Shown here: piece after piece, positions 1 through 64,000 of the stretch
How positions within the stretch are numbered: the first letter of the stretch is position 1
Layout: each line of letters opens with the position of its first letter
Assembly: GCA_025782575.1 (NCBI GenBank)
Contig: JALGYY010000009.1
Span: 62,001-126,000, forward strand
From: a bacterium
Lineage (GTDB): Bacteria; Orphanbacterota; Orphanbacteria; Orphanbacterales; Orphanbacteraceae
Direction: 5' to 3'
DNA: 64,000 bases
The notes under the pieces: generated by a model
Told to the model about the DNA's origin: nothing
The model's database searches: none
Seen by the model: only the letters and a program-made list of their open reading frames with translations
Translations under genes and position numbers: made by a program

Positions 1-506
1 AGTGCGGTCGGGTCCATGAACTGCGATCCTGTGGCGCCTACCGTCTGGCTGAGGTGCTCCGGTGCACGAGCTTCCGGCCTTTTCAGACGATCCACCTCGA
101 GCATGCCCCGAAGGGCGGTGCAGAGCTCTCCCAGTTCCACGCGGAACGGGGTGCGCCTCGCCGCGAGCCGGCTCTTGACCGCCGCACGAAAAATATGAAG
201 AGCGCTCTGATCGTTCAGATCGATTACAAAAGCATGATCCGATGCCGCGAGACCCTTGTCCGGATCGACGCTCTGGATGATGGAATCGCTCTCCCCGGGA
301 ACAAGTAGCAGCGGATAGGGGCTGCGCTTTTCCTGGCCAGACAGGCCGGGAAGTGCGGCGGGCAGATACGCGCCCCCGTCACCGCTATTCAGAGCGGCGT
401 CGGATGAGCCTTCGAAGTGGAAACGTCGCAGGAGATGAATGTACTCCCGCTGATCGACTTTCGGTGCGGGTTCAGGGTTCGGTCCGGGCGCTTCGCCTTT
501 GGTCAT
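1..506 (-). CDS. Unknown protein, 3' end cut by the window edge
   Basis: An open frame runs on the minus strand from ATG at 506 through position 1 without a stop, so about 168 N-terminal residues are visible. It begins MTKGEAPGPNPEPAPKVDQR, a Pro-rich start with no signal peptide or membrane segment. GGAGAACGG lies just upstream as a ribosome binding site. The start is 19 bases after the korB stop, so it is probably the third gene of the kor operon. I do not recognise a family. The visible part is soluble, mixed alpha/beta in character, and has a stretch of small hydrophobic residues (YPLLLVPGE) followed by an acidic segment. Confidence 0.6.
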   Translation of the reverse strand, partial: MTKGEAPGPNPEPAPKVDQREYIHLLRRFHFEGSSDAALNSGDGGAYLPAALPGLSGQEKRSPYPLLLVPGESDSIIQSVDPDKGLAASDHAFVIDLNDQSALHIFRAAVKSRLAARRTPFRVELGELCTALRGMLEVDRLKRPEARAPEHLSQTVGATGSQFMDPTA

Positions 507-525
507 CGTTCCGTTCTCCATCCGA

Positions 526-1479
526 TCAGATCGCGAATCGGGCGATCTCTTCGCGGACCGCCTTCAGTTTGTCACCGGCATCCATGTCGAGACCATGGTT
601 CGTGAATTCATCGTATATAACCGTATTCGGATCATGGAACAGGAGGCCGATCGCCAGCTTCCCTTCGAGGGTCGAAAGATCACGAGCTCCGGTCATATCC
701 GAGGGATCGTGCACTACTTTGTTCTTGAACTTCTTCTCTACTGCCGGCTCCACCTCGATCCCGTTCTCGTGGGTAAGCAGGATGAGCCTGGTCGGATCGT
801 TAATAATAGGGTCAAAAAGATTCGGCGTAAATGTGGGGCATCGCTGCATGATTCGCACGAAGCTGAGCCCTTTGTGTTGGTAGGCCGCGTTCAACGTGGC
901 GTAGAGATGGGGCGGGTTCCAGTCAACCGTCTGAGCTACGAACGATACATTTGTGAACCCGAGCGTCGCCAGTGTCGGGTTCAAAGGGGGTAACCATGTT
1001 CCGGATGGGTGCGTACTCGTTACCAATCCCTGGGGGCTCGTAGGTGAGGACTGATTCTTGGTAAGGCCGTAGACGTTATTGTCGAAGAGCATGACCGTGA
1101 TGTTCATGTTATATCGAATCGCGTGAATCCAGTGGCCGGCGCCGATCGAACAGCAATCGCCGTCACCGGTGGCGACCCAGATGTCCAGGTCAGGTCTTCG
1201 GGCCTTGATGCCGCATGCCACGGGAAGAGCTCTCCCATGGAGCCCGTGGAATCCATATGTGTTCATATAATGAGGGAAACGACTCGAACAGCCGATTCCA
1301 GAGACGGCGACCATCTTCTCCGGCGGAATCTGATTGTCCCGGCAGATTCGCTTCACAGCGGATAGAACAGCGAAGTCACCACATCCGGGGCACCATCGCG
1401 CTTCGCCGCCGTCATAATCCTCGATCGTGTACTGATTGGGAGGAAGCTCCTGAATCCAATCGGCTTCTTTCTTGATCAT
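526..1479 (-). CDS. korB: 2-oxoacid:ferredoxin oxidoreductase, beta subunit (KorB type)
   Basis: This is the thiamine-pyrophosphate subunit of a CoA-acylating 2-oxoacid:ferredoxin oxidoreductase, most likely acting on 2-oxoglutarate (2-oxoglutarate + CoA + oxidised ferredoxin to succinyl-CoA + CO2). The 317 residues contain WCPGCGDFAVLSAVKR near residue 30 and the TPP/Mg motif GDGDCCSIGAGH, followed by DNNVYGLTKNQSSPTS. These are the usual KorB signatures, and the length is normal for a two-subunit Kor enzyme. Its start overlaps the korA stop by 4 bases (ATGA), so the two are translationally coupled. Substrate choice (2-oxoglutarate rather than pyruvate or a branched 2-oxoacid) is inferred from overall resemblance. 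Confidence 0.9.
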   Translation of the reverse strand: MIKKEADWIQELPPNQYTIEDYDGGEARWCPGCGDFAVLSAVKRICRDNQIPPEKMVAVSGIGCSSRFPHYMNTYGFHGLHGRALPVACGIKARRPDLDIWVATGDGDCCSIGAGHWIHAIRYNMNITVMLFDNNVYGLTKNQSSPTSPQGLVTSTHPSGTWLPPLNPTLATLGFTNVSFVAQTVDWNPPHLYATLNAAYQHKGLSFVRIMQRCPTFTPNLFDPIINDPTRLILLTHENGIEVEPAVEKKFKNKVVHDPSDMTGARDLSTLEGKLAIGLLFHDPNTVIYDEFTNHGLDMDAGDKLKAVREEIARFAI

Positions 1480-3401
1480 TTTACTTCCCCTCCGTTGGTA
1501 CTATCGAGCCTGCCGATGATCTCGTCGTAGATATCTCTCGGATGGAGTGGTTGTCCGTGCACGTTCGACCAGCAGTCCACATCGCAAAGGGTTCGAGATC
1601 GAATTAAACGGGCGAGCTGGGCTCGTCTGCGATTCTCGACCGTTACAAGGGGATCATCCGCCGGATCGCTGTAGTTGATCTCGACTGTCATGACATGGTT
1701 GAAGCGGGCGAATATCTCGCTGAGCCCCGGCTCGAGAGGGGACAGGAATCGAAGGTGAAGGGAAGAAACTTTGCGGCCGTCCGCCTGCAGATTCGCCACA
1801 GCCTCATCAATGGCGCCGAGAGTTGATCCCCAACCGATGACCAGAAGATCCCCTTCGGGCTCCCCGTTTATTACAGGGGTTCGAAGGGTCGACTGGAACG
1901 ACGCGAGCTTCCGGCTTCTCATCGTGCAGCCGAACTGATTCGCCTCGGGTTCATAGGCGACCTTGCTCTCTTCGGTATGTGCGAGGCCGGTAAGTACGTA
2001 CTCACCACCTACCTGTCCCGGAATCGGTCTGGTTGACATGCCGGTCTTATGATCCCAATCATACGCTCGTACGCCCTCTTGCCAGGGGGACTGGTCGAAC
2101 GGCGACGCAAGCCACTCGGCCTGCGGCTCGGGCCGCGGGAAAGGCTGCACGCCGGTTGCGAGATTGGCATCGGAAAGGAGAAGCACCGGCATGCGGAACT
2201 CCTCGGCCAGTTTCCTCGCGACAATCACGAAGTGGAAGCACTCCTCGATCGTGGCGGCGGCCATCACTATTTTGGGGTTGTCGCCGGTAGCCCCGAACAC
2301 GGCCGTAAGAAGTTCACCCTGCTCCACTTTCGTCGGAAGACCGGTACTCGGCCCCCCACGCTGCACGATAATCGTGACAAGCGGAATCTCCGCCATGACG
2401 GCCAGGCTCAGGAACTCGGTCTTCAGCGCGAGTCCCGGTCCCGAAGTGATCGTGCATGCCGTTTTGCCTGCGTAGGAAGCGCCGACCGCGAAACCGATCG
2501 CGGCGATCTCGTCTTCCGCCTGATGTAGAATACCGCCCGCCCGATGAAATGTGCCTGCCAGGTGATGAGATACGGACGTTGCCGGCGTGATCGGATACAT
2601 GGCGACCACATCCATGCCTGACGCCATGATCCCGAGTGCCAGCGCCTGGTTTCCGTTCATCACGACCTGGGGCGGGATTTCTTTCCTCGGGGGAATCTCG
2701 ACGGAAAGGTCACTGAGCTGGGTGCGGCCATAATCGAAGCCGGCCTGAAGCAGGCTCCGGTTCAGCTCAATGACCTTTTCTCCCTTCTTCTTGAAGACGA
2801 CCGCGATCTCGTCGGCCGCTTTCTGGAGATCCCGACCGTAAATACTGCACAGCATGCCCAGAACAAACATGTTCTTGCCTAATCTGGGATCGGGCATGAA
2901 CTCGAGGCATTTCTCCTCGAGAGGCATTTCGCGAACATCGAGGCCGAGTCGCTTGAACTCCTTGACCGCCTCTGTGTACTGCTTCTGCACTTCAGCCATC
3001 GGGCTTGCGGCCCACTTGTTCTCCAGGAGAACAACGGTCCCTTTCTTGTACGCATGCTGCTCAATACGTCCGTAAAGGACCTGTTCATTAAACGCGACAA
3101 CGAGGTCGGCTTCATCCCCCATATTGGTGACATTGTCGGAGGCGATCCGGACACGAATACCGCTCGCACCCGCCTTGGAACGGGCAGGCGGCTTGATCTC
3201 CGCCGGAATGATCTCAACTGTCCAGACGCCATTTCCCATTTTGGCGCTGATGGTGCCGAAGGTCTGCCCGGCTTTCTGAGCACCTTCGCCTGAGTCGCTT
3301 ACGATTTCGACGATCTGCTCGCTCTTGACTACGGCTCCGTTCGCTCCACCGGATGACTTTCCTGCCGGCGTCGCAACCGATGATCCGTCTGTTCCGCTCA
3401 T
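1476..3401 (-). CDS. korA: 2-oxoacid:ferredoxin oxidoreductase, fused gamma-alpha subunit (KorA type)
   Basis: The 641-residue protein carries an N-terminal gamma domain (about residues 45-230, with SGIRVRIASDNVTNMGDEAD) fused to the alpha pyrimidine-binding domain (from about 245, NGNQALALGIMASGMDVVAMYPITPATS, with QAEDEIAAIGFAVGASYAG after it). This is the standard architecture of KorA/OorA-like alpha subunits and partners the KorB encoded next. I chose the ATG at 3401 because GGGGAG lies 10 bases upstream. A TTG in frame at 3410 would sit directly against that site. The residues before about 45 are low-complexity (Gly/Ser/Ala). Together with sucA in this window it gives the cell two routes from 2-oxoglutarate to succinyl-CoA. 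Confidence 0.9.
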   Translation of the reverse strand: MSGTDGSSVATPAGKSSGGANGAVVKSEQIVEIVSDSGEGAQKAGQTFGTISAKMGNGVWTVEIIPAEIKPPARSKAGASGIRVRIASDNVTNMGDEADLVVAFNEQVLYGRIEQHAYKKGTVVLLENKWAASPMAEVQKQYTEAVKEFKRLGLDVREMPLEEKCLEFMPDPRLGKNMFVLGMLCSIYGRDLQKAADEIAVVFKKKGEKVIELNRSLLQAGFDYGRTQLSDLSVEIPPRKEIPPQVVMNGNQALALGIMASGMDVVAMYPITPATSVSHHLAGTFHRAGGILHQAEDEIAAIGFAVGASYAGKTACTITSGPGLALKTEFLSLAVMAEIPLVTIIVQRGGPSTGLPTKVEQGELLTAVFGATGDNPKIVMAAATIEECFHFVIVARKLAEEFRMPVLLLSDANLATGVQPFPRPEPQAEWLASPFDQSPWQEGVRAYDWDHKTGMSTRPIPGQVGGEYVLTGLAHTEESKVAYEPEANQFGCTMRSRKLASFQSTLRTPVINGEPEGDLLVIGWGSTLGAIDEAVANLQADGRKVSSLHLRFLSPLEPGLSEIFARFNHVMTVEINYSDPADDPLVTVENRRRAQLARLIRSRTLCDVDCWSNVHGQPLHPRDIYDEIIGRLDSTNGGEVK

Positions 3402-3911
3402 CTGACTCAATCTCCCCAGTTACGGATATTCGTTCCCGCGAATCCCAATCACATGGATCAAGTAATCGGCATTATATCGGCCTGGCAGTAATTGCCGGGG
3501 GCCGGTAGGAATCGGGCCATCATACGAATACCATAGTGGAAGAACACGCTGGTACTCCGCGTGCCTTCATGATCCCCCTCAGCGGAGCCCGAGCCTCCTC
3601 TTGAGACCGGGGCCGCCATCCAGAACACTACAAAATGTACGGATTTCGTTCTTTCAGGCAAGGACGAAGAGTATGGCAAAATCTCCTTCTCACTCCGGGA
3701 GAATGCCCTGGCCCGGAGACGCCGCTGATAGGTTCATGAGGCCGATCTTACCACCGGCAGCGCCTCCTGTCCGTCTCCGGAATGAGACTTGCCGCCTCGA
3801 GCCGGGGAGCTTACCTTGTGAAAAGTACGGCCAACCCCGGGAGCCTTCAGGGCCGGCGAAAAGCGGTTCACCTCCTGGGCAATGCAGTCACCTGAACCAG
3901 ATAGGTATGAA
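3402..3911. other. Intergenic region between korA and resB
   Basis: About 510 bases separate two divergent genes. Short frames occur on both strands (for example 3458-3679 minus), but none has a convincing ribosome site or a recognisable protein. The stretch must hold the promoters of the kor operon and of resB-ccsA, yet no clear -35/-10 pair or repeat stands out to me. Confidence 0.5.
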
Positions 3912-5624
3912 ATGACCCGGTCTCCACGATCGAACGGACTAATCCCTTTTCTTGGATCGGTGAAGCTGACTATCGCCCTCCTGGCGATCTTCGGCGTCGC
4001 GGTTGCTGTGGCGACCTTCATCGAAACCGCCTATTCCACAGCAGGCGCCCGAGCCCTCGTTTACAACGCCCTGTGGTTCGAACTCATTCTGGCGCTTCTG
4101 GTGGTCAACCTGCTCATCTCTCTCATAACCGGTTTTCCCTATCGAGCCGCCAAAATCGGTTTTGTCATTACCCACATCTCATTCATTGTGGTTCTGCTCG
4201 GCGCCGGCGTCACCCGCTGGTTCGGCTTCGAGGGAGTGATGTCAATCCGCGAGGGGGAACGATCAAGCACGATGCTCTCTGATCGGGACCACATCCATCT
4301 TGTTACGGGGGAGGGGAACGCCTCGTTTCCCGTAAGACTCTGGAAACCGGGGGTCAACTCCCTCAGTCGGAAAGTCGAGGTGGCGGGGGAAAAATTCCGG
4401 GTTTCGGTGAAGGAATACTGGCCTCACTATGCTGAGGAGCTCCGGAAAGTCCCGGGGGGAAGCCCTATTCTCCACTACGACCTGGCCGAGGGTAAGAGCC
4501 GCCACGGCCGGATGGAGCCGGGTGAACAGATCGCGACCGGGGGTTTTACCGTCCGGTTTGACGACACCGCTCCCGCTGACGAATTGGTCATCTCGTCCGC
4601 CGGATCGCAGTTCGGTGAGATCGTAGTTCGCCTGGATGGTGAAGAGGCGGGGACTGCCGTTCGCCCGGGCGAGGAGTCGTCTGTCAGACTCGGGGATCTG
4701 GAGGTTCGGATCCTGGAGTTCTATCCTGATTTCCGTGTGGGGAGTGAACCGGATTATTCAGCGCCCATGTCCAATCCGGCTATCCAGGTCGGAATCAAGG
4801 GGCCGAACGGAGCTTCTGAGGAACGATACCTGTTCGCGCTCCATCCTGAATTCAATATGGGGCATACCGGTGAGCCGACTTTCGCTGACCTGGACATTCG
4901 CTATGCCTATGGCCGTACGCTCTACCTGTCAATGAACGCAGAGGGTCAACTGACCGGGGTGGCTGATTTCCAGGTGACGCTCTCGAGCGGGGCGGAAGGG
5001 GATGGCGAACGGGATCAGCCGAGCGGCGAGTCATTCCTCGTTCCAGACGGGACGATGCTCCAGGGTGCGGGCGGAGCCTTCACGGTGAGCGCGTTCTGGC
5101 AATCGGCAAAGCTGGTGCCGTCTCAAGGGACCGAAGACCACATGCCGTCCGCCGTCCGTATCGAAGTGCAGGATGGAAATGGGAACAAGGGTGAGGCAAT
5201 CGTCAAGCGGTGGACGGGAACCACGCCGGTCCGGCTGGGAGATCGGGAAGTCTCCGTCGCCTACCAGCCCGTTCAGATCCGGCTCCCCTATGAGATCTAT
5301 TTGGATGACTTCAAGCTGGTAACGTATCCGGGGAGTCAGAATCCCGCGAGTTTCGAGAGCCACGTGCGGGTCTATGATCCCGAGCGAGGTGTGGACGGCA
5401 AGCCGTCACGAATTTATATGAACCATCCGCTTACCTATCGAGGCTACAAACACTTCCAGTCTTCATACGATCAGGACAGAAGGGGGACGGTCCTCTCAGT
5501 CAATCATGATCCGGGCAAATGGCCGACGTATGCGGGCTATACATTGATGACGATCGGGTTTCTTGTGACCCTCACCAGAGGCCTGGTCTGGAACAGGGCT
5601 CCGAAAGTGAGCAAAGGACGATGA
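3912..5624 (+). CDS. resB: Cytochrome c biogenesis protein ResB (Ccs1)
   Basis: ResB works with CcsA in system II cytochrome c maturation, moving haem across the membrane and attaching it to apocytochromes. The 570-residue protein has three N-terminal membrane segments (around residues 15-37, 50-72 and 83-108), a large extracytoplasmic domain of about 400 residues, and a final membrane segment near the C-terminus (YAGYTLMTIGFLVTL). This is the family topology; His in the third segment (THISF) fits a haem-handling residue. The region SRIYMNHPLTYRGYKHFQSS before the last segment is typical. ATG 3912 is preferred over an upstream ATG at 3882 because AGG lies a few bases ahead and no site precedes 3882. 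It overlaps ccsA by 4 bases. Confidence 0.88.
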   Translation: MTRSPRSNGLIPFLGSVKLTIALLAIFGVAVAVATFIETAYSTAGARALVYNALWFELILALLVVNLLISLITGFPYRAAKIGFVITHISFIVVLLGAGVTRWFGFEGVMSIREGERSSTMLSDRDHIHLVTGEGNASFPVRLWKPGVNSLSRKVEVAGEKFRVSVKEYWPHYAEELRKVPGGSPILHYDLAEGKSRHGRMEPGEQIATGGFTVRFDDTAPADELVISSAGSQFGEIVVRLDGEEAGTAVRPGEESSVRLGDLEVRILEFYPDFRVGSEPDYSAPMSNPAIQVGIKGPNGASEERYLFALHPEFNMGHTGEPTFADLDIRYAYGRTLYLSMNAEGQLTGVADFQVTLSSGAEGDGERDQPSGESFLVPDGTMLQGAGGAFTVSAFWQSAKLVPSQGTEDHMPSAVRIEVQDGNGNKGEAIVKRWTGTTPVRLGDREVSVAYQPVQIRLPYEIYLDDFKLVTYPGSQNPASFESHVRVYDPERGVDGKPSRIYMNHPLTYRGYKHFQSSYDQDRRGTVLSVNHDPGKWPTYAGYTLMTIGFLVTLTRGLVWNRAPKVSKGR

Positions 5625-7375
5625 GAATGCGACTGCAGATAAGGGATGGATGGTTACTCATGGCCGCGCTTGCCGCCTGCCTGACCACACTGCCCGGCAT
5701 CGCTCCCGCTCAGGATGTGGTGGCCGGGGAGCCCCACCGGCACACAGGGCCGGTCAAGAACTTCCTGTCCGAAGAATCGCGGGACATGATCGGCCGGTTG
5801 ATGGTCCAGGACTATCAAGGTCGGATGAAGCCACTCGATACCCTCGCCCGCGAATCGATCATGAAGATATCCAAGAAGAGTCATTTCGATGGATGGGAAC
5901 CGATCGACATGTTCTTCAGCATGATGATCCATCACGATTACTGGAACGATCAGGCGTTGCTCGCAGTCCGCTATCCGGGACTGAAAGACTTTCTGGGTGT
6001 GTCGGAAGCGACGAAGCACGTAACGCCGGCGTCCCTGTATGACGGAGTGGGGAACTATCGGCTCTCCCGCGATATCGATGTCGCCCACCGAACGCCGGAC
6101 AAAGAGAAATCGAAGACGCAGAAAAAGCTCCTCTCTTTCGATGAGCGTTTCAATCTTTTCATGATGACCGGCTACGGCCTTACACTGCGGATCTTTCCCG
6201 TGCCCGGTCACGAGAACAACACCTGGCTCTCAGCGGAAGACATCGTCAAAGAGGCACCGGCAGCCGGACGTGAATACCAGGAGGTTCTGGGTACTTTCCT
6301 TCATGCCCTCCAGGATCGTTCGGAACCGGCGATTCACGAGAGTGTGGGAAAGATTGCCGCGATCCAGAAGGAGCTGGGACAGGATGTGCTCCCTTCGGGG
6401 GCGGCTCTCTGGGCGGAACTTCAGTTGAACAAGCTGAAGCCCTTCACCTGGGCGAGCCTGCCCTATCTGGCAGCATTTCCCCTCCTGATCGCTGCCTACG
6501 CCTGGTCGCTGATCCGGCATCGCGGCGGCCCGCTCAGCCTCAAGAACCCGCTCTATGCTCTCGGCCTCCTCGTTTTTCTGTCCGGGATGATTCTTCACCT
6601 CTATGGTTACGTGCTCCGGTGGATCTCGTCCGGCCGGGCGCCGCTCAGCAACGGATACGAATCACTCGTCTTTATTGCGCTCATGATCGCGGTGGCGGGA
6701 CTCCTGTTCGAGATGGGAGGGAAGCGCGGGTCGATCGCGGGCCTCTCCAGCCTACTCGCTTCGGTCATTCTGGGCGTCTCCATGCTCCCGACGTTTGATC
6801 CGGCGATCACCCCCCTCGTGCCGGTGCTCGCTTCGTTCTGGCTCATCGTGCATGTCACGATCATCACGGCGAGTTACGGATTTCTGGGGCTCGCCGCGGT
6901 GATGGCGATGACCATTCTGTTTCTCCACTTCTTCAAAGGCCGGAAGCGCCGCACTTTACAGTTGGCGATCTACGAACTCGACCGGCTTCACTGGCACGTC
7001 CTGGTTACCGGTCTCGCGTTCTTAAGCATCGGTACGTTTCTAGGCGGTGTCTGGGCGAACGAATCGTGGGGACGTTACTGGGGTTGGGATCCGAAAGAGT
7101 CCTGGTCTCTCGTTACGATCCTGATCTATGCGGTGGTCGCCCACTTCCGGTGGATCGAGAAGCTCCGCGACCCGATTCATATGGCGGCGGGCAGTTTCCT
7201 GGCCATCTGGACCGTGGGCATGACCTATTTCGGTGTGAACTACTTCCTGTCGGGGCTTCATTCCTACGCGCAGGGAGATTCGCCCGGCGTACCGACATGG
7301 GTATTCGTCATGGCGATCAGCATGGTACTGATCACGTTCGGAAGCTACCAGGTCAATCGGGCGAAACGCTGGTAA
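5621..7375 (+). CDS. ccsA: Cytochrome c biogenesis protein CcsA (haem lyase subunit)
   Basis: This is the partner of ResB in system II haem attachment. The start is ATG 5621, which overlaps the resB stop (ATGA) and has AAAGGA just upstream. A longer frame back to 5519 lies wholly inside resB. The 584 residues begin with a signal peptide (cleavage near IAPAQ), then an unusual periplasmic region of about 240 residues, then eight membrane segments. The tryptophan-rich WWD signature is present as WANESWGRYWGWDPKESWS, flanked by His residues in HVTIITASYG and LSGLHSYAQG. The long N-terminal extension is more than the roughly 300-400 residues of simple CcsA proteins and resembles fused or extended CcsA found in some phyla. 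Confidence 0.9.
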   Translation: MRMRLQIRDGWLLMAALAACLTTLPGIAPAQDVVAGEPHRHTGPVKNFLSEESRDMIGRLMVQDYQGRMKPLDTLARESIMKISKKSHFDGWEPIDMFFSMMIHHDYWNDQALLAVRYPGLKDFLGVSEATKHVTPASLYDGVGNYRLSRDIDVAHRTPDKEKSKTQKKLLSFDERFNLFMMTGYGLTLRIFPVPGHENNTWLSAEDIVKEAPAAGREYQEVLGTFLHALQDRSEPAIHESVGKIAAIQKELGQDVLPSGAALWAELQLNKLKPFTWASLPYLAAFPLLIAAYAWSLIRHRGGPLSLKNPLYALGLLVFLSGMILHLYGYVLRWISSGRAPLSNGYESLVFIALMIAVAGLLFEMGGKRGSIAGLSSLLASVILGVSMLPTFDPAITPLVPVLASFWLIVHVTIITASYGFLGLAAVMAMTILFLHFFKGRKRRTLQLAIYELDRLHWHVLVTGLAFLSIGTFLGGVWANESWGRYWGWDPKESWSLVTILIYAVVAHFRWIEKLRDPIHMAAGSFLAIWTVGMTYFGVNYFLSGLHSYAQGDSPGVPTWVFVMAISMVLITFGSYQVNRAKRW

Positions 7376-7393
7376 GCGGGTCGGGAAGCTATG

Positions 7394-7425
7394 AGAACGG
7401 CCCGCTCCCCGGAGCGGGCCGTTCT
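7394..7425. terminator. Bidirectional terminator hairpin
   Basis: AGAACGGCCCGCTCC (7394-7408) and GGAGCGGGCCGTTCT (7411-7425) form a perfect 15-bp stem. It lies between the convergent ccsA and malate dehydrogenase genes. The short T run in the plus direction (TTCTGTATC) suggests it can serve both genes. Confidence 0.8.
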
Positions 7426-7456
7426 GTATCAAACAACGACCTGCAGGTCTGCCGAT

Positions 7457-8464
7457 CTACTGGCTGAGCATCTTGTCCACCATGCCGCAGGTCTCTTTCA
7501 CGGCATCGACCGATTTCATGAGAAGGGACTTCTCGTTGTCGGTCAGGTTGACCTCGATGATCTTCTCGATGCCGCCGGCGCCGAGGACGAGCGGGACGCC
7601 TACGAAGAGCCCGTCCACGCCGTATTCCCCTTCGAGCAGGGCACACGCCGCAACGATTTTCTTCTTGTCGTAGATGATAGCTTCGGCCATCTCCAGCGCG
7701 CTTAGGGCCGGCGATACGAAAGCCGATCCGAATCCGAGCAGTCCGACGACCTCGCCCCCCGCTTTCCGGGTGCGACTCTCAATCGCTTCAAGCTTGTCCT
7801 CTGCGATGAAATCGGTGACCGGCATGCCGGCGATCCTGCAACAGCTGCGGACAGGCACCATCGTATCGCCGTGCCCGCCAAGTACGAGCGCTTCTACGTT
7901 CTCGACGCTCACACCCGCTTCTTTCGCTACGAAGTAACGGTAACGAGCCGAATCGAGTACACCCGCCATTCCTATAAGACGGTTCTTCTTGGGCTTCAGT
8001 TTCTCGAAGAGCGTGTAGACAATCGCGTCGAGCGGGTTGGCGATCGAAATGATCGTCGCCTCGGGGCAGTACTTGCCGATCGCATCCGCCACCTGGCTCG
8101 TCACTTTAAGGTTGATCGAGAGCAGCTCCTCCCGTGACGGGAAGGTACCGTCAGGCCTGGCTTTTCTAGGAACACCGGCGGTGTTGATGACGATCTCACA
8201 ACCGTCGAGGACGTCATAGTCTCTGCTCGGCATGAGGATCGAATCGCCGTTGATGAGCGGTGTCCCCTCGGCGATATCGAGCGCCTTTCCTTTCGCGACT
8301 GACTGCTTCTTCGTCGCTTCCTGCTTCTCCGGCGGGTCGTCCGGATTGACGAACGGCGCGGGGTCGGTGAGCGCCACAACTTTCGCCAGATTTCGACGAA
8401 CGATTTCCTGGACGAGAACGCCGCCGATCATCCCACCGCCAATAACTCCGATCTTGCTGAGCAC
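7457..8464 (-). CDS. mdh: Malate dehydrogenase (LDH/MDH superfamily)
   Basis: This NAD-dependent enzyme interconverts malate and oxaloacetate in the TCA cycle. The 335-residue protein starts with the Rossmann motif GVIGGGMIGG. It has the substrate-binding Arg region AGVPRKARPDGTFPSREELL, where Arg rather than Gln at the specificity position would indicate malate, and the catalytic His in GGHGDTMVPVRS. An insertion between the first two beta strands (around residues 38-56, NPDDPPEKQEATKKQSVAKG) makes it longer than the usual 310 residues. GTG 8464 is preceded by AAGGAG at a good distance. Lactate dehydrogenase is the alternative, but the MVP motif favours malate. Confidence 0.88.
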   Translation of the reverse strand: MLSKIGVIGGGMIGGVLVQEIVRRNLAKVVALTDPAPFVNPDDPPEKQEATKKQSVAKGKALDIAEGTPLINGDSILMPSRDYDVLDGCEIVINTAGVPRKARPDGTFPSREELLSINLKVTSQVADAIGKYCPEATIISIANPLDAIVYTLFEKLKPKKNRLIGMAGVLDSARYRYFVAKEAGVSVENVEALVLGGHGDTMVPVRSCCRIAGMPVTDFIAEDKLEAIESRTRKAGGEVVGLLGFGSAFVSPALSALEMAEAIIYDKKKIVAACALLEGEYGVDGLFVGVPLVLGAGGIEKIIEVNLTDNEKSLLMKSVDAVKETCGMVDKMLSQ

Positions 8465-8693
8465 GAGACTCTCCTTTCATCTGGAAATGGGCCAGGTCCG
8501 GCCCCCCTTTTTCGAAAACTTTGAACCACACTAAATTTCGGTCTCCGGGGGTTTGCTGTCAAGCCGGGATCGCAAGGATTGAGGGAATGAGCTCACTTTA
8601 TGTAGTAGAATGTGGCGGGAGCCCGGATTTTTGGGTGCTTTCGGGCGTAGATCCGTCTCATGAGTGCGATCTGGACCGTACGGGGAGGCTTTA

Positions 8694-9623
8694 TTGATCG
8701 AAGTCGAGGGATTTCAGAAGAGATACGGCGATCTCGTCGCTGTCGATGATGTGAGCTTTACCGCGGCGCCCGGCGAGATTTTTGGTCTGCTCGGTCCGAA
8801 CGGCGCCGGAAAGTCGACCACCATCAGCTGCATTGCCGGCCTGCTGACGCCGAGCGCGGGACGGATTCGCCTCATGGGGCACGACGTCACGACAGAAGGA
8901 CCTCGCTCTAGGGAAAGTCTCGGCGTTGTTCCTCAGGATCTCGCCCTCTACGAGGATCTCTCGGCATGGGAAAACCTCGACTATTGGGGCTCGGCTTACG
9001 GACTCCGGGGCGCCCATCTCAGAAACCGGGTCGCCGAAGTGCTTGATCGGATCGGGCTCGCCGACCGCGCAAAAGAGGCAGTAAAAAAGTTCAGCGGTGG
9101 CATGAAACGACGGCTGAATTTCGGATGCGCCCTTGTTCATGAACCGAAGACATTGCTGCTCGATGAGCCGACTGTCGGCGTGGATCCTCAGTCCCGTGTC
9201 CGGTTGCTCGACCTCGTGCGGGCCGAGACGGAGAAGGGAACGTGCGTCCTTTACACCACGCACTATATGGAAGAGGCGGAAAACCTGTGTGATCGCCTCG
9301 CGATCATCGACCACGGGAAGATCATCGCATCAGGCACGCTCGAAGAACTCCGGGCGATTCTGGGTGAGCGGGATCTTGTTCGACTGAGCGGAAAGTTCGA
9401 TACCGGCCGGATCGGTGAAGCGCTCGCCCCGCTCGATGGGGTCGAACTGGTACAGGCTGATGAGCTCACGCTGACAATCGCATCCCGCCAGGCCTCAACC
9501 AAGCTATCAGCTCTGTTCGAAGCACTCTCTTCCATTGGCTCCGAGATCAACGAAACCACTCTCACACGGCCGAACCTCGAAACCTTGTTCATCAAACTGA
9601 CGGGCAAGGAGCTTCGCGAATAG
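8694..9623 (+). CDS. ABC transporter ATP-binding protein (ABC-2 exporter)
   Basis: This is the ATPase of an export system whose two permeases follow directly. It has Walker A GPNGAGKST (about residue 35), the signature FSGGMKRRL, Walker B TLLLDEPTVGVD and the switch His in TTHYMEEA. The C-terminal 80 residues form the regulatory tail common in DrrA/CcmA-like ATPases. Start: TTG at 8694 has GGGGAGG six bases upstream; a GTG at 8664 in the same frame lacks a site. The 309-residue length is normal. Substrate is not predictable. The genes are packed (the stop abuts the next ATG), and a secreted TPR-CHAT protein follows the permeases, so a shared role is possible but unproven. Confidence 0.9.
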   Translation: MIEVEGFQKRYGDLVAVDDVSFTAAPGEIFGLLGPNGAGKSTTISCIAGLLTPSAGRIRLMGHDVTTEGPRSRESLGVVPQDLALYEDLSAWENLDYWGSAYGLRGAHLRNRVAEVLDRIGLADRAKEAVKKFSGGMKRRLNFGCALVHEPKTLLLDEPTVGVDPQSRVRLLDLVRAETEKGTCVLYTTHYMEEAENLCDRLAIIDHGKIIASGTLEELRAILGERDLVRLSGKFDTGRIGEALAPLDGVELVQADELTLTIASRQASTKLSALFEALSSIGSEINETTLTRPNLETLFIKLTGKELRE

Positions 9624-10892
9624 ATGAGGTTCATATGGCAGACAGCTCTCAAGGATCTCCGCCGCCACCGGAGTGAGCCGTTCGGATTCATCATCTGGCT
9701 CGGAATTCCCCTGGTGATCGGGACGCTCATGGTGCTTGCCAGCGGCGGTCGGGGGGGCGTTCGGCCTCATGCCGAGCTTCTTGTGGTCGACGGGGACAAC
9801 ACACTCTTGAGCGGGGCACTCGTCAGCGCGCTCAGCCAGGATAACTTCGGCGGAGGAATAATTCAGGCCGAGGAAGTTTCGATCGAGGAGGGGCTGGACC
9901 GGATCAACGACGGCGATGGTTCCGCTTTGCTTATCATCCCGCCCGGTTTCACCAGTGCGATTCTGCAGGAAGAGCCGACCACTCTCAATCTCATCAAGAA
10001 TCCGGCACAAAGAATACTGCCCGGGATCATCGAGGAGTCAGTTTCCATTTTCGTCGACCTGACATGGTATGTGCAGCGCCTCTTCGGGGACGAGCTCAGG
10101 GATATCGCCGAGGGACCATCCGAGGGGGGGGGGACGTTCGAAGATCTTTTTGTTGCGGATCTGAGCGTGCGCATCAACCGGATGATGTCTCGAGTAGGGG
10201 ACTATCTCTTTCCCCCGATCATCAAGCTGGATGCCGGTCCGGCGCCGGACGAATCAACTCTGGATGTCGAGGCCGATTCAGAAGATAAGGTTTCCGTGAA
10301 TTTCGGGACACTCTTCGTGCCCGGTCTCCTGATCATGTCGATTCTATTCATGTGTCAGTCAATGAGTGAAGATCTCTGGAAGGAGCGGGACGGCCAGACG
10401 CTCCGACGGGTTACAGCTACTCCCCGCTGGGCCGGATCTTTCCTGCTCGGGAAGATTCTGGCAGCGGCGATCCTGATGTTCATGGTCACTCTTGTTGCGC
10501 TTACGCTCGGCTTCGTCTACTTCCGGTTTCACATCGAGACATTTCCGCTCGCCATCATATGGACCACTTTTTCAGGCGCCGTATTCGTTAGCGGTCTCAT
10601 GGTGATTCAACTCTTCGTGAGTAGTGCACGGGCGGGGAACATCGTCACGATGATCATCATCTTTCCGCTCATGATGGTCGGCGGGAGCTTCTTTCCGTTC
10701 GAGGCGATGCCGGAGGGAATGGCGGCGATCGGCCGCCTCACTCCCAATGGTTGGGCGCTCGAGCAGATGAAAGCGATTCTGTTCGATCGAGTCGAACCGG
10801 CCTCGCTCGCCCGATCGTTCGGGGCACTCCTCATCGTCGGGACCGGCCTCTTCTTTCTGGCCACATCACGGCTTCGCAGAGCGGCATCATGA
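9624..10892 (+). CDS. ABC-2 type permease, subunit 1
   Basis: The 422-residue membrane protein has the ABC-2 layout: one N-terminal membrane segment (PFGFIIWLGIPLVIGTLMVL), a long extracytoplasmic domain of about 200 residues, then five or six C-terminal segments starting near residue 230 (FGTLFVPGLLIMSILFMCQ). The cytoplasmic stretch LWKERDGQTLRRVTATP, between the first two of these, contains the coupling helix typical of the family. The gene begins immediately after the ATPase stop codon and overlaps the next permease by 4 bases (ATGA), so the three form one operon and probably one heterodimeric exporter. Confidence 0.88.
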   Translation: MRFIWQTALKDLRRHRSEPFGFIIWLGIPLVIGTLMVLASGGRGGVRPHAELLVVDGDNTLLSGALVSALSQDNFGGGIIQAEEVSIEEGLDRINDGDGSALLIIPPGFTSAILQEEPTTLNLIKNPAQRILPGIIEESVSIFVDLTWYVQRLFGDELRDIAEGPSEGGGTFEDLFVADLSVRINRMMSRVGDYLFPPIIKLDAGPAPDESTLDVEADSEDKVSVNFGTLFVPGLLIMSILFMCQSMSEDLWKERDGQTLRRVTATPRWAGSFLLGKILAAAILMFMVTLVALTLGFVYFRFHIETFPLAIIWTTFSGAVFVSGLMVIQLFVSSARAGNIVTMIIIFPLMMVGGSFFPFEAMPEGMAAIGRLTPNGWALEQMKAILFDRVEPASLARSFGALLIVGTGLFFLATSRLRRAAS

Positions 10893-12025
10893 AGGACATT
10901 CTTTTCATCGCGAAACGGGATCTCTTCTACATGCTCCGGCAGAGGGAGACTCTGCTGTGGATGTTTGTCATGCCGATCGGATTCTTCTACTTCATCGGAA
11001 ATGTGACGGGCAACTTTTCATCAACCGGGTCGGGAGAGGATCCTATCGCCGTTCGAAGCGGGGAGAACGCCGGATTTCTGTTCGGCGAGCTGATATCTCG
11101 GCTGGAAGAGCGGGACTATGTGGTTGTGCAGCCCGAAACGGAGGAAGGCTTCCAGACCTGGAAACGGCGGCTGACCGTTCCCACCGGTTTTACGGATTCC
11201 GTTCTTGCGGGATCGGAATTGAGTGTGGAGTTCCGGTACGACGAAGAAGACATGACGAACGACTACCATAAGCTCCGCGTGGGACAGGCGGTTTATTCGC
11301 TGCTAGCCGATATTGTGGTGAGTGATCAATCGGGTGCCGGTTCATCGCCGGAGTCATTTGCGGAGCTGAACTCTCAGACTCCGACACTCACGATGAACGT
11401 GATCTCCGCGGGCGAGCGAAAGAAGATTCCGAGTGGATTCGAGCAGGCTATTCCGGGCATCATGGTGATGTTCATCGTGATCGTAATGGGAACGAGCGGC
11501 GCGATTCTGCTTGTGATCGAAAGAAATCAGGGCTTGCTTCGCCGCCTTGCCTACTCGCCGATCAGTCGCGGATCGATCATCACCGGAAAGTGGGGAGCTC
11601 GACTGGCGATCGGAATCGTTCAGATCGTCTTCGCCATGCTGGCCGGAACGGTTCTATTCGGCATGGAGTGGGGTCCCAACCTGCCGATGGTGCTGGTCAT
11701 CATGATCGCATACGGTGCCCTATTCGGCGCGCTCGGACTCCTTCTCGGCAGCATTGCCCGAAATGAAAAGCAGGCGGCAGGCATCGGTGTCCTGTCAGCC
11801 AATGTGCTCGCGGCACTCGGTGGTTGCTGGTGGCCCATCGAAATCGCCCCATCCTGGATGCAGAAGCTGCAGCTCTTTCTCCCCACAGGGTGGGCGATGG
11901 ACGCCATGCACAAACTGGTGAATTTCGGTGCTCCACCAAGCTCCGTGCTCCCCCATCTTGCCGCGATGATCGTCACGTCCCTCATATTGGGATGGCTCGC
12001 TTCGCGTCTGTTTCGCTTTTCCTAG
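10889..12025 (+). CDS. ABC-2 type permease, subunit 2
   Basis: The 378-residue paralogue of the preceding permease has an N-terminal membrane segment (TLLWMFVMPIGFFYFIGNV), an extracytoplasmic domain, and a C-terminal block of five to six membrane segments from about residue 190 (AIPGIMVMFIVIVMG). It includes the cytoplasmic motif ERNQGLLRRLAYSPISRG and the late conserved GCWWPIEIAPSWMQ. The ATG at 10889 overlaps the previous stop; an in-frame codon at 10751 lies inside that gene. The conserved GGxxxP-like loop before the last helix matches ABC-2 exporters of drugs, lipids or polysaccharides. Substrate unknown. Confidence 0.88.
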   Translation: MKDILFIAKRDLFYMLRQRETLLWMFVMPIGFFYFIGNVTGNFSSTGSGEDPIAVRSGENAGFLFGELISRLEERDYVVVQPETEEGFQTWKRRLTVPTGFTDSVLAGSELSVEFRYDEEDMTNDYHKLRVGQAVYSLLADIVVSDQSGAGSSPESFAELNSQTPTLTMNVISAGERKKIPSGFEQAIPGIMVMFIVIVMGTSGAILLVIERNQGLLRRLAYSPISRGSIITGKWGARLAIGIVQIVFAMLAGTVLFGMEWGPNLPMVLVIMIAYGALFGALGLLLGSIARNEKQAAGIGVLSANVLAALGGCWWPIEIAPSWMQKLQLFLPTGWAMDAMHKLVNFGAPPSSVLPHLAAMIVTSLILGWLASRLFRFS

Positions 12026-12053
12026 CGGACACAGCCGACATAGGGGGTTGCTT

Positions 12054-15000
12054 TTGCGCGCGTCATGCCGTGACTTGGCCTCACTCCTTTTCTCTGTCCT
12101 CATTCTATCGGGGTTCTCCGGCGCGGATGAGCTTCTCCCTCTCTCCCCGGTTCTCTCGCTTCCTGATTCCCTTCAGGCTGAACTGATTCGTAGCCTGATC
12201 GATGAGGGGAGCCACGAACGTGCCCACGCTCTCGCCGAGCTTCGATTGGCGGCCGTGGAGGAGGAGACCGGTCCTGCTTCTGTGGAGACCGCCCATGCCC
12301 TCGACCTGTTCGTTTCGGCGAAGCAAGGCCGGGGGGACAAGGCGAGTGACGAAACGATCGACCTCGCCAGGCGATCGCTACGAATCCTGAAAGATCGATT
12401 GGGTAGTCAGAACAGCGATGTGGCGGATGCCCTCCGTTCTCTTGCGGCCATCCACCGGGCCCGGGATGAATACCCGGAAGCGCGGTCACTCCTCGAAGAA
12501 TCGCTCGCAATCATGGAGGAGGCGACCGATTCGGATGATCCTCGCGTAGCGAGCATTCTCTACAGCCTCGGATCTCTCCTCAAGAGATTGAACGATTATG
12601 ACGGGGCGATAGGACCGATAAAACGGGCACTCGCCATTCGGGAAAAGGCGTATGGGCCTGATCATCCCGAGGTCGGCCTCAGCCTGAACCAGCTGGCCAA
12701 CTTCGAAAGCGAAACCGGAGAGTATCAGCATGCTCGCCTGCTTTATGAAAGGGTAGTGGCCATTTTCGAAAAGGAGAAGGGCCCGGACCATCCTCACGTA
12801 GCAGGCATGAATTATAATCTGGCCAATCAGCTCTATCTGCTCGGCGAGTATAGCGAAGCGGAGCCACGGTTCGATCGCGCCCTCGCGATTTTCGAAAAGC
12901 GACTCGGTGCCGATCACCCGAACGTGGCGCTCGTTCTGAACGGCTCGGCCGGGCTGCTTCGAGCTCGCGGGGATTATGTCGGTGCCCGGGGGCGCTATGA
13001 AAGAGCGGTCGGCATATATGAGAAGAGCTATGGCTCGGAGAGTGCGCGCGTAGCCACTTCGCTGGACAATCTCGGCCTCATGGCGGCGGACATGGGGGAT
13101 CAGGAAAGGGCGAAGGAGTATTTCGAACGTTCCCTCGGAATCAAGACCGAGGTTTTCGGACTGCGGCACGAGGAGATCGCGATTACTCTGAATGGTCTCG
13201 CCAGAGTTCATCAGGAATCGGGTGATCTTGAAGGGGCTGTTGAGATCTTTCAGCAGGCGAGGGGGATCAGAGAAGAGATTTTCGGGGATAGCCATCCCCT
13301 GCTGGGCAGCACGCTCATCAATCTCGCCATACTGGCTGAGCTGAAAGGGGATAGGGCGCTCTCGGGTGACTATTATCGTCACGCTCTTCGAATATTCGAA
13401 ATCCTTGGCGAGAATCACCCGAAAGTCCCAGCCTGCCTCGAGGGGCTCGCCCGCTGGGAGAGGGGAGAGCGAGATTTAGATCGAGCGATCGATCTCTATC
13501 GTCGATCACTCCGGATCTGCGAAACCGCCTTCGGGCCGGGGCATCCCCGCGTCGCTATCGTACACGAGGGCCTGGCACAGTGCTATTGGTCTAAAGGGAA
13601 TCGTCGGGCCGCTATCAGTGAGGCTCTACGGGAAGAAGAGATCAGCAGGGAACACCTCCGTCTGACCGCCCGGTTTCTGCCGGAGAGTCAGGCTCTCTCC
13701 TACGCCTCCCATCTTTCGCGCGGGCTTCCCTACTTGTTGACATTCCTGGAAGAGGAACGAACTTCCGAAGAGGCGGGAGTCGTCTGGGATGCGGTCATTC
13801 GGTCACGTGCGCTGGTGTTCGATGAAATGGCGGAACGGCGGCGAACAGTAACGGCCAGCGGTATTCCGGAAGTCAGAAGGCAATCCGCGTCGCTAATGCG
13901 CGCCAGTACACGCCTCGCAAATCTCGTCGTTCGGGGGCCGGGGGGTGAAGGCGTGGATGCCTACCGGGGTCTGCTGGCCGGAGCGCGGGAAGAGAGAGAC
14001 CGGGCCGAGCGGCGACTTGCTGAAACGAGCGAGCCGTTCCGAGATGCCCTCACGATCAACAATGTCGGTTACGATGACGTGCGAAAAGCGCTCCGGCGGA
14101 ATGAAGTGCTCATTTCCTTCGTTCGCGGCGAAGGAGCCGGGACCGGGCGGGACATTCCGGAGGCAAGCTACTTTGCTTTCATTCAGAAGGGCGATCAAAC
14201 GGAGCCGGTCGCATACCGCCTGGGTCCGGTTTCCCTCATTGAATTCGAGACCTCTCTCTGGAGAACGGAAGTGGGGCGGGGAGTGGAAGTTTCGGGATCG
14301 GACGCGTCGGAGCGGGAGCGAGCCTGCCGGATCGCGGGAGAAGAACTTCGCCGGATGGTATGGGATCCCTTCGCCGCCGATCTGGGAGACGCCGATAGAA
14401 TCTACATCGTTCCCGATGGAGCGCTCCTCCGAATCAACTTCGGAGCTCTTCCCACGCCCGAAGGCTATCTGATCGAAGAGACGCCCGTCCTTCATACACT
14501 GTCAAGCGAGCGAGATCTTGTAGGGATCTCGCGATCAGAAAGCAACTCGTCCGGCATGCTCGTTTTCGGCGATCCGGATTATGACGTGCGAATCAAAGAA
14601 GGGTCGGACAGCGATCTCGACAATTCCGGCACCGACGGCATCGAGAATAGTGTCGCTCTGCTTTCGATTCGGAGTGCCCGGACGAAGGGATGTTCTGAAT
14701 ATCGGGAGCTCCGGTTTCCCCCTCTTCCCTCTTCCCGGATTGAAGCGGAGAAGATCGCTTCGCTCTGGAAAGATCGAAGGGATTCCGATGGGGAGAATGC
14801 GCAGATCCAGATGGGCAGGGCCGCCACGGAAGCCCTCTTCAAACAGGAAGCTCCGGGACGGCGGTATCTCCATCTGGCTACGCACGCTTTTTTTCTTGGT
14901 GATGAGTGCGCGGGGAGCGCCATTTCCCCGCTTCTTCTTTCGGGCCTCGTATTTGCCGGTGCGAATGATCGGGAGGACCTTACCCTTGACGCCGAGGACG

Positions 15001-15356
15001 GGCTTCTTACGGCCGAAGAGATCGTGCGGCTCAATCTCGAAGGGGTGGAATGGGCGGTTCTCTCCGGGTGCGAAACAGGTGATGGGGTCGTGCGTGCGGG
15101 AGAGGGTGTTTTCGGTCTTCGGCGCGCGTTTGAGATCGCCGGCGCACAGTCCCTCATCATGAGCCTCTGGCGTGTCGAAGACGAGTGGTGCAACCGCTGG
15201 ATGGACAGGCTCTACACGTTACATCGAAAGGACGGACTGGAATCGGCGGCGGCTGTTCGCAGTGCCGGCCTAGCCATTCTCAATGAGCGGCGTTCACAAG
15301 GCTTGAGCACCCATCCTTTCTATTGGGGGAGCTTTATTTCAGTCGGCCGGAACTGA
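12054..15356 (+). CDS. Secreted TPR-CHAT domain protein (caspase-like protease fold)
   Basis: The 1100-residue protein has three parts. First is a signal-like N-terminus (LASLLFSVLILSGFSGADE). Next are about ten 42-residue tetratricopeptide repeats of the kinesin-light-chain type (roughly residues 100-520, with recurring pattern YERxxAIFEKxxGxDHPxVA). Last is a C-terminal CHAT domain (about 730-1098). The predicted catalytic dyad is present: His944 in HLATHAFF and Cys1006 in SGCETGDG. CHAT domains belong to the caspase/separase clan; no substrate can be inferred. TTG 12054 is favoured because AGGGGG ends six bases upstream; TTG 12048 abuts that site. It follows the ABC-2 operon by about 28 bases and may be co-transcribed with it. 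The signal sequence argues against an intracellular CRISPR-type CHAT effector. Confidence 0.85.
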   Translation: MRASCRDLASLLFSVLILSGFSGADELLPLSPVLSLPDSLQAELIRSLIDEGSHERAHALAELRLAAVEEETGPASVETAHALDLFVSAKQGRGDKASDETIDLARRSLRILKDRLGSQNSDVADALRSLAAIHRARDEYPEARSLLEESLAIMEEATDSDDPRVASILYSLGSLLKRLNDYDGAIGPIKRALAIREKAYGPDHPEVGLSLNQLANFESETGEYQHARLLYERVVAIFEKEKGPDHPHVAGMNYNLANQLYLLGEYSEAEPRFDRALAIFEKRLGADHPNVALVLNGSAGLLRARGDYVGARGRYERAVGIYEKSYGSESARVATSLDNLGLMAADMGDQERAKEYFERSLGIKTEVFGLRHEEIAITLNGLARVHQESGDLEGAVEIFQQARGIREEIFGDSHPLLGSTLINLAILAELKGDRALSGDYYRHALRIFEILGENHPKVPACLEGLARWERGERDLDRAIDLYRRSLRICETAFGPGHPRVAIVHEGLAQCYWSKGNRRAAISEALREEEISREHLRLTARFLPESQALSYASHLSRGLPYLLTFLEEERTSEEAGVVWDAVIRSRALVFDEMAERRRTVTASGIPEVRRQSASLMRASTRLANLVVRGPGGEGVDAYRGLLAGAREERDRAERRLAETSEPFRDALTINNVGYDDVRKALRRNEVLISFVRGEGAGTGRDIPEASYFAFIQKGDQTEPVAYRLGPVSLIEFETSLWRTEVGRGVEVSGSDASERERACRIAGEELRRMVWDPFAADLGDADRIYIVPDGALLRINFGALPTPEGYLIEETPVLHTLSSERDLVGISRSESNSSGMLVFGDPDYDVRIKEGSDSDLDNSGTDGIENSVALLSIRSARTKGCSEYRELRFPPLPSSRIEAEKIASLWKDRRDSDGENAQIQMGRAATEALFKQEAPGRRYLHLATHAFFLGDECAGSAISPLLLSGLVFAGANDREDLTLDAEDGLLTAEEIVRLNLEGVEWAVLSGCETGDGVVRAGEGVFGLRRAFEIAGAQSLIMSLWRVEDEWCNRWMDRLYTLHRKDGLESAAAVRSAGLAILNERRSQGLSTHPFYWGSFISVGRN

Positions 15357-15376
15357 TTCGCCGATCACCGGGCGAT

Positions 15377-17860
15377 TCAGCCGCCGATTCTGGTGAAGGC
15401 CAGGCTGATGAGCATCTTCTGTTCGAGTCCATGGGCTTTCGACGAGCCGGTCGCCGGGCTCGCACTTTCAGTACGCTTGACCGCGCTCACACGGAGACCG
15501 CGGGAAATCTGCTCGAGAAGGGGCCGCACAAAAAAGAGACCACCCATGTTGGCCGGCTCTTCCTGCACCCAGACAACCTCTTTAATCGCCTGGTGACCCC
15601 GGATCGCCTCCCGAAGCGCCTGCTTGGGAAACGGGACGAATTGTTCGATCGTTACGATCGCCGTGTCAAAAGCCTTCCGCTTCTTTCGCTCGGCCCGGAG
15701 TTCATGAGCGATCTTGCCTGAGCAGACCAGAACCCTTTCAGCATTCGTGATCTCCCTGTCCGGAATGACCGTCTGGAATTTTCCGTCCCTTAAGACCTCA
15801 AATGAAGAGCAGGCGGGATCGGCCCGGAGCAGGCTTTTGGGAGTCATCACGACGAGCGGTTTTCGCCACTTCCGGAGGACCTGCCGGCGAAGCAGATGAA
15901 AGTATTGCCCGGCGGTGGAAGGCTGGCAGACCTGTATGTTATCTTCACCCGCCAGCTGCAGAAAACGTTCGTAGCGGGCGCTCGAGTGCTCCGGCCCCTG
16001 CCCTTCATAGCCATGAGGGAGGAGCATGACGAGGCCGGATAGTAGATCCCACTTGTCTTCGCCCGCCGTCACGAATTGATCGATGATGATCTGCGCCCCG
16101 TTGGCGAAGTCACCGAACTGCGCCTCCCAGATGACGAGAGCATCGGGGAAGTCGCGGCTGAAACCATATTCGAATCCGAGCACCGCCGCTTCAGACAGTA
16201 CACTGTTGAAGATATCGAACCGCCCTTGCGTGGAGTGGAGATTGCGGAGCGGCGTGTAGGCATCGCCTGACCGCGTACTGTAGATCGAGGCGTGCCTCTG
16301 ATTGAATGTCCCCCGGACGCTGTCCTGCCCGGTGATCCGCACCGGCACCCCGTCCCAGAGAAGCGTTCCGAACGCGAGCGCTTCCGCCATTCCCCAGTCA
16401 ACCTTGCGCTTCCCCTCTACCATGTCGCTCCGTTGTCCGAGCAGTTTGGCGACTTTGGGGTGGCAACTGAATCCGCGCGGCAGATGGGTGAGCCTGGTGG
16501 CCACTTCCCGGAGTCGCTTATCGGAAACGGCGGTTTCGACGTCCATCGACGGATCGTAATGTCCGCCGTGATAGTGATCCCACCAGGGGGGGAGCGTGCG
16601 GATGACCGGCCGCTTTTCCATCCCCCGCCCTTCGTCGAGTTCTCTCGAATACCGGGCGATGTTCTTCTTGCGAATCATCTCGACCCGCTTTTCCGATGCG
16701 CCGATCTTTCTGGCGTAGCTCTCCCAGAGATTGGGGTGGCTTTTGATTTTCTTGTAGAGCAGGGGCTGTGTGGTTGTCGGGTCATCCAGTTCGCTATGAC
16801 CGAACCGGCGAAATCCGATGATGTCGATCACCACATCGCTTTCGAACGCGTCTCGGAATTCGAGGGCGATCCGGCCGGCTCGAACGACGGATTCCGGATC
16901 CTCACCATTCACATGGATGATGGGAATCGGGAGACGCTTGGCGACGTCGGTGGAAAATCGAGAGGAATGAAGTTCGTGGGGTTCCGCTGTAAAGCCGATC
17001 AGATTATTCACGACTATGTGGATCACACCTCCCACGCGATAGCCCGGGAGTGTGGCCAGGTTGAGAGTCTCCGCCGTAATACCCTGGCCGGCGAAAGCGG
17101 CGTCGCCATGAATATTGATGGCGAAAATCTTATGGCGCCCACCGTCACCCATTCTCTCCTGGCGTGCCCGCACTCGGCCCATGACCACCGGATTGACCGC
17201 CTCGAGATGACTGGGATTAGAGACGAGGTGGACCCGCACCTCTTTGCCGTAACTCGTATGGTGAACGCCGGTGGCGCCCAGATGGTGTTTGACGTCGCCG
17301 CTCCCGAATACGCTGGTGGGATCGACATCCTCGAAACCGGCGATGAGAGAAGCGGTCGGTGTTCCCACGTTGTGGACCATCACGTTCAACCTGCCACGAT
17401 GGCTCATGCCGATGAGCGCCGTCTCGACACCGAGTTCCGCTGCTTCATCGAGAAGAGAATCGATCAGGGGAATCAGGGCGGCCGAGCCGTCCAGCGCGAA
17501 GCGCTTCGTCCCTATGTAGCGAGCGTGGAGAAATTCCTCCAGAAGCTCGACGGATGCCAGTCTTTCGAGCATCTTGTCCTGATCGAGCGCCTGTGGCTTT
17601 CGCTCCATTCTCTCTGCGAGCCAGTTCGACCGATCCGCGAAGGGCGTGTGCATGAACTCGATCCCGATCGTTCCGCAGTATAGGGCGCGGTAGTGCTCCG
17701 CCTCCTCCCCCGAGTGGCAGTCGATCTCGGGATGAGGGGACGCCGGTATCCGTCCCAATGCATCGAGATCCGCCTGCAGATACCCCCACCGGCGGAAAGC
17801 GTCGGCGACCGGCGACTCACCGATTTTCTTCATCTTCACCTGGTTCGTTTTGGATGCCAT
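15377..17860 (-). CDS. sucA: 2-oxoglutarate dehydrogenase E1 component (SucA)
   Basis: E1 decarboxylates 2-oxoglutarate with thiamine pyrophosphate and passes succinyl groups to the E2 lipoyl arm. Visible signatures are FRRWGYLQADLDALGRIP at the N-terminus, the active-site SHRGRLNVM, the TPP motif HGDAAFAGQG...NL, and the C-terminal transketolase region (EAQFGDFANGAQIIIDQF, LLPHGYEGQGPEHSSAR). At 827 residues it is about 100 shorter than the E. coli enzyme because the N-terminal E1-E2 interaction segment is almost absent. No sucB or lpd is adjacent. ATG 17860 is taken as the start; ATG 17875 is possible and neither has a strong ribosome site. The frame stays open far upstream, antisense to pfp, but that part is not protein-like. 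Confidence 0.9.
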   Translation of the reverse strand: MASKTNQVKMKKIGESPVADAFRRWGYLQADLDALGRIPASPHPEIDCHSGEEAEHYRALYCGTIGIEFMHTPFADRSNWLAERMERKPQALDQDKMLERLASVELLEEFLHARYIGTKRFALDGSAALIPLIDSLLDEAAELGVETALIGMSHRGRLNVMVHNVGTPTASLIAGFEDVDPTSVFGSGDVKHHLGATGVHHTSYGKEVRVHLVSNPSHLEAVNPVVMGRVRARQERMGDGGRHKIFAINIHGDAAFAGQGITAETLNLATLPGYRVGGVIHIVVNNLIGFTAEPHELHSSRFSTDVAKRLPIPIIHVNGEDPESVVRAGRIALEFRDAFESDVVIDIIGFRRFGHSELDDPTTTQPLLYKKIKSHPNLWESYARKIGASEKRVEMIRKKNIARYSRELDEGRGMEKRPVIRTLPPWWDHYHGGHYDPSMDVETAVSDKRLREVATRLTHLPRGFSCHPKVAKLLGQRSDMVEGKRKVDWGMAEALAFGTLLWDGVPVRITGQDSVRGTFNQRHASIYSTRSGDAYTPLRNLHSTQGRFDIFNSVLSEAAVLGFEYGFSRDFPDALVIWEAQFGDFANGAQIIIDQFVTAGEDKWDLLSGLVMLLPHGYEGQGPEHSSARYERFLQLAGEDNIQVCQPSTAGQYFHLLRRQVLRKWRKPLVVMTPKSLLRADPACSSFEVLRDGKFQTVIPDREITNAERVLVCSGKIAHELRAERKKRKAFDTAIVTIEQFVPFPKQALREAIRGHQAIKEVVWVQEEPANMGGLFFVRPLLEQISRGLRVSAVKRTESASPATGSSKAHGLEQKMLISLAFTRIGG

Positions 17861-17956
17861 GGGCGATCGCCCCATCGTACCCGCTAGTCCGGCATCCCAC
17901 AAGGAGCGCGGGGTGAGGCGATCGATCGTTCGATCCCGGGGCCAGGACGAATGCAG

Positions 17957-17985
17957 GTGTGAAATAGGGGCCAAACGCTTACAAT
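17957..17985 (+). promoter_or_regulatory. Candidate promoter of pfp
   Basis: TACAAT at 17980-17985 is a good -10 element. GTGTGA at 17957-17962, 17 bases upstream, is a weak -35. It lies in the 156-base gap between the divergent sucA and pfp genes, 31 bases before the pfp ATG, which has its own GAGGAG site. Confidence 0.4.
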
Positions 17986-18016
17986 ACGGGCAACTTAACC
18001 GTCTCGAGGAGTAAAG

Positions 18017-19300
18017 ATGACCCAACCGAAAAAACTCGCCATCCTGGTCGGAGGCGGGCCTGCCCCCGGCATCAACAGCGTGATCGGTGCAGCCACGATC
18101 CGCGCCGCTCTCGAAGGCATCGAAGTCCTCGGCATCCGCGATGGCTTCAGCTGGATCATGCAGGGGGACATCGACCACGTCATTCCCCTGACGATCGAGG
18201 GCGTAAGCAGGATCCATTTTCGCGGAGGATCCTACATCGGTATTGCCCGGGCCAATCCGACGCTCGATCCTGAACATCTGGAAAATACGATCATCTCGCT
18301 CCTCCGGCTCGACGTGTCCCGGCTGATCACGATCGGTGGTGATGACACCGCTTTTTCGGCGATGAAACTGGAGGAGAAAGCAGCGGGGCGGATCCAGGTG
18401 GTTCACGTCCCGAAGACGATCGACAATGATCTCGACCTTCCTCCCGAAGTCGATACCTTTGGCTATCAGACCGCCCGGCATCTGGGTGTAGAAATCGTCA
18501 AGAACCTGATGGTGGATGCACAGACGACTTCCCGCTGGTACTTCATCATTTCCATGGGGCGGAAAGTGGGCCACCTCGCTCTCGGAATCGGAAAAGCGGC
18601 GGGAGCGACTCTTTCGCTCATCCCGGAAGAGTTCGGAGACCAGCCCGGCCGGCTTCGATATGTCGTCGATACGCTTGTCGGCGCCATTGCGAAGCGCCTC
18701 AGCGGCGGCAGGAAGGATGGCGTTGCTGTGATTGCCGAGGGGGTGGTGCTCGGAATCGAACCGAAGGATTTCGAGAAACTGGAAGACGTCGAACGGGACG
18801 CCCATGGCCATGTCAGGATCGCCGAGGTCAACCTGGGGGAGATCCTGAAGATGGCGGTTCAGGAACGGCTCAGGGAGATGGGGATCAAGATCACCATAGT
18901 GGCGAAAAACGTGGGGTACGAACTTCGCTGCGCCGATCCGGTCCCGTTCGATATGGAGTACACGCGCGATCTGGGATATTGCGCGGCCAAGTACCTGCTG
19001 GACGGCGGGAATGGCGCTCTCATCTCCATCCAGGGCGGTCATTTCGTACCGATATCTTTCGCTGATCTTCTGGACCGTAAGACCGGAAGGGCGAAGACTC
19101 GAAAGGTTAATATCAACTCGACACGCTATGCGATTGCCAGGCGTTATATGTTGCGCCTTCGGAGGGATGATTTTGAGGACCCTCACGGACTCGCCAAGAT
19201 CGCATCGTCTACAGGTATGAGCCCGTCTGAGTTTCGGAAGGAATTCGAGTATCTGATCGAGAGTGAACCACCGGCACTCGAGTTGCTGAACGGAGGGTAG
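18017..19300 (+). CDS. pfp: 6-phosphofructokinase, pyrophosphate-dependent type
   Basis: The enzyme phosphorylates fructose 6-phosphate to the 1,6-bisphosphate. The 427 residues start with GGGPAPGINSVIGAA. Two positions decide the phosphoryl donor. The glycine-rich loop reads IGGDDT, with Asp where ATP enzymes have Gly (IGGDGS). The catalytic loop reads PKTIDND, with Lys where ATP enzymes have Gly (PGTIDND). Both are hallmarks of PPi-dependent enzymes, which work reversibly in glycolysis and gluconeogenesis. Substrate residues such as SMGRKVGHLALG are intact. ATG 18017 follows GAGGAG at a good distance. The gene diverges from sucA. Confidence 0.87.
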   Translation: MTQPKKLAILVGGGPAPGINSVIGAATIRAALEGIEVLGIRDGFSWIMQGDIDHVIPLTIEGVSRIHFRGGSYIGIARANPTLDPEHLENTIISLLRLDVSRLITIGGDDTAFSAMKLEEKAAGRIQVVHVPKTIDNDLDLPPEVDTFGYQTARHLGVEIVKNLMVDAQTTSRWYFIISMGRKVGHLALGIGKAAGATLSLIPEEFGDQPGRLRYVVDTLVGAIAKRLSGGRKDGVAVIAEGVVLGIEPKDFEKLEDVERDAHGHVRIAEVNLGEILKMAVQERLREMGIKITIVAKNVGYELRCADPVPFDMEYTRDLGYCAAKYLLDGGNGALISIQGGHFVPISFADLLDRKTGRAKTRKVNINSTRYAIARRYMLRLRRDDFEDPHGLAKIASSTGMSPSEFRKEFEYLIESEPPALELLNGG

Positions 19301-19441
19301 ATCGCCATGGGACACATCGATCGACTGCTCTACTTCTGTGAAACAAAATGAATGTGGTTCACGTAGTTTATATATAGAGTAAATGGATTGGCAAGGTAAC
19401 GGCCCGCTTTGAACCCCGGGGCCTTTCAAGAGAGGTGAAAC

Positions 19442-19873
19442 ATGACCTGGTGGATGTGGATCGCTCTTGGTGCGGTCTTTTTTATCGCAGAAATGGTGCT
19501 CTCCACGGATTTCTACCTCGTATTCTTCGGAGCCTCCGCGCTTGTTGTCGGCTTCCTTGCGCTTCTGGGGATCGTACTTCCGGAGTGGATGGCGTGGCTC
19601 CTGTTTGCAGGACTCGCCATTTTGTCTCTCGTTTTCTATCGAAAGAAATTACGTGAAATCCTCTTCAATCCTGATGCTCAAGTGGATGAGGAGATCGTTG
19701 GTAAGCCCGTGTCGGCGATCAGGGCCGTTCCGGTGGGTGGGGCCGGCCAGGTGGAGTTTCGTGGCACGGTCTGGAAGGCACGGAATATCGGTGAGGAGAG
19801 TATTGACGCAGGTGACCGGTGCCGTGTGGACCGGGTCGAAGGCGTTACACTCCTCGTTCGCAAGATCAGTTGA
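19442..19873 (+). CDS. Short NfeD family membrane protein
   Basis: The 143-residue protein has two or three N-terminal membrane segments (MWIALGAVFFIAEMVL, FYLVFFGASALVVGFLALLG, MAWLLFAGLAILSLVFY), then a soluble C-terminal OB-fold (about residues 80-143, ending VDRVEGVTLLVRK). This is the short NfeD architecture without the N-terminal ClpP-like protease. Such proteins are encoded with SPFH proteins, as here: the SPFH gene starts 15 bases downstream. GAGAGGTG precedes the ATG. The likely role is in membrane microdomain organisation together with its partner; the exact function is not established. Confidence 0.85.
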   Translation: MTWWMWIALGAVFFIAEMVLSTDFYLVFFGASALVVGFLALLGIVLPEWMAWLLFAGLAILSLVFYRKKLREILFNPDAQVDEEIVGKPVSAIRAVPVGGAGQVEFRGTVWKARNIGEESIDAGDRCRVDRVEGVTLLVRKIS

Positions 19874-19888
19874 AGGGAGGTAATACTA

Positions 19889-20827
19889 ATGGGAACGGAA
19901 ACTCTGTTCGCAGTCGGTTTCGTAGTGCTCCTGGTGATCATCGTGATCGCAAAGACCGCGATCGTGGTCCCCCAGCAGAGTGCATTCATCGTTGAGTATC
20001 TGGGAAAGTACAGCAAGAATCTGCAGGCGGGATTTCATCTTCTCATTCCATTCGTCGAAAAGGTCGCCTACAAACACAGCCTGAAAGAGAGGGCTATCGA
20101 CGTTGCGGAACAGGTCTGTATCACGCGCGACAACGTACAGGTCGGCGTGGACGGTGTTCTCTATCTGAAGATCCTGGACGCGCGGAAGGCTTCTTACGGG
20201 ATCGGCGACTATCTGTTCGGAATCGCCCAGCTTGCTCAGACCACGCTTCGTAGCGAAATCGGTAAGATCGATCTCGATCGCACGTTCGAAGAGCGGTCCC
20301 ACATTAACTCTCTTGTGGTAGAGGAGCTCGACAAGGCATCGGATCCATGGGGAGTGAAAGTACTCCGCTATGAGATCAAGAATATCAATCCGCCCCATGA
20401 TGTTCTGAGTGCCATGGAAAAACAGATGCGAGCGGAACGGGAAAAACGGGCTGTGATCCTTACTTCGGAAGGGGAGAGGGATGCCAAGATCAACAAGGCG
20501 GAGGGGGAAAAGCAGAGCATGATTCGGGTCGCGGAGGGAAATGCTGCGGCGATTCTGCTGAGGGCGACCGCGACGGCTGAAGGACTGAGGAAGGTCGGCG
20601 AATCGCTCACGACCGAAGGAGGTGGTCGGGCGATGGAGCTCCGAATTGCGGAACAGTATCTGGGCGAGTTCGGTAAGCTGGCACATGAGAGCAATACGAT
20701 CGTGCTCCCGGCTACGCTCACGGACGTCGGTTCTATGATTACGCTCGCTACCGGGCTTCTGAAGAAAAAGGACTCAGGTGGAAACGGTGGTCGGGGAAGT
20801 GAGGCTCGCGAGTCACTTCGAGTCTGA
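19889..20827 (+). CDS. SPFH/stomatin family membrane protein (QmcA type)
   Basis: A 312-residue SPFH (band 7) protein. An N-terminal membrane anchor (FAVGFVVLLVIIVIAKTAIV) is followed by the SPFH domain (about residues 30-200, with GFHLLIPFVEKVAYKHSLKE and QLAQTTLRSEIGKIDLDRTF) and a coiled, Glu/Arg/Ala-rich segment (MEKQMRAEREKRAVILTSEG). Proteins of this type form large membrane-bound cages. It sits directly behind a short NfeD gene, the same pairing as E. coli ybbK-ybbL. AGGGAGG precedes the ATG. A second, more divergent SPFH/NfeD pair lies at 38.3-40.4 kb. Confidence 0.88.
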   Translation: MGTETLFAVGFVVLLVIIVIAKTAIVVPQQSAFIVEYLGKYSKNLQAGFHLLIPFVEKVAYKHSLKERAIDVAEQVCITRDNVQVGVDGVLYLKILDARKASYGIGDYLFGIAQLAQTTLRSEIGKIDLDRTFEERSHINSLVVEELDKASDPWGVKVLRYEIKNINPPHDVLSAMEKQMRAEREKRAVILTSEGERDAKINKAEGEKQSMIRVAEGNAAAILLRATATAEGLRKVGESLTTEGGGRAMELRIAEQYLGEFGKLAHESNTIVLPATLTDVGSMITLATGLLKKKDSGGNGGRGSEARESLRV

Positions 20828-20855
20828 TCGCCGGGACAAACAAAAAATCGGGGGA

Positions 20856-20878
20856 GGGCGCCGCTCAGTGTGGCGCCC
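20856..20878. terminator. Terminator hairpin between convergent genes
   Basis: GGGCGCC (20856-20862) and GGCGCCC (20872-20878) form a 7-bp GC stem with a 9-base loop, 28 bases after the SPFH stop and 17 before the stop of the convergent lipoprotein gene. Confidence 0.55.
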
Positions 20879-20895
20879 ATTCTCGTATCGGATAG

Positions 20896-22980
20896 CTACT
20901 CTTTCGTGTCGATAGTATAGGAGACGATCCCGGTGGGAAGTGTGCCGTTCAGTCCAAAGGTATAGGTCCCGGAGAGTGCCAGGCGGACGGGATCGTAGCT
21001 CCCCTCGAAGAGAACCTGCACATTCTGGTGTCCTGCCACATCTCCGACGCCTCGTAGGCTGAAACCGTAGGCGTCGTGGCTTGCTGTCAGTTCCCCTTCC
21101 ACTCTGATGAAATTCCCACTCGACTCGATCGAGATCTCGGTTGTCGTTTCTTCTCCCGTCTCGGGGAATGCATCGCAGGTAAACCGGACCTGGAGTCGGA
21201 TCGGCCGTTCAAAGCCACCGCTTCCGAGTAGATCTCGATCGAGAGGGGGTGACGAGTCGTGACTTAACAGGAAGTCCCCCGAAAAAGCTCGCGCCCGCTC
21301 GCCGCAAAGGACACCGACGAGCCCGTCCTCGAAGCTGGGAGCGAGCGTTTCGACGCCCCCTTCCTCGCTGCCGAGCCACTCGCCGGATGAGCCCTTCCAG
21401 CCGGGGAACGCCCCCTGGCCTCCCCAGCCACCGTTTCCGGCACTGTCGAGGATCGCGGCGCCTGCGTTTCCCGGCTGCGCACCCGATCCTCCCGAGCCGC
21501 CGCCCGCGTCCTCTACCGTGGAGCCTCCTTCTCCGCCGATTCCCCCTTCGGTAGCAGGGCAGATACAGGCATGCCTGCCTGGTCCCCCGTTGCCCCCCCG
21601 AAAGACGCCGGGCCCACCGTCACCGCCGGTTCCATACGGCTCGTCGTTGAAGGGGCTCACTAGCGTTGCATCACCTCCGTCACCGCCGAATGCGCCGAGA
21701 ACTCCTCCCCGGCCTCCTCCGCTGCACTCTTCGTTGCCGCGGCCACCTCTTCCCCCAAGAGCGATCGCTTCGCCACCCGCGCCGCCGTTTCCGCCGTCCA
21801 CAAGAGGAGTCTCGGCAGGTTCGTTCCAGCCGAATAGAGTGATCCGATTCCCTGTGGCATCGCCGCCGTCTCCTCCCGTAGCAAACGCGTTTCCCCCCGA
21901 TTGCGCGACCCGGCCGTTACAGTCCTGGCGTCCGTCTCCTCCCTGTGCGAAAGCATTCCCCCCTACTCCCCCGTCGCCGATCGTGATCCGGAGATTCTGT
22001 AGGCCGGCAGGAACACTGCCGGAGGAGAGGCGCAGCCGGCCCGGCCCGCCACCGTCGCCACCATCCGCACGTGCCGCCCACCCTACCGGAGCTTCGATAC
22101 GATCGTTCGTGACCGCTGTCGCTTCCCCTCCCGGACCGCCCGATCCGGTCACCAGGCGGGCGGAACCGGACAGTTGAATCGAGTCTCTCGCGCTCAACTC
22201 GATCGGACCACCCCGCCCACCTTCACCAGCTTCGATGTCGATGTCGTCATGGGCGGTACTCGAGGCGGCTCCACCAGGTCCGCCGCTTTGCGAGCGGATC
22301 GTCGCACCTTCACCGAGAATGATGCTGGGAGCGGTCAGTCGGACCCCGGCACCTGCGTACCCCGGTCCGCCGTCGATCCCGTGGATCCCGGTCGGCGCGG
22401 ACTCTTCAACCGGTTGGATTGTCCCCCCCGAAACGACGATGCAGCGCAAGGGAGCGGCCGTCGCTTTCGGCTCATGCCCGATACCCAGGCGAGTTTCGGG
22501 GAGCGAATTCCACCAGTCAAATGGGGGGGGCTCGACATTCAGAGAGTCAGGATCGCCGATCCGGAGCTCGATCTCCCCTCCCCCGTCGAGCAGTCCGTCG
22601 TCAATCGTGATTTCCTCGGCAGAAATGATTCGGATCCCTTCCGGGAAGTCGGGATCTTCAGGCTCGAGAGGCATGCTTCGAACCACACCTGTAATGGAAA
22701 TGGACTCTTCAGAACCCAGGCGGAGATAACCTCCGGCGTGAAGCTCTCCCTCGATCAGGACCTCGCCTTCCACATGAACTATAAGATTGCCGTCTGAAGT
22801 AACCGTGACTCCGCGGGGAATGAACATGCTTGTGAAAGTTCGCCCACTCTGAATAATGGCATCTTCCACTGGGGCGAACCGAATAGGGTCAGAAGTGAAA
22901 TCCGGCGAGCCGGCGTCGGGTGTACAGCCGGCCAGCAAAGCAAAGTAGACAACAAACGCAATTGGAAACAATCGGCGCAC
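20896..22980 (-). CDS. Glycine-rich repeat lipoprotein
   Basis: The 694-residue protein is probably a surface or periplasmic lipoprotein. A signal peptide ends in the lipobox LLAGC (Cys about residue 19). Residues about 40-170 look like a beta-helix or polymer-like region (VTVTSDGNLIVHVEGEVLIEGELHAGGYL). Residues about 200-560 are dominated by GGxGGxG and GGDGG patterns with little else. The last 130 residues return to normal composition (IRLQVRFTCDAFPETGEETT) and may form a beta-sandwich. ATG 22980 follows AGGGGG. Such Gly-rich segments occur in PGRS-like and plant-cell-wall-like proteins, but I cannot assign a function. Its gene is separate from the RND operon upstream (84-base gap). Confidence 0.75.
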   Translation of the reverse strand: MRRLFPIAFVVYFALLAGCTPDAGSPDFTSDPIRFAPVEDAIIQSGRTFTSMFIPRGVTVTSDGNLIVHVEGEVLIEGELHAGGYLRLGSEESISITGVVRSMPLEPEDPDFPEGIRIISAEEITIDDGLLDGGGEIELRIGDPDSLNVEPPPFDWWNSLPETRLGIGHEPKATAAPLRCIVVSGGTIQPVEESAPTGIHGIDGGPGYAGAGVRLTAPSIILGEGATIRSQSGGPGGAASSTAHDDIDIEAGEGGRGGPIELSARDSIQLSGSARLVTGSGGPGGEATAVTNDRIEAPVGWAARADGGDGGGPGRLRLSSGSVPAGLQNLRITIGDGGVGGNAFAQGGDGRQDCNGRVAQSGGNAFATGGDGGDATGNRITLFGWNEPAETPLVDGGNGGAGGEAIALGGRGGRGNEECSGGGRGGVLGAFGGDGGDATLVSPFNDEPYGTGGDGGPGVFRGGNGGPGRHACICPATEGGIGGEGGSTVEDAGGGSGGSGAQPGNAGAAILDSAGNGGWGGQGAFPGWKGSSGEWLGSEEGGVETLAPSFEDGLVGVLCGERARAFSGDFLLSHDSSPPLDRDLLGSGGFERPIRLQVRFTCDAFPETGEETTTEISIESSGNFIRVEGELTASHDAYGFSLRGVGDVAGHQNVQVLFEGSYDPVRLALSGTYTFGLNGTLPTGIVSYTIDTKE

Positions 22981-23064
22981 GGGCTATCCCCCTGATATAG
23001 GAAACCACCCCATTATGACTTCGGTCATGAAGATTGACAAGTTATCAGGAGACGACCCGGTTTC

Positions 23065-26000
23065 CTAGCGCGCGGTTTTCTTCTCTCTCCACGGGAGAGG
23101 GGACCGGCCGAGGCCCCAGTTGATTGTCATACGAAAGCGGGCGACCGCTCGCTCGGCGAGAACATAAAATGTAGGTAGAATAACGAGAGTGAGAATGGTA
23201 CTCGTGGCGAGTCCGCCCATTACCGCACGTGCGAGCGGGTAATAGTAACCGTCACCTACCGTCGCTTTTCCAAGGGCGAGAGGAATCAACCCGAGAATGG
23301 TGGTCAATGCGGTCATCAGAATAGGCCGGAAACGATCCCGGCAACCGTCAAGAATCGCCTTCTCTCTCTCATATCCCTTTTTCCGCAGGCTATTCACATG
23401 GTCGAGCAGTACAATCCCGTTATTAACCACAATGCCGATCAGAATGACGATTCCGATCATGGCCATAATATTGAAAGGAGTATGGGAGATCATCAGGGTC
23501 CAGATGACGCCGAGCGCGGCGAAAGGAATACAGAGCATGATGACAAGGGGATGGAGAAAGGACTCGAACAGGGCGGCCATTACGAAGTAGACGCAACAGA
23601 TTGCAATGAGAATGTTGATCAGCATGTCGTTCTGCTGTTGCTGCTGTTCGACGAGTTCCCGCCCGAAGGACCAGCTGTATCCTGTGGGAAGTTCCATCGA
23701 GTCCATGATCCGGGTAATGCGATCGTTCAGCTCTCTGCTCTCTTCCCCTTCATAGCTTCCCCGGATCGTAATAGCCGTTTTCTGAGACTCCCTGCGGATT
23801 TGGTTCGGCCCTTTTCCCAGTTCGAACCGGGCGACCTGGCCGAGAAGAATCGGCCGGCCATCACGATAGGTGAGAGGAATCTGTTTGAGATTATCGATAT
23901 TGCGGCGGTCAGACTGTTCGAGCACGATCCCCAACTCGATCTCCCGATCCTCCCCCTGGAAGTCACCAAGCGGTACCCCCCGGAAAGTAAGCCCCAGTAT
24001 CTGAGAAACCGTGCGTGCGCTGACCGCGTAACTCGATGCAAGCGTTTTGTCCAGCCGGACCTGGATTTCGTCGGCGCCTTCACTCGCATCGCTACGGACG
24101 TCTTCCAGCTCATCGATCAGCGAGAGCCGGCGGACGACTTCGTCGCCGTATTCCCGGAGGAAGTCGCTGTCTTCCCCGAACAGTGTTACCGCGATCCCTT
24201 TCGCCCCCCGGCCGGCATCTTCGTCGTTACCGAACCGGTATTCGATTCCCGCAAGTACGGGGAGCTCTTCTCGGAGAGTCTTTCGGAGAGCGTTGATCTC
24301 CTTCTCCCCGAAGGGAATGTCCTCTTTGAAAAACAGGCCGAAAGCAGCATAGTTATCTGTGTAAAATGTATAGAGCGATCCGATCCCGAGTCCATCAATC
24401 CGTGGAAGGAGAAACTGTTCGATTTCGTCGACGTACTCCAGAACGCCGTAAACATTCGTGTTGTCGGTGAAATCGAGGCGGATATAGAGATTCTCCTGCT
24501 TTATCCCTCTGTCACCGTCATCTTCCGGTCCGAAATTGGTGATCTTGATGGCCAGGACCGTGAGAAGCAACGTGGCAGGTACTATGACAAGACCGGTCAT
24601 CACGGGATGGCGAATCGCTGTCCACCGGAGAACCTGCAGATAACCGGAACGCGCTGTCGCAAGGATCCTGAACTCTCCCCGGCCGCCGGCGACGCGGGTG
24701 CGGGCGGCAAGAAGCGGTACCAATGTCAGACAGACGACGAGCGACAGAACGAGCGTCGTCGAAATCGTCACACCCACCTCGGAAAGAAAGACGGTAAGTT
24801 GGTTTCCTTTGGTGAGAACGATGGGGGCGAAAACGATAACCGATGTGAGTGTCGAGGCGATCACCGCCATGCTGACCTCACTCGTTCCCTTTCGCGCGGC
24901 GTCCCTGGCTGAATCGCCTCGCTCCCTTCGTTTGAATATCGACTCGAGCACGACAATCGCGTTGTCTACGAGCATGCCCACTGCCAGCATAAGCCCCATC
25001 ATGGTGAGCATATTCAATGTGCGTTCGGTCAGATAAAGAAAGATGAGCGTGGAAATCACGGAAAACGGAATGGCGATCGCCACGATCAGGGTCGGCTGTA
25101 TGCGCCTCAGAAAAAAGAGGAGGATCGCCACGGCGAAAAAGGCACCGATCAACCCCGACTGCAAGAGCCCGGTCAGTGAGTTCTTGATCTGTCTCGCCTG
25201 GTCGAAAAAGAGAATGACCTCGATTCCTTCCAGTGACGGGTCTGCTTGGATCTGTTCAAGAACCTCGTGGACCCGTTCGGAAACTTCGACGATATTCCCC
25301 CCCGACGCCTTTTGAATGTCGAATGCGATGGCCGGCTCGCCGTTCAGTCTTCTGTAGTACGAAGGGGCAGGTTCGCTGAATACCACGTCCGCCACATCCT
25401 GCAATCGAAGCCCGGTGCTGTTGACTTCCAGATTCTTAACGTCATCGATCGATCGAAACTGGCCGAGGGAGCGGACACTGATCCTCTGGCCCCCGTCATA
25501 CACACGGCCGAGGGAGAGATCGATATTATTGGTAAGCAGTTTCTGGAAGAGGTGATCGCCGTCAAGCGAGTGTTCGAGCAACTTTTCGAGATGAAGATAG
25601 ATGGTGATGCTCTTGGGGGCGACGCCGTCGACATTGACGCGCCCCACGCCGTCGATCCGGCGGAGGGGGTTCAGTATCCGCCGTTCGAGAAGATCGTACT
25701 CACCGGCCAGATCGCGTCCCTCTGCGCTGATCCGCCCCACGATGATCGGAATGTCGTTGGAGTTGAAAGTGAAGATGAAGTAATCCCGCACATCAGTCGG
25801 GAGAAGAGCCCGCACCTGCTCCATTTTTTCCTGCACGTCCATCCGGAGGACATCGATGCTCCGCTCGAAATCGAATTGCATGGCGATGAACGCGCCGTCA
25901 CGATCGGAATAGGAGTCGAGTTCCCGAATGCCGCCGAGTGTGGCCATGACTTCCTCTATAGGACGGGAGATCTCTTTCTCCACCTGGCTCGGAATGGCGT

Positions 26001-26157
26001 TCGGATAAGGAATCTGAACGCCAACGAAGGGGAAATCAATCTTGGGAAGGAAATCGAGCTTGAGACGGGGAAGGCAGACACCTCCGAGAACGACGATCGC
26101 CAGCGTCGTTACCAGAATGGTAACAGGCCGGCGAAGGGCGAAATCGGAGACCCGCAT
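23065..26157 (-). CDS. RND efflux pump, inner-membrane subunit (second)
   Basis: The 1030-residue protein is of the hydrophobe/amphiphile efflux (AcrB) type, driven by the proton gradient. It has an N-terminal segment (VTILVTTLAIVVLGG), two large periplasmic loops (about residues 30-330 and 540-830) and twelve membrane segments. TM4 carries the conserved GMLVDNAIVVLES; the second half has GIVIL..GIVVNNGIVLLD. The gene starts 4 bases after the previous RND gene, so it is the third gene of the adaptor-RND-RND operon. No TolC-like outer-membrane channel is encoded here. Substrate cannot be predicted. Confidence 0.9.
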   Translation of the reverse strand: MRVSDFALRRPVTILVTTLAIVVLGGVCLPRLKLDFLPKIDFPFVGVQIPYPNAIPSQVEKEISRPIEEVMATLGGIRELDSYSDRDGAFIAMQFDFERSIDVLRMDVQEKMEQVRALLPTDVRDYFIFTFNSNDIPIIVGRISAEGRDLAGEYDLLERRILNPLRRIDGVGRVNVDGVAPKSITIYLHLEKLLEHSLDGDHLFQKLLTNNIDLSLGRVYDGGQRISVRSLGQFRSIDDVKNLEVNSTGLRLQDVADVVFSEPAPSYYRRLNGEPAIAFDIQKASGGNIVEVSERVHEVLEQIQADPSLEGIEVILFFDQARQIKNSLTGLLQSGLIGAFFAVAILLFFLRRIQPTLIVAIAIPFSVISTLIFLYLTERTLNMLTMMGLMLAVGMLVDNAIVVLESIFKRRERGDSARDAARKGTSEVSMAVIASTLTSVIVFAPIVLTKGNQLTVFLSEVGVTISTTLVLSLVVCLTLVPLLAARTRVAGGRGEFRILATARSGYLQVLRWTAIRHPVMTGLVIVPATLLLTVLAIKITNFGPEDDGDRGIKQENLYIRLDFTDNTNVYGVLEYVDEIEQFLLPRIDGLGIGSLYTFYTDNYAAFGLFFKEDIPFGEKEINALRKTLREELPVLAGIEYRFGNDEDAGRGAKGIAVTLFGEDSDFLREYGDEVVRRLSLIDELEDVRSDASEGADEIQVRLDKTLASSYAVSARTVSQILGLTFRGVPLGDFQGEDREIELGIVLEQSDRRNIDNLKQIPLTYRDGRPILLGQVARFELGKGPNQIRRESQKTAITIRGSYEGEESRELNDRITRIMDSMELPTGYSWSFGRELVEQQQQQNDMLINILIAICCVYFVMAALFESFLHPLVIMLCIPFAALGVIWTLMISHTPFNIMAMIGIVILIGIVVNNGIVLLDHVNSLRKKGYEREKAILDGCRDRFRPILMTALTTILGLIPLALGKATVGDGYYYPLARAVMGGLATSTILTLVILPTFYVLAERAVARFRMTINWGLGRSPLPWREKKTAR

Positions 26158-26160
26158 GGT

Positions 26161-29100
26161 TTACGGTCTCCTGTCGAGCGTCGCATAAGTGACGGGGATG
26201 ACTATCAGCGTCAGAAGCGTGGAGAGGGTAAGTCCGCCGATCACCGCGATAGCCATGGGTGCGCGAATCTCAGCACCCTCGCCGAGGCCGAGCGCCATGG
26301 GGAGGAGGGCGAGTACGGTAGTCAACGTGGTCATCAAGATCGGGCGAAGCCGTGCCGAAGCTCCCTCTACGATCGCCTCGAATTTTTCGAGCCCTTCACG
26401 GCGCCTCTGATTGATGAAGTCGATCATGATGATGGCGTTGTTTACGACGATCCCGGTCAGCATGACAGCCCCGATCAGGACGACGATACTGATTGCCGTA
26501 CCCGTCACCGCCAGGGCGATAACAACTCCTACCATGCCGAGTGGGACGGAGAGCAGAATGACGAACGGGTGCAGAAAAGACTCGAACTGGCTCGCCATTA
26601 CCATATAGACCATGAAAATCGCCAGCGACACCGCAAGCATGAGGCTCCTGAATGACGTGGCGATCTCCCGGTTCTGCCCGCCCATGGAAGCGGAGAGTGT
26701 GGCCGGGGGGGGAGAATCGGCGATCAGTCTTTCGATATCCCGTGTCGCTCCGCCGAGATCACGGCCCGATAGATTCGCACGGATTACGGCGGCTCGCTGC
26801 TGGCCGATATGAGTGATCTGCGACGGACCGCGGCCGAGTGTGATATCAGCAACCGATGAGAGCGGAATGGAAATACCGTCTACCTGGCTCACGACGAGAT
26901 CATGGACTTCGTCTACAGTGAGTTCGGTGGCGTGGGCCGTCCGAACAAGGATGTCGATCTGGCGATCCCGCTCTTTGAGCCGAGTCGCCACCTGGCCGCG
27001 GATCTTGTTTCGAAGGAGCCGCGAAACCGTTTCAAGATTAAGGTCGAGCGAAGCCATCCGGTCCCTGCGAAAAGCGATCTGCACCTCCGGGCTGCCGTCT
27101 TCCAGGTCGCTCCGTACGTCGCGAAGCCCCTCGAGACGGCTCATCGCGTAGGCGAGATCATCTGAATAGCGTTTGAGTTCGGCCAGGTCATAGCCGTAGA
27201 TATGAACCTCGATCGGTGTTTGAAAGCTGAAATAGCTTGGCCGGCGAAAAGTAGACTTGATTGCCGGGAGCTCGGCAAGAGCTTTTCGCATACGCGCGAT
27301 TACCGCTTCTTCCTGCGCACGGTCTCCCCGGTCTTCGATCACCAGGTTGATGCGGGCGATATTTTCCCGCCGCTGGGTTCCGGATCCGCCGAACTCGGGG
27401 CTCTCGCCGATGCTGGAAAAGAAGAGACTGACGTCATCGTCCTTTTCGGCGGATCGTTCCACCCTCCGAACCATTTGTTCGCAGGCGTTCAGGGGTGTAC
27501 CGGGAGGGAGCTCGAGATCGAATCCGAATTCCCCTTGTGAGAAGGGGGGGACGAGCTCGATACCGAGGCGGGGAACGAGAGCGGCACCTACAGCTCCGAG
27601 CAGAAGTGCGACAAAGAGCGATCGGCCCGGATGGTTAAGGGCGCTCCGGAGAATCCCCGGATAGGCAGAGGCAAGACGGTCCCAGTTTCGATCGAACAGT
27701 GTGTGGACCGGCCGAAGCAGAATGTCGATCAGTTTCGCGAGGCCAATGAGAATCAGCTTGACCAGCCTGATGAGAAGACCCGGAATCAGCACGACGATCG
27801 TGCGCCCGAGCCAGCGGAGCAGGAAGAGCACGAACCGAACCGGCTTCCCGAGCCACCGGAACAGGGTCCTCAGTCTTCCTGTTCTTTTTTCGCCGCCCGG
27901 CGCCGTCACCGATATTCCGGTTCGGTCCGACGGGCGCGCCCCGGATACAGGTTCAACCGTTTCAGGGACTCTTGCTTTTCGGCCGACGCCCACTGTGGCC
28001 ATCACGGGAATCAGCGTGAGCGCGGCAATCAGAGAGACCACGAGGGAAGCTGTCACTGTGAGTGCCTGGTCGCGAAAGATCTGACCGGCCACACCTTCTA
28101 CGAAAATAATCGGAAGAAAGACGGCCACTGTGGTGAGCGTCGATGCGACCACGGCCCGGGAGACTTCGGTCGCCCCGACCAGGGTCGCTTCCCAGGGACC
28201 CTTGCCGAGGGCGCGGTGCCTGCCGATCGCTTCGAGCACCACGATCGCGTTGTCGACGAGCATGCCGACGCCGAGAGCGAGGCCGCCGAGGGACATGATG
28301 TTCAAGGAGACGGAGAATTGCTGCATGACGAAGAAAGTAGCGAGAATGGAGATCGGGATAACCAGTGAAATGATTCCGGTACTCCGCCTGTCCCGCAGAA
28401 ACATGTAGAGAACGAAAACGGCAAGCAACCCGCCGATAATGGCGTTGGAGCGAACCTCATTGATCGAATTCTCGATGAAGGTCGATTGGTCGGAAAGAAT
28501 CTCGATCTGGACTCCGTCGACAAGTTCCTCGTTCAAGAGTCGAAGACGATTCTTGACAGCGCGCGCCACATGAACCGTGTTGGCGCTTCCCTCTTTGTAA
28601 AGCGCCAGTTCGACTGCGTCTTTTCCCTGAACCCGAGAGATGATCTCCTGTTCCTTGTATCCGCGGCTCACCGTGGCCACGTCCTCGATCAGCACACGTC
28701 GGCCGGCATCCTCGAAAAGGACAGTTTTTGCAATATCATCCATTGACTGGAATTCGTTGGTCGTCCGAACGAGGAATTCAGCTTCGCGGTCTCGAAGGCG
28801 TCCGCCCGCGGCGTTCAGGTTTTGATCGTCGAGAAACTGGGATACTGTCGTAATCGGAATGCCGAGCGTGGCAAGACGTCGATCATCCACTTCCACGTGA
28901 ATCTCTTCTTCCAGTCCGCCCCGCACGCGAACCGAAGCGACACCTTCCAGAGACTCCAGTTCCTTCTTGATCAGACGGTCGGCGAGGTACCGAAGAGTAA
29001 CCAGATCCTTTTCACCGTAGAGTCCGATTCGGAGGATCGGATCGAGTGAAGGGTCGAACCGTAGAAGAACCGGCTTGCCGGCATCATCGGGTAGACGGAT

Positions 29101-29442
29101 GAGATCGGTCTTTTCCCGGACGTCGAGTGCCGCAAAATCCATGTCCACTTTCCAGGCGAATTCCAGCGCGATTTCGGAAACACCGGGGCGGGAGGTGGAA
29201 CGGAGAAGTCGAAGGCCCTGAACGACCGAAACAGCCTCTTCGAGCGGTTCGGTTACCAGTTTTTCCACTTCTGCGGGAGCGGCGTCCGGGTAGGCGGTCT
29301 GGATGGTTAGTGTGGGATAGGTGATCTCAGGTAGAAGATTGAGAGGCAGCCGGGAGAGGGAGACAAACCCGAAGAGGAGAGCCGCGACCGTGATCATCGC
29401 GACGGTGACCGGTCGCTTCATCGACCTCTCGACGATCTTCAT
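26161..29442 (-). CDS. RND efflux pump, inner-membrane subunit (first), with cytoplasmic insertion
   Basis: The 1093-residue paralogue is of the AcrB family. The TM4 signature GMLVDNAIVVLEAIGRHR and the second-half GIVVNNAIIMIDFINQRR are intact. It is about 60 residues longer than the neighbouring pump because of an insertion of roughly 100 residues between TM6 and TM7 (about 485-590). That insertion contains a basic linker followed by strongly hydrophobic, amphipathic stretches (FVLFLLRWLGRTIVVLIPG; LILIGLAKLIDILLRPV). The insert could add a membrane hairpin or a re-entrant helix. The ATG overlaps the adaptor stop by 4 bases. Confidence 0.9.
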   Translation of the reverse strand: MKIVERSMKRPVTVAMITVAALLFGFVSLSRLPLNLLPEITYPTLTIQTAYPDAAPAEVEKLVTEPLEEAVSVVQGLRLLRSTSRPGVSEIALEFAWKVDMDFAALDVREKTDLIRLPDDAGKPVLLRFDPSLDPILRIGLYGEKDLVTLRYLADRLIKKELESLEGVASVRVRGGLEEEIHVEVDDRRLATLGIPITTVSQFLDDQNLNAAGGRLRDREAEFLVRTTNEFQSMDDIAKTVLFEDAGRRVLIEDVATVSRGYKEQEIISRVQGKDAVELALYKEGSANTVHVARAVKNRLRLLNEELVDGVQIEILSDQSTFIENSINEVRSNAIIGGLLAVFVLYMFLRDRRSTGIISLVIPISILATFFVMQQFSVSLNIMSLGGLALGVGMLVDNAIVVLEAIGRHRALGKGPWEATLVGATEVSRAVVASTLTTVAVFLPIIFVEGVAGQIFRDQALTVTASLVVSLIAALTLIPVMATVGVGRKARVPETVEPVSGARPSDRTGISVTAPGGEKRTGRLRTLFRWLGKPVRFVLFLLRWLGRTIVVLIPGLLIRLVKLILIGLAKLIDILLRPVHTLFDRNWDRLASAYPGILRSALNHPGRSLFVALLLGAVGAALVPRLGIELVPPFSQGEFGFDLELPPGTPLNACEQMVRRVERSAEKDDDVSLFFSSIGESPEFGGSGTQRRENIARINLVIEDRGDRAQEEAVIARMRKALAELPAIKSTFRRPSYFSFQTPIEVHIYGYDLAELKRYSDDLAYAMSRLEGLRDVRSDLEDGSPEVQIAFRRDRMASLDLNLETVSRLLRNKIRGQVATRLKERDRQIDILVRTAHATELTVDEVHDLVVSQVDGISIPLSSVADITLGRGPSQITHIGQQRAAVIRANLSGRDLGGATRDIERLIADSPPPATLSASMGGQNREIATSFRSLMLAVSLAIFMVYMVMASQFESFLHPFVILLSVPLGMVGVVIALAVTGTAISIVVLIGAVMLTGIVVNNAIIMIDFINQRRREGLEKFEAIVEGASARLRPILMTTLTTVLALLPMALGLGEGAEIRAPMAIAVIGGLTLSTLLTLIVIPVTYATLDRRP

Positions 29443-30668
29443 TTTCCGTCGCCGTTTTCCGCATCGAGGTCACGTACTTTGGTGCCGGTCCTGAGCGCTC
29501 CCTGGCCGACGGTGATGACGCGATCCCCTTCGACGATACCATCGATTACCTCCACGAATTCATCATCGGCGAAACCGGTTTTGATCGCGACCTTGACGAC
29601 GGTGTCTCCTTCGGCCATGAAGACATACGTCTCGCCCCCTTCCGGAATAAGTGCGCGTTTGGGTACCACGAGTACGTCGGTGTGCCGGTCCGTTTCCAGT
29701 TTGACCCTGACGAACGACCCGGGACGGAAAGCGGTCTTCGAGCCGCTTACTTCGCACGTCACCTTGATCGTGCCGGTCCGCCTGTCCACGATGGGGGAAA
29801 TTAATGTGACTGATCCCATAAGGGATTCATCACCTTCGTCACCCGGGTTAATAATTACAGGCTGGCCTATGGCGATTCTCGCTGCGTTCTTTTCCGGGAG
29901 ATGCACCCGGGCGACGAGCGGGTCGGCGTCGACGATCGTGAAGAGCTGAGTGCCGAGAGATACATTCTGTCCGAGGTCGACCAGCCGATTCGATACCTGG
30001 CCTGAGAACGGGGCGACCACTCGCGTGTATGAAACGCTCAGCTCGGCTGCTTTCCGCTGCGCTTCCGCCTCTTCATGGCGGGAGCGACTGTCGTTCATGG
30101 CTTTGGTGCTGACGAGGTCCTGATCGAACAGGCGTTCGACCCGCTCGAGATCGAGCGCGAATCCCCGCGCCCTGGCGGCCGCCTCCTCGAGCCTGACTCT
30201 TTCCACAGCGCCGTCCAGGAGAGCGAGCACCTGCCCCTGCTTGACGAAATCCCCTTCTTCGACGTGGATCCGCCTGATCTCGCCCGCGATCTTAGCAAGT
30301 ACGGTCGCCTGCTTATCGGGTTCGAGAGTCGCCGTCGCCCTCAGAAACGCCGGCACGTCCTGAACGACAACGTCCGCCATTTCGACCGGGACTATCTCCT
30401 CTTCCTCGTCATCCTTGTCCTTGTTGCGATTGAATATGCGTGTCAGGAAATTGCCTTTGGAACCACCCGATGACTTTTCATCCGTGCTGTCCGCCGCTAC
30501 AGCAAGGGAATCGGATCCGTTCGTCTCGGAATCGGTGCCCGCTCCCCCGCTTCTGTCTTCCGCCTCCCCCTGTCCGCAGCCCGCGAGCATGATCATGAGC
30601 AGTATGATGTCGGCAATGAGAGAAGGTCGGCCGGGCCGGGTGGTGGGGGGATGATCGCCTGCTGACAT
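29439..30668 (-). CDS. RND efflux periplasmic adaptor lipoprotein (MFP family)
   Basis: The 409-residue membrane fusion protein bridges the inner-membrane pump and an outer-membrane channel. A signal peptide ends in the lipobox MLAGC (Cys about residue 31), so it is lipid-anchored. Then come a low-complexity acidic/Ser linker, the lipoyl half-motifs (EIRRIHVEEGDFVKQGQVLA near residue 133), a short alpha-helical hairpin (residues about 155-200), and the beta-barrel domain (VARVHLPEKNAARIAIGQPV). AAGGAGC precedes the ATG at 30668. It is the first gene of the operon with the two RND pumps. Confidence 0.9.
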   Translation of the reverse strand: MSAGDHPPTTRPGRPSLIADIILLMIMLAGCGQGEAEDRSGGAGTDSETNGSDSLAVAADSTDEKSSGGSKGNFLTRIFNRNKDKDDEEEEIVPVEMADVVVQDVPAFLRATATLEPDKQATVLAKIAGEIRRIHVEEGDFVKQGQVLALLDGAVERVRLEEAAARARGFALDLERVERLFDQDLVSTKAMNDSRSRHEEAEAQRKAAELSVSYTRVVAPFSGQVSNRLVDLGQNVSLGTQLFTIVDADPLVARVHLPEKNAARIAIGQPVIINPGDEGDESLMGSVTLISPIVDRRTGTIKVTCEVSGSKTAFRPGSFVRVKLETDRHTDVLVVPKRALIPEGGETYVFMAEGDTVVKVAIKTGFADDEFVEVIDGIVEGDRVITVGQGALRTGTKVRDLDAENGDGK

Positions 30669-30820
30669 TCTGGTGCTCCTTGTCGATCGCTCGATCGGCG
30701 GATCAGGAAGAGAGAGCCGGGTATCGATTCTGATCGGAAATACGCCCGGGAAGACCCATTTGTTTCATTCTACTACTAAGACGGCCGAACCACTCGTCCG
30801 GTTCGATATTTGTAGCGTTT

Positions 30821-32458
30821 TCAGAAGGAAGTGCGGATGTGCTCCGGCGGGTTGATCCCCAGCTCCCTGGCTCGGGCGCTGTGGTCCCGGCGGAGCCAGA
30901 AATAGAGCCAGAGATCCTCTCCTTTTTCATCCTGGAGTCCCGATATGGGAATGGTCCGAAGCAGATAACCGGGCCAGGGAGAATCGGTTCGATGGATCGA
31001 CTCCTGGGTCCAGATTTTGGGATGGGCGATAATGACATCGGGCCGGCGGCCCAGAATGTAGCTCTTCTTGGCTGTTTTCGCATGGCCCGGCTTTCCGGGG
31101 ATCCAGGGGTCCCACTCGACTTTCGCTGTATGCCGGTCATTCAGTCCCGATTGGTCGATCGTCGGCAGACCACTATAATACGGGATCGCTCCTGCCGCGG
31201 ATGTGGCGAGGACGGCATCCGGCCAGAGGCGCTCGCCCAGTACTTTCCCTGCGGCCGCCCAGCGGATTCCGTTGATCTTCATCCCCTTCAGCGGGACAAC
31301 GACGTTCGAACGGACCTCACCGGCTGCGCTTGCAACGGATACTTCCATGAACCAGGCACCAAGACCGCATGCCATTACGATTGCGGCGACAACGGGTACG
31401 ATTCGGTTTCCACGGAGCAAACCTGACAGCATCGAAGTCACCCCATGAAGACCGACAGCCATCAGTAGGGCAAGAAAGGGAAGAAGAGGGGCATGGAAGC
31501 GGAAGAGCGCCATGTAGTCTCCCCCGACCGATCCTGTATAGGCGAACATGACAGCGAGCAGGAGCCCGCTGTGAGCGATGATCGATCGCCCATCCCGGTA
31601 AGCCGGCCGGGAGATGCCGAGCAGAAGTCCGAGAAGTGCCAGCGGGGAGACCGCCGGGTACGCCTCCAGAAACGACCGAAGATATCGCAGTCCGAGCAGC
31701 GCTCTTTCTTCGCTCCCTGTCTTGACATAGAACGTGTTCGGCAGCCAATCCCCGTAGTAAGAGATGCGCCAGAGAAGATGAGGAGCGAAGACGATGAAGA
31801 AGCCGGCGGCCAGAGCCAGACCGCGTCTTAAGAGTCTACCGAGAGGCTCTTTCCGGACCAGAGACGAGAGTATGAGGTGGATACCGGCTACGGCGCCGAA
31901 AATCGCCCCCTCCGGGCGGGAAAGATAGGCCACGCCATATAGAGTACCTGCGAGAAACAGCCCTCGCGTCGTTCCCCCGGAGCGATGGTATGTGAGAAAC
32001 GCGGCTACACCGGCGGCGGTAAATAGAATCGTTTCGAGCCCGCAGACCGACCAGAGTACGACAGGCCCCAGAGTAGCGAGGAAAAAGAGGGGCAGACAGG
32101 ACCAGGCGGGATCGCCGTTCAGGCTTCTTCTGGCGGTATGCCATGTGAGAATCATGGTAATGGCGAGCAGAACGATCCCGAGTACGAGCGAAGCGGCCTC
32201 CGCGGAAGCCCCGGCCCGGAGGCCGGCAGAGAGGAGTACGACCCAGAGAAAGTTGGTGTACCCCTCCACTCGCTCACCCGGGTTGTAGACGGGGCCATTT
32301 CCTTCAGCAAGGTTCTGAGCATACCGAAAGGATATGTAGGCGTCGTCGCAGAAGAATTGCACGAGCCGGACATGGTAGATCGATAGGACCACAATGATCA
32401 GGGCGAATAAGACCATGATCGCCCTGCCGGTCGTCCTCTGGGATCGGGTTCCTGACAT
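30821..32458 (-). CDS. GT-C type membrane glycosyltransferase
   Basis: The 545-residue polytopic protein has about eleven membrane segments and a C-terminal soluble tail. Shortly after the first segment comes FCDDAYISFRYAQNLAEG followed by GERVEGYTNFLWV. The acidic DD in the first loop is the catalytic signature of GT-C enzymes that use polyprenyl-phosphate sugars, as in the arabinofuranosyltransferase- and ArnT-like families. ATG 32458 is favoured. It lacks a ribosome site, but TATAAT stands seven bases ahead, suggesting a leaderless transcript. It diverges from the first sulfatase-like gene. The glycan acceptor is unknown; the neighbours suggest envelope decoration. Confidence 0.8.
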   Translation of the reverse strand: MSGTRSQRTTGRAIMVLFALIIVVLSIYHVRLVQFFCDDAYISFRYAQNLAEGNGPVYNPGERVEGYTNFLWVVLLSAGLRAGASAEAASLVLGIVLLAITMILTWHTARRSLNGDPAWSCLPLFFLATLGPVVLWSVCGLETILFTAAGVAAFLTYHRSGGTTRGLFLAGTLYGVAYLSRPEGAIFGAVAGIHLILSSLVRKEPLGRLLRRGLALAAGFFIVFAPHLLWRISYYGDWLPNTFYVKTGSEERALLGLRYLRSFLEAYPAVSPLALLGLLLGISRPAYRDGRSIIAHSGLLLAVMFAYTGSVGGDYMALFRFHAPLLPFLALLMAVGLHGVTSMLSGLLRGNRIVPVVAAIVMACGLGAWFMEVSVASAAGEVRSNVVVPLKGMKINGIRWAAAGKVLGERLWPDAVLATSAAGAIPYYSGLPTIDQSGLNDRHTAKVEWDPWIPGKPGHAKTAKKSYILGRRPDVIIAHPKIWTQESIHRTDSPWPGYLLRTIPISGLQDEKGEDLWLYFWLRRDHSARARELGINPPEHIRTSF

Positions 32459-32465
32459 GGGGGCG

Positions 32466-32471
32466 ATTATA
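32466..32471 (-). promoter_or_regulatory. Perfect -10 box placed for a leaderless mRNA (glycosyltransferase)
   Basis: On the minus strand TATAAT ends seven bases before the ATG at 32458, and no Shine-Dalgarno sequence fits between. Transcription would therefore start at or next to the start codon. No good -35 is visible at 16-18 bases. Confidence 0.45.
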
Positions 32472-32542
32472 GAAGAAATCGACGAGGGGTACCATGCCAT
32501 GGTGCGATTTGCAGGAGGGGGGCTTTCGTCGTCCAATTGGGC

Positions 32543-32548
32543 TACAAT
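32543..32548 (+). promoter_or_regulatory. -10 box placed for a leaderless mRNA (sulfatase-like gene 1)
   Basis: TACAAT ends seven bases before the ATG at 32556, the same spacing as the divergent gene's -10 box, and no ribosome site is present. No convincing -35 is seen. Confidence 0.4.
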
Positions 32549-32555
32549 CAACCGT

Positions 32556-33974
32556 ATGAAATCCAGAGCGCCAATCGAAACGAATCTGAGGCGTAGAAGT
32601 CGGGCCCTCCGGTTCGTGCTCCCCCTCCTTGCCGGAATTCTAGCCGCATGCGGTGTCGGAAACGGGGGAAAGCCGGATCACCAGTTCAATGTCCTCTTGG
32701 TCACACTCGACACGATTCGGGCGGACCGGCTCGGAAGCTATGGGGAGGAGGGGGGCACGCCCAATCGGACGCCCCGTTTCGATGCCCTCGCAGCAGATGG
32801 TGTCCGCTTCGAACTGGCGATCTCATCGGCGGCCGTTACTCCGGTTTCCCACGCCTCCATCCTTACAGGGCTCTACCCGTATCAGCACGGTCTTCGAGTT
32901 CTCCATGCGGCGAGCGGGTTTCGGTTGGACGGAGCGATCCCGACATTGACTTCGACTCTCAGCGAACAGGGATGGACAACCGGCGCATTCTTGAGCGCCT
33001 TTCCCGTATCCGAGCATTTCGGGTTCGATAACGGCTTCCAGTATTTTGATAACGGCATCAGGAATGAAGCGGATAATGTACTCGAGGCAGGGACGGATGG
33101 GCGGGTTCGGTGGAATGTCGCAAAGAACCAGCGACGGTCGGATGTGACCACCGATCAGGCGCTCGAGTGGCTCCAGAAAACGGAAGGTCCGTTCTTTGCA
33201 TGGGTCCATTACTGGGATCCTCACGATTCGATGCTCCGCCCCCCCGCCGATCTCGTGGAGCGGGAGATCGGCAGCGGTACCGACCAGGACGATTGGCGGC
33301 GAGCCCTTTATGATCTGGAAGTTCGATTCGTAGATGAACAGTTCGGAAGGCTGGTCGATGGACTCAAGAATTCGGGCGCATACGACAACACGATCATCAT
33401 AGTCGTCTCGGATCACGGAGAGGGACTGGGCGATCATGACTGGTGGACTCACCGGGTCCTCTACCAGGAGCAGATCCGCGTGCCCCTTCTCATTCGCGCG
33501 CCGAACGGTGCACGAAACAGGGTGGTCCCTTCGCTTGTTCGGACGATCGATATCTATCCGACGGTTCTTGACTGGCTCGGCATCGAGCCGAGAGGCCATG
33601 TGGAGGGAAGGAGTCTTCGCCCGCTGATGGACGGATTACCGGATGAGCCGAGAACGGCGTATGCCGATCAGCTCAATCTCTTCGACAGCAACGCTTCCAT
33701 GCTGAAGCGCCGCCCGAACGATGACCTTGTTTACTGCGCGATGGATGATCGATGGAAGCTGATCTATCGTCCTCGGAATCCCGGGCTGTCCGAGTTGTAT
33801 CATCTCGCCGATGACCCTGGCGAATTGATCAATGAATATGAAAACGAACCGGAAGAGGTGGCGAGGTTGCTCCAGATACTCGAGGAGTCGGGTGGGTTCG
33901 TCGACGAGCCTTTCGGCGAGAGTGTGGATGAAGAGGCTCGGGAAAGGCTGAAGGCGCTCGGCTATCTCAATTGA
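32556..33974 (+). CDS. Sulfatase-like (alkaline phosphatase superfamily) lipoprotein 1
   Basis: The 472-residue protein has a basic N-terminus, a hydrophobic stretch and a lipobox-like LAAC (about residue 29). Its fold is the alkaline phosphatase/sulfatase superfamily. Metal ligands appear in LLVTLDTIRADRLGSYG near the N-terminus and in IVVSDHGEGLGDHDWWTH. The nucleophile motif reads T-P-V-S-H-A-S-I-L-T-G, with Thr at the position of the formylglycine Cys/Ser (C/S-x-P-x-R), so a true sulfatase reaction is doubtful. Thr serves as nucleophile in phosphoethanolamine/phosphoglycerol transferases of the same superfamily. It ends 20 bases from the stop of the convergent paralogue. Confidence 0.82.
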   Translation: MKSRAPIETNLRRRSRALRFVLPLLAGILAACGVGNGGKPDHQFNVLLVTLDTIRADRLGSYGEEGGTPNRTPRFDALAADGVRFELAISSAAVTPVSHASILTGLYPYQHGLRVLHAASGFRLDGAIPTLTSTLSEQGWTTGAFLSAFPVSEHFGFDNGFQYFDNGIRNEADNVLEAGTDGRVRWNVAKNQRRSDVTTDQALEWLQKTEGPFFAWVHYWDPHDSMLRPPADLVEREIGSGTDQDDWRRALYDLEVRFVDEQFGRLVDGLKNSGAYDNTIIIVVSDHGEGLGDHDWWTHRVLYQEQIRVPLLIRAPNGARNRVVPSLVRTIDIYPTVLDWLGIEPRGHVEGRSLRPLMDGLPDEPRTAYADQLNLFDSNASMLKRRPNDDLVYCAMDDRWKLIYRPRNPGLSELYHLADDPGELINEYENEPEEVARLLQILEESGGFVDEPFGESVDEEARERLKALGYLN

Positions 33975-33994
33975 CGAAGTATGCCGCCGCCTGA

Positions 33995-35407
33995 TCAGTT
34001 CGTGTAACCGAGGGCCTCCAGTTCTTTTCTGAGTTCCGGATCAAATTGATAGGTGGAATCCCCCTTTCCCGCCGCCAGTTTCGCCCCCGTCACCTGCTGA
34101 GTTGCGAGCATTTCGAAGAGCTGATCACTGTAGTACGCCGTAGTGTCGGGATGGTCCGCGCTCACGTCGTTCAATTCGTGTGGATCATCATGCAGATCGT
34201 AGAGCCGGTCGCCCCCCTCCGGCTCATGAACGAATTTCCATCGGGCGGTAGTGAGAACGTAGTTACTGAGCTCCGGGTCGTGGCGCTGAATCTCGCAGTC
34301 CTGCCCGAGTACGGGCGTCGCCAGAAAATCGTCATGTAAAACGAATCGTCCCGTAGCCTGCTTGAAGAAACCGTCTGTGGGCAAGAGGTCCCGCGCCAGC
34401 TGCAGAAAGGTAGGCAAGAGATCGACCTGGGAAATCACCTGGGGCACTCGCCGTGGGGGGACGCCCGGGATACGGATGATAGCCGGTACATGGAGCTGCT
34501 CTTCCCAGGTAAAGCTGTGCCCGGTGCGGCCATGCTGGCCGAGTCCTTCTCCGTGGTCGGATGTCAGCACCAATAGCGTGTTTTCCCACTCCCCACGAGA
34601 TTTCAGCTTCTTGATCAGTTCCGCAATCCGGTCATCCACGGCCCGGATCTCGCCGTCGTAGTTGTTGACCATTTCCTGAATGGGCAGGAATCCTCCGTTC
34701 GGGAGCTGGATCTTCTTCGCAAATCGGCGCTCTGTCATGTACTCGTCTATCCCGTCGCTGTCGGAGAAGAGCGAGCTGTACGGGTATTCAGGTTGATAGG
34801 GAAAGTGAGGGTCATAGTAGTGTACCCAGAGAAACCAGGGGCCATCCTCCTGCAAGTCGAGCCAGGAAAAAAGAGCCTCGTTGGTCTTTGTGGCGCGCCG
34901 CTCTTCGTTTTCCGGTTGATCAAAGTAGTCGAAACCGGCGTCAATACCGGTCGCCTTTTTGAGGGGCGTGGCGCTCACAAATGCGGCGGTCGTATAGCCG
35001 GCCGCCTGGGCGATTTCGGCATAAGATCGGAGCTCCGGGGAGGGCTCGAACCGAAAACCACCCCTGCGGACATTGGCGAGCACACCATGTTCGATCGGAT
35101 AGGTCCCTGTGAGAAGCGATGTGTGGGACGGCAGCGTGGTTGCCATCGGAACATAACATCGCTCGAAGAATATCGATTCCGCCGCCAGCTTGTCGATTGT
35201 CGGTGCCGTCTCTCTGAAGTAGCCGTAACAGGCGAGGTGGCCGGCGCGGAGAGTATCGATCGTAATCAGCAGGAAGTTGGGCCGATCGAGCTTCTGTCCG
35301 CACCCGGGCGAAAAAAGGAGCGCGGCGCAGAGCGCGGCACGAGTCAAGCGGGCGATCATCCGGCCCGGTTGAATGGTGCCGGCCTCATCGGTCGATTGTC
35401 GTTTCAA
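33995..35407 (-). CDS. Sulfatase-like (alkaline phosphatase superfamily) lipoprotein 2
   Basis: The 470-residue paralogue shares the layout of its convergent neighbour: lipoprotein-type signal (ALCAALLFSPGC), LLITIDTLRAGHLACYGY, motif T-L-P-S-H-T-S-L-L-T-G and the metal-binding LTSDHGEGLGQHGRTGHS. Again Thr replaces the formylglycine precursor. TTG 35407 is chosen because GGGAG lies about six bases ahead; ATG 35359, directly before the signal peptide, is the alternative. The frame extends to 35455 and would overlap thiD, which ends at 35443, so co-transcription with thiD is likely even though the functions are unrelated. Confidence 0.8.
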   Translation of the reverse strand: MKRQSTDEAGTIQPGRMIARLTRAALCAALLFSPGCGQKLDRPNFLLITIDTLRAGHLACYGYFRETAPTIDKLAAESIFFERCYVPMATTLPSHTSLLTGTYPIEHGVLANVRRGGFRFEPSPELRSYAEIAQAAGYTTAAFVSATPLKKATGIDAGFDYFDQPENEERRATKTNEALFSWLDLQEDGPWFLWVHYYDPHFPYQPEYPYSSLFSDSDGIDEYMTERRFAKKIQLPNGGFLPIQEMVNNYDGEIRAVDDRIAELIKKLKSRGEWENTLLVLTSDHGEGLGQHGRTGHSFTWEEQLHVPAIIRIPGVPPRRVPQVISQVDLLPTFLQLARDLLPTDGFFKQATGRFVLHDDFLATPVLGQDCEIQRHDPELSNYVLTTARWKFVHEPEGGDRLYDLHDDPHELNDVSADHPDTTAYYSDQLFEMLATQQVTGAKLAAGKGDSTYQFDPELRKELEALGYTN

Positions 35408-35442
35408 ATCGATCTCCCTGATTGTTGCATATCCTCCGCCGG

Positions 35443-36252
35443 TCACGGTTTCCACCCGGGAGAAAACCAGAACGGGTCGGTCGGGCCATGGCCGGCGCCG
35501 ATCGGCAGGCCATGCCGAATCGCCTCTGTAATGAACCGCTTGGCGTTCCGCGCCGCTTCCGGCACGTTATCGCCTAGGGCGATTCGTGCCGCGATTGCCG
35601 ATGCGAATGTGCAGCCCGTGCCGTGCGTACTTGTAGTATCGACCCTCTCCGATCGAAGCTCGATCCGTTCGCCCGGCCCGGCGAGGAGATCCACCGCTTC
35701 TTTGCCGGTCAAGTCGCCCCCTTTGATAAGAACCCATTTCGCACCGAGATCGAGCAAGGGGGCGGCCACGTCTTGCATGTCGGCGAGGTTCCTGATCGGC
35801 CGGCCTGCAAGAACCGATGCTTCGTATACGTTCGGCGTCATCAAAGTGGCCCGCGGAATGAGCTCACGAATGATCACCTCGATCGCCTCGGTCCGGACGA
35901 GGGAGGCTTTCGAAGTGGCCACCATGACCGGATCGACTACAACAGGAATTTCGGGCCTGTCATTCAGTTCCCTGGCAACGGTGCTCACGATCTCCGGAGT
36001 CGACAGCATACCCGTTTTCACTGCGGCAATCTCGAAGTCGTCAAAAACCGCTCGCATCTGGCTCCGGACGATCGAGGCGGGCACATCATGGATATCGATG
36101 ACGCCCTGCGTATTCTGGGCCGTAATCGAGGTCACCACGGTCGTGCCGAACAGGCCGAGAGCGGCAAACGTCTTCAGGTCCGCCTGGATGCCCGCTCCCC
36201 CGCCGGAATCCGACCCGGCAATCGTCATGACTGGTATGACAGTGTTCTTCAT
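35443..36252 (-). CDS. thiD: Hydroxymethylpyrimidine/phosphomethylpyrimidine kinase
   Basis: ThiD phosphorylates HMP and HMP-P for thiamine pyrophosphate synthesis. The 269-residue protein shows the ribokinase-fold start PVMTIAGSDSGGGAGIQADL, substrate residues around SITAQNTQGV, and the anion-hole motif STHGTGCTFASAIAA with the catalytic base region (DTTSTHGTGCTF). The length is normal. The ATG at 36252 has no clear ribosome site. TATCAT ends nine bases ahead, another possible near-leaderless start. Thiamine pyrophosphate is the cofactor of the Kor and SucA enzymes in this window, but no riboswitch was recognised upstream. Confidence 0.93.
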   Translation of the reverse strand: MKNTVIPVMTIAGSDSGGGAGIQADLKTFAALGLFGTTVVTSITAQNTQGVIDIHDVPASIVRSQMRAVFDDFEIAAVKTGMLSTPEIVSTVARELNDRPEIPVVVDPVMVATSKASLVRTEAIEVIIRELIPRATLMTPNVYEASVLAGRPIRNLADMQDVAAPLLDLGAKWVLIKGGDLTGKEAVDLLAGPGERIELRSERVDTTSTHGTGCTFASAIAARIALGDNVPEAARNAKRFITEAIRHGLPIGAGHGPTDPFWFSPGWKP

Positions 36253-36386
36253 CTATTGCCGATGATATCGGAAGGGAAGGGCGGAGCCAAGGGGGAGTCT
36301 GAATGTGAGCCTGGACGCTGGCAATCGCTTTCTGTTTCTGGAATAGTCTCTTTGACCAGAGGGCCATCATTTCAGAGGATCAGTCA

Positions 36387-38249
36387 TTGGCTGAAACAAA
36401 AGCGGATCAGGCGATCATGAAAGGGTTCGTTGAGACTCTCTCTCTCGGGCTTCTGTTCGGCTGGGTCGCGACATGTGGATTTGGTCTCTATCGTAGCTGG
36501 ATTTACATGGAGAACGGGCTTGCGATTCCGGCGATTGATATGTTCCGAGAGGCTGCGGTACTGGCATTTCCCGCCGGTCTGTATGCAGCCTTCGTCTTCG
36601 TCGCCGGCTATCTACTTCTCCTCCGTCTTTTTTCGAAGAGTGCCGTGGCGGCGTTTCTTGCGACGGGCGTCGCTCTCGGCCCGTTTGCTCTCTACGCCCT
36701 TTATTATATTAACAAGTGGTATCTGCCCGGTTTCTTCGAGTCGAAAAGCCTGCTCGCGAACTCCGGGATGACAGCCGCGAGCGTCCTGGTCTGGGTCGGG
36801 CTGGGAGCGTGGCTTTCCCGTTGGAGCGAGAAGCGGTTCCGGGGGAATCGGCGGGCTCGATTCGTTCAACCGGCGGCGCTAGCCCTGCTGGCATTCGCGC
36901 TCTATATCGGAGGGGGGGCGCTCATGGAGTCGCAGCACCCGACCCGAATCGTCTTTATCCTGGTCGACGCACTTCGTCCGGATCGTCTCGGTTGCTACGG
37001 CAATAGCAACGCCCCCTCACCGAATATCGACCGCCTGGCCGGCGAGTCAGTTCTGTTCACGAACGCTATCTCCCAGGGGACATTTACCAAAACAAGCGTG
37101 GCCTCCCTCTTTTCGTCACTGAATCCCTATCGGCACGGTGTGTATATCGGGAATGAGAAAAGAGACGGGGGGGTGGTCGCCATGGATGTGCTGGGTGATC
37201 AGAATGTAACGCTCGCCGAGGCTCTCCTGAATGAAAAGCTGATCACCAAAGGCATCGTACACAATATTCACTTGACCCGTTCGGCCGGCTTCGGACAGGG
37301 TTTTGTCGAGTATCATGAGCAGCAGGGAAGTATCCAACTGATTAACACCCGCATGACCGAGTGGCTCAATCGAATCGGGAAGAAGCACAGCTTCTTTGCC
37401 TATCTCCACTACATCGACGTGCATGATCCTTATCTCCCGCGAAAGCCGTTCGATGTGATGTACGGCACTGAAAGCCCCGATTTTTATGCCCGGTTCGACC
37501 TCGACAACTGGGGCCATCATCTTCATGAAATCCAATCAGGGAACTATCCGCTGAGCGAGAAGGACATAGCGCAGCTTCAGTCGTACTACGACGGTCTCAT
37601 TCGATTTGTCGACGGCGAGCTCGGCAAGCTCTTTGATGAAATGAAGCGTCTCGGGATCTATGAAAACACGATGATCGTGTTTACGTCGGATCATGGCGAC
37701 GGGTTTATGGAGCATGGATTCATTTCGCATAGCAAGAAACCATACGAAGAGCTGGTTCGGGTTCCCCTTCTCATTCGGATCCCTGGTGGGGAAAAGGGGG
37801 GAGGCTTGTTTGAGGGCCAGGTGAGGCTGATCGATGTGCCCCCCACGCTTGTGGAGTTTGCCGGTGGGGAGCCGCCCGGATCATGGGAAGGGGTGAGTCT
37901 GTTCGGCCGTCTCGAAGATGGGGGCGAAGGGAGCGAACTGCCCGATCGGATTGCCTATGCGATCAGCGAGAAGTTTGTCGGCTCTCGGGAGAATCGGATG
38001 ATCCAGGTTTCCGTTCGCAGGGAAGACTATAAGTATCTGATTTTCGAAGATGGTAGTGAGGAGTTTTATAGTCTGGTAAGTGATCCGGGAGAGATGAACA
38101 ATCTGATCGATGAGCGAAGTGAGCTTGCAGAACCGTTTCGCAGGATCGCCGAGAAGATGGCAGCGGAGAGAACGAAACTGCAGGTCGACTCGGCGGTCCT
38201 TGATGACGGTGCGATCGAGGAATTGAAGGCGCTCGGCTACGTCAAGTAG
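36387..38249 (+). CDS. Membrane-anchored sulfatase-like (alkaline phosphatase superfamily) protein 3
   Basis: The 620-residue protein has five N-terminal membrane segments (to about residue 180, ending ALLAFALYIGGGALM). A periplasmic catalytic domain follows, beginning RIVFILVDALRPDRLGCYG, with metal-binding MIVFTSDHGDGFMEHGFISH. This is the arrangement of LTA synthase and phosphoethanolamine transferases. The nucleophile region GTFTKTSVASLF has Thr at the expected position and no Cys/Ser-x-Pro-x-Arg motif, which strengthens a phosphotransferase or hydrolase role over a sulfatase. The start is TTG 36387 with AGAGGA ahead. It belongs to the same paralogue group as the two lipoproteins just upstream. 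Confidence 0.82.
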   Translation: MAETKADQAIMKGFVETLSLGLLFGWVATCGFGLYRSWIYMENGLAIPAIDMFREAAVLAFPAGLYAAFVFVAGYLLLLRLFSKSAVAAFLATGVALGPFALYALYYINKWYLPGFFESKSLLANSGMTAASVLVWVGLGAWLSRWSEKRFRGNRRARFVQPAALALLAFALYIGGGALMESQHPTRIVFILVDALRPDRLGCYGNSNAPSPNIDRLAGESVLFTNAISQGTFTKTSVASLFSSLNPYRHGVYIGNEKRDGGVVAMDVLGDQNVTLAEALLNEKLITKGIVHNIHLTRSAGFGQGFVEYHEQQGSIQLINTRMTEWLNRIGKKHSFFAYLHYIDVHDPYLPRKPFDVMYGTESPDFYARFDLDNWGHHLHEIQSGNYPLSEKDIAQLQSYYDGLIRFVDGELGKLFDEMKRLGIYENTMIVFTSDHGDGFMEHGFISHSKKPYEELVRVPLLIRIPGGEKGGGLFEGQVRLIDVPPTLVEFAGGEPPGSWEGVSLFGRLEDGGEGSELPDRIAYAISEKFVGSRENRMIQVSVRREDYKYLIFEDGSEEFYSLVSDPGEMNNLIDERSELAEPFRRIAEKMAAERTKLQVDSAVLDDGAIEELKALGYVK

Positions 38250-38303
38250 GAGCGCCCCCGCAGCAGCCCCTGACGGTGCCGTGACCTTCTTCGTCAATCT
38301 CCA

Positions 38304-39074
38304 CTACGATGCCGAATCCCTGTCTCTCATGATCGCTTTCGCCCAGCCGCCGAGCAGTTCAACCGGTACCGGAAAAAGAATGGTCGAGTTCTTTTCGACG
38401 GCGACTTCGGTCAATGTCTGCAGATAGCGGAGCTGAATGGCTACCGGCTCTTCGGCAATCTTCTTGGCCGCTTCCGTCAGCTTGCCCGAGGCCTGATACT
38501 CCCCTTCGGCGTGAATGATCTTCGCTCTCCGCTCCCGTTCCGCTTCCGCCTGTTTCGCAATCGCCCGCTTCATCTCCTGGGGTAGATCAACGTCCTTTAC
38601 CTCCACCGCGCTCACTTTGATCCCCCAGGCATCCGTTCTCTCGTCGATAACCGACTGCAGTTTCTGGTTAATAATCTCACGATTGGAGAGCAGATCGTCC
38701 AGTTCGTGCTCACCCACCACGCTCCGGAGAGTTGTCTGCGCGGTCTGAATCGTGGCGAACAGGAAATTCTCCACTGCAACAATCGCCTTTTCGGCGTTCA
38801 TGACCTGCGAGTAGAGGACTGCGTTTACCCTTACGGTTACGTTGTCTCTCGTGATCATCTCCTGCGGAGGTACATCGGTTGCGACTACACGGAGCGAAAC
38901 TTTGACCATGCGGTCGATGATCGGAATGAGAAGAATGAGACCCGGCCCTTTCGCTCCGATGAGGCGGCCGAGTCGAAACACGACACCACGCTCATACTCG
39001 CGAAGAATCCGAATGGCGCTGGCCAGAAGAAAGACCAGCAGAATAGTGAGCACCAGAATCGGGGCGGGATACAT
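38304..39074 (-). CDS. Slipin (SPFH/stomatin family)
   Basis: The 256-residue protein has one N-terminal membrane segment ([16 protein letters not shown]), then the SPFH domain ([60 protein letters not shown]) and a Lys/Glu/Ala coiled-coil tail. The gene follows the long NfeD protease gene by 12 bases, the classical NfeD-slipin (STOPP) operon in which the protease can cleave slipin. AAGGGGG precedes the ATG. It is distinct from the QmcA-type protein at 19.9 kb. Confidence 0.92.
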
Positions 39075-39086
39075 CGATCAACCCCC

Positions 39087-40406
39087 TTATGGGTGGTCCG
39101 CCTTGCGGACGTGAAGTACCAGGCCGTCGACACGTTCGACGATGATTCGCTCTCCGGCTTCGATCGTGCTGTCCGCGCGGGCGGTCCAATGGGCGCCGTC
39201 CACGAAGACCGTTCCTTCCTTGTCAATACGGGATCGAACGTCCCCCGTCCGGCCATGAAGGCCGCGGCGCCCGGTGACCGGCGGTTTCCGCTTCGCCCGA
39301 ACCGCCATCCAGGCGGCGAAGAAGAAGAAGGCGCCCGAGAATCCGACGGTCGGGATAATCACACTATAGGAAACGCGAAGGATGGGATCGGCCGACCGGA
39401 ATAGAAGGACCGAACCGACAGCCAGAGCGACTACCCCTCCTGTGGCGAAAACCCCGAAACTGGGGGTAAAAAGTTCGAGTATGAAGAGACTGACGCCGAG
39501 GATCATGAGGAGGAGCCCCGCATATCCAATAGAGAGTGACTGCATGGCGTAGAGTCCGAGAACGAGACAGATGACGCCCGCAATACCGGGAATGAATGTG
39601 CCTGGCGACGAAAGCTCAAAAAAGATACCGTAGAATCCGAACATGATGAGCATGTAAGCAACGGTCGGATCGTTCAAGAGTCCCAGAATCCTGTAACGCC
39701 TGCTCATGGGAAACTCCTCGATTCGGACATCCGCCAGATCGAGGGTGACGTCTTCCGATCCGACTTCAACGACCGATCCGTTCAGCGCTTCGAACAGTTC
39801 GTCCCGGCTGGAAACGACTACATCGGTAATTCCCATTTCCAATGCTTCTTCTGCAGAGAGGGAGACGCTCATCCGGACGGCATCTTCCACCCACTGCTGA
39901 TCACGGCCCCGCCTGTTCGCCAGGCTGCGTATGTAAGCGACGGCGTCGTTCGTCACTTTTTCGGACATGAGAGAATCGGTCTGGCCGGATACGTTCACCG
40001 GGTGGGCGGCGCCCAGGTTCGTGCCGGGTGCCATGGCGACTTTATGGGCTGCCATCGCCAGAAATGTTCCTGCCGAAGCGGCACGTGATCCACTGGGTGA
40101 AACATAAACGATTGTCGGGATATCGCTCGCCAGCATCGCCTTGATGATCTTTCGCATGGAGGTGTCGAGACCGCCTGGCGTATCCAGCTCGATCACGACG
40201 CATACAGCCTCGATCTCCTGTGCGTAGTCGAGGGCGTCCACGAAGTAGTTGGCGGTTACGCTCCCGATGACCCCCTGATAGGGAATCCAGAGAACGGTCG
40301 ATCGTTCGTCATCATCGCTCGATGACTGGGCGAGAATCGTGACGGCTGTAGCGAGCGCAAGAAGAGCGAGAAGAACAAGGGGTGATGATCGCAATCGGGC
40401 GAACAT
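39087..40406 (-). CDS. Membrane-bound NfeD serine protease (long NfeD, ClpP class)
   Basis: The 439-residue protein has a signal peptide, a ClpP-like serine protease domain (about residues 30-220), four membrane segments (about 240-370) and a C-terminal NfeD OB-fold. The catalytic Ser lies in SGSRAASAGTFLAMAAH; the general-base Lys is probably in MSEKVTNDAVAYIRSL. The region TPGGLDTSMRKIIKAM is the oxyanion-hole segment. The product is expected to act on slipin, encoded next. GGGAGG precedes the ATG. In contrast, the NfeD at 19.4 kb lacks the protease domain. Confidence 0.92.
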   Translation of the reverse strand: MFARLRSSPLVLLALLALATAVTILAQSSSDDDERSTVLWIPYQGVIGSVTANYFVDALDYAQEIEAVCVVIELDTPGGLDTSMRKIIKAMLASDIPTIVYVSPSGSRAASAGTFLAMAAHKVAMAPGTNLGAAHPVNVSGQTDSLMSEKVTNDAVAYIRSLANRRGRDQQWVEDAVRMSVSLSAEEALEMGITDVVVSSRDELFEALNGSVVEVGSEDVTLDLADVRIEEFPMSRRYRILGLLNDPTVAYMLIMFGFYGIFFELSSPGTFIPGIAGVICLVLGLYAMQSLSIGYAGLLLMILGVSLFILELFTPSFGVFATGGVVALAVGSVLLFRSADPILRVSYSVIIPTVGFSGAFFFFAAWMAVRAKRKPPVTGRRGLHGRTGDVRSRIDKEGTVFVDGAHWTARADSTIEAGERIIVERVDGLVLHVRKADHP

Positions 40407-40498
40407 AGCTTGACCTCCCGCGGGGGTGAGGACTTCTTATACATAGTACGCTTATTCTGAGGGTCGGGCAATGGGGGAGAGGTCGGGTAGTTACGTTC

Positions 40499-41254
40499 TC
40501 AGTCCATATGGAAGTTGAAGATCGGGAGATAGCGGAAGGGGTGGGGGTTGTTGCCGGCGTAATTCAGAAGGCCGACCTGCAGGCCGTGGAGCTCGGGAGT
40601 TCGGTTCAGAAGGGCGATGCTGATCCCTTTCTGGTCTCTTATACCTTCACAGTATATCGCAGCGGATAAACCGGAAATGCGCTCAGCGCGGACTATGAGT
40701 CCTGCAGCTCCGATGCCGGTGATCTCTTTGGCCCCGACCGCAAGGCCTCCAATAGCGATCCCCCGTATTTTACGGCCGCCGACGCCGATTCCGCCGAGGG
40801 CGAGGCCGTTGATTTCGCTCGCGCCGACACCGATTCCACCGATCATGACGCCGGAAGCACCGCCGAAGCCGCCCCCCAATGGCGCGATCGCGACCCCGCG
40901 CATTTCGTTCACGCCGATCCCGAGCAGGCCGAAAGCCAACCCGTCGACTCGATCAGCAGAGACACCGATCCCTCCGCCCATCAATCCGCGCAGATGCTCA
41001 CCGTCCGGGCCGACGATGCCGAGCCCGATCCCGTCAACACGGAGCACAGGGTTTTCTCCTGGACGCCAGAGAGTCAAATTCAATCCGCGGAGCCGTTCGA
41101 CATTCCGGTCGATTCCGTTCAGCCGAATCCCGGTAAACCGTTTCGAGTTTCCCATGCTGATTCCAACGTCACGAAGAGCAAGGTCAAGCGATGAGGCGAC
41201 TGACTGACCTACCAAAGCGAGCAGCATCATTGTGACGAGCAGCGATCGGTGCAT
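40499..41254 (-). CDS. Secreted repeat protein resembling LA_2272-type surface proteins
   Basis: The 251-residue protein has a signal peptide (SLLVTMMLLALVGQSVASS), then a periodic region in which short units of about 16 residues recur: hydrophobic G-rich cores such as GLALGGIGVGGRKIRGIAIG alternate with polar turns. The C-terminus GLQVGLLNYAGNNPHPFRY resembles the end of LA_2272-family surface repeat proteins. The periodicity suggests stacked beta strands (beta-solenoid or barrel). ATG 41254 follows GAGGGGGG; an upstream frame to 41545 lies in the MFS gene. Function unknown; surface location is inferred. Confidence 0.72.
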   Translation of the reverse strand: MHRSLLVTMMLLALVGQSVASSLDLALRDVGISMGNSKRFTGIRLNGIDRNVERLRGLNLTLWRPGENPVLRVDGIGLGIVGPDGEHLRGLMGGGIGVSADRVDGLAFGLLGIGVNEMRGVAIAPLGGGFGGASGVMIGGIGVGASEINGLALGGIGVGGRKIRGIAIGGLAVGAKEITGIGAAGLIVRAERISGLSAAIYCEGIRDQKGISIALLNRTPELHGLQVGLLNYAGNNPHPFRYLPIFNFHMD

Positions 41255-41259
41255 GCGAT

Positions 41260-42504
41260 TCACCCCCCTCTGCGGCGTGCCGAAACATGAATGAGCGAGA
41301 GACCGACGAGAAGCAACGCGGCGATCATGTAGAGAGTGGCGCTCAGCCCGTAGCTGTCCGCGACCCATCCGAAGAGGGGCGATAGTAGCGCCACACTCCA
41401 TGTACGGGACTGACTTTCGATGGAAAGTGTGGTCGCCCGTTGCGGTTTGTCCATCACCTGATTGAACAGGGAGACGAAAATAGGACGGCGCATGTTCTGC
41501 AGTATTGCGAGCAGAATAAACCCGGCAATACCGGCTCCGAGCCAACCGGCGGAGAGAGTGGAGGCGACAGCGATCAGAACGGCTCCGCCGAGCAGCAGAA
41601 TCATGCCGTTCGCCCGCCTGCCTCCACCGGCGAGACGCTCTGCCCTGCTTGCTCCCCAGGACGCCATGCCGGCGAGAAAATCCTGGGCGGCATAATACGC
41701 ACCGATTACCAGCGCGCCGCCGCCGCCGGCGATCATGAGATTGCGAGCCGTCAACATTTCATAGAGAAAGGGCTGGAGATAGTGCTGCGCCAGCTTGATC
41801 TGGCTCTCGAAGACGACCGACTGGACGAGGAGCAGGTACATGCCGGGCGTCGCCCCAAGCGCGCGAACCCTCTCGCGGATTGGCGGGACACCTGATTTCG
41901 CCGCGTTTCGGCGCATCTCTCCTTCGAGTGACCTGGGGTAACTGAGGAGGAGCATGACGCCCGCTGCAGCGGGAACTGTGGCAGCCCAGAAAAGCGGCAC
42001 GAAAGTCCCGAGCCTGTAGACCATGAAGGCGCCTGCGAGCGCGCTCACGCTGGCGCTGATCTTGGAGAAGAGCCGCGTAAAGCCGATCAGTCGGGTGGCT
42101 TCGTCCGACCGGCCTGTTCTGTCGGCCCAATCAAGAATGATCGCTTTATGGCTTCCCGTTCGAAGCGCTTCCCCGATTCCGAAGAATGTCTGTGCTCCGT
42201 AGAGCACGGCGAGCTGGGCGCCAGATTCAAGGCCTGCGCCGATCGCATAGAGTGGGAACGCAATGCAGTAACATGCAAAACAGGCTGCCAGTGCGCTTCG
42301 ACGGCCGAACCGATCGGTAAGAAGACCGCTTGGGATTTCGAGAAGGCCGGTGATGAGCTTCTGGTAGCCTACCAGCGTGCCGATTCGGAAATAGCTGAGC
42401 CCCGCCCCGCCCGTCTCAGGAGACGCGAGAAGAAACAGTATGAAGAACGGCTCAAAAAAACGGAGGTTCTTCAGAATCGAATAGAGGCAGAATCGAAGGA
42501 GCAT
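41260..42504 (-). CDS. Major facilitator superfamily transporter
   Basis: The 414-residue protein has twelve predicted membrane segments. The loop 2-3 MFS signature is GLLTDRFGRRSALAA, and an equivalent in the second half is less conserved. A cytoplasmic loop between TM6 and TM7 is rich in Arg and Glu (SLEGEMRRNAAKSGVPPIRE). It lies 5 bases upstream of the repeat protein gene, so the two are probably co-transcribed. No ribosome site is visible before ATG 42504, but TACACT ends six bases ahead, compatible with leaderless expression. Substrate unknown; drug or metabolite export is possible. Confidence 0.85.
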   Translation of the reverse strand: MLLRFCLYSILKNLRFFEPFFILFLLASPETGGAGLSYFRIGTLVGYQKLITGLLEIPSGLLTDRFGRRSALAACFACYCIAFPLYAIGAGLESGAQLAVLYGAQTFFGIGEALRTGSHKAIILDWADRTGRSDEATRLIGFTRLFSKISASVSALAGAFMVYRLGTFVPLFWAATVPAAAGVMLLLSYPRSLEGEMRRNAAKSGVPPIRERVRALGATPGMYLLLVQSVVFESQIKLAQHYLQPFLYEMLTARNLMIAGGGGALVIGAYYAAQDFLAGMASWGASRAERLAGGGRRANGMILLLGGAVLIAVASTLSAGWLGAGIAGFILLAILQNMRRPIFVSLFNQVMDKPQRATTLSIESQSRTWSVALLSPLFGWVADSYGLSATLYMIAALLLVGLSLIHVSARRRGG

Positions 42505-42547
42505 GGACTCAGTGTAACCGAAGAGGCCCGTAGGCGGTCGATTCGGA

Positions 42548-43864
42548 TCAGGTGCGTTTCGGCGTCTCCAGTCGGTGGCACCAGAGCATCAGCATCACGG
42601 CATGGGCGAGAAGTACCGCCCCGATCATCTGATGAAATGTGGCGATCATCACTTCCCCGCCGGAGGGCGGGCCCGGCTTCGGCTCGAACCCGACCGCCAG
42701 AAGTGTGGCGAAGCCGAGAATGAACTGGACGGTGGTAATACCGACTATGGCGATCCCCGTCTTCTTGATAGCAGCAAGATCCCCCTCGATCTGAGAGACG
42801 CGCATACCGACATACACGGCAAAGCCGAGCACGATCACCGCTACCCCGATATGGATCAGGAGTCCCGAGTCGAGGTGACGCTGCATGGCGCCGATCGTGA
42901 TCTGAGTCAGAACGATCAGGACGAGTATGATCGAGTTTATCCGATCGCCGCCGGCGGAATCAGTCGGCACCGGATCGCCGCTCTTCTTCCATCGGCTGGA
43001 GAGAAAGACCATGATCGAAACCATGACGCCGAAAAAGATCTGCCCGAGAACGCCGTGATAGGCGGCCAATAATGTGCTGGGAGACATATCTTCGGCGGAA
43101 GTGCTGAGTGTGGGGGTGCCCGTTACCCGCATACCGCCGAGCAGCCCCTGAGCGATCACAAGAAGCACGGCAAGAACGAGAACTCCGCGGAGCCACTTGC
43201 GTCGGTCGGTGCGAAATACATGGATTGCCAGAACCAGAGTCGTAATGCCGACTAGCGAGCCGAGCAACCGGTGGGAATGTTCGTAATAAATGCCGCCACT
43301 CATCTTGGCGAGCGGGTAGAGAAACATGTTGTAGCCGAAAGAGTTGGGCCAATCAACGACTGCCAGCCCCGCTCCGGCGCTCGTGACGACTCCCCCGGCG
43401 ATCAGAAGCAGGAAGGTGGCGCCCGCACCGATCAGGCCGAACGCACCGGTCCAGTTTCGGGCTTCGCCGCTCCCATCCGTGACGGGGCGCTTCGCCCCTC
43501 CGATTGCGCCGCCCACTGCTCCCAGCAGCGCGCTCAGCACGAACCAGCCCGGTATCCAGAAGAGGGCAGATGGCGCCACATCGTTCGGCTCCCCGCTCCC
43601 CCCCCCGAGAACGCTCCCCAGTATCAGAAGGTTCAGCGCGGCTACCAGCAGTCCGGTCTTCAGGCCCGCTTTCCAGGCTCCTTCTCGAAGGCGTCCGGAC
43701 ATATATCCCCCCCCCAGAACGAGGAGTAGGAGCAGAACTGCCAACAGAGCGGGAGGAGCTGAAACGCCCGGGATACGGAGAAGATAGCCCAGTGTCCACA
43801 TGACAACGGTAGTGCCGAACCCGAGGGCGAGGAGCGCCCCCCTGCTGTCGTTTTCCTGAGACAT
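42548..43864 (-). CDS. ctaA: Haem A synthase (CtaA/Cox15) with N-terminal membrane extension
   Basis: CtaA oxidises the haem O methyl group to give haem A for the caa3 oxidase. In the 438-residue protein, residues about 140-435 are the CtaA core: eight membrane segments with haem-ligand His in EHSHRLLGSLVGITT, AAYHGVLGQIFFG, the paired MQRHLDSGLLIHIG, and FHQMIGAVLLAHAVML. Preceding it are some 130 extra residues with three to four further membrane segments and a Gly-rich loop, not found in standard CtaA. The extension could be a fused small membrane protein. It diverges from ctaB, completing the haem A pathway. AAGGAG precedes the start. Confidence 0.85.
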   Translation of the reverse strand: MSQENDSRGALLALGFGTTVVMWTLGYLLRIPGVSAPPALLAVLLLLLVLGGGYMSGRLREGAWKAGLKTGLLVAALNLLILGSVLGGGSGEPNDVAPSALFWIPGWFVLSALLGAVGGAIGGAKRPVTDGSGEARNWTGAFGLIGAGATFLLLIAGGVVTSAGAGLAVVDWPNSFGYNMFLYPLAKMSGGIYYEHSHRLLGSLVGITTLVLAIHVFRTDRRKWLRGVLVLAVLLVIAQGLLGGMRVTGTPTLSTSAEDMSPSTLLAAYHGVLGQIFFGVMVSIMVFLSSRWKKSGDPVPTDSAGGDRINSIILVLIVLTQITIGAMQRHLDSGLLIHIGVAVIVLGFAVYVGMRVSQIEGDLAAIKKTGIAIVGITTVQFILGFATLLAVGFEPKPGPPSGGEVMIATFHQMIGAVLLAHAVMLMLWCHRLETPKRT

Positions 43865-43908
43865 CCGGCCGGTTCTCTCCTTTCACGAGGTATTTCGCCG
43901 ATCCGTCC

Positions 43909-43938
43909 TTGCTTCGAATCGGGAGCGTAGTTTACCAT
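43909..43938 (+). promoter_or_regulatory. Tentative promoter of ctaB
   Basis: TTGCTT (43909-43914) and TACCAT (43933-43938) stand 18 bases apart in the short ctaA-ctaB divergent gap, 35 bases before the ctaB start. The match to consensus is only partial. Confidence 0.25.
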
Positions 43939-43973
43939 AGACGGATTATCTTCCAAGTCATTCAGGAGTTTCC

Positions 43974-44957
43974 GTGGAAGCCATTGCGAGACAAGAAAAT
44001 ATAGGGGCCGTTCGTCAGACCGCCCTTCCTTCGCTCTATCTGGAACTGACGAAAATGAGGTTGTCGGCGCTCGTCGTGATCACCACCATCGTCGGATTCC
44101 TGATGGGGGGACTTGGGGCCGTCGACTGGGCCCGTCTCCTCTGGACCTCGATCGGAGTGGCGCTCACCGCGGGCGGCGCGAACACGTTTAATCAGTGGAT
44201 GGAAGTCGACCGCGACCGGCTGATGAAACGGACCCGGATCCGGCCGATTCCCTCGAAGGCGCTGACCCGGAGACATGCATTTCTGTTCGGCCTGGTGATC
44301 TCGATCGCCGGCCCCGCCATCCTGCTTGCCCGAGTCAATCTGCTTGCCGCGCTTCTCGCCATCCTGACCTGGCTCATCTATGTGGGGATCTACACACCGC
44401 TAAAGCCGGTTAACTCTCTCTGCACGCTTTTCGGCGCCGTTGTCGGAGCGATCCCGCCTGTCATCGGCTGGGTGGCAGCCTCGGGGAGCATCGGATTCGG
44501 TGCGCTGATTCTCGCGGCCGTGCTTTTTGTCTGGCAGATTCCGCACTTTCTCGCTCTCGCGTGGATCTACCGCGATGAGTACGCTCGCGGCGGTTTTCGT
44601 GTACTCCCGGTAATAGACCCGACCGGGCACTCGACGTTTCGGATGGCCATGCTTTACAGTCTCTGTCTTATACCGGTCGGATTCTCCGGTCTGATTGTCG
44701 GCATGTCCGGATGGCTGTACGGTATCGGAGCACTCCTTCTCGGCGGGGTCATGTTGCTGCTCAGTATCGATCTCTACAGACGAAAAGGGGCATTGCAGGC
44801 GCGCCGCCTCTTCTATGCGAGCCTGATCTATCTCCCCGCGCTTCTCGGACTGATGGTGATCGACAAGGGCCCGGCACTCGAACTCGGGCCGCAGTACGGT
44901 AACGTCGCTACCCGTCATCTCTCCTCCCCCCCCGAGGGACCGGCCTCTTCGCGATGA
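43974..44957 (+). CDS. ctaB: Protohaem IX farnesyltransferase (haem O synthase)
   Basis: CtaB attaches a farnesyl group to haem B to make haem O, the substrate of CtaA. The 327-residue UbiA-family membrane protein has nine predicted segments and the two Asp-rich motifs: NQWMEVDRDRLMKRTRIRP after TM2, and YRDEYARGGFRVLPVIDPTG. The start is GTG 43974 with CAGGAG five bases ahead; there is no earlier Met in frame. Its stop overlaps the next gene (ATGA). Together with the divergent ctaA it supplies haem A to the oxidase encoded about 9 kb away. Confidence 0.93.
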   Translation: MEAIARQENIGAVRQTALPSLYLELTKMRLSALVVITTIVGFLMGGLGAVDWARLLWTSIGVALTAGGANTFNQWMEVDRDRLMKRTRIRPIPSKALTRRHAFLFGLVISIAGPAILLARVNLLAALLAILTWLIYVGIYTPLKPVNSLCTLFGAVVGAIPPVIGWVAASGSIGFGALILAAVLFVWQIPHFLALAWIYRDEYARGGFRVLPVIDPTGHSTFRMAMLYSLCLIPVGFSGLIVGMSGWLYGIGALLLGGVMLLLSIDLYRRKGALQARRLFYASLIYLPALLGLMVIDKGPALELGPQYGNVATRHLSSPPEGPASSR

Positions 44958-46021
44958 CCAGAGATACGTCGGACCCCGCCCGCCCGAAACTCTACTTCGG
45001 CCGATTCGGCTGGCTTCTGACAGCGGCGTTCGTTCTTGTGATGGGGGGCGTCTTCCTTCAACTCGCTCCGCAGATCAGCAAGTCGAGAGCAACCCCTCCA
45101 CCCCCTTTCGATCTTACCGGCGCGCTCATTCCCGTTGACCAGATCGTAAACGCCGGCTTTTCGCGGGACGGAATCCGCGCTCTCGATCATCCCCTTCTTC
45201 TCACCGCCTCGCAGATCGATTCTCTTGCACAGATAAGAAGGAAGAAGTACCTGGTATCAGGGGAACGGGTAATCGGCGTAGCTGTTGGTAATGCCGCCCG
45301 CGCCTATCCGATCAGCGTTCTCAACTGGCACGAAGTGGTAAACGATACATTGGGCGGGGTGCCGATTGCCGTATGCTTTCATCCCCTTTGTGATGCGGTT
45401 ACCGTTTTCGATCGCAGATTCGGGGGAGAGGCACTGACATTCGGCCTGAGCGGGCTTCTTTATAACTCTCACCATCTCCTCTATGACCGGAGGCCGGGCG
45501 AGAACGGCGAAAGTCTCTGGAGTCCGGTACAGCGCCGGGCGGTGGCCGGGCCTGCCGCGAAGAGGGGAGAGTCGATCGACCTTCGGGGGCCGCTTCTCTG
45601 CAGCTGGGGGGAATGGCGGACCAGATACCCTGAAACGACGGTGATCCGGCGTGACCCGATAAGAATGAAACTATACAAACGGAAGCCCTATAACAGTTAC
45701 TACGGCTCCGAACTCTTGAAGTTCCCGGTACGGCCACTCCCTCCGCCCGACAGGCTGCCACTGAAGAGCAGGGTGATCGTCCTCTTCCCCGAAGGCGAGC
45801 CTGCCCCGTTCAGCGTGCCAGCAATCGTGCGAAAAATGGGGGACGCCGGCTTCTGGGAGACGACAGTAGATGGCCGTCCGATCCGTTTTGAAAGCGCCGG
45901 ATGCGATGATTGTATCGCAGCGCGATTTACCGATTCCGATCGCCCGGTCCCCGCTCTCTATTCATTCTGGTTTGCCTGGTATTCCCTGAACCCGGACGAC
46001 GACCTTATCTCGATCGACTGA
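44954..46021 (+). CDS. DUF3179 domain protein, membrane-anchored
   Basis: The 355-residue protein has a single N-terminal membrane segment (WLLTAAFVLVMGGVFLQLAP) and an extracytoplasmic DUF3179 domain. Conserved features visible are GNAARAYPISVLNWHEVVND, CFHPLCDAVTVFDR and FGLSGLLYNSHHLLYDR. The His and Cys residues in these motifs could bind metal or haem, but no function is established for the family. The gene overlaps ctaB by 4 bases, so it is co-expressed with a haem O synthase. A role connected with the oxidase or haem is a guess from position only. Confidence 0.82.
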   Translation: MTRDTSDPARPKLYFGRFGWLLTAAFVLVMGGVFLQLAPQISKSRATPPPPFDLTGALIPVDQIVNAGFSRDGIRALDHPLLLTASQIDSLAQIRRKKYLVSGERVIGVAVGNAARAYPISVLNWHEVVNDTLGGVPIAVCFHPLCDAVTVFDRRFGGEALTFGLSGLLYNSHHLLYDRRPGENGESLWSPVQRRAVAGPAAKRGESIDLRGPLLCSWGEWRTRYPETTVIRRDPIRMKLYKRKPYNSYYGSELLKFPVRPLPPPDRLPLKSRVIVLFPEGEPAPFSVPAIVRKMGDAGFWETTVDGRPIRFESAGCDDCIAARFTDSDRPVPALYSFWFAWYSLNPDDDLISID

Positions 46022-46164
46022 CGGGGGGAGCCCGGCATAGCGGTCCAGCCTTCAGCCCCCAAGTGTTCCAGTGCCTTCCTACGCATCGGTCGACCTTCCT
46101 CTCAAGGAGCTACTGCGGGACTCCGAACGGCGTCTCTCGCTGGCTCGTTCGGCCGGCCCATTTA

Positions 46165-46232
46165 GTTCCGGGGACACAATACGTAACTCCCCCCTCTCGA
46201 TTTGAGTGAGTTACGTATTGTGTCCCCGGAAC
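46165..46232. repeat. 25-bp perfect inverted repeat (possible non-autonomous or REP-like element)
   Basis: The left arm 46165-46189 begins GTTCCGGGGACACAATACG. The right arm 46208-46232 is its exact complement and ends TGTGTCCCCGGAAC. The loop is 18 bases. A transcript would fold into a very stable hairpin, but neither arm is followed by a T run, so it is not a typical terminator. Palindromes with this kind of GGGGACACAATAC core occur, to my knowledge, near REP-associated tyrosine transposases in other bacteria; no such transposase is encoded here. Confidence 0.75.
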
Positions 46233-46374
46233 CTTGCCTCATTATTTGTTCCTGCGCCATCTGGATTTATTCTCTGATAGATCAAATTAGCTATTGACAC
46301 GTTTTTGAGTCATAAATCGCTTAGAGCACATGCGCCTTGCGAGAATGACTGAAAAACGCTCTCCCGAGATCGTT

Positions 46375-46408
46375 AAATGAAAACATTTCATTTCTGATCT
46401 TTCGATCA
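46375..46408. promoter_or_regulatory. Pair of operator-like palindromes
   Basis: AAATGAAA-ACA-TTTCATTT (46375-46393) is a perfect 8-bp palindrome. TGATC-TTTC-GATCA (46395-46408) follows one base later. They lie about 115 bases before the HNH start. The layout resembles a repressor binding region; no regulator gene is adjacent. Confidence 0.4.
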
Positions 46409-46521
46409 TACCTCGAGCATAGTTCGTGCGTCAGAGAGGCTCTCTCGAACCCCCAAAAGCAGGGTGTATACTCTGTTCATGACCCCATGATCATCACGTT
46501 TAGCGATAAGGGGGCATGCCC

Positions 46522-47721
46522 ATGAACGAGCCGGAATTCTCCTGTCTGACCAACCAACAACTGATCAATTCAATCGAGAACTCAGCACGCGTGGAACGAT
46601 CGATCTCAATTGAGATACTCGATCAGCTCGCCGAGATGGACCGTAGAAAAATTCATTTGGAACTCGGCTTCCGATCACTTCACAGCTACTGCGTCTCAAG
46701 GCTCCTCTACTCTGAATCGGCAGCAGGCAGGCGAATCTGCGCGGCACGGGCAATGGCGAAGTGTCCGGAGATTCGCGAGATGATTTCCAATGGCCGTCTG
46801 AACCTCAGCACGGTATGTGTTCTTTCAAGCGTCTTGAATCAGGCGAACAGGTTCGATCTGCTGAAGCTATCATCAGGCAAGTCGTGGCGGGAAGTAGAGG
46901 CGATTGTCGGGCGACTGAAGCCTCGAAAGAAACTGCGTGAGCGGATCACTCCGGTGACGATCAAAGAACGTCCGGCGGAACAACCGAACCAGACAGAACC
47001 GGCTCGTCTTTTGATCCTGGATGATCATTCCGATCCGACCGAAGAGCGTACCAATTCGAACGGGTGCAAGAAAATTCACCTCCGCCGCGGAGGTAAAAAA
47101 CCGACCACCTCGGCCCCACAAGAAAGCCCGGCCGAAGCTCGGCACGATCGATTCGAACTGCGATTCTCTGCGAATCAGGATGTGATGATGATGCTTGAGA
47201 AGGCAAGGAAGATTGCGCCGGGAAGTTCGACTCTCGAATCCGTCTTCGGCAGAATGGTCCGCGAGTACCTCGAACGACACGATCCGGCGAAGAAACAGAA
47301 AAGAAGAGAGAAACGAAAAGAACTGGAAGCGAGGAAGGCGGAGAGCAAGAGGGCATCGACCGCGGTGTGCGAGCCGGTCAAGGCGGGTGTGGGGGAGAGC
47401 GGACCGCTGTTCGACGATCCGGGCCGTGTCGAAGAGCGTCGATCACGCCACATTCCGTCATATCTGCGTGATGAAATCGCTCTCCGTGACGGCTACCAAT
47501 GCACTTTCATCGGACTTGACGGCACACGATGCGATGCCACCCGCCATCTTCAGATCGATCACATCACCCCGTTCGCCTTTGGCGGTGCCCACGAATCAGC
47601 TAACCTGCGTCTCCTCTGCGGACCCCACAACCAGCTGGAAGCAGAGAGGATGGGGCTCAGTCCATCGGATCGAACGGTCGAACAGTCGCTGCAGGTCATG
47701 AATGGTCCCCCTGGGTCATGA
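46522..47721 (+). CDS. HNH endonuclease family protein
   Basis: The 399-residue protein has an N-terminal helical domain (about residues 1-140, with HLELGFRSLHSYCVSRLLYS) typical of HNH proteins with a DUF222/13E12-like front half. A long basic, Lys/Arg/Glu-rich linker follows (about 240-290), then a C-terminal HNH nuclease domain: IPSYLRDEIALRDGYQCTF, HLQIDHITPFAFGG, NLRLLCGPHNQ. The HNH core residues are the His-Asp pair in IDHI, the Asn in ANLRLLC and the final His. ATG 46522 is preferred because AAGGGGG sits seven bases ahead; ATG 46516 abuts it. These genes are often multicopy and behave like mobile elements; the nearby repeats fit that. Confidence 0.85.
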   Translation: MNEPEFSCLTNQQLINSIENSARVERSISIEILDQLAEMDRRKIHLELGFRSLHSYCVSRLLYSESAAGRRICAARAMAKCPEIREMISNGRLNLSTVCVLSSVLNQANRFDLLKLSSGKSWREVEAIVGRLKPRKKLRERITPVTIKERPAEQPNQTEPARLLILDDHSDPTEERTNSNGCKKIHLRRGGKKPTTSAPQESPAEARHDRFELRFSANQDVMMMLEKARKIAPGSSTLESVFGRMVREYLERHDPAKKQKRREKRKELEARKAESKRASTAVCEPVKAGVGESGPLFDDPGRVEERRSRHIPSYLRDEIALRDGYQCTFIGLDGTRCDATRHLQIDHITPFAFGGAHESANLRLLCGPHNQLEAERMGLSPSDRTVEQSLQVMNGPPGS

Positions 47722-47747
47722 ACGGTCGTCACAAATCATGATTGGTA
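47696..47747. repeat. Three 12-base direct repeats phased every 20 bases
   Basis: TCATGAATGGTC (47696), TCATGAACGGTC (47716) and TCATGATTGGTA (47736) start exactly 20 bases apart. The first two span the HNH stop codon. Twenty bases is close to two helical turns, so copies would face the same side of the DNA. Confidence 0.6.
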
Positions 47748-47850
47748 GCCCGGGGGCACAAGCTGTCACCTACTAGTCGTTGAATGAAAATGCTTACATG
47801 ACAGAACAAGGCCATGTTCTGACAGCCAACAGAACCACAGGACAAAACGA

Positions 47851-47880
47851 AACGCCGGCCAACGAGCGCCGGCCGGCGTT
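47851..47880. terminator. Terminator hairpin between HNH and selenoprotein genes
   Basis: AACGCCGGCC (47851-47860) and GGCCGGCGTT (47871-47880) make a 10-bp stem with a 10-base loop. It lies 23 bases after the selenoprotein stop, followed in the minus direction by TCGTTTTGTCC, so it mainly serves that gene and can also stop HNH transcription. Confidence 0.75.
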
Positions 47881-47903
47881 ACTTCACTCTCTTAACGTAG
47901 AGT

Positions 47904-49100
47904 CTATTTGGCGCTTGCGAGGAGCTCCTCGAAGCGTTCGAGCTGACTCTTGTAGTAGTCGCTTTCGGGATCCTCGGCGAGGGCGGCTCGAACGAGTTCG
48001 ACCGCATCCTCACAGGCTCCACGGGTGTTGCAGATTTCGGCGACAGTATCGAGAATCATCGCCTTTTCCTTGCCCGGTTCGGCAAGCTCCACACCCTTAC
48101 GCGCCAACTGCTCCGCCTCTTCCAGATTGATGTTCTGCTCGAAACAGAACCAGGCGAAATTGTTCAGCTGACCCGGCTCATCCATCCAGCCTTCGGGCAG
48201 GTTGGCCCGCTTAATCTTCAGCGCCTTGTCTTTATCTTCTTCGATGTAGAGCGCCTGCTCGATCTCGAGATCGGCGCGCCACTTTCGGACATCCTCATCC
48301 TTCGTGTCTGCTGTTGCCGAAAGAGCCGCGTCGAGAAACCGTTCCTGAAGCTTCGGGTTCTCAGCGCGATGGGCGACACGTGACACGGTATAGGCTGTGA
48401 AAAGCAGCTCAACCGGCCGCGTATTTTCAGAAGCGATCACAGCATCGGCGCTCGCCAGAAACTCATCGAACGAGTACTTGCCGGCACCGTAGGCGTCGGA
48501 AGCCGCATTGAAAATCTCATAGGCAAAGTCGACGCCGTTGTCATCATTCAATTTTTCAGCATTGCGGTAGTAATTCAGCGCCTCTTCATACTCTCCGGTC
48601 GCACCGGCCACCCGGCCCAGAACAGCGGCATCCAGAGATGTGGCGTCAGCTTTGTAGCGCTCCGAACGGTTCTCGAGGGTGATGGGATCGGACAAACCCT
48701 GGCTCGCCGTTTCCATGAATGAGAAGGCATCGTTATAACCGACCCACCTGTCGATCAGGTCTCCCTCGGGGGTGACCATGACGAAGTTGGGATAGCTGTG
48801 TACATCGTATGTTTTTGCTACTTCCGGCCCTTCACCCTTCTCCGCATCGACTTTGAAGAAGACAGGCTGGGCAAGAAAACTTTTCAGTGAGGCATTTTCT
48901 TCCGCTACACGAGCGAAACGTTTACAGGATCCTCACCACTCTGTGTAGAAGTCGATCAGTACAGGGGCGTTTCGTTCAGCGGCCAACCGCTTGGCATCCT
49001 CGAATGATGCAGGGTTTTCCGCGAGGGCTCCTGTAGCGACGAAAAAGCAGGCGAATCCTGCCATTCCGGCTGCCAGGAGCTGTCTCGGCATTCCGATCAT
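47904..49100 (-). CDS. Thioredoxin-fold selenoprotein with C-terminal TPR-like domain (in-frame TGA read as Sec)
   Basis: Reading from ATG 49100 (AAGGAG seven bases ahead) gives a signal peptide (cleavage near TGALA-EN), then a thioredoxin fold: APVLIDFYTEW, TGA, GSCKRFARVAEENASL, PVFFKVDAEKGEG and the cis-Pro loop YDVHSYPNFVMVTPEGD. The TGA (codon 56, 48933-48935) occupies the first Cys of the W-C-G-x-C-K redox motif. The frame is open on both sides for 55 and 342 codons. A SECIS-like hairpin follows (separate entry). The full product is 398 residues; residues about 150-398 are helical and TPR-like (YEEALNYYRNAEKLND, NLEEAEQLARKGVELA). Sec insertion needs selA/B/C/D, which are not in this window. 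A nonsense mutation or base error is the alternative, but its exact placement at the catalytic Cys argues against it. Standard gene calling would start at 48779 and lose the active site. Confidence 0.82.
48900..48935 (-). promoter_or_regulatory. Candidate bacterial SECIS element with its UGA codon
   Basis: After the UGA (48935-48933) come 14 bases, then UUUCGCU (48918-48912), a five-base loop CGUGU and AGCGGAA (48906-48900), forming a 7-bp stem with one G-U pair. The loop has G as its second base and starts 21 bases after UGA. Bacterial SECIS elements are described as having a G in the first two loop positions and a UGA-to-loop distance of about 16-37 bases; this hairpin meets both. Confidence 0.68.
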
Positions 49101-49316
49101 CTTATTCTCCTTCCGGGAACGCTATCAATTTGACTCCGATATGTATGATAGCCGATTTCTGGCTCAGGGGCGAGCCTCACACTCTCTCACGCATTATACT
49201 GTAAAGAAGTCCACCTATGGTTCACTCACCAATGCGGCCATGATGCTCCCCATTTGAGTCGCTCCCCGACAATTCGAAGGTCCCGGAAGTCCTTTCTCGA
49301 ATCCCAGGAGGGTCAA
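49101..49316. other. Divergent promoter region, selenoprotein and cupredoxin genes
   Basis: These 216 bases separate two outward-facing genes and must carry both promoters. No protein-coding frame here is convincing. The ribosome sites at either end (AAGGAG for the minus gene, AGGAGG for the plus gene) are clear, but I see no unambiguous -35/-10 pair. Confidence 0.4.
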
Positions 49317-49754
49317 ATGCCATCGAATATGCTACGAGCGCTCCTGTTCGTTGCCGTTACACTTCCAGTTCTTACGCCAGACCCGGTCTCTGCCGCCGAT
49401 ACGACCGTGGTCAATCAGGTCGGCTTCACATTCCAGCCGTCCGTCGTGACGATTCAGGTGGGGGATGCCGTCCGATGGGTGCGAGCGTCAGGAATCCACA
49501 CCATTACGAGCGGAACCGGATTCGCTGATCCCAACGTCGCGTTCTTCTTCGATGAGCCGTTTGACTTCGTTGATCCAGAATTCATCTACACCTTTGAGGA
49601 TACGGCCGGAACCTATCCCTATTTCTGCCGCCCTCACGAGGTTCTGGGCATGAAGGGAACGGTGATCGTCGAAAAGACGGATGTGGGTGTGCCGCTCAGC
49701 AGCCGATTCGAGAGAATCGAATGGGGTGCGCTGAAAAAGATCTTTGCAGAGTAG
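49317..49754 (+). CDS. Secreted cupredoxin (plastocyanin-like blue copper protein)
   Basis: The 145-residue protein has a signal peptide (LLFVAVTLPVLTPDPVSAA) and a plastocyanin-like domain: FQPSVVTIQVGDAVRWVR, GIHTITSG (first His ligand) and YFCRPHEVLGMKGTVIVE (Cys, His and Met ligands). All four type 1 copper ligands are therefore present. A C-terminal tail of about 25 residues (RFERIEWGALKKIFAE) is extra. ATG 49317 has AGGAGG ahead. It is likely a periplasmic electron carrier or copper-binding protein; with caa3 oxidase and ACIII in the same genome it could shuttle electrons, but this is inference. Confidence 0.88.
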   Translation: MPSNMLRALLFVAVTLPVLTPDPVSAADTTVVNQVGFTFQPSVVTIQVGDAVRWVRASGIHTITSGTGFADPNVAFFFDEPFDFVDPEFIYTFEDTAGTYPYFCRPHEVLGMKGTVIVEKTDVGVPLSSRFERIEWGALKKIFAE

Positions 49755-49942
49755 CGAAGGTCGAGGAGGGCCATCTTCCCCCTGTCTTCATATTCCATGA
49801 CTGGAATCGTGTATTTTCCTGAGCAGAATCTCATACTTCTCTATCATCGGAGTCCTGTGCTCCGCATCTCTTGCCGACCTGTGCGATCGATATAATCTCA
49901 GTGATTGGATGTACCATTGACCAGACCCGAAAGGAGTGCTTG

Positions 49943-51787
49943 ATGTACCGACCCGGATGGCTAGGCAAGACCCCGTTTCCAATGGTTCTCGTTCTCGCGT
50001 CCCTCTTCGTCGTGGGATGTGGGGACGACGATCCGACCGGACCGGGGGACGGGGGGGGCGATGGGAATGGCGAAATCGCCACCCGTGATCTTTCGTTCAC
50101 CATGGGTGGGATGGATCCCCATGTGGGGCAACTCCTCGAGATTCGTATCGTAGGCACGGAAGATGGAAAAGTGACCCACGGAAACGAGATGGAAGCCCGC
50201 TTCATTCTCGACCCCCTTCCTTCGGCCGAATATGTGATCGAGGTTCCCGACGGAGTTTCGGAAGGTCGTCACAATCTAGATTTCACGGCTGACCTGAATG
50301 GAAACGGAAGCTACGATCCGCCCCCGGCCGATCACGCCTGGCGGATCTCTCTCGCCGAGAGCGGGGACCTGACTCCGGAGTTCGCCCATAACGTCGACTT
50401 CGTGGACATCGAAAGTCCGTTACCCGGACAGGCGGGTGATTTCATCATGAATCTGACCGGCATGGATCCGCATGTGGGTCAGCTCTTTGAACTCCGCGTG
50501 ATGAACACCGGAACAGGACAGACAGTCGGCCAGTATCGGCTCGGCGCGATCCCCCAGGCCGGCTTCTCTATCATGATCCCGGGGATCATCGAGGACGGGG
50601 AAAGTTACCAGGTCGATTACTACGCCGATCTGAACGGCAGTGGAGGCTACAGTGCGCCGCCGAGCGACCATGCCTGGCGTGATGAGTCCACGGGAGATGC
50701 CGGAGGGCTCACCATCGACTTTGCTCACAACGTAGACTTCACCGATATCGGTTTTGCAAGCAGTGGCGGCGAGATCGCCCCTGAACCGCTGGTGCTCAGG
50801 GATCTCTCGTTTACACTCATGGGGATGGACCCACATGTGGGGCAGCACCTCGATATCCGGATCGTGGGAGCAGAGGACGGACTCCGAAGCCGCATCATCC
50901 TCTATCCACTCCCCTCGGCCGGGTTTGTCGTAAACGTGCCGAATGGTGTTGCCGAAGGCGCTCACAATCTCGACTTCACGGCTGATCTGAATGGAAACGG
51001 AACCTACGATCCGCCCCCGGTTGATCATGCCTGGCGGATTGCTCTCGCCGAAAACGGCGACCTGACTCCGGAGTTCGCCCATAACGTCAACTTCGTCGAT
51101 ATCGAGAATCCACTGCCCATGCAGGCGGGTGACTTCACCATGAATCTGACCGGCATGGATCCTCATGTCGGCCAGCTCTTCGAGCTTCGTGTGATGAACA
51201 CCGGTACCGGCCAGACTGTCGGACAGTATCGGCACGAAGCGATCGTGCAGGCGAACTTTTCCTTTGTGATTCCGGGAATCATTGAGAACGGGGAAAACTA
51301 TCGCGTCGACTACTACGCCGATCTGAATGGCAGCGGAGGCTACGATGCGCCGCCGAGCGATCATGCCTGGCGGGAAGACCTTACGGGAGGGTCGGACGGA
51401 CTCACCATCGATTTCGCCCATAACGTGAATTTCACCGATATCGATTTTGTGAGTAGCGGTGGGGTAATCGAAGAAGATCCGGGGGTTACATTCACTCAGA
51501 TCCAGAATGAGATCCTGACGCCGAGCTGTGTGAACGCGTTCTGCCATCCCGGTGGAGGGGCGCCGATGTCCCTCGCTCCAGGTGCTGCCTGGGGGAACCT
51601 CGTCGACGTGGCCTCCGGCTGGGGAATGGATCGTGTGGAGCCGGGCGATGCCGACAACAGTGCCCTCTATCTCAAGGTGATCGGGACGAGCATCGGATCG
51701 AGGATGCCCCTCGGTCGACCGGCTATCTCATCGGACCAGGCGGAGATGATCCGGGCCTGGATCGAAGCGGGAGCTCTCGACAACTGA
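49943..51787 (+). CDS. Lipoprotein with four-module tandem repeat and C-terminal CxxxxCH cytochrome-like domain
   Basis: The 614-residue protein has a lipobox (LFVVGC, Cys about residue 26) and a Gly/Asp linker. Four modules of about 115 residues then alternate A-B-A-B. Each starts near MDPHVGQ and contains ADLNG(N/S)G(S/T/G)Y followed by PP..DHAW and FAHNV(D/N)F. The C-terminal 100 residues contain PSCVNAFCHPGGGAP, a CxxxxCH motif like atypical haem c sites, and a late RMPLG that could give the Met ligand. The ATG at 49943 has AAAGGAG ahead. The DxNGNGxYDPP motifs resemble calcium-binding loops. Function unknown; an exported haem-binding surface protein is the best description. Confidence 0.78.
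   Translation: MYRPGWLGKTPFPMVLVLASLFVVGCGDDDPTGPGDGGGDGNGEIATRDLSFTMGGMDPHVGQLLEIRIVGTEDGKVTHGNEMEARFILDPLPSAEYVIEVPDGVSEGRHNLDFTADLNGNGSYDPPPADHAWRISLAESGDLTPEFAHNVDFVDIESPLPGQAGDFIMNLTGMDPHVGQLFELRVMNTGTGQTVGQYRLGAIPQAGFSIMIPGIIEDGESYQVDYYADLNGSGGYSAPPSDHAWRDESTGDAGGLTIDFAHNVDFTDIGFASSGGEIAPEPLVLRDLSFTLMGMDPHVGQHLDIRIVGAEDGLRSRIILYPLPSAGFVVNVPNGVAEGAHNLDFTADLNGNGTYDPPPVDHAWRIALAENGDLTPEFAHNVNFVDIENPLPMQAGDFTMNLTGMDPHVGQLFELRVMNTGTGQTVGQYRHEAIVQANFSFVIPGIIENGENYRVDYYADLNGSGGYDAPPSDHAWREDLTGGSDGLTIDFAHNVNFTDIDFVSSGGVIEEDPGVTFTQIQNEILTPSCVNAFCHPGGGAPMSLAPGAAWGNLVDVASGWGMDRVEPGDADNSALYLKVIGTSIGSRMPLGRPAISSDQAEMIRAWIEAGALDN
50087..51464 (+). repeat. Internal tandem duplication of about 0.7 kb
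   Basis: Module pair A-B (50087-50800) is repeated from 50801 to about 51464. The offset is 714 bases at the A modules and 693 at the B modules; the difference is a 21-base (7-codon) insertion in the first A module. Long stretches are near identical, for example around 50281-50340 and 50977-51036. Confidence 0.8.
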
Positions 51788-51813
51788 TTCGACCCAGGAT
51801 CAAGGGAACAAAG

Positions 51814-51850
51814 CAGGAAGCCCGGGGAAATGACTTCTCCGGGCTTCCTG
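51814..51850. terminator. Bidirectional terminator hairpin
   Basis: CAGGAAGCCCGG (51814-51825) and CCGGGCTTCCTG (51839-51850) form a perfect 12-bp stem with a 13-base loop, between two convergent genes. Confidence 0.8.
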
Positions 51851-51884
51851 GTGAACCGCTGTTCGTCCCCCTGGAACAAAGCCT

Positions 51885-52790
51885 TCAGTCGACCAGGCCA
51901 AGCTCCTCCAGGTAACTCTCCTCACCGTTCTGATGGAGCTTCCAGTAAGGGAGGCGGGTCGTTCCGGTCAACTCACCTGAAACGTCAGGATCGAGCTCCC
52001 AGCGGATGATGCGATGGGGGTAAGGCTCTTCGATCCAGAACTTTCCTTCCCGGCCACCGGCGATCTTCAGCTCGTACACGATCGTCTCATACGAGCCGGC
52101 CGGCACGCTGATATTCTCAGTCTTCTTCTTTCGAGTTATCTCAGCTGTGGTCCAGTCAGGAGGAACATGGCGAAGCCTGCTGAAAAACGTTCCGGGGAGA
52201 TAGGCCGATTTTTTCATTTCTCCCGGCTTCAGAAAGTCGCCCTTCAGCCCTCGAAGCAGCGTGAACAGGTTGTCCTCCACTATTCCGCCGGATGGCGACT
52301 TCAATTTTCGGTTTCCCGATTCCCCCTGGAAATAACTGTGCAGTCTGTTTTCGATTACGTTGCCGCGAAAAATGAACTCATTGTAGACATGGCCGCACCA
52401 CTCGGCGCTTGTAAACGTCACTTTGACAGGTGAGAAGTCATCGGTCCGGGCGAATACGGATACCATTGTGTTGTAGTCGTAAATACCGGTCTGGAAATCA
52501 CGAATCATGTTCAGTTTGAAGGCTTCAAAAACATCGCCCCCCCAGCCGTCCACTTGGTCTACTTTGACCCGATTCTTTTCGCTGAACGGTTCGGTGACGA
52601 AAATCATGACGCAACTCCCATCCCGATTCTCCCCGTAACGGGAAACGGTCAGATCATAGCCGTTCAGCTCGGCTTTGCCGTCGTGCCAGTAAGATTCGAA
52701 CGTGCTGCCCACAGCTTCCGGGACGGTCATGAGCAGGATCGCAAGTGCGACACCGGGTAGAATGCGGGGCCATCGACAGGTCCGATTCAT
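51885..52790 (-). CDS. Secreted protein of unknown function
   Basis: The 301-residue protein has a signal peptide (ILPGVALAILLMTVPEAVGS), so it is exported. Features visible: AELNGYDLTVSRYGENRDGS, FRGNVIENRLHSYFQGESG, GSYETIVYELKIAGGREGKF and WIEEPYPHRIIRWELDPDVS. The last part (attribute ending in a sentence-like beta strand pattern with ELKIAGG...KFWIEEPYPHRI) resembles the DUF3108-type C-terminal half, in which a conserved beta-sheet ends with a sugar- or lipid-exchange-like pattern, but I hold this weakly. ATG 52790 is chosen for its GGAG site; the frame extends to 52817. It stands downstream of the oxidase operon by about 30 bases and could be its last transcribed gene. Confidence 0.6.
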   Translation of the reverse strand: MNRTCRWPRILPGVALAILLMTVPEAVGSTFESYWHDGKAELNGYDLTVSRYGENRDGSCVMIFVTEPFSEKNRVKVDQVDGWGGDVFEAFKLNMIRDFQTGIYDYNTMVSVFARTDDFSPVKVTFTSAEWCGHVYNEFIFRGNVIENRLHSYFQGESGNRKLKSPSGGIVEDNLFTLLRGLKGDFLKPGEMKKSAYLPGTFFSRLRHVPPDWTTAEITRKKKTENISVPAGSYETIVYELKIAGGREGKFWIEEPYPHRIIRWELDPDVSGELTGTTRLPYWKLHQNGEESYLEELGLVD

Positions 52791-52821
52791 AGTGATTCTC
52801 CAGGGGATCTGATTCATTGAC

Positions 52822-53481
52822 TCAGAAGTAAGGGATCGATTGGATACTGTTCATTACTATGCCCGGATCGAGCGGCGCGCCAGTCCCCCCGCGGCTCCCG
52901 AGTACCAGCATCGTAAAGATGACGATCCACATTCCTGTCAGGAAATGCCAGTACATCGAGCAGTAGACCACCCCCGGGTGATATTCGCTGTCATAGCGTC
53001 CGGCATAAGCCCGGCGCGTCACGAAGGCGAGAGGAAGGATGCCGCCGATCACATGAAGGGCGTGAAGGCCGGTCAGCATGTAGAAGGTGAAACCGAAGAG
53101 CTGGTCGCTGGTGGCGATACTGGTGCCGATAAGATCGTACCAGTTCCAGGTCTGAGCGGCGAGGAAGAGCGTGCCCAATATGGTCGTCAACAGCATGCCG
53201 ACTCTAAGCTGTCTCTGATTGTCCGTTTTCGCTCCGATGTATGCCATGTGCATGGCGATACTGCTTACGACGATCAATGCCGTACTGAACCAGAGGCCGT
53301 TCGAGTAGAGCCTGAGGCCGGCCGGGGGCCACTCGGGCGCCCGTGAACGGATGATCAGATAGCCGATGATGCTCGCACCGAAGAGCATGGTGAGCGCCGC
53401 AAGAAAGATGAACATGCCGAACTTGCCGGCGTTCGGCACGGACTGGTACCGCGAGTCGTACTCTAGTGCCCGGTCAGGCAT
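52822..53481 (-). CDS. ctaE: Cytochrome c oxidase subunit III, second copy
   Basis: The 219-residue protein has five to six membrane segments. Visible family signatures are FGMFIFLAALTMLFGASIIG, the TWNWYDLIGTS loop, FYMLTGLHALHVIGGILPLA and YWHFLTGMWIVIFTMLVLGS. Subunit III does not carry redox centres; it stabilises subunit I and lines the proton path. This copy lacks the long insertion seen in the other subunit III gene upstream. ATG 53481 is preferred; a frame extending to 53583 lies inside ctaF. It ends the oxidase operon. Confidence 0.85.
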   Translation of the reverse strand: MPDRALEYDSRYQSVPNAGKFGMFIFLAALTMLFGASIIGYLIIRSRAPEWPPAGLRLYSNGLWFSTALIVVSSIAMHMAYIGAKTDNQRQLRVGMLLTTILGTLFLAAQTWNWYDLIGTSIATSDQLFGFTFYMLTGLHALHVIGGILPLAFVTRRAYAGRYDSEYHPGVVYCSMYWHFLTGMWIVIFTMLVLGSRGGTGAPLDPGIVMNSIQSIPYF

Positions 53482-53491
53482 GAAGGACCGC

Positions 53492-53842
53492 CTATCTCTG
53501 GACAGCCGGGGCAGGTCCAGGAATGATATCCGACTGGTAGGAGCCGGAATCCATGAGCGCGATGCCGAGGAAGAGCAGGACAAAAAGGAGCGAGCCGAAC
53601 AGCACGAGGGCGTTGAACGGCCGGTCCCAGAGTAAATGCATGAAAACAGCGGCGACGAGAGTTGCTTTGGTTCCCGCTATGATGAGAGCGAGCCAGATGT
53701 TAAACGGTCCGAGATCGACCCTTGCCGAGAGTACGGTAAGTATGGTCAACGCAATCAGGGCGACGAAGACCCCCACCAGCAGCCAGATAGGGAGGATGTG
53801 GCCGACTCCGTGGTGTTTCTCCGAGCTATGAGCGGATGCCAT
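53492..53842 (-). CDS. ctaF: Cytochrome c oxidase subunit IV
   Basis: The 116-residue protein has three membrane segments (ILPIWLLVGVFVALIALTIL, FNIWLALIIAGTKATLVAAV, LVLFGSLLFVLLFLGIAL) and the typical AGTKATLVAAVFMHL loop. It matches the prokaryotic cytochrome c oxidase subunit IV family in size and arrangement. It sits between two subunit III genes, an unusual order. It starts nine bases after the upstream ctaE stop. Confidence 0.85.
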   Translation of the reverse strand: MASAHSSEKHHGVGHILPIWLLVGVFVALIALTILTVLSARVDLGPFNIWLALIIAGTKATLVAAVFMHLLWDRPFNALVLFGSLLFVLLFLGIALMDSGSYQSDIIPGPAPAVQR

Positions 53843-53851
53843 GATTATCTC

Positions 53852-54763
53852 CTACGAGATCAAATATAAGAGAGGGAACAGGAAAATCCAAATGAGGTCG
53901 ACCAGATGCCAGTAAAGGGCGCCGAGATCGATCGGTGTAAAATACTCGGGAGAAAAGTGACCCCGGGCGGTGCGTATGAGGAGCCAGGTCAACATGATCA
54001 TGCCGGCCAGGACGTGAATCCCATGGAGTCCGGTCATGCCGAAGTAGATGCCGAAGAAGATATGCACGTTGTCGGGCGCCACTTCCGCGTGCTCGCCCGC
54101 TACCTCGTCCTTCGATACTTCCGGTGCCAGGCCGAGCGGCCCGATCGCGGCGGTTGCCAGCTTCGTTCGTTCATCTTCCGGAATGATGATCTGTCCGGGT
54201 GTCAGATTAGCTTCTTCATGCACGACAACAGCCGTTCCGTCGATTCCGTGTTCGACTTCTCCCGCATCCTGGTGCACCACCTCGATCTCCGGCGGCTCAC
54301 CGTGTCCGCCCGTCTCAACATGCTGCTCCGGGACGTACCTGGTCCCCCAGAGGAGGCCATGCTTCCACTTATGGGAATACTCGATGTACTTGATGCTCAT
54401 GAACCCGAACCCGCAGAGAATCGTAATCGCGAGAAGCGCCATGGTGAGGCGCTGCTGTCCGAGCTGGGATGCCCGAACCGCCCACGCCACTGTCAAAGAG
54501 CTGAAGAGAAGGACGCAGGTATTCAACGCACCCATGTTGGGATCGAGAAACTGATGGGCGTAAACGAATATCTCAGGATGGTTGGAACGGTAGACCGTGT
54601 ATGCACAGAAGAGCCCGGCAAAGAGCAGGACTTCGGTGGCGAGGAACAGCCACATCCCCATCTTGCCCGCGGCAAACTGCTGTTCTGCCGTGTCGAAGTG
54701 GTGCTGGAGCCACGAAGGATGCTCGGCGTGGCCCGACGTGCCCTGAGAGTATTTTCTCGCCAT
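53852..54763 (-). CDS. ctaE: Cytochrome c oxidase subunit III with acidic loop insertion
   Basis: The 303-residue protein is the long subunit III. The core signatures are present: [20 protein letters not shown], the helix pair ending [33 protein letters not shown] and [17 protein letters not shown]. Between them about 90 residues (around 133-225) form an acidic, Glu- and Val-rich extracytoplasmic loop ([20 protein letters not shown] and beyond) absent from most subunit III proteins. It begins right at the ctaD stop. Two subunit III genes in one operon may be alternative or complementary subunits. Confidence 0.87.
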
Positions 54764-56455
54764 CTAGCTCGCCCCCCGGCCCGACTTCGAAACATACCCG
54801 CCAGTCTTCTCATCCCACTCTAGATCACTGAAGTCATACGGGTCACCCACGTGCGGCGCCTCTTTGAAATTGTAGTACGGGGGAGGGGATGTCATGTGCC
54901 ATTCCAGTGTGTTTCCCCCCCACGGGTTGGCGGGAGCCGGCTTACCGCTGACCAGGGATTTGACCAGGTAGTAAAGCATCAGGAAAAACGCGATCGCCAT
55001 GAGATAAGATCCGGCCGTTGATATCTGATGGTAGATCGTAAACTCGTCCAGGTAGTGGTAGTACCGCCGGGGCATACCCTGGGAGCCCATGATGAACTGC
55101 GTGAAGAAGGTGGTGTTGAAGCCGATGAAGACGAGCCCGGCGGCGATCCGCCCGAGTTTTTCGTCGTACATCTTGCCGAACATCTTAGGCCACCAGTAGT
55201 GCAGGGCGGCGAGGAATGCGATCACTGTCCCGCCGAACATGGTGTAGTGGAAGTGAGCGACAATGAAGTAGGTGTCGTGCAGGTGAATATCCGTGGCGAG
55301 CGCTCCGAGAAAGAGGCCTGTCAACCCGCCGATCCCGAATGTGAACATGAATGTCAGCGCATAGATCATCGGCGTATCCAGATGAATGTTCCCTTTGTAC
55401 ATCGTGGCCAGCCAGTTGAACATTTTGATGGCTGTCGGAATCGAGACGCTGAACGTCAGCGCGCTGAATACGAAGTTGGCGAGCGCCGACTGGCCGCTCG
55501 TGAACATGTGATGGCCCCACACAAGAAAGCTTAATATAGCGAGGGCGATCGAACTGAAAGCGATGAACTTGTAGCCGAAGATGTGTTTCCGGCTGAAGAC
55601 CGAAAAGATCTCACTCATGATCGCCATGGCAGGAAGCACCATGATGTAGACCGCGGGATGGGAATAGAACCAGAAGAAGTGCTGAAAAAGTACGGGATCG
55701 CCGCCGAGTGCGGGATCGAAGATGCCGAAACCGAGCGTCCTCTCTACGATAAGAAGCAGAAGCGTGATTCCGAGTACCGGCGTTGCAAGCACCTGCATCA
55801 CAGCCGTGCCGTAAATCCCCCACAGAAAAAGGGGCATCTTGAACCAGGTCATGCCCGGCGGGCGAAGCCTGTGAATCGTGACGAGGAAGTTGAGCCCCGT
55901 GAAGATCGAACTGAAACCGAGAATGAAAGCGCCGGTCACCATCGATATGACCGCCGTATCGGTGCTCGTGCTGTAGGGCGTGTAGAAAGTCCAGCCAGTA
56001 TCGGCGCCTCCCATGACGATCGAAGCGACGGCGAAGATGGCTCCGATCACCCAGAGGTACCAGCTCATGAGATTCAGCCGGGGAAAAGCGACATCTTTGG
56101 CGCCCAGCATGAGCGGAAGAGCGAAGTTGCCGAGAGCGGCGGGAATCCCCGGGATAAGAAACAGAAAGATCATGACGGCGCCGTGGAGCGTGAAGAGTTG
56201 ATTGTATTGATCGGCGTCGACGATCGTCTTCCCCGGCGTCAGTAGTTCGGTCCGGATAAGGAGCGCGAATATTCCACCGAGAAAGAATGAAAACAGAATA
56301 CAGCCCAGATACATGACGCCGATCCGTTTGTGATCGAGCGTCCCGAGCCAGGACATGATCCCTTTGCCGTGAGTCAGATAGTTGTCGCTCGATGCCTGGG
56401 CCGAAGAGTAGCCGGCGGCGGAATCGGCGGTAGTGGTGCTGTCAGAACCGTTCAT
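54764..56455 (-). CDS. ctaD: Cytochrome c oxidase subunit I (A2-type haem-copper oxidase)
   Basis: This catalytic subunit carries the low-spin haem and the binuclear haem-CuB centre. The 563-residue protein has twelve membrane segments. The CuB region reads [15 protein letters not shown]: the YSHPAVY form, with Ala where A1-type oxidases have Glu (GHPEVY). This is diagnostic of the A2 subtype, in which a Tyr-Ser pair replaces the proton-path Glu. The haem-ligand region [11 protein letters not shown] and the late His pair in [17 protein letters not shown] are intact. The start lies 13 bases after the ctaC stop. Confidence 0.95.
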
Positions 56456-56468
56456 GGTTTACTCCAGC

Positions 56469-57542
56469 CTAATCCAGATCGTCCGTCGCCGAATCCGTCT
56501 CCGGCTGAGCCTCGGACTCGGTCGGAGTCTCGGTCTCAGCTTCTACGGCGCCGTAGGGCGACAATGACTTGATGAATGCGATGATCGCGGTGACTTCCTT
56601 GTCTTTCAAGCGGCCCTTGTATGTGGGCATGACCGGATCGAATCCGGCGACGATCTGCGACTGCGGATCGAGCATCGACTGGCGATAGTAGTTTTCCTCT
56701 GCCAGAACCGTGCTGCCATCTGTAAGTACGTGATCGATCCCGTAGGAATCCTTGAAGCTCGGCCCGATCTTGATCGTGCCGTCCAACGTGTGACACTGCT
56801 TGCAGCCCCGCTGTTTGTACAGGAGCTCTCCTGCTTCCGCAGGGGCCAGCTTGTCGAGAAATCCGGATGATTCCTCGAGCCAGCGATCGAATTCGCCCGT
56901 GTCGTGGACGATCACCTGTGCCAGCATATCCGAATGGCCGGTGCCGCAATACTCGGCGCAGAAGATCTGATAGCTACCCGGCTTGGTCGCTTCGAACCAG
57001 GTCACGTTGTAACGTCCGGGCACGATATCCCTCTTCACACGGAAAGCCGGGACAAAAAACGAATGAATGACATCTTCCGATGTCATGACGAGGCGAATCG
57101 GCCTGTCGACCGGGACGTGGAGATTTTCGGAAACATAGCCGTCAGGATAGGTGAAGTTCCAGGACCATCGCTGGGCCGTGACGCCGATCTCATAGGAGTT
57201 CGACGGAGGAACCACGAGGTCCATGAAACCCTTATATCCATAGTAAAAAATGAAGAACAGAAGAATAGAGGGAATCACGCTCCAGGTAACCTCGAGAAGC
57301 GTGCTGTGGCTCGGTGAAGGCTGTTCCTTGTGGCCCGGTCTCGCCCGGTATCGGATAACGAACAGGATGGTCAACCCGACGATCAGCACAAAGAAGAACG
57401 TCGAGAGCCAGTAGATGAACATGAAGATCCAGTCGACGTTTTTCGCAGCCGTCGAGGCCTGTTCCGGCAACCAGAAAGTTTTCTCACCGTTCAGCAATGC
57501 CATGCCGAACAGGCTCGCCAGAAGATCAGTAAGCATACTCAA
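56469..57542 (-). CDS. ctaC: Cytochrome c oxidase subunit II with fused cytochrome c domain (caa3 type)
   Basis: Subunit II receives electrons from cytochrome c. The 357-residue protein has two membrane segments (WIFMFIYWLSTFFFVLIVGL; SVIPSILLFFIFYYGYKG), a cupredoxin domain with the CuA site (CAEYCGTGHSDM plus upstream His in DVIHSFFVPAF), and a C-terminal class I cytochrome c domain with haem motif CKQCHT and Met ligand near MPTYKG. The fused cytochrome defines the caa3 type. The tail is acidic and Thr/Glu-rich. ATG 57542 overlaps the SCO1 stop by 4 bases. Confidence 0.93.
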   Translation of the reverse strand: MSMLTDLLASLFGMALLNGEKTFWLPEQASTAAKNVDWIFMFIYWLSTFFFVLIVGLTILFVIRYRARPGHKEQPSPSHSTLLEVTWSVIPSILLFFIFYYGYKGFMDLVVPPSNSYEIGVTAQRWSWNFTYPDGYVSENLHVPVDRPIRLVMTSEDVIHSFFVPAFRVKRDIVPGRYNVTWFEATKPGSYQIFCAEYCGTGHSDMLAQVIVHDTGEFDRWLEESSGFLDKLAPAEAGELLYKQRGCKQCHTLDGTIKIGPSFKDSYGIDHVLTDGSTVLAEENYYRQSMLDPQSQIVAGFDPVMPTYKGRLKDKEVTAIIAFIKSLSPYGAVEAETETPTESEAQPETDSATDDLD

Positions 57543-58363
57543 GTCAAATCGCCTCTATGAGATGGCTTCTTCCGTTTTGCCTCGCGGCGCCAATACACGA
57601 AGAGCATCGTGCCGAGGCCGAGAACGGCCAAGTAGCCACCCCCCATCATGATCTTACGTGCCGCCGGAGTATAAATTCCCTTTGCAGAGTCGTAGTAATA
57701 GCAATACATCAGTATTTTGTCGAAAGCCGAGCCGTATTTCCCTTCCGATGCCTCCAGAAGGGCGAGACGCAGGTCTTTCGGGCTGTGCTCGATGCCGTAC
57801 AGGTATCGGGAGATCCGGCCGTCGGGTGTGCAGACGAACAGACATGCCGCGTGAGCGTACTCTTTGCGCTCGTCATTCCAGGCGAATCCGAATCCCACCG
57901 CGTCGGTAAGCTCGGTGATTTCCTTCTCGCGGCCCGTAAGAAAATGCCAGCCCTTAACGGCGCTCGGCCGGCCGAATTCCTTGATGTAGTTCTGCTGTTT
58001 CAACTTTGCCAGTGTGTGCGATTCGAGTGGATCGATGCTCAGTGTAACGACCTCGTATTCCTCGCCGGGCGTCCAGTTCAGGCCGCGCATGCCGTCCATC
58101 ATTCCATTGATCACGAGCCCGCAGAGCATGGGGCACCCGTAGTAGCCGAGGTTCAGGATTACCGGTCTGTTTTCCCGGTTGAAATAGTCCCCCAGCCTGA
58201 TCATCTTGCCCAGCTGGTCCTCGAACTCGAGGTCGAGAGGGATAGAAGCATTCAGGTACTCTGTAATTCCCACGCCTTCCAGGTCGGCGGGAAGAGGTTC
58301 CTGCCGCTGGGACCACGCGCTCGATGTCACTGTGAGAAGCAGGAGTGCAAGTATGCGAAACAT
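57539..58363 (-). CDS. SCO1/SenC family copper chaperone
   Basis: SCO proteins deliver copper to the CuA site of subunit II, encoded directly downstream. The 274-residue protein has a signal peptide (LALLLLTVTSSAWS), the thioredoxin-like SCO fold with the copper motif NLGYYGCPMLCG (CxxxC) and the ligand His later in the chain (EYAHAACLFVCTPDG). It ends with a C-terminal membrane segment (YLAVLGLGTMLFVYW), which is unusual. Start and stop overlap its neighbours, so it is fully embedded in the oxidase operon. Confidence 0.9.
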   Translation of the reverse strand: MFRILALLLLTVTSSAWSQRQEPLPADLEGVGITEYLNASIPLDLEFEDQLGKMIRLGDYFNRENRPVILNLGYYGCPMLCGLVINGMMDGMRGLNWTPGEEYEVVTLSIDPLESHTLAKLKQQNYIKEFGRPSAVKGWHFLTGREKEITELTDAVGFGFAWNDERKEYAHAACLFVCTPDGRISRYLYGIEHSPKDLRLALLEASEGKYGSAFDKILMYCYYYDSAKGIYTPAARKIMMGGGYLAVLGLGTMLFVYWRREAKRKKPSHRGDLT

Positions 58364-58665
58364 CAGCGGGAATCTCCTCCGGCAGCCAGGTCACGCACGA
58401 CAAGTTCCATGGCACGATCAATCGGAATACCGGCCCGGCCATCCGCTTCGCTGACCCATCGATAACGGTTCTGATCGGCCTGCTGCTTGGTACGCAGAAT
58501 GGCAATCTCCTCCGGGGCCACGGTTTTCCGTACGATCTCCGCGTCTTCAATCCTGTAGAACATCGCCTGGAGCGCGATTACGCTGGCGACCGTCACGATC
58601 GCACCGACCGAAATCCAGATCCCCGTCCAGATCGGATTCGGATCGTTTCCCGTTAGCAGAGCCAC
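58363..58665 (-). CDS. Small single-pass membrane protein between ActF and SCO1
   Basis: The 100-residue protein has one membrane segment (WIGV-type: IWTGIWISVGAIVTVASVIA) and a soluble C-terminus (KTVAPEEIAILRTKQQADQN). GTG 58665 has AGGAG ahead. It overlaps SCO1 by one base and follows actF by 11 bases, so it belongs to the respiratory operon. I do not recognise a family; the conserved position between ACIII and oxidase genes suggests an accessory subunit or assembly factor. Confidence 0.65.
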   Translation of the reverse strand: MALLTGNDPNPIWTGIWISVGAIVTVASVIALQAMFYRIEDAEIVRKTVAPEEIAILRTKQQADQNRYRWVSEADGRAGIPIDRAMELVVRDLAAGGDSR

Positions 58666-58676
58666 GTCGAAATCTC

Positions 58677-59879
58677 CTAACTGTTCTCGAATGCGAGCGA
58701 ATCCGATAGTCGTGGATCCTTACTCGGAACGAGTGAAGCCCGGCCCAGGCGGCGTGCCGCAACCGAAATCCACAGCCCGCCGATCGCGAGGAACAGTGTT
58801 AAGTCAAGCAGATGGAACGACACGCCGTTGTTGAACCACTCGGGCATGGCGATCCAGTAAATATCAATCCAGTGAACGGCCAGGACATACAGCGCAATAA
58901 AGCGAAGCAGTGCGGAACGCCGCTTGGGGATCCGCGAAAGGAGTCCGAGAAACGGAACGACGAAATGGCCGAACAGAATAAACCAGGTGACGGGCGTCCA
59001 GGAACCGGTCTGTCGATGGAGGAACCAGACCGTCTCTTCCGGGATATTGCCGTACCAGTAGAGCATGTATTGCGAGAATCCGATGTACGCCCAGAATACT
59101 GTAAACGCGAACATCAGCTTTCCGATGTCGTGGAAATGCTCCAGGGTGACCGACTGCAGTAGCCGCCCCTTCTTGTGGAGATAGTGAAAAATAAGCGCGA
59201 ACATGGCGAAACTGCCGAGTACGCTTCCTGCGAAGTAGTAAACCCCGAAGATCGTGCTGTACCAGTGCGGGTTGATCGACATGAGCAGATCAAACGACGC
59301 GAATGTGAGTGAGAACGCGAACAGGATCACCGACAGAGGGCTGAACTTCTCCATACGAAGGGTCAACTTGATGTCGCCTGTTTCATCCTGCTTGACTGAA
59401 TTGGTGTAGAAGAACCGGGCGAGGCCGGCCCAAATCCCGAAGTAGAGGACCCAGCGGAGAATGAAGAACGTGCGATTCAGATAACCGAGTTTGCCTGCGA
59501 GGATTTCGTCATCCACCGCATGGGGATCGAGCCAGTGAAACAGATGATCCATGCCGGCAATGACCGGAAGAAAGAGGATCGCCATGAGAAGGAAATTCGA
59601 CGAAAGTACTTCGGCTACTCTTCTTACGACGACGCTCCAGCTTGCCCGAACGACATGCTGAATGATGACGAAGAAGAGCGCTCCCAGTGTGAGGCTCAAG
59701 AAATACCCGAAATTAACTAGATAGGACTGGAAGAATCTCTCCAGTCCGCCGCCCAGCATGAAAGTGAGTATCAGGCTCGCGAGAATCCCGAAAACGCTCA
59801 CGAAGAGGGCGTTCCGAGCGACATTCGGCGCGAGATCGCTGAACGATCGGTTCTCCTGACTTGTATCGATTATGCGCAT
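58677..59879 (-). CDS. actF: Alternative complex III subunit ActF
   Basis: ActF is a quinol-oxidising complex membrane subunit related to NrfD/PsrC and to ActC. The 400-residue protein has ten predicted membrane segments and begins with a short soluble segment (MRIIDTSQENRSFSDLAPN). Family features include FFVIIQHVVRASWSVVVRRV, MDHLFHWLDPHAV and WYGNIPEETVWFLHRQTGSW. ATG 59879 follows GAGAGAAG; the frame extends to 59984 inside actE. It lacks redox cofactors and probably takes part in proton transfer. Confidence 0.9.
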   Translation of the reverse strand: MRIIDTSQENRSFSDLAPNVARNALFVSVFGILASLILTFMLGGGLERFFQSYLVNFGYFLSLTLGALFFVIIQHVVRASWSVVVRRVAEVLSSNFLLMAILFLPVIAGMDHLFHWLDPHAVDDEILAGKLGYLNRTFFILRWVLYFGIWAGLARFFYTNSVKQDETGDIKLTLRMEKFSPLSVILFAFSLTFASFDLLMSINPHWYSTIFGVYYFAGSVLGSFAMFALIFHYLHKKGRLLQSVTLEHFHDIGKLMFAFTVFWAYIGFSQYMLYWYGNIPEETVWFLHRQTGSWTPVTWFILFGHFVVPFLGLLSRIPKRRSALLRFIALYVLAVHWIDIYWIAMPEWFNNGVSFHLLDLTLFLAIGGLWISVAARRLGRASLVPSKDPRLSDSLAFENS

Positions 59880-59890
59880 CTTCTCTCGCT

Positions 59891-60535
59891 CTATCGAAGC
59901 TTGCTCTGCTTGGCCGCAGGCACATCGTCGATTGTGGCGTTCTGACTTCTCTGTAGGGCACGAATATAGGCAACAATCGCCCATCGATCTTCGGTTCCGA
60001 TCTGTGTGCCGTACGCGGGCATACTTCGAATTCCGTTGCTGATCGTATTGAACAGATTCCCGACCGGTTTACTCCGGATGACATCGGAGTGATAGCTGAG
60101 CGGCGGGATCCATATCCCTTCCCGCAGACTCTCGGCACGCTGCGAAACGATGCCGTTGCCGTCACCGGTGTAGCCGTGGCAGGGGAGACAGAAAATGTCG
60201 TAGCGCTCCCGCCCTCTCTGCATCATCCGGGAGGTCACTTCCATCGGGAAGTCCGTTGCCCACTCGCCGCCTGTCTTGCCACGGTAGAGGTGATCGTCCT
60301 CCTGAAGTTCCCCGCGAGGAATCGTCCCCGGCACGCGGGGTCGCATGGCCCGGCCGTCGGCGAAGAGGCCGTTCACCGCCTGGGCTTTGAATTTCGGCTG
60401 CTGATCCATGTCGAAGATAATCTGGGGCCGCGTTTCGGTTGACTTGGTCGAGCGAATCTTCGCCACGATCGCGAATGGAACGAGCGCCAGACAGAGCGTG
60501 ATGATACCGACAGGAAGAAACCAGCGGGGGATCAT
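59891..60535 (-). CDS. actE: Alternative complex III cytochrome c subunit ActE
   Basis: The 214-residue protein has an N-terminal membrane segment (LPVGIITLCLALVPFAIVA) and a single class I cytochrome c domain with haem motif CLPCHGYTGDGNG and a later Met in MPAYGTQI. This matches ActE, the monohaem subunit of the ACIII complex that passes electrons on to the oxidase. It overlaps actD by four bases (60532-60535), in the conserved order actD-actE-actF. Confidence 0.9.
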   Translation of the reverse strand: MIPRWFLPVGIITLCLALVPFAIVAKIRSTKSTETRPQIIFDMDQQPKFKAQAVNGLFADGRAMRPRVPGTIPRGELQEDDHLYRGKTGGEWATDFPMEVTSRMMQRGRERYDIFCLPCHGYTGDGNGIVSQRAESLREGIWIPPLSYHSDVIRSKPVGNLFNTISNGIRSMPAYGTQIGTEDRWAIVAYIRALQRSQNATIDDVPAAKQSKLR

Positions 60536-61074
60536 TCGTCCTCCTCCACTGTTTCGATCGCCGTGCCGCCGAGTGTTTCCAGAAATGCCCTGGTTTTCTC
60601 CAGATCAAATCGGGGGTCCTTCGCCTCGATGGAGATGAAGAACCGGTCGCTCGTCGCCCGGCGGAAGCGTTCGCTAGTGAAGAGCGCGTGATAAAGCTCG
60701 GGGAGCTGGTTCAGTGCGAGCATGCCGAAAAACGCCCCGAACGCGCTGAAAAGAATAGTCAATTCGAATGTCACCGGAATGAACGCCGGAATACTCCAGA
60801 GCGGCTTTCCGGAAACGAGATAGGGGTAGTCGTACGCGTTCATCCACCACTGGAGAAGCATAGCCAGAGTACATCCCATGAAACCGCCGCCGAAGACAAG
60901 CCAGGGAAGAATACTCATCTTCATACCCATGGCGCCGTCCATACCGTGGATGGGGAAGGGGGTGTGGGTATCCCACTTTGTATAGCCCTCATCACGGACT
61001 TCTCTGGCTGCGTTAAGAATCGTCGTAACGTCCTCGAACTCGACGAGATATCCGAAGAGGCTCGGTTTACTCAT
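60532..61074 (-). CDS. actD: Alternative complex III subunit ActD (DUF3341)
   Basis: The 180-residue protein belongs to DUF3341. It starts with a soluble segment (LFGYLVEFEDVTTILNAARE), then HTPFPIHGMDGAMGMKMSIL and two membrane segments (LPWLVFGGGFMGCTLAMLLQ; VTFELTILFSAFGAFFGMLA), and ends with a soluble tail. ActD is a cofactor-free subunit that helps hold ActC in place. The start overlaps the actC stop (TGATG-like junction). Confidence 0.92.
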   Translation of the reverse strand: MSKPSLFGYLVEFEDVTTILNAAREVRDEGYTKWDTHTPFPIHGMDGAMGMKMSILPWLVFGGGFMGCTLAMLLQWWMNAYDYPYLVSGKPLWSIPAFIPVTFELTILFSAFGAFFGMLALNQLPELYHALFTSERFRRATSDRFFISIEAKDPRFDLEKTRAFLETLGGTAIETVEEDE

Positions 61075-62483
61075 CAGTGCCCCTCCTTTTCACCGCTGAG
61101 GTGGTGCACCGGATGGGCGGCGGGCATCACGTTCTTCAGTTCCGCCATGGCCACCATCGGCAGGAACCGGAGGAAGAGCAGGAAGAGCGTGAAGAAGAGG
61201 CCGAACGTTCCTGCGAATGTGAGGATGTCGACCCACGTCGGCCAATAGAAGCCCCAGCTCGACGGCAGGAAGTCACGACTGAGCGAGGTGACCACAATCA
61301 CGAACCGCTCGAACCACATACCCACATTGATCAGGAAGGCGACAATCATCGTGACCACCAGACTTCGCCGCGCTTTCTTGAACCAGTAAATCTGCGGCAC
61401 GATCACGTTACACGATGCCATTGTCCAATAGGCCCACCAGTACTCGCCGAAGGCGCGATTCTGGAATGTGAACTGTTCGTAAATATTTCCCGAGTACCAG
61501 GCCATGAAGAACTCAATTGCGTAGGCGTAGCCGACCATCGACCCGGTGGCGAGCATGATCTTGTTCATGCTTTCGATGTGGCGCATGGTGATTATGCTCT
61601 TGAGACCGTATAGCTGGCGAGCCGGAACGGCGAGAAAGACTACCATGGCGAATCCGCTGAAGATGGCGCCTGCCACGAAGTACGGCGGTAGAATCGTTGT
61701 GTGCCAGCCCGGTACCTGTGAGACGGCGAAGTCGAAAGAAACGACGGAGTGTACGGAAAGAACGAGCGGCGTCGCGAGGGCGGCGAGAAGAAGATAAGCA
61801 CGCTCGTATCGATGCCATTGTCTGTTGGAGCCACGCCATCCGAGTGAGAGCAGGCCGTAAACGAAACGCCTGGTCGTACCGGTCGCCCGGTCACGAATGG
61901 TGGCGAGATCGGGGATCATCCCCATGTACCAGAAGATACTCGAAACCATGAAGTAGGTGCCGACGGCAAAGACGTCCCACAGAAGGGGGCTTCGGAACTG
62001 CGGCCAGACTCCCTGCTGGTATGGGATGGGGAACATCCACCAGGCGAACCAGACACGGCCGACGTGGATGCCGGGAAATACGAGTGCGCAGATGACGGCG
62101 AAAATCGTCATCGCCTCGGCAAACCGGTTGATCGCCGTGCGCCACTGCTGTCGGAACAGGAACAGAATCGCCGAAATCAGCGTCCCCGCATGGCCGATCC
62201 CGACCCAGAAGACGAAGTTGACGATCGCAAAGCCCCAACCTACCGGAACGTTAACGCCCCAGACGCCGATCCCAGTCCAGAACAGGTACACGATCATGGC
62301 GAATAGAACGAGCGTCATTATCGACGAGATGGCGATCGATATGAACCAGATCAATGGAGGCCGTTTGGCCTCGATTACGCCGCAGACCGCATCGGTTACC
62401 GATGCGAAATCATGACCGCCCTGGACGAGCGGCTCACCTCTGATCGGGTCGGGCTCGACCTGGCTAGCTGTGGCTATGCCCAT
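61074..62483 (-). CDS. actC: Alternative complex III subunit ActC (NrfD/PsrC family quinol site)
   Basis: The 469-residue protein has ten membrane segments of the NrfD/PsrC family and is expected to bind quinol next to ActB. Visible features are [60 protein letters not shown] and the conserved [20 protein letters not shown]. Its start overlaps actB by 20 bases, so translation is coupled. It is normal in length for the family. Confidence 0.93.
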
Positions 62484-64000
62484 TCGTTGACTCCGTGCCG
62501 AGTGCCGAGTTCGGGTTCTTGATACGCGCCAGGAAGGCGTTTCTTGGCCGCACGTTCAGTTCCTCGAGCATGTAGTAGGACCGTACGTTCGCATGGCTTT
62601 TGGCCACCCGGCTCCCCTTGTCGGTAAGATCGCCGAATTCGATCGCCCGGGAGGGGCATGCCTGAGCGCACGCCGATGTGATATCGCCATCCTGAATCGC
62701 CTGCTTGTTGTTCTTCTTCACAATCTTGACGGCCTGGATCCTCTGCACGCAGAACGTACACTTCTCCATCACTCCACGCGCGCGCGGTGTCACGTCGGGG
62801 TTGTATACCATCTTTTCCGTCTCGCTGAGATGCTTTTGATTATTGAAGAAGTTGAATCGTCTGACTTTGTAAGGACAGTTGTTCGAACAGTATCGTGTGC
62901 CGATGCAGCGGTTGTAAGTCATGTCGTTCAGCCCTTCGGTGCTGTGCTGAGTGGCGCCCACCGGACATACCTGCTCGCAGGGAGCGTTCTCGCACTGCTG
63001 GCAGGTGACGGGCTGATTCAGCACCTCAGGCTCGTTCGCATCGCCGCTGAAATAACGATCGATCCTGAGCCAGGCCATTTCCCGCCCCCTCCGGACCTCG
63101 TCCTTTCCGACAACGCTGATGTTGTTTTCCGACTGGCACGCGACGACGCACGCGTTGCAGCCGTTACACTTGGCCAGATCAATCGACATGCCCCACGCAT
63201 GGCCGTCGTATGAGAGCTCCTTGAAGAGCTGTGTCAACGGCGGGATGTGCTGCTTGTGCACGGCGTGCCGCGGATCGTGCTCGTATTCGGCCAGGGTCGC
63301 TTCGCGAACGAGTGAGGAGAGCCGGTCGGCCCGGCCTTTACGTCCGATGTCGTCGATCAGATAGTGAGACTGTGTGGTGGCCAGTTTGTAGCGACCGCCC
63401 ATCTTGCTGATGTCGGCAGCGGCTACCCAGAGATGGTCGCTCGTCCGGAGGGTGTATGTGTTCGATCCGACTCCGTCTCCCACATGGCCGGCGGCCGTCC
63501 GGCCGTAGCCGAGCCAGACGCCGATCGAACCCTTCGGCTGGCCGGGCATGACGTAAACGGGAAGCTCGATCTCCTTGCCCTGGTGCTTCAGTTTGACGAG
63601 GTCTTCAGTGGTGACCCCCAGCTCTTCCGCCGTGGCGGGAGCGATAAGGGCCGCATTGTCCCAGGTCAGCTTGGTCAGATGATCGGGCGTCTCCTGAAGC
63701 CAGCCGTTATTGGCATAACGGCCATCGTAGACAGTTGAATCGGCGCAAAAGACGAGGTCGAGCCCGTCGTGTGAATCGACGACCTTTCTCGATACCGCGG
63801 CGACAACAGCCGGGGTGATCAGATCGGCCTGGATCGATGGAAATTCTGACCCTCCCACAACGCCGTCATGGATCGCTTTCCGCCACTTTTTTTCGAAGTC
63901 GAGGCTGTTTCCGAACGAATCCGCCAGAGTACGCCGAACGATAGAGTGACCATCGGCAGGCTCTTCACCGATCACGAGGGCGAGTACTTCAATCGCCGAT
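62464..64000 (-). CDS. actB: Alternative complex III iron-sulphur subunit ActB, 5' end cut by the window edge
   Basis: ActB transfers electrons from the quinol site. The visible 512 residues contain the end of a molybdopterin-oxidoreductase-like domain (no cofactor motif seen; [20 protein letters not shown] and [15 protein letters not shown]) and a C-terminal ferredoxin-like domain with four cluster motifs: [48 protein letters not shown], and CTFCVQRIQ with ACAQACPS. These fit three [4Fe-4S] and one [3Fe-4S] cluster. The frame stays open through the window edge (an internal GTG at 63975 is not the start), so the N-terminal half lies outside. actA would be expected further upstream. Confidence 0.92.

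Follow-up and report, generated by a model that had tools for sequence, protein, structure and literature searches.

A conserved in-frame UGA codon points to a probably exported thioredoxin-TPR selenoprotein subfamily in poorly studied bacterial lineages

Results

An in-frame UGA at the active site of a thioredoxin-TPR gene

A gene on the minus strand of the 64-kb stretch of DNA analyzed here (hereafter the window) very probably encodes a selenocysteine (Sec)-containing oxidoreductase, and comparison with its relatives makes Sec insertion at codon 56 near certain. More than 30 relatives share both this codon and the accompanying RNA signal, arguing for a widespread selenoprotein subfamily rather than a sequencing error. 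This subfamily of probably exported thioredoxin-TPR (Trx-TPR) selenoproteins is apparently uncatalogued.

The frame extends from 49100 to 47904 (398 codons), and its sole internal break is a TGA at 48935-48933. This TGA lies in the context ...DFYTEW-U-GSCK..., at codon 56, which corresponds to the first Cys of a WCGSCK active site. A sequence-only reading of the window had described a frame broken only by TGA at the first Cys of W-C-G-x-C-K, as well as a 7-bp hairpin with loop CGUGU starting 14 nt after the UGA; the coordinates of the frame proved exact, and the hairpin was found at 48918-48900. As that reading had expected of standard annotation, mechanical ORF calling reports nothing of the gene except a 291-aa ORF from 48779, a fragment that lacks the active site. 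The features of the locus, all on the minus strand, are as follows.

47904-49100, minus strand: complete predicted selenoprotein gene, UGA as Sec56, TAG stop (sequence; full-length homologues)
49107-49114, minus strand: Shine-Dalgarno-like GGAAGGAG, upstream of the ATG (read from the sequence)
49100, minus strand: start ATG (sequence)
49020-49100, minus strand: signal-peptide-like N-terminus, residues 1-27, ending ...GALA before EN (by inspection)
48687-49019, minus strand: thioredoxin domain, about residues 28-138 (Pfam, AlphaFold, fold matches)
48933-48935, minus strand: UGA codon, predicted Sec at residue 56, the leading redox position of UxxC (alignment)
48924-48926, minus strand: codon for the putative resolving Cys59 of UGSC (no variation across the 37 aligned sequences)
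48900-48918, minus strand: candidate bacterial SECIS hairpin UUUCGCU-CGUGU-AGCGGAA (sequence; comparison of relatives)
47907-48686, minus strand: helical TPR-like domain at the C-terminus, from about residue 139 to 398 (Pfam, AlphaFold, fold matches)
47906-47904, minus strand: TAG stop (sequence)
47851-47880, minus strand: Rho-independent-terminator-like stem of 13 pairs directly 3' of the stop (pattern match)

A codon-usage scan of the window placed this TGA at rank 11 among 151 read-through candidates. Folded alone, the window hairpin reached -6.2 kcal/mol, with a z of about 0 relative to shuffles, and all seven of its pairs were retained in 3.7% of synonymous resamplings of the window gene. 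Since codon usage and a single hairpin are weak, the case rests on the genome and on the relatives, and is comparative rather than single-sequence.

Sec machinery and other UGA-containing genes in the genome

The genome assembly to which the window belongs comprises 4.88 Mb in 49 contigs and is 95% complete. The sequence-only reading had staked its Sec proposal on the presence of sel genes in this genome, and all were recovered above their cut-offs: SelA (524.6 bits), SelB (378.6 bits), SelD (379.1 bits) and tRNA-Sec (72.7 bits), the last with anticodon tca as assigned by ARAGORN. The selD frame (G000:C46:271946-272869; L083:1501-2424) holds one in-frame TGA, KAGUAAKH, a known Sec position. 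At least three AhpC/TSA-superfamily genes of the same genome likewise contain one in-frame TGA each, and are probable further selenoprotein genes judging from their motifs, which are those of known Sec families.

G000 C46 (L186): in-frame-TGA redoxin gene, TPGUTKEAC, peroxiredoxin
G000 C13 (L184): in-frame-TGA redoxin gene, WATWUSGC, TlpA-like
G000 C19 (L185): in-frame-TGA redoxin gene, GSYTUPPF, deiodinase-like

The presence of tRNA-Sec, SelA, SelB and SelD, together with these other UGA-containing redoxin genes, indicates that the organism decodes UGA as Sec. Homologues with Cys at the corresponding site mean that any Cys-inserting suppression would serve too, which speaks for a different explanation, namely a genome-wide reassignment of UGA (to Cys, Trp or Gly) or its read-through without Sec. 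However, among the 37 long ORFs of the window, 20 have TGA as their stop codon, indicating that UGA is an ordinary stop here and bearing out the earlier claim that it is not reassigned genome-wide. The tca tRNA-Sec, the complete sel gene set and constraint on the SECIS-like hairpin likewise stand against reassignment, to which we attach almost no probability.

Across the lineages that carry the Sec gene, SelA was found in 74 of 80 genomes. A selA match was absent in three Sec-form genomes (G005, G098 and G148), all of them fragmented and at most 90% complete. Co-occurrence with SelA offered no useful contrast, since selA is likewise found in Cys-only genomes from these lineages. Separately, the window encodes at 44954-46018 (plus strand) a DUF3179 protein with CFHPLCDAV at the motif region; some members of the DUF3179 family are known to contain Sec.

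Conservation of the UGA codon among relatives

An initial search returned six other full-length homologues, each with exactly one TGA, along with Cys paralogues. All seven UGAs of this set share one alignment column, at which three paralogues have Cys; thus, residue 56, the position at which the sequence-only reading had suggested looking for Cys in homologues, is exactly the column occupied by UGA or Cys. Wider searches of the window's own group and two other groups raised the number of UGA-form loci to 34, the window's own included, with G430 and G104 extra. At the level of whole genomes, at least 36 UGA-form homologues were found in four separate lineages, where the groups of the window, G072 and G031 were searched as separate phyla and G430 represents yet another family. 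Other homologues have Cys at the Sec column, and one has Ser.

A lone TGA in one assembly could be a mutation or an error, and codon usage does not discriminate here, such that the TGA might be regarded as a broken Cys codon, the mark of a pseudogene, a nonsense mutation or a sequencing error. However, the same UGA is present in more than 30 independent genomes, and the 340 codons downstream of it are conserved across homologues. These include G103 and G430, UGA-form homologues whose assemblies are each a single contig, rendering assembly error untenable. Constraint on synonymous sites of the hairpin, described below, likewise opposes a broken codon. The conserved UGA and hairpin already refute that explanation, and the probability we leave to it is negligible.

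The tree of homologues, which is unrooted, requires at least two changes between Sec and Cys. Natural Sec/Cys pairs occur even inside one genome: that of the window holds, besides the Sec copy, a full-length Cys paralogue (KCGPC) at G000:C2:623042-624217 (L086). Such pairs allow the benefit of selenium to an exported oxidoreductase to be tested. The homologue with Ser at the first redox residue (G101:C282:6021-7202; L108) reads WSYSCK, which resembles the SxxC of E. coli CnoX. A genome-contig search returned thioredoxin-domain relatives only, mostly from Bacteroidota and none of them close.

A constrained hairpin downstream of the UGA

The window hairpin consists of seven pairs and a 5-nt loop, CGUGU, located 21 nt after the UGA. 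Its six inner stem pairs are kept in all 34 aligned Sec genes, and the Arg codon that forms the loop is CGT (CGU) in 33 of the 34 and CGG in one. CGT accounts for 97 of 724 Arg codons in the Sec genes, and 33 of those 97 lie at the hairpin loop site. When synonymous codons were resampled with each gene's own codon usage, all six inner pairs were obtained in a mean of 5.3 and a maximum of 13 of the 34 genes, and for the first seven sequences, in which three pairs are altered on both sides, only 1 of 500 shuffles reached the covariation score; the sequences are related and hence not independent, and none of these figures is a strict probability. The element that had been proposed as a SECIS is accordingly conserved across the 34 Sec genes beyond what the protein sequence demands.

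As given in PMC13188914, the bSECIS model has a stem of 4-16 bp, a loop of 3-9 nt located 16-37 nt after the UGA, and a G within the first two loop bases; the window hairpin agrees with it in stem, loop size, G position and spacing. With its -6.2 kcal/mol the window element misses the bSECIS value of -7.5 kcal/mol, at or below which many homologue hairpins lie, this value being a search filter for which the folded region may differ and not a biological definition. The same source states that some SECIS elements violate the model (PMC13188914). An Rfam scan of the window gave no match.

Domains, fold and probable export

Pfam models PF00085/PF13899 matched the window protein over cut-off, and across the family alignment Pfam identified a thioredoxin domain in each of the 37 proteins, with TPR matches in the majority. 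AlphaFold (m55c47f2d09e0), run on the family alignment, gave a mean pLDDT of 93.4 and a predicted model with a thioredoxin fold at residues 28-138 and a TPR-like solenoid of about twelve helices at residues 139-398. The thioredoxin domain superposed on DsbH 2ju5 (Z 14.6, rmsd 1.9, 107 aligned) and on 2kuc (Z 14.7, rmsd 2.4, 112 aligned). C59, P104 and several residues of the TPR domain are invariant in the 37-member alignment. The fold, the (C/U)xxC motif and the conserved opposite proline assign the protein to the thioredoxin superfamily; it scored 51 bits against the TIGR01068 thioredoxin equivalog, below the cut-off of 96.8, and we therefore regard it as a superfamily member and not a classical thioredoxin. 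Of the periplasmic Sec-thioredoxin fused to a TPR-like domain that the sequence-only reading had put forward, the architecture is borne out by Pfam and AlphaFold, while the periplasm comes only from the signal-peptide-like N-terminus, which, by inspection, suggests that the protein is probably exported. Two homologues have lipobox-like N-termini.

Decoding of UGA as Sec competes with termination in bacteria, and an ORF from 48779 exists. The locus might accordingly give two products, either through a regulated stop that yields a short secreted peptide, with full-length protein only if selenium is plentiful, or through an internal start at 48779 that yields a TPR protein. However, the stretch from the UGA to 48779 is conserved as a thioredoxin fold in all full-length homologues, and no sign of an internal ribosome site was found; we consider a dual product very improbable.

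In the window's own genome and those of its family, proteins were observed that share only the C-terminal TPR segment (for example, G000:C35:51244-51522). The shared segment corresponds to about residues 300-391 of the query at about 40% identity, which suggests that this module may be reused in other proteins.

Discussion

Relation to known thioredoxin-domain proteins

The selenoprotein interpretation of the sequence-only reading is supported by the findings above. According to PMC13188914, UxxC selenoproteins of the thioredoxin (PF00085) and thiol:disulfide interchange (PF13098) families have long been known. The window protein has in common with them its fold, the UxxC site and bacterial decoding of UGA with a SECIS, but adds a C-terminal TPR region of about 260 residues and an apparent export signal. 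Its thioredoxin domain matches the DsbD C-terminal domain (2fwe) and DsbH (2ju5) by sequence profile and fold, whereas the protein as a whole is without a membrane-domain fusion and carries TPR and Sec. The thioredoxin-domain selenoproteins TsoB (rhodanese/DsbD-like, NF045694) and Trx7/PDZ (NF041199) gave only weak matches, confined to the thioredoxin domain, TsoB scoring 27.9 bits against a cut-off of 805, and Pfam detected neither a rhodanese nor a PDZ domain in the window protein. The UGSC selenoprotein family (NF041046) was not among the NCBIfam matches, and the shared UGSC string is thus coincidental. None of the NCBIfam models that match the window protein reaches its cut-off. A Trx-TPR selenoprotein is absent from the review table of PMC13188914, as far as its accessible part extends, and from the deep-Sep paper, and none emerged from literature searches conducted mostly outside subscription papers.

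The closest counterpart in architecture is CnoX/YbbN (3qou; PMC8129009), in which an N-terminal thioredoxin domain is likewise joined to C-terminal TPR helices. The window protein might therefore be a Sec-containing, periplasmic CnoX-like chaperedoxin that combines a TPR holdase with redox repair of exported proteins. YbbN/CnoX 3qou ranked second in Foldseek (E 7.2e-6), and the CxxC of Caulobacter CnoX is active (PMC8129009). In contrast, superposition on the whole of 3qou was poor (TMq 0.21, rmsd 21.9), indicating that the domain arrangement differs from that of CnoX, and the window protein has an apparent export signal whereas CnoX passes clients to cytoplasmic GroEL. It further differs from the Ser/Cys CnoX/YbbN proteins in its Sec and its longer TPR region. 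In view of the poor two-domain superposition and the cytoplasmic GroEL role of CnoX, we did not file the selenoprotein as CnoX, and consider a CnoX-like function possible but on balance unlikely. Rather doubtful, too, is the broader idea of a selenocysteine-based periplasmic chaperedoxin family that would couple client holding to selenol redox repair in several uncultured phyla, with Sec prevailing and the Cys forms derived.

Proposed mechanism and genomic neighborhood

On the preferred interpretation as an exported Sec oxidoreductase, SelB and Sec-tRNA would read the UGA of codon 56 as Sec, guided by the hairpin 14 nt downstream. Sec56-Gly-Ser-Cys59 would form the redox center of the thioredoxin domain, a role suggested by motif and fold. 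The selenolate of Sec56 may attack a client disulfide or oxidized thiol, and Cys59 would then resolve it. The C-terminal TPR domain may present or hold client proteins; client holding is a tentative proposal, to which we give slightly less than an even chance. Elsewhere, the genome encodes a homologue of DsbD whose thioredoxin domain is of the Cys form (WCAACQ), and a DsbD-type membrane reductase of this kind could recycle the selenoprotein by reducing it. DsbD as the electron donor is about equally likely to be right or wrong.

Comparison of the window with 26 loci identified no conserved operon partner, and the client and the electron donor are therefore guesses. The largest cluster of neighbors consists of what appear to be shadow ORFs opposite the selenoprotein gene. 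The sole recurrent real neighbor, a gene for an amidohydrolase-like lipoprotein, occurs at eight loci and is absent at that of the window. In the window, the selenoprotein gene has a plastocyanin-like gene, divergently oriented, and a cluster for cytochrome oxidase in its vicinity. These neighbors would suit a periplasmic reductase dedicated to a single pathway, for example the maturation of cytochrome c or the assembly of copper proteins, in which the TPR domain docks one partner. Among the fold neighbors, moreover, is 3f9u, the C-terminal domain of a protein related to cytochrome c biogenesis. However, the plastocyanin-like and cytochrome oxidase neighbors are not conserved at homologous loci, and we judge this more specialized role to be fairly unlikely.

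Irrespective of its clients, the probably exported oxidoreductase joins a Sec thioredoxin to a repeat domain of substrate-binding type, in a subfamily that sits in poorly studied lineages with selA in nearly every genome. As a separate observation, the window encodes at 49871-51784 (plus strand) a protein with repeated segments, in which the motif MDPHVGQ is present in four copies.
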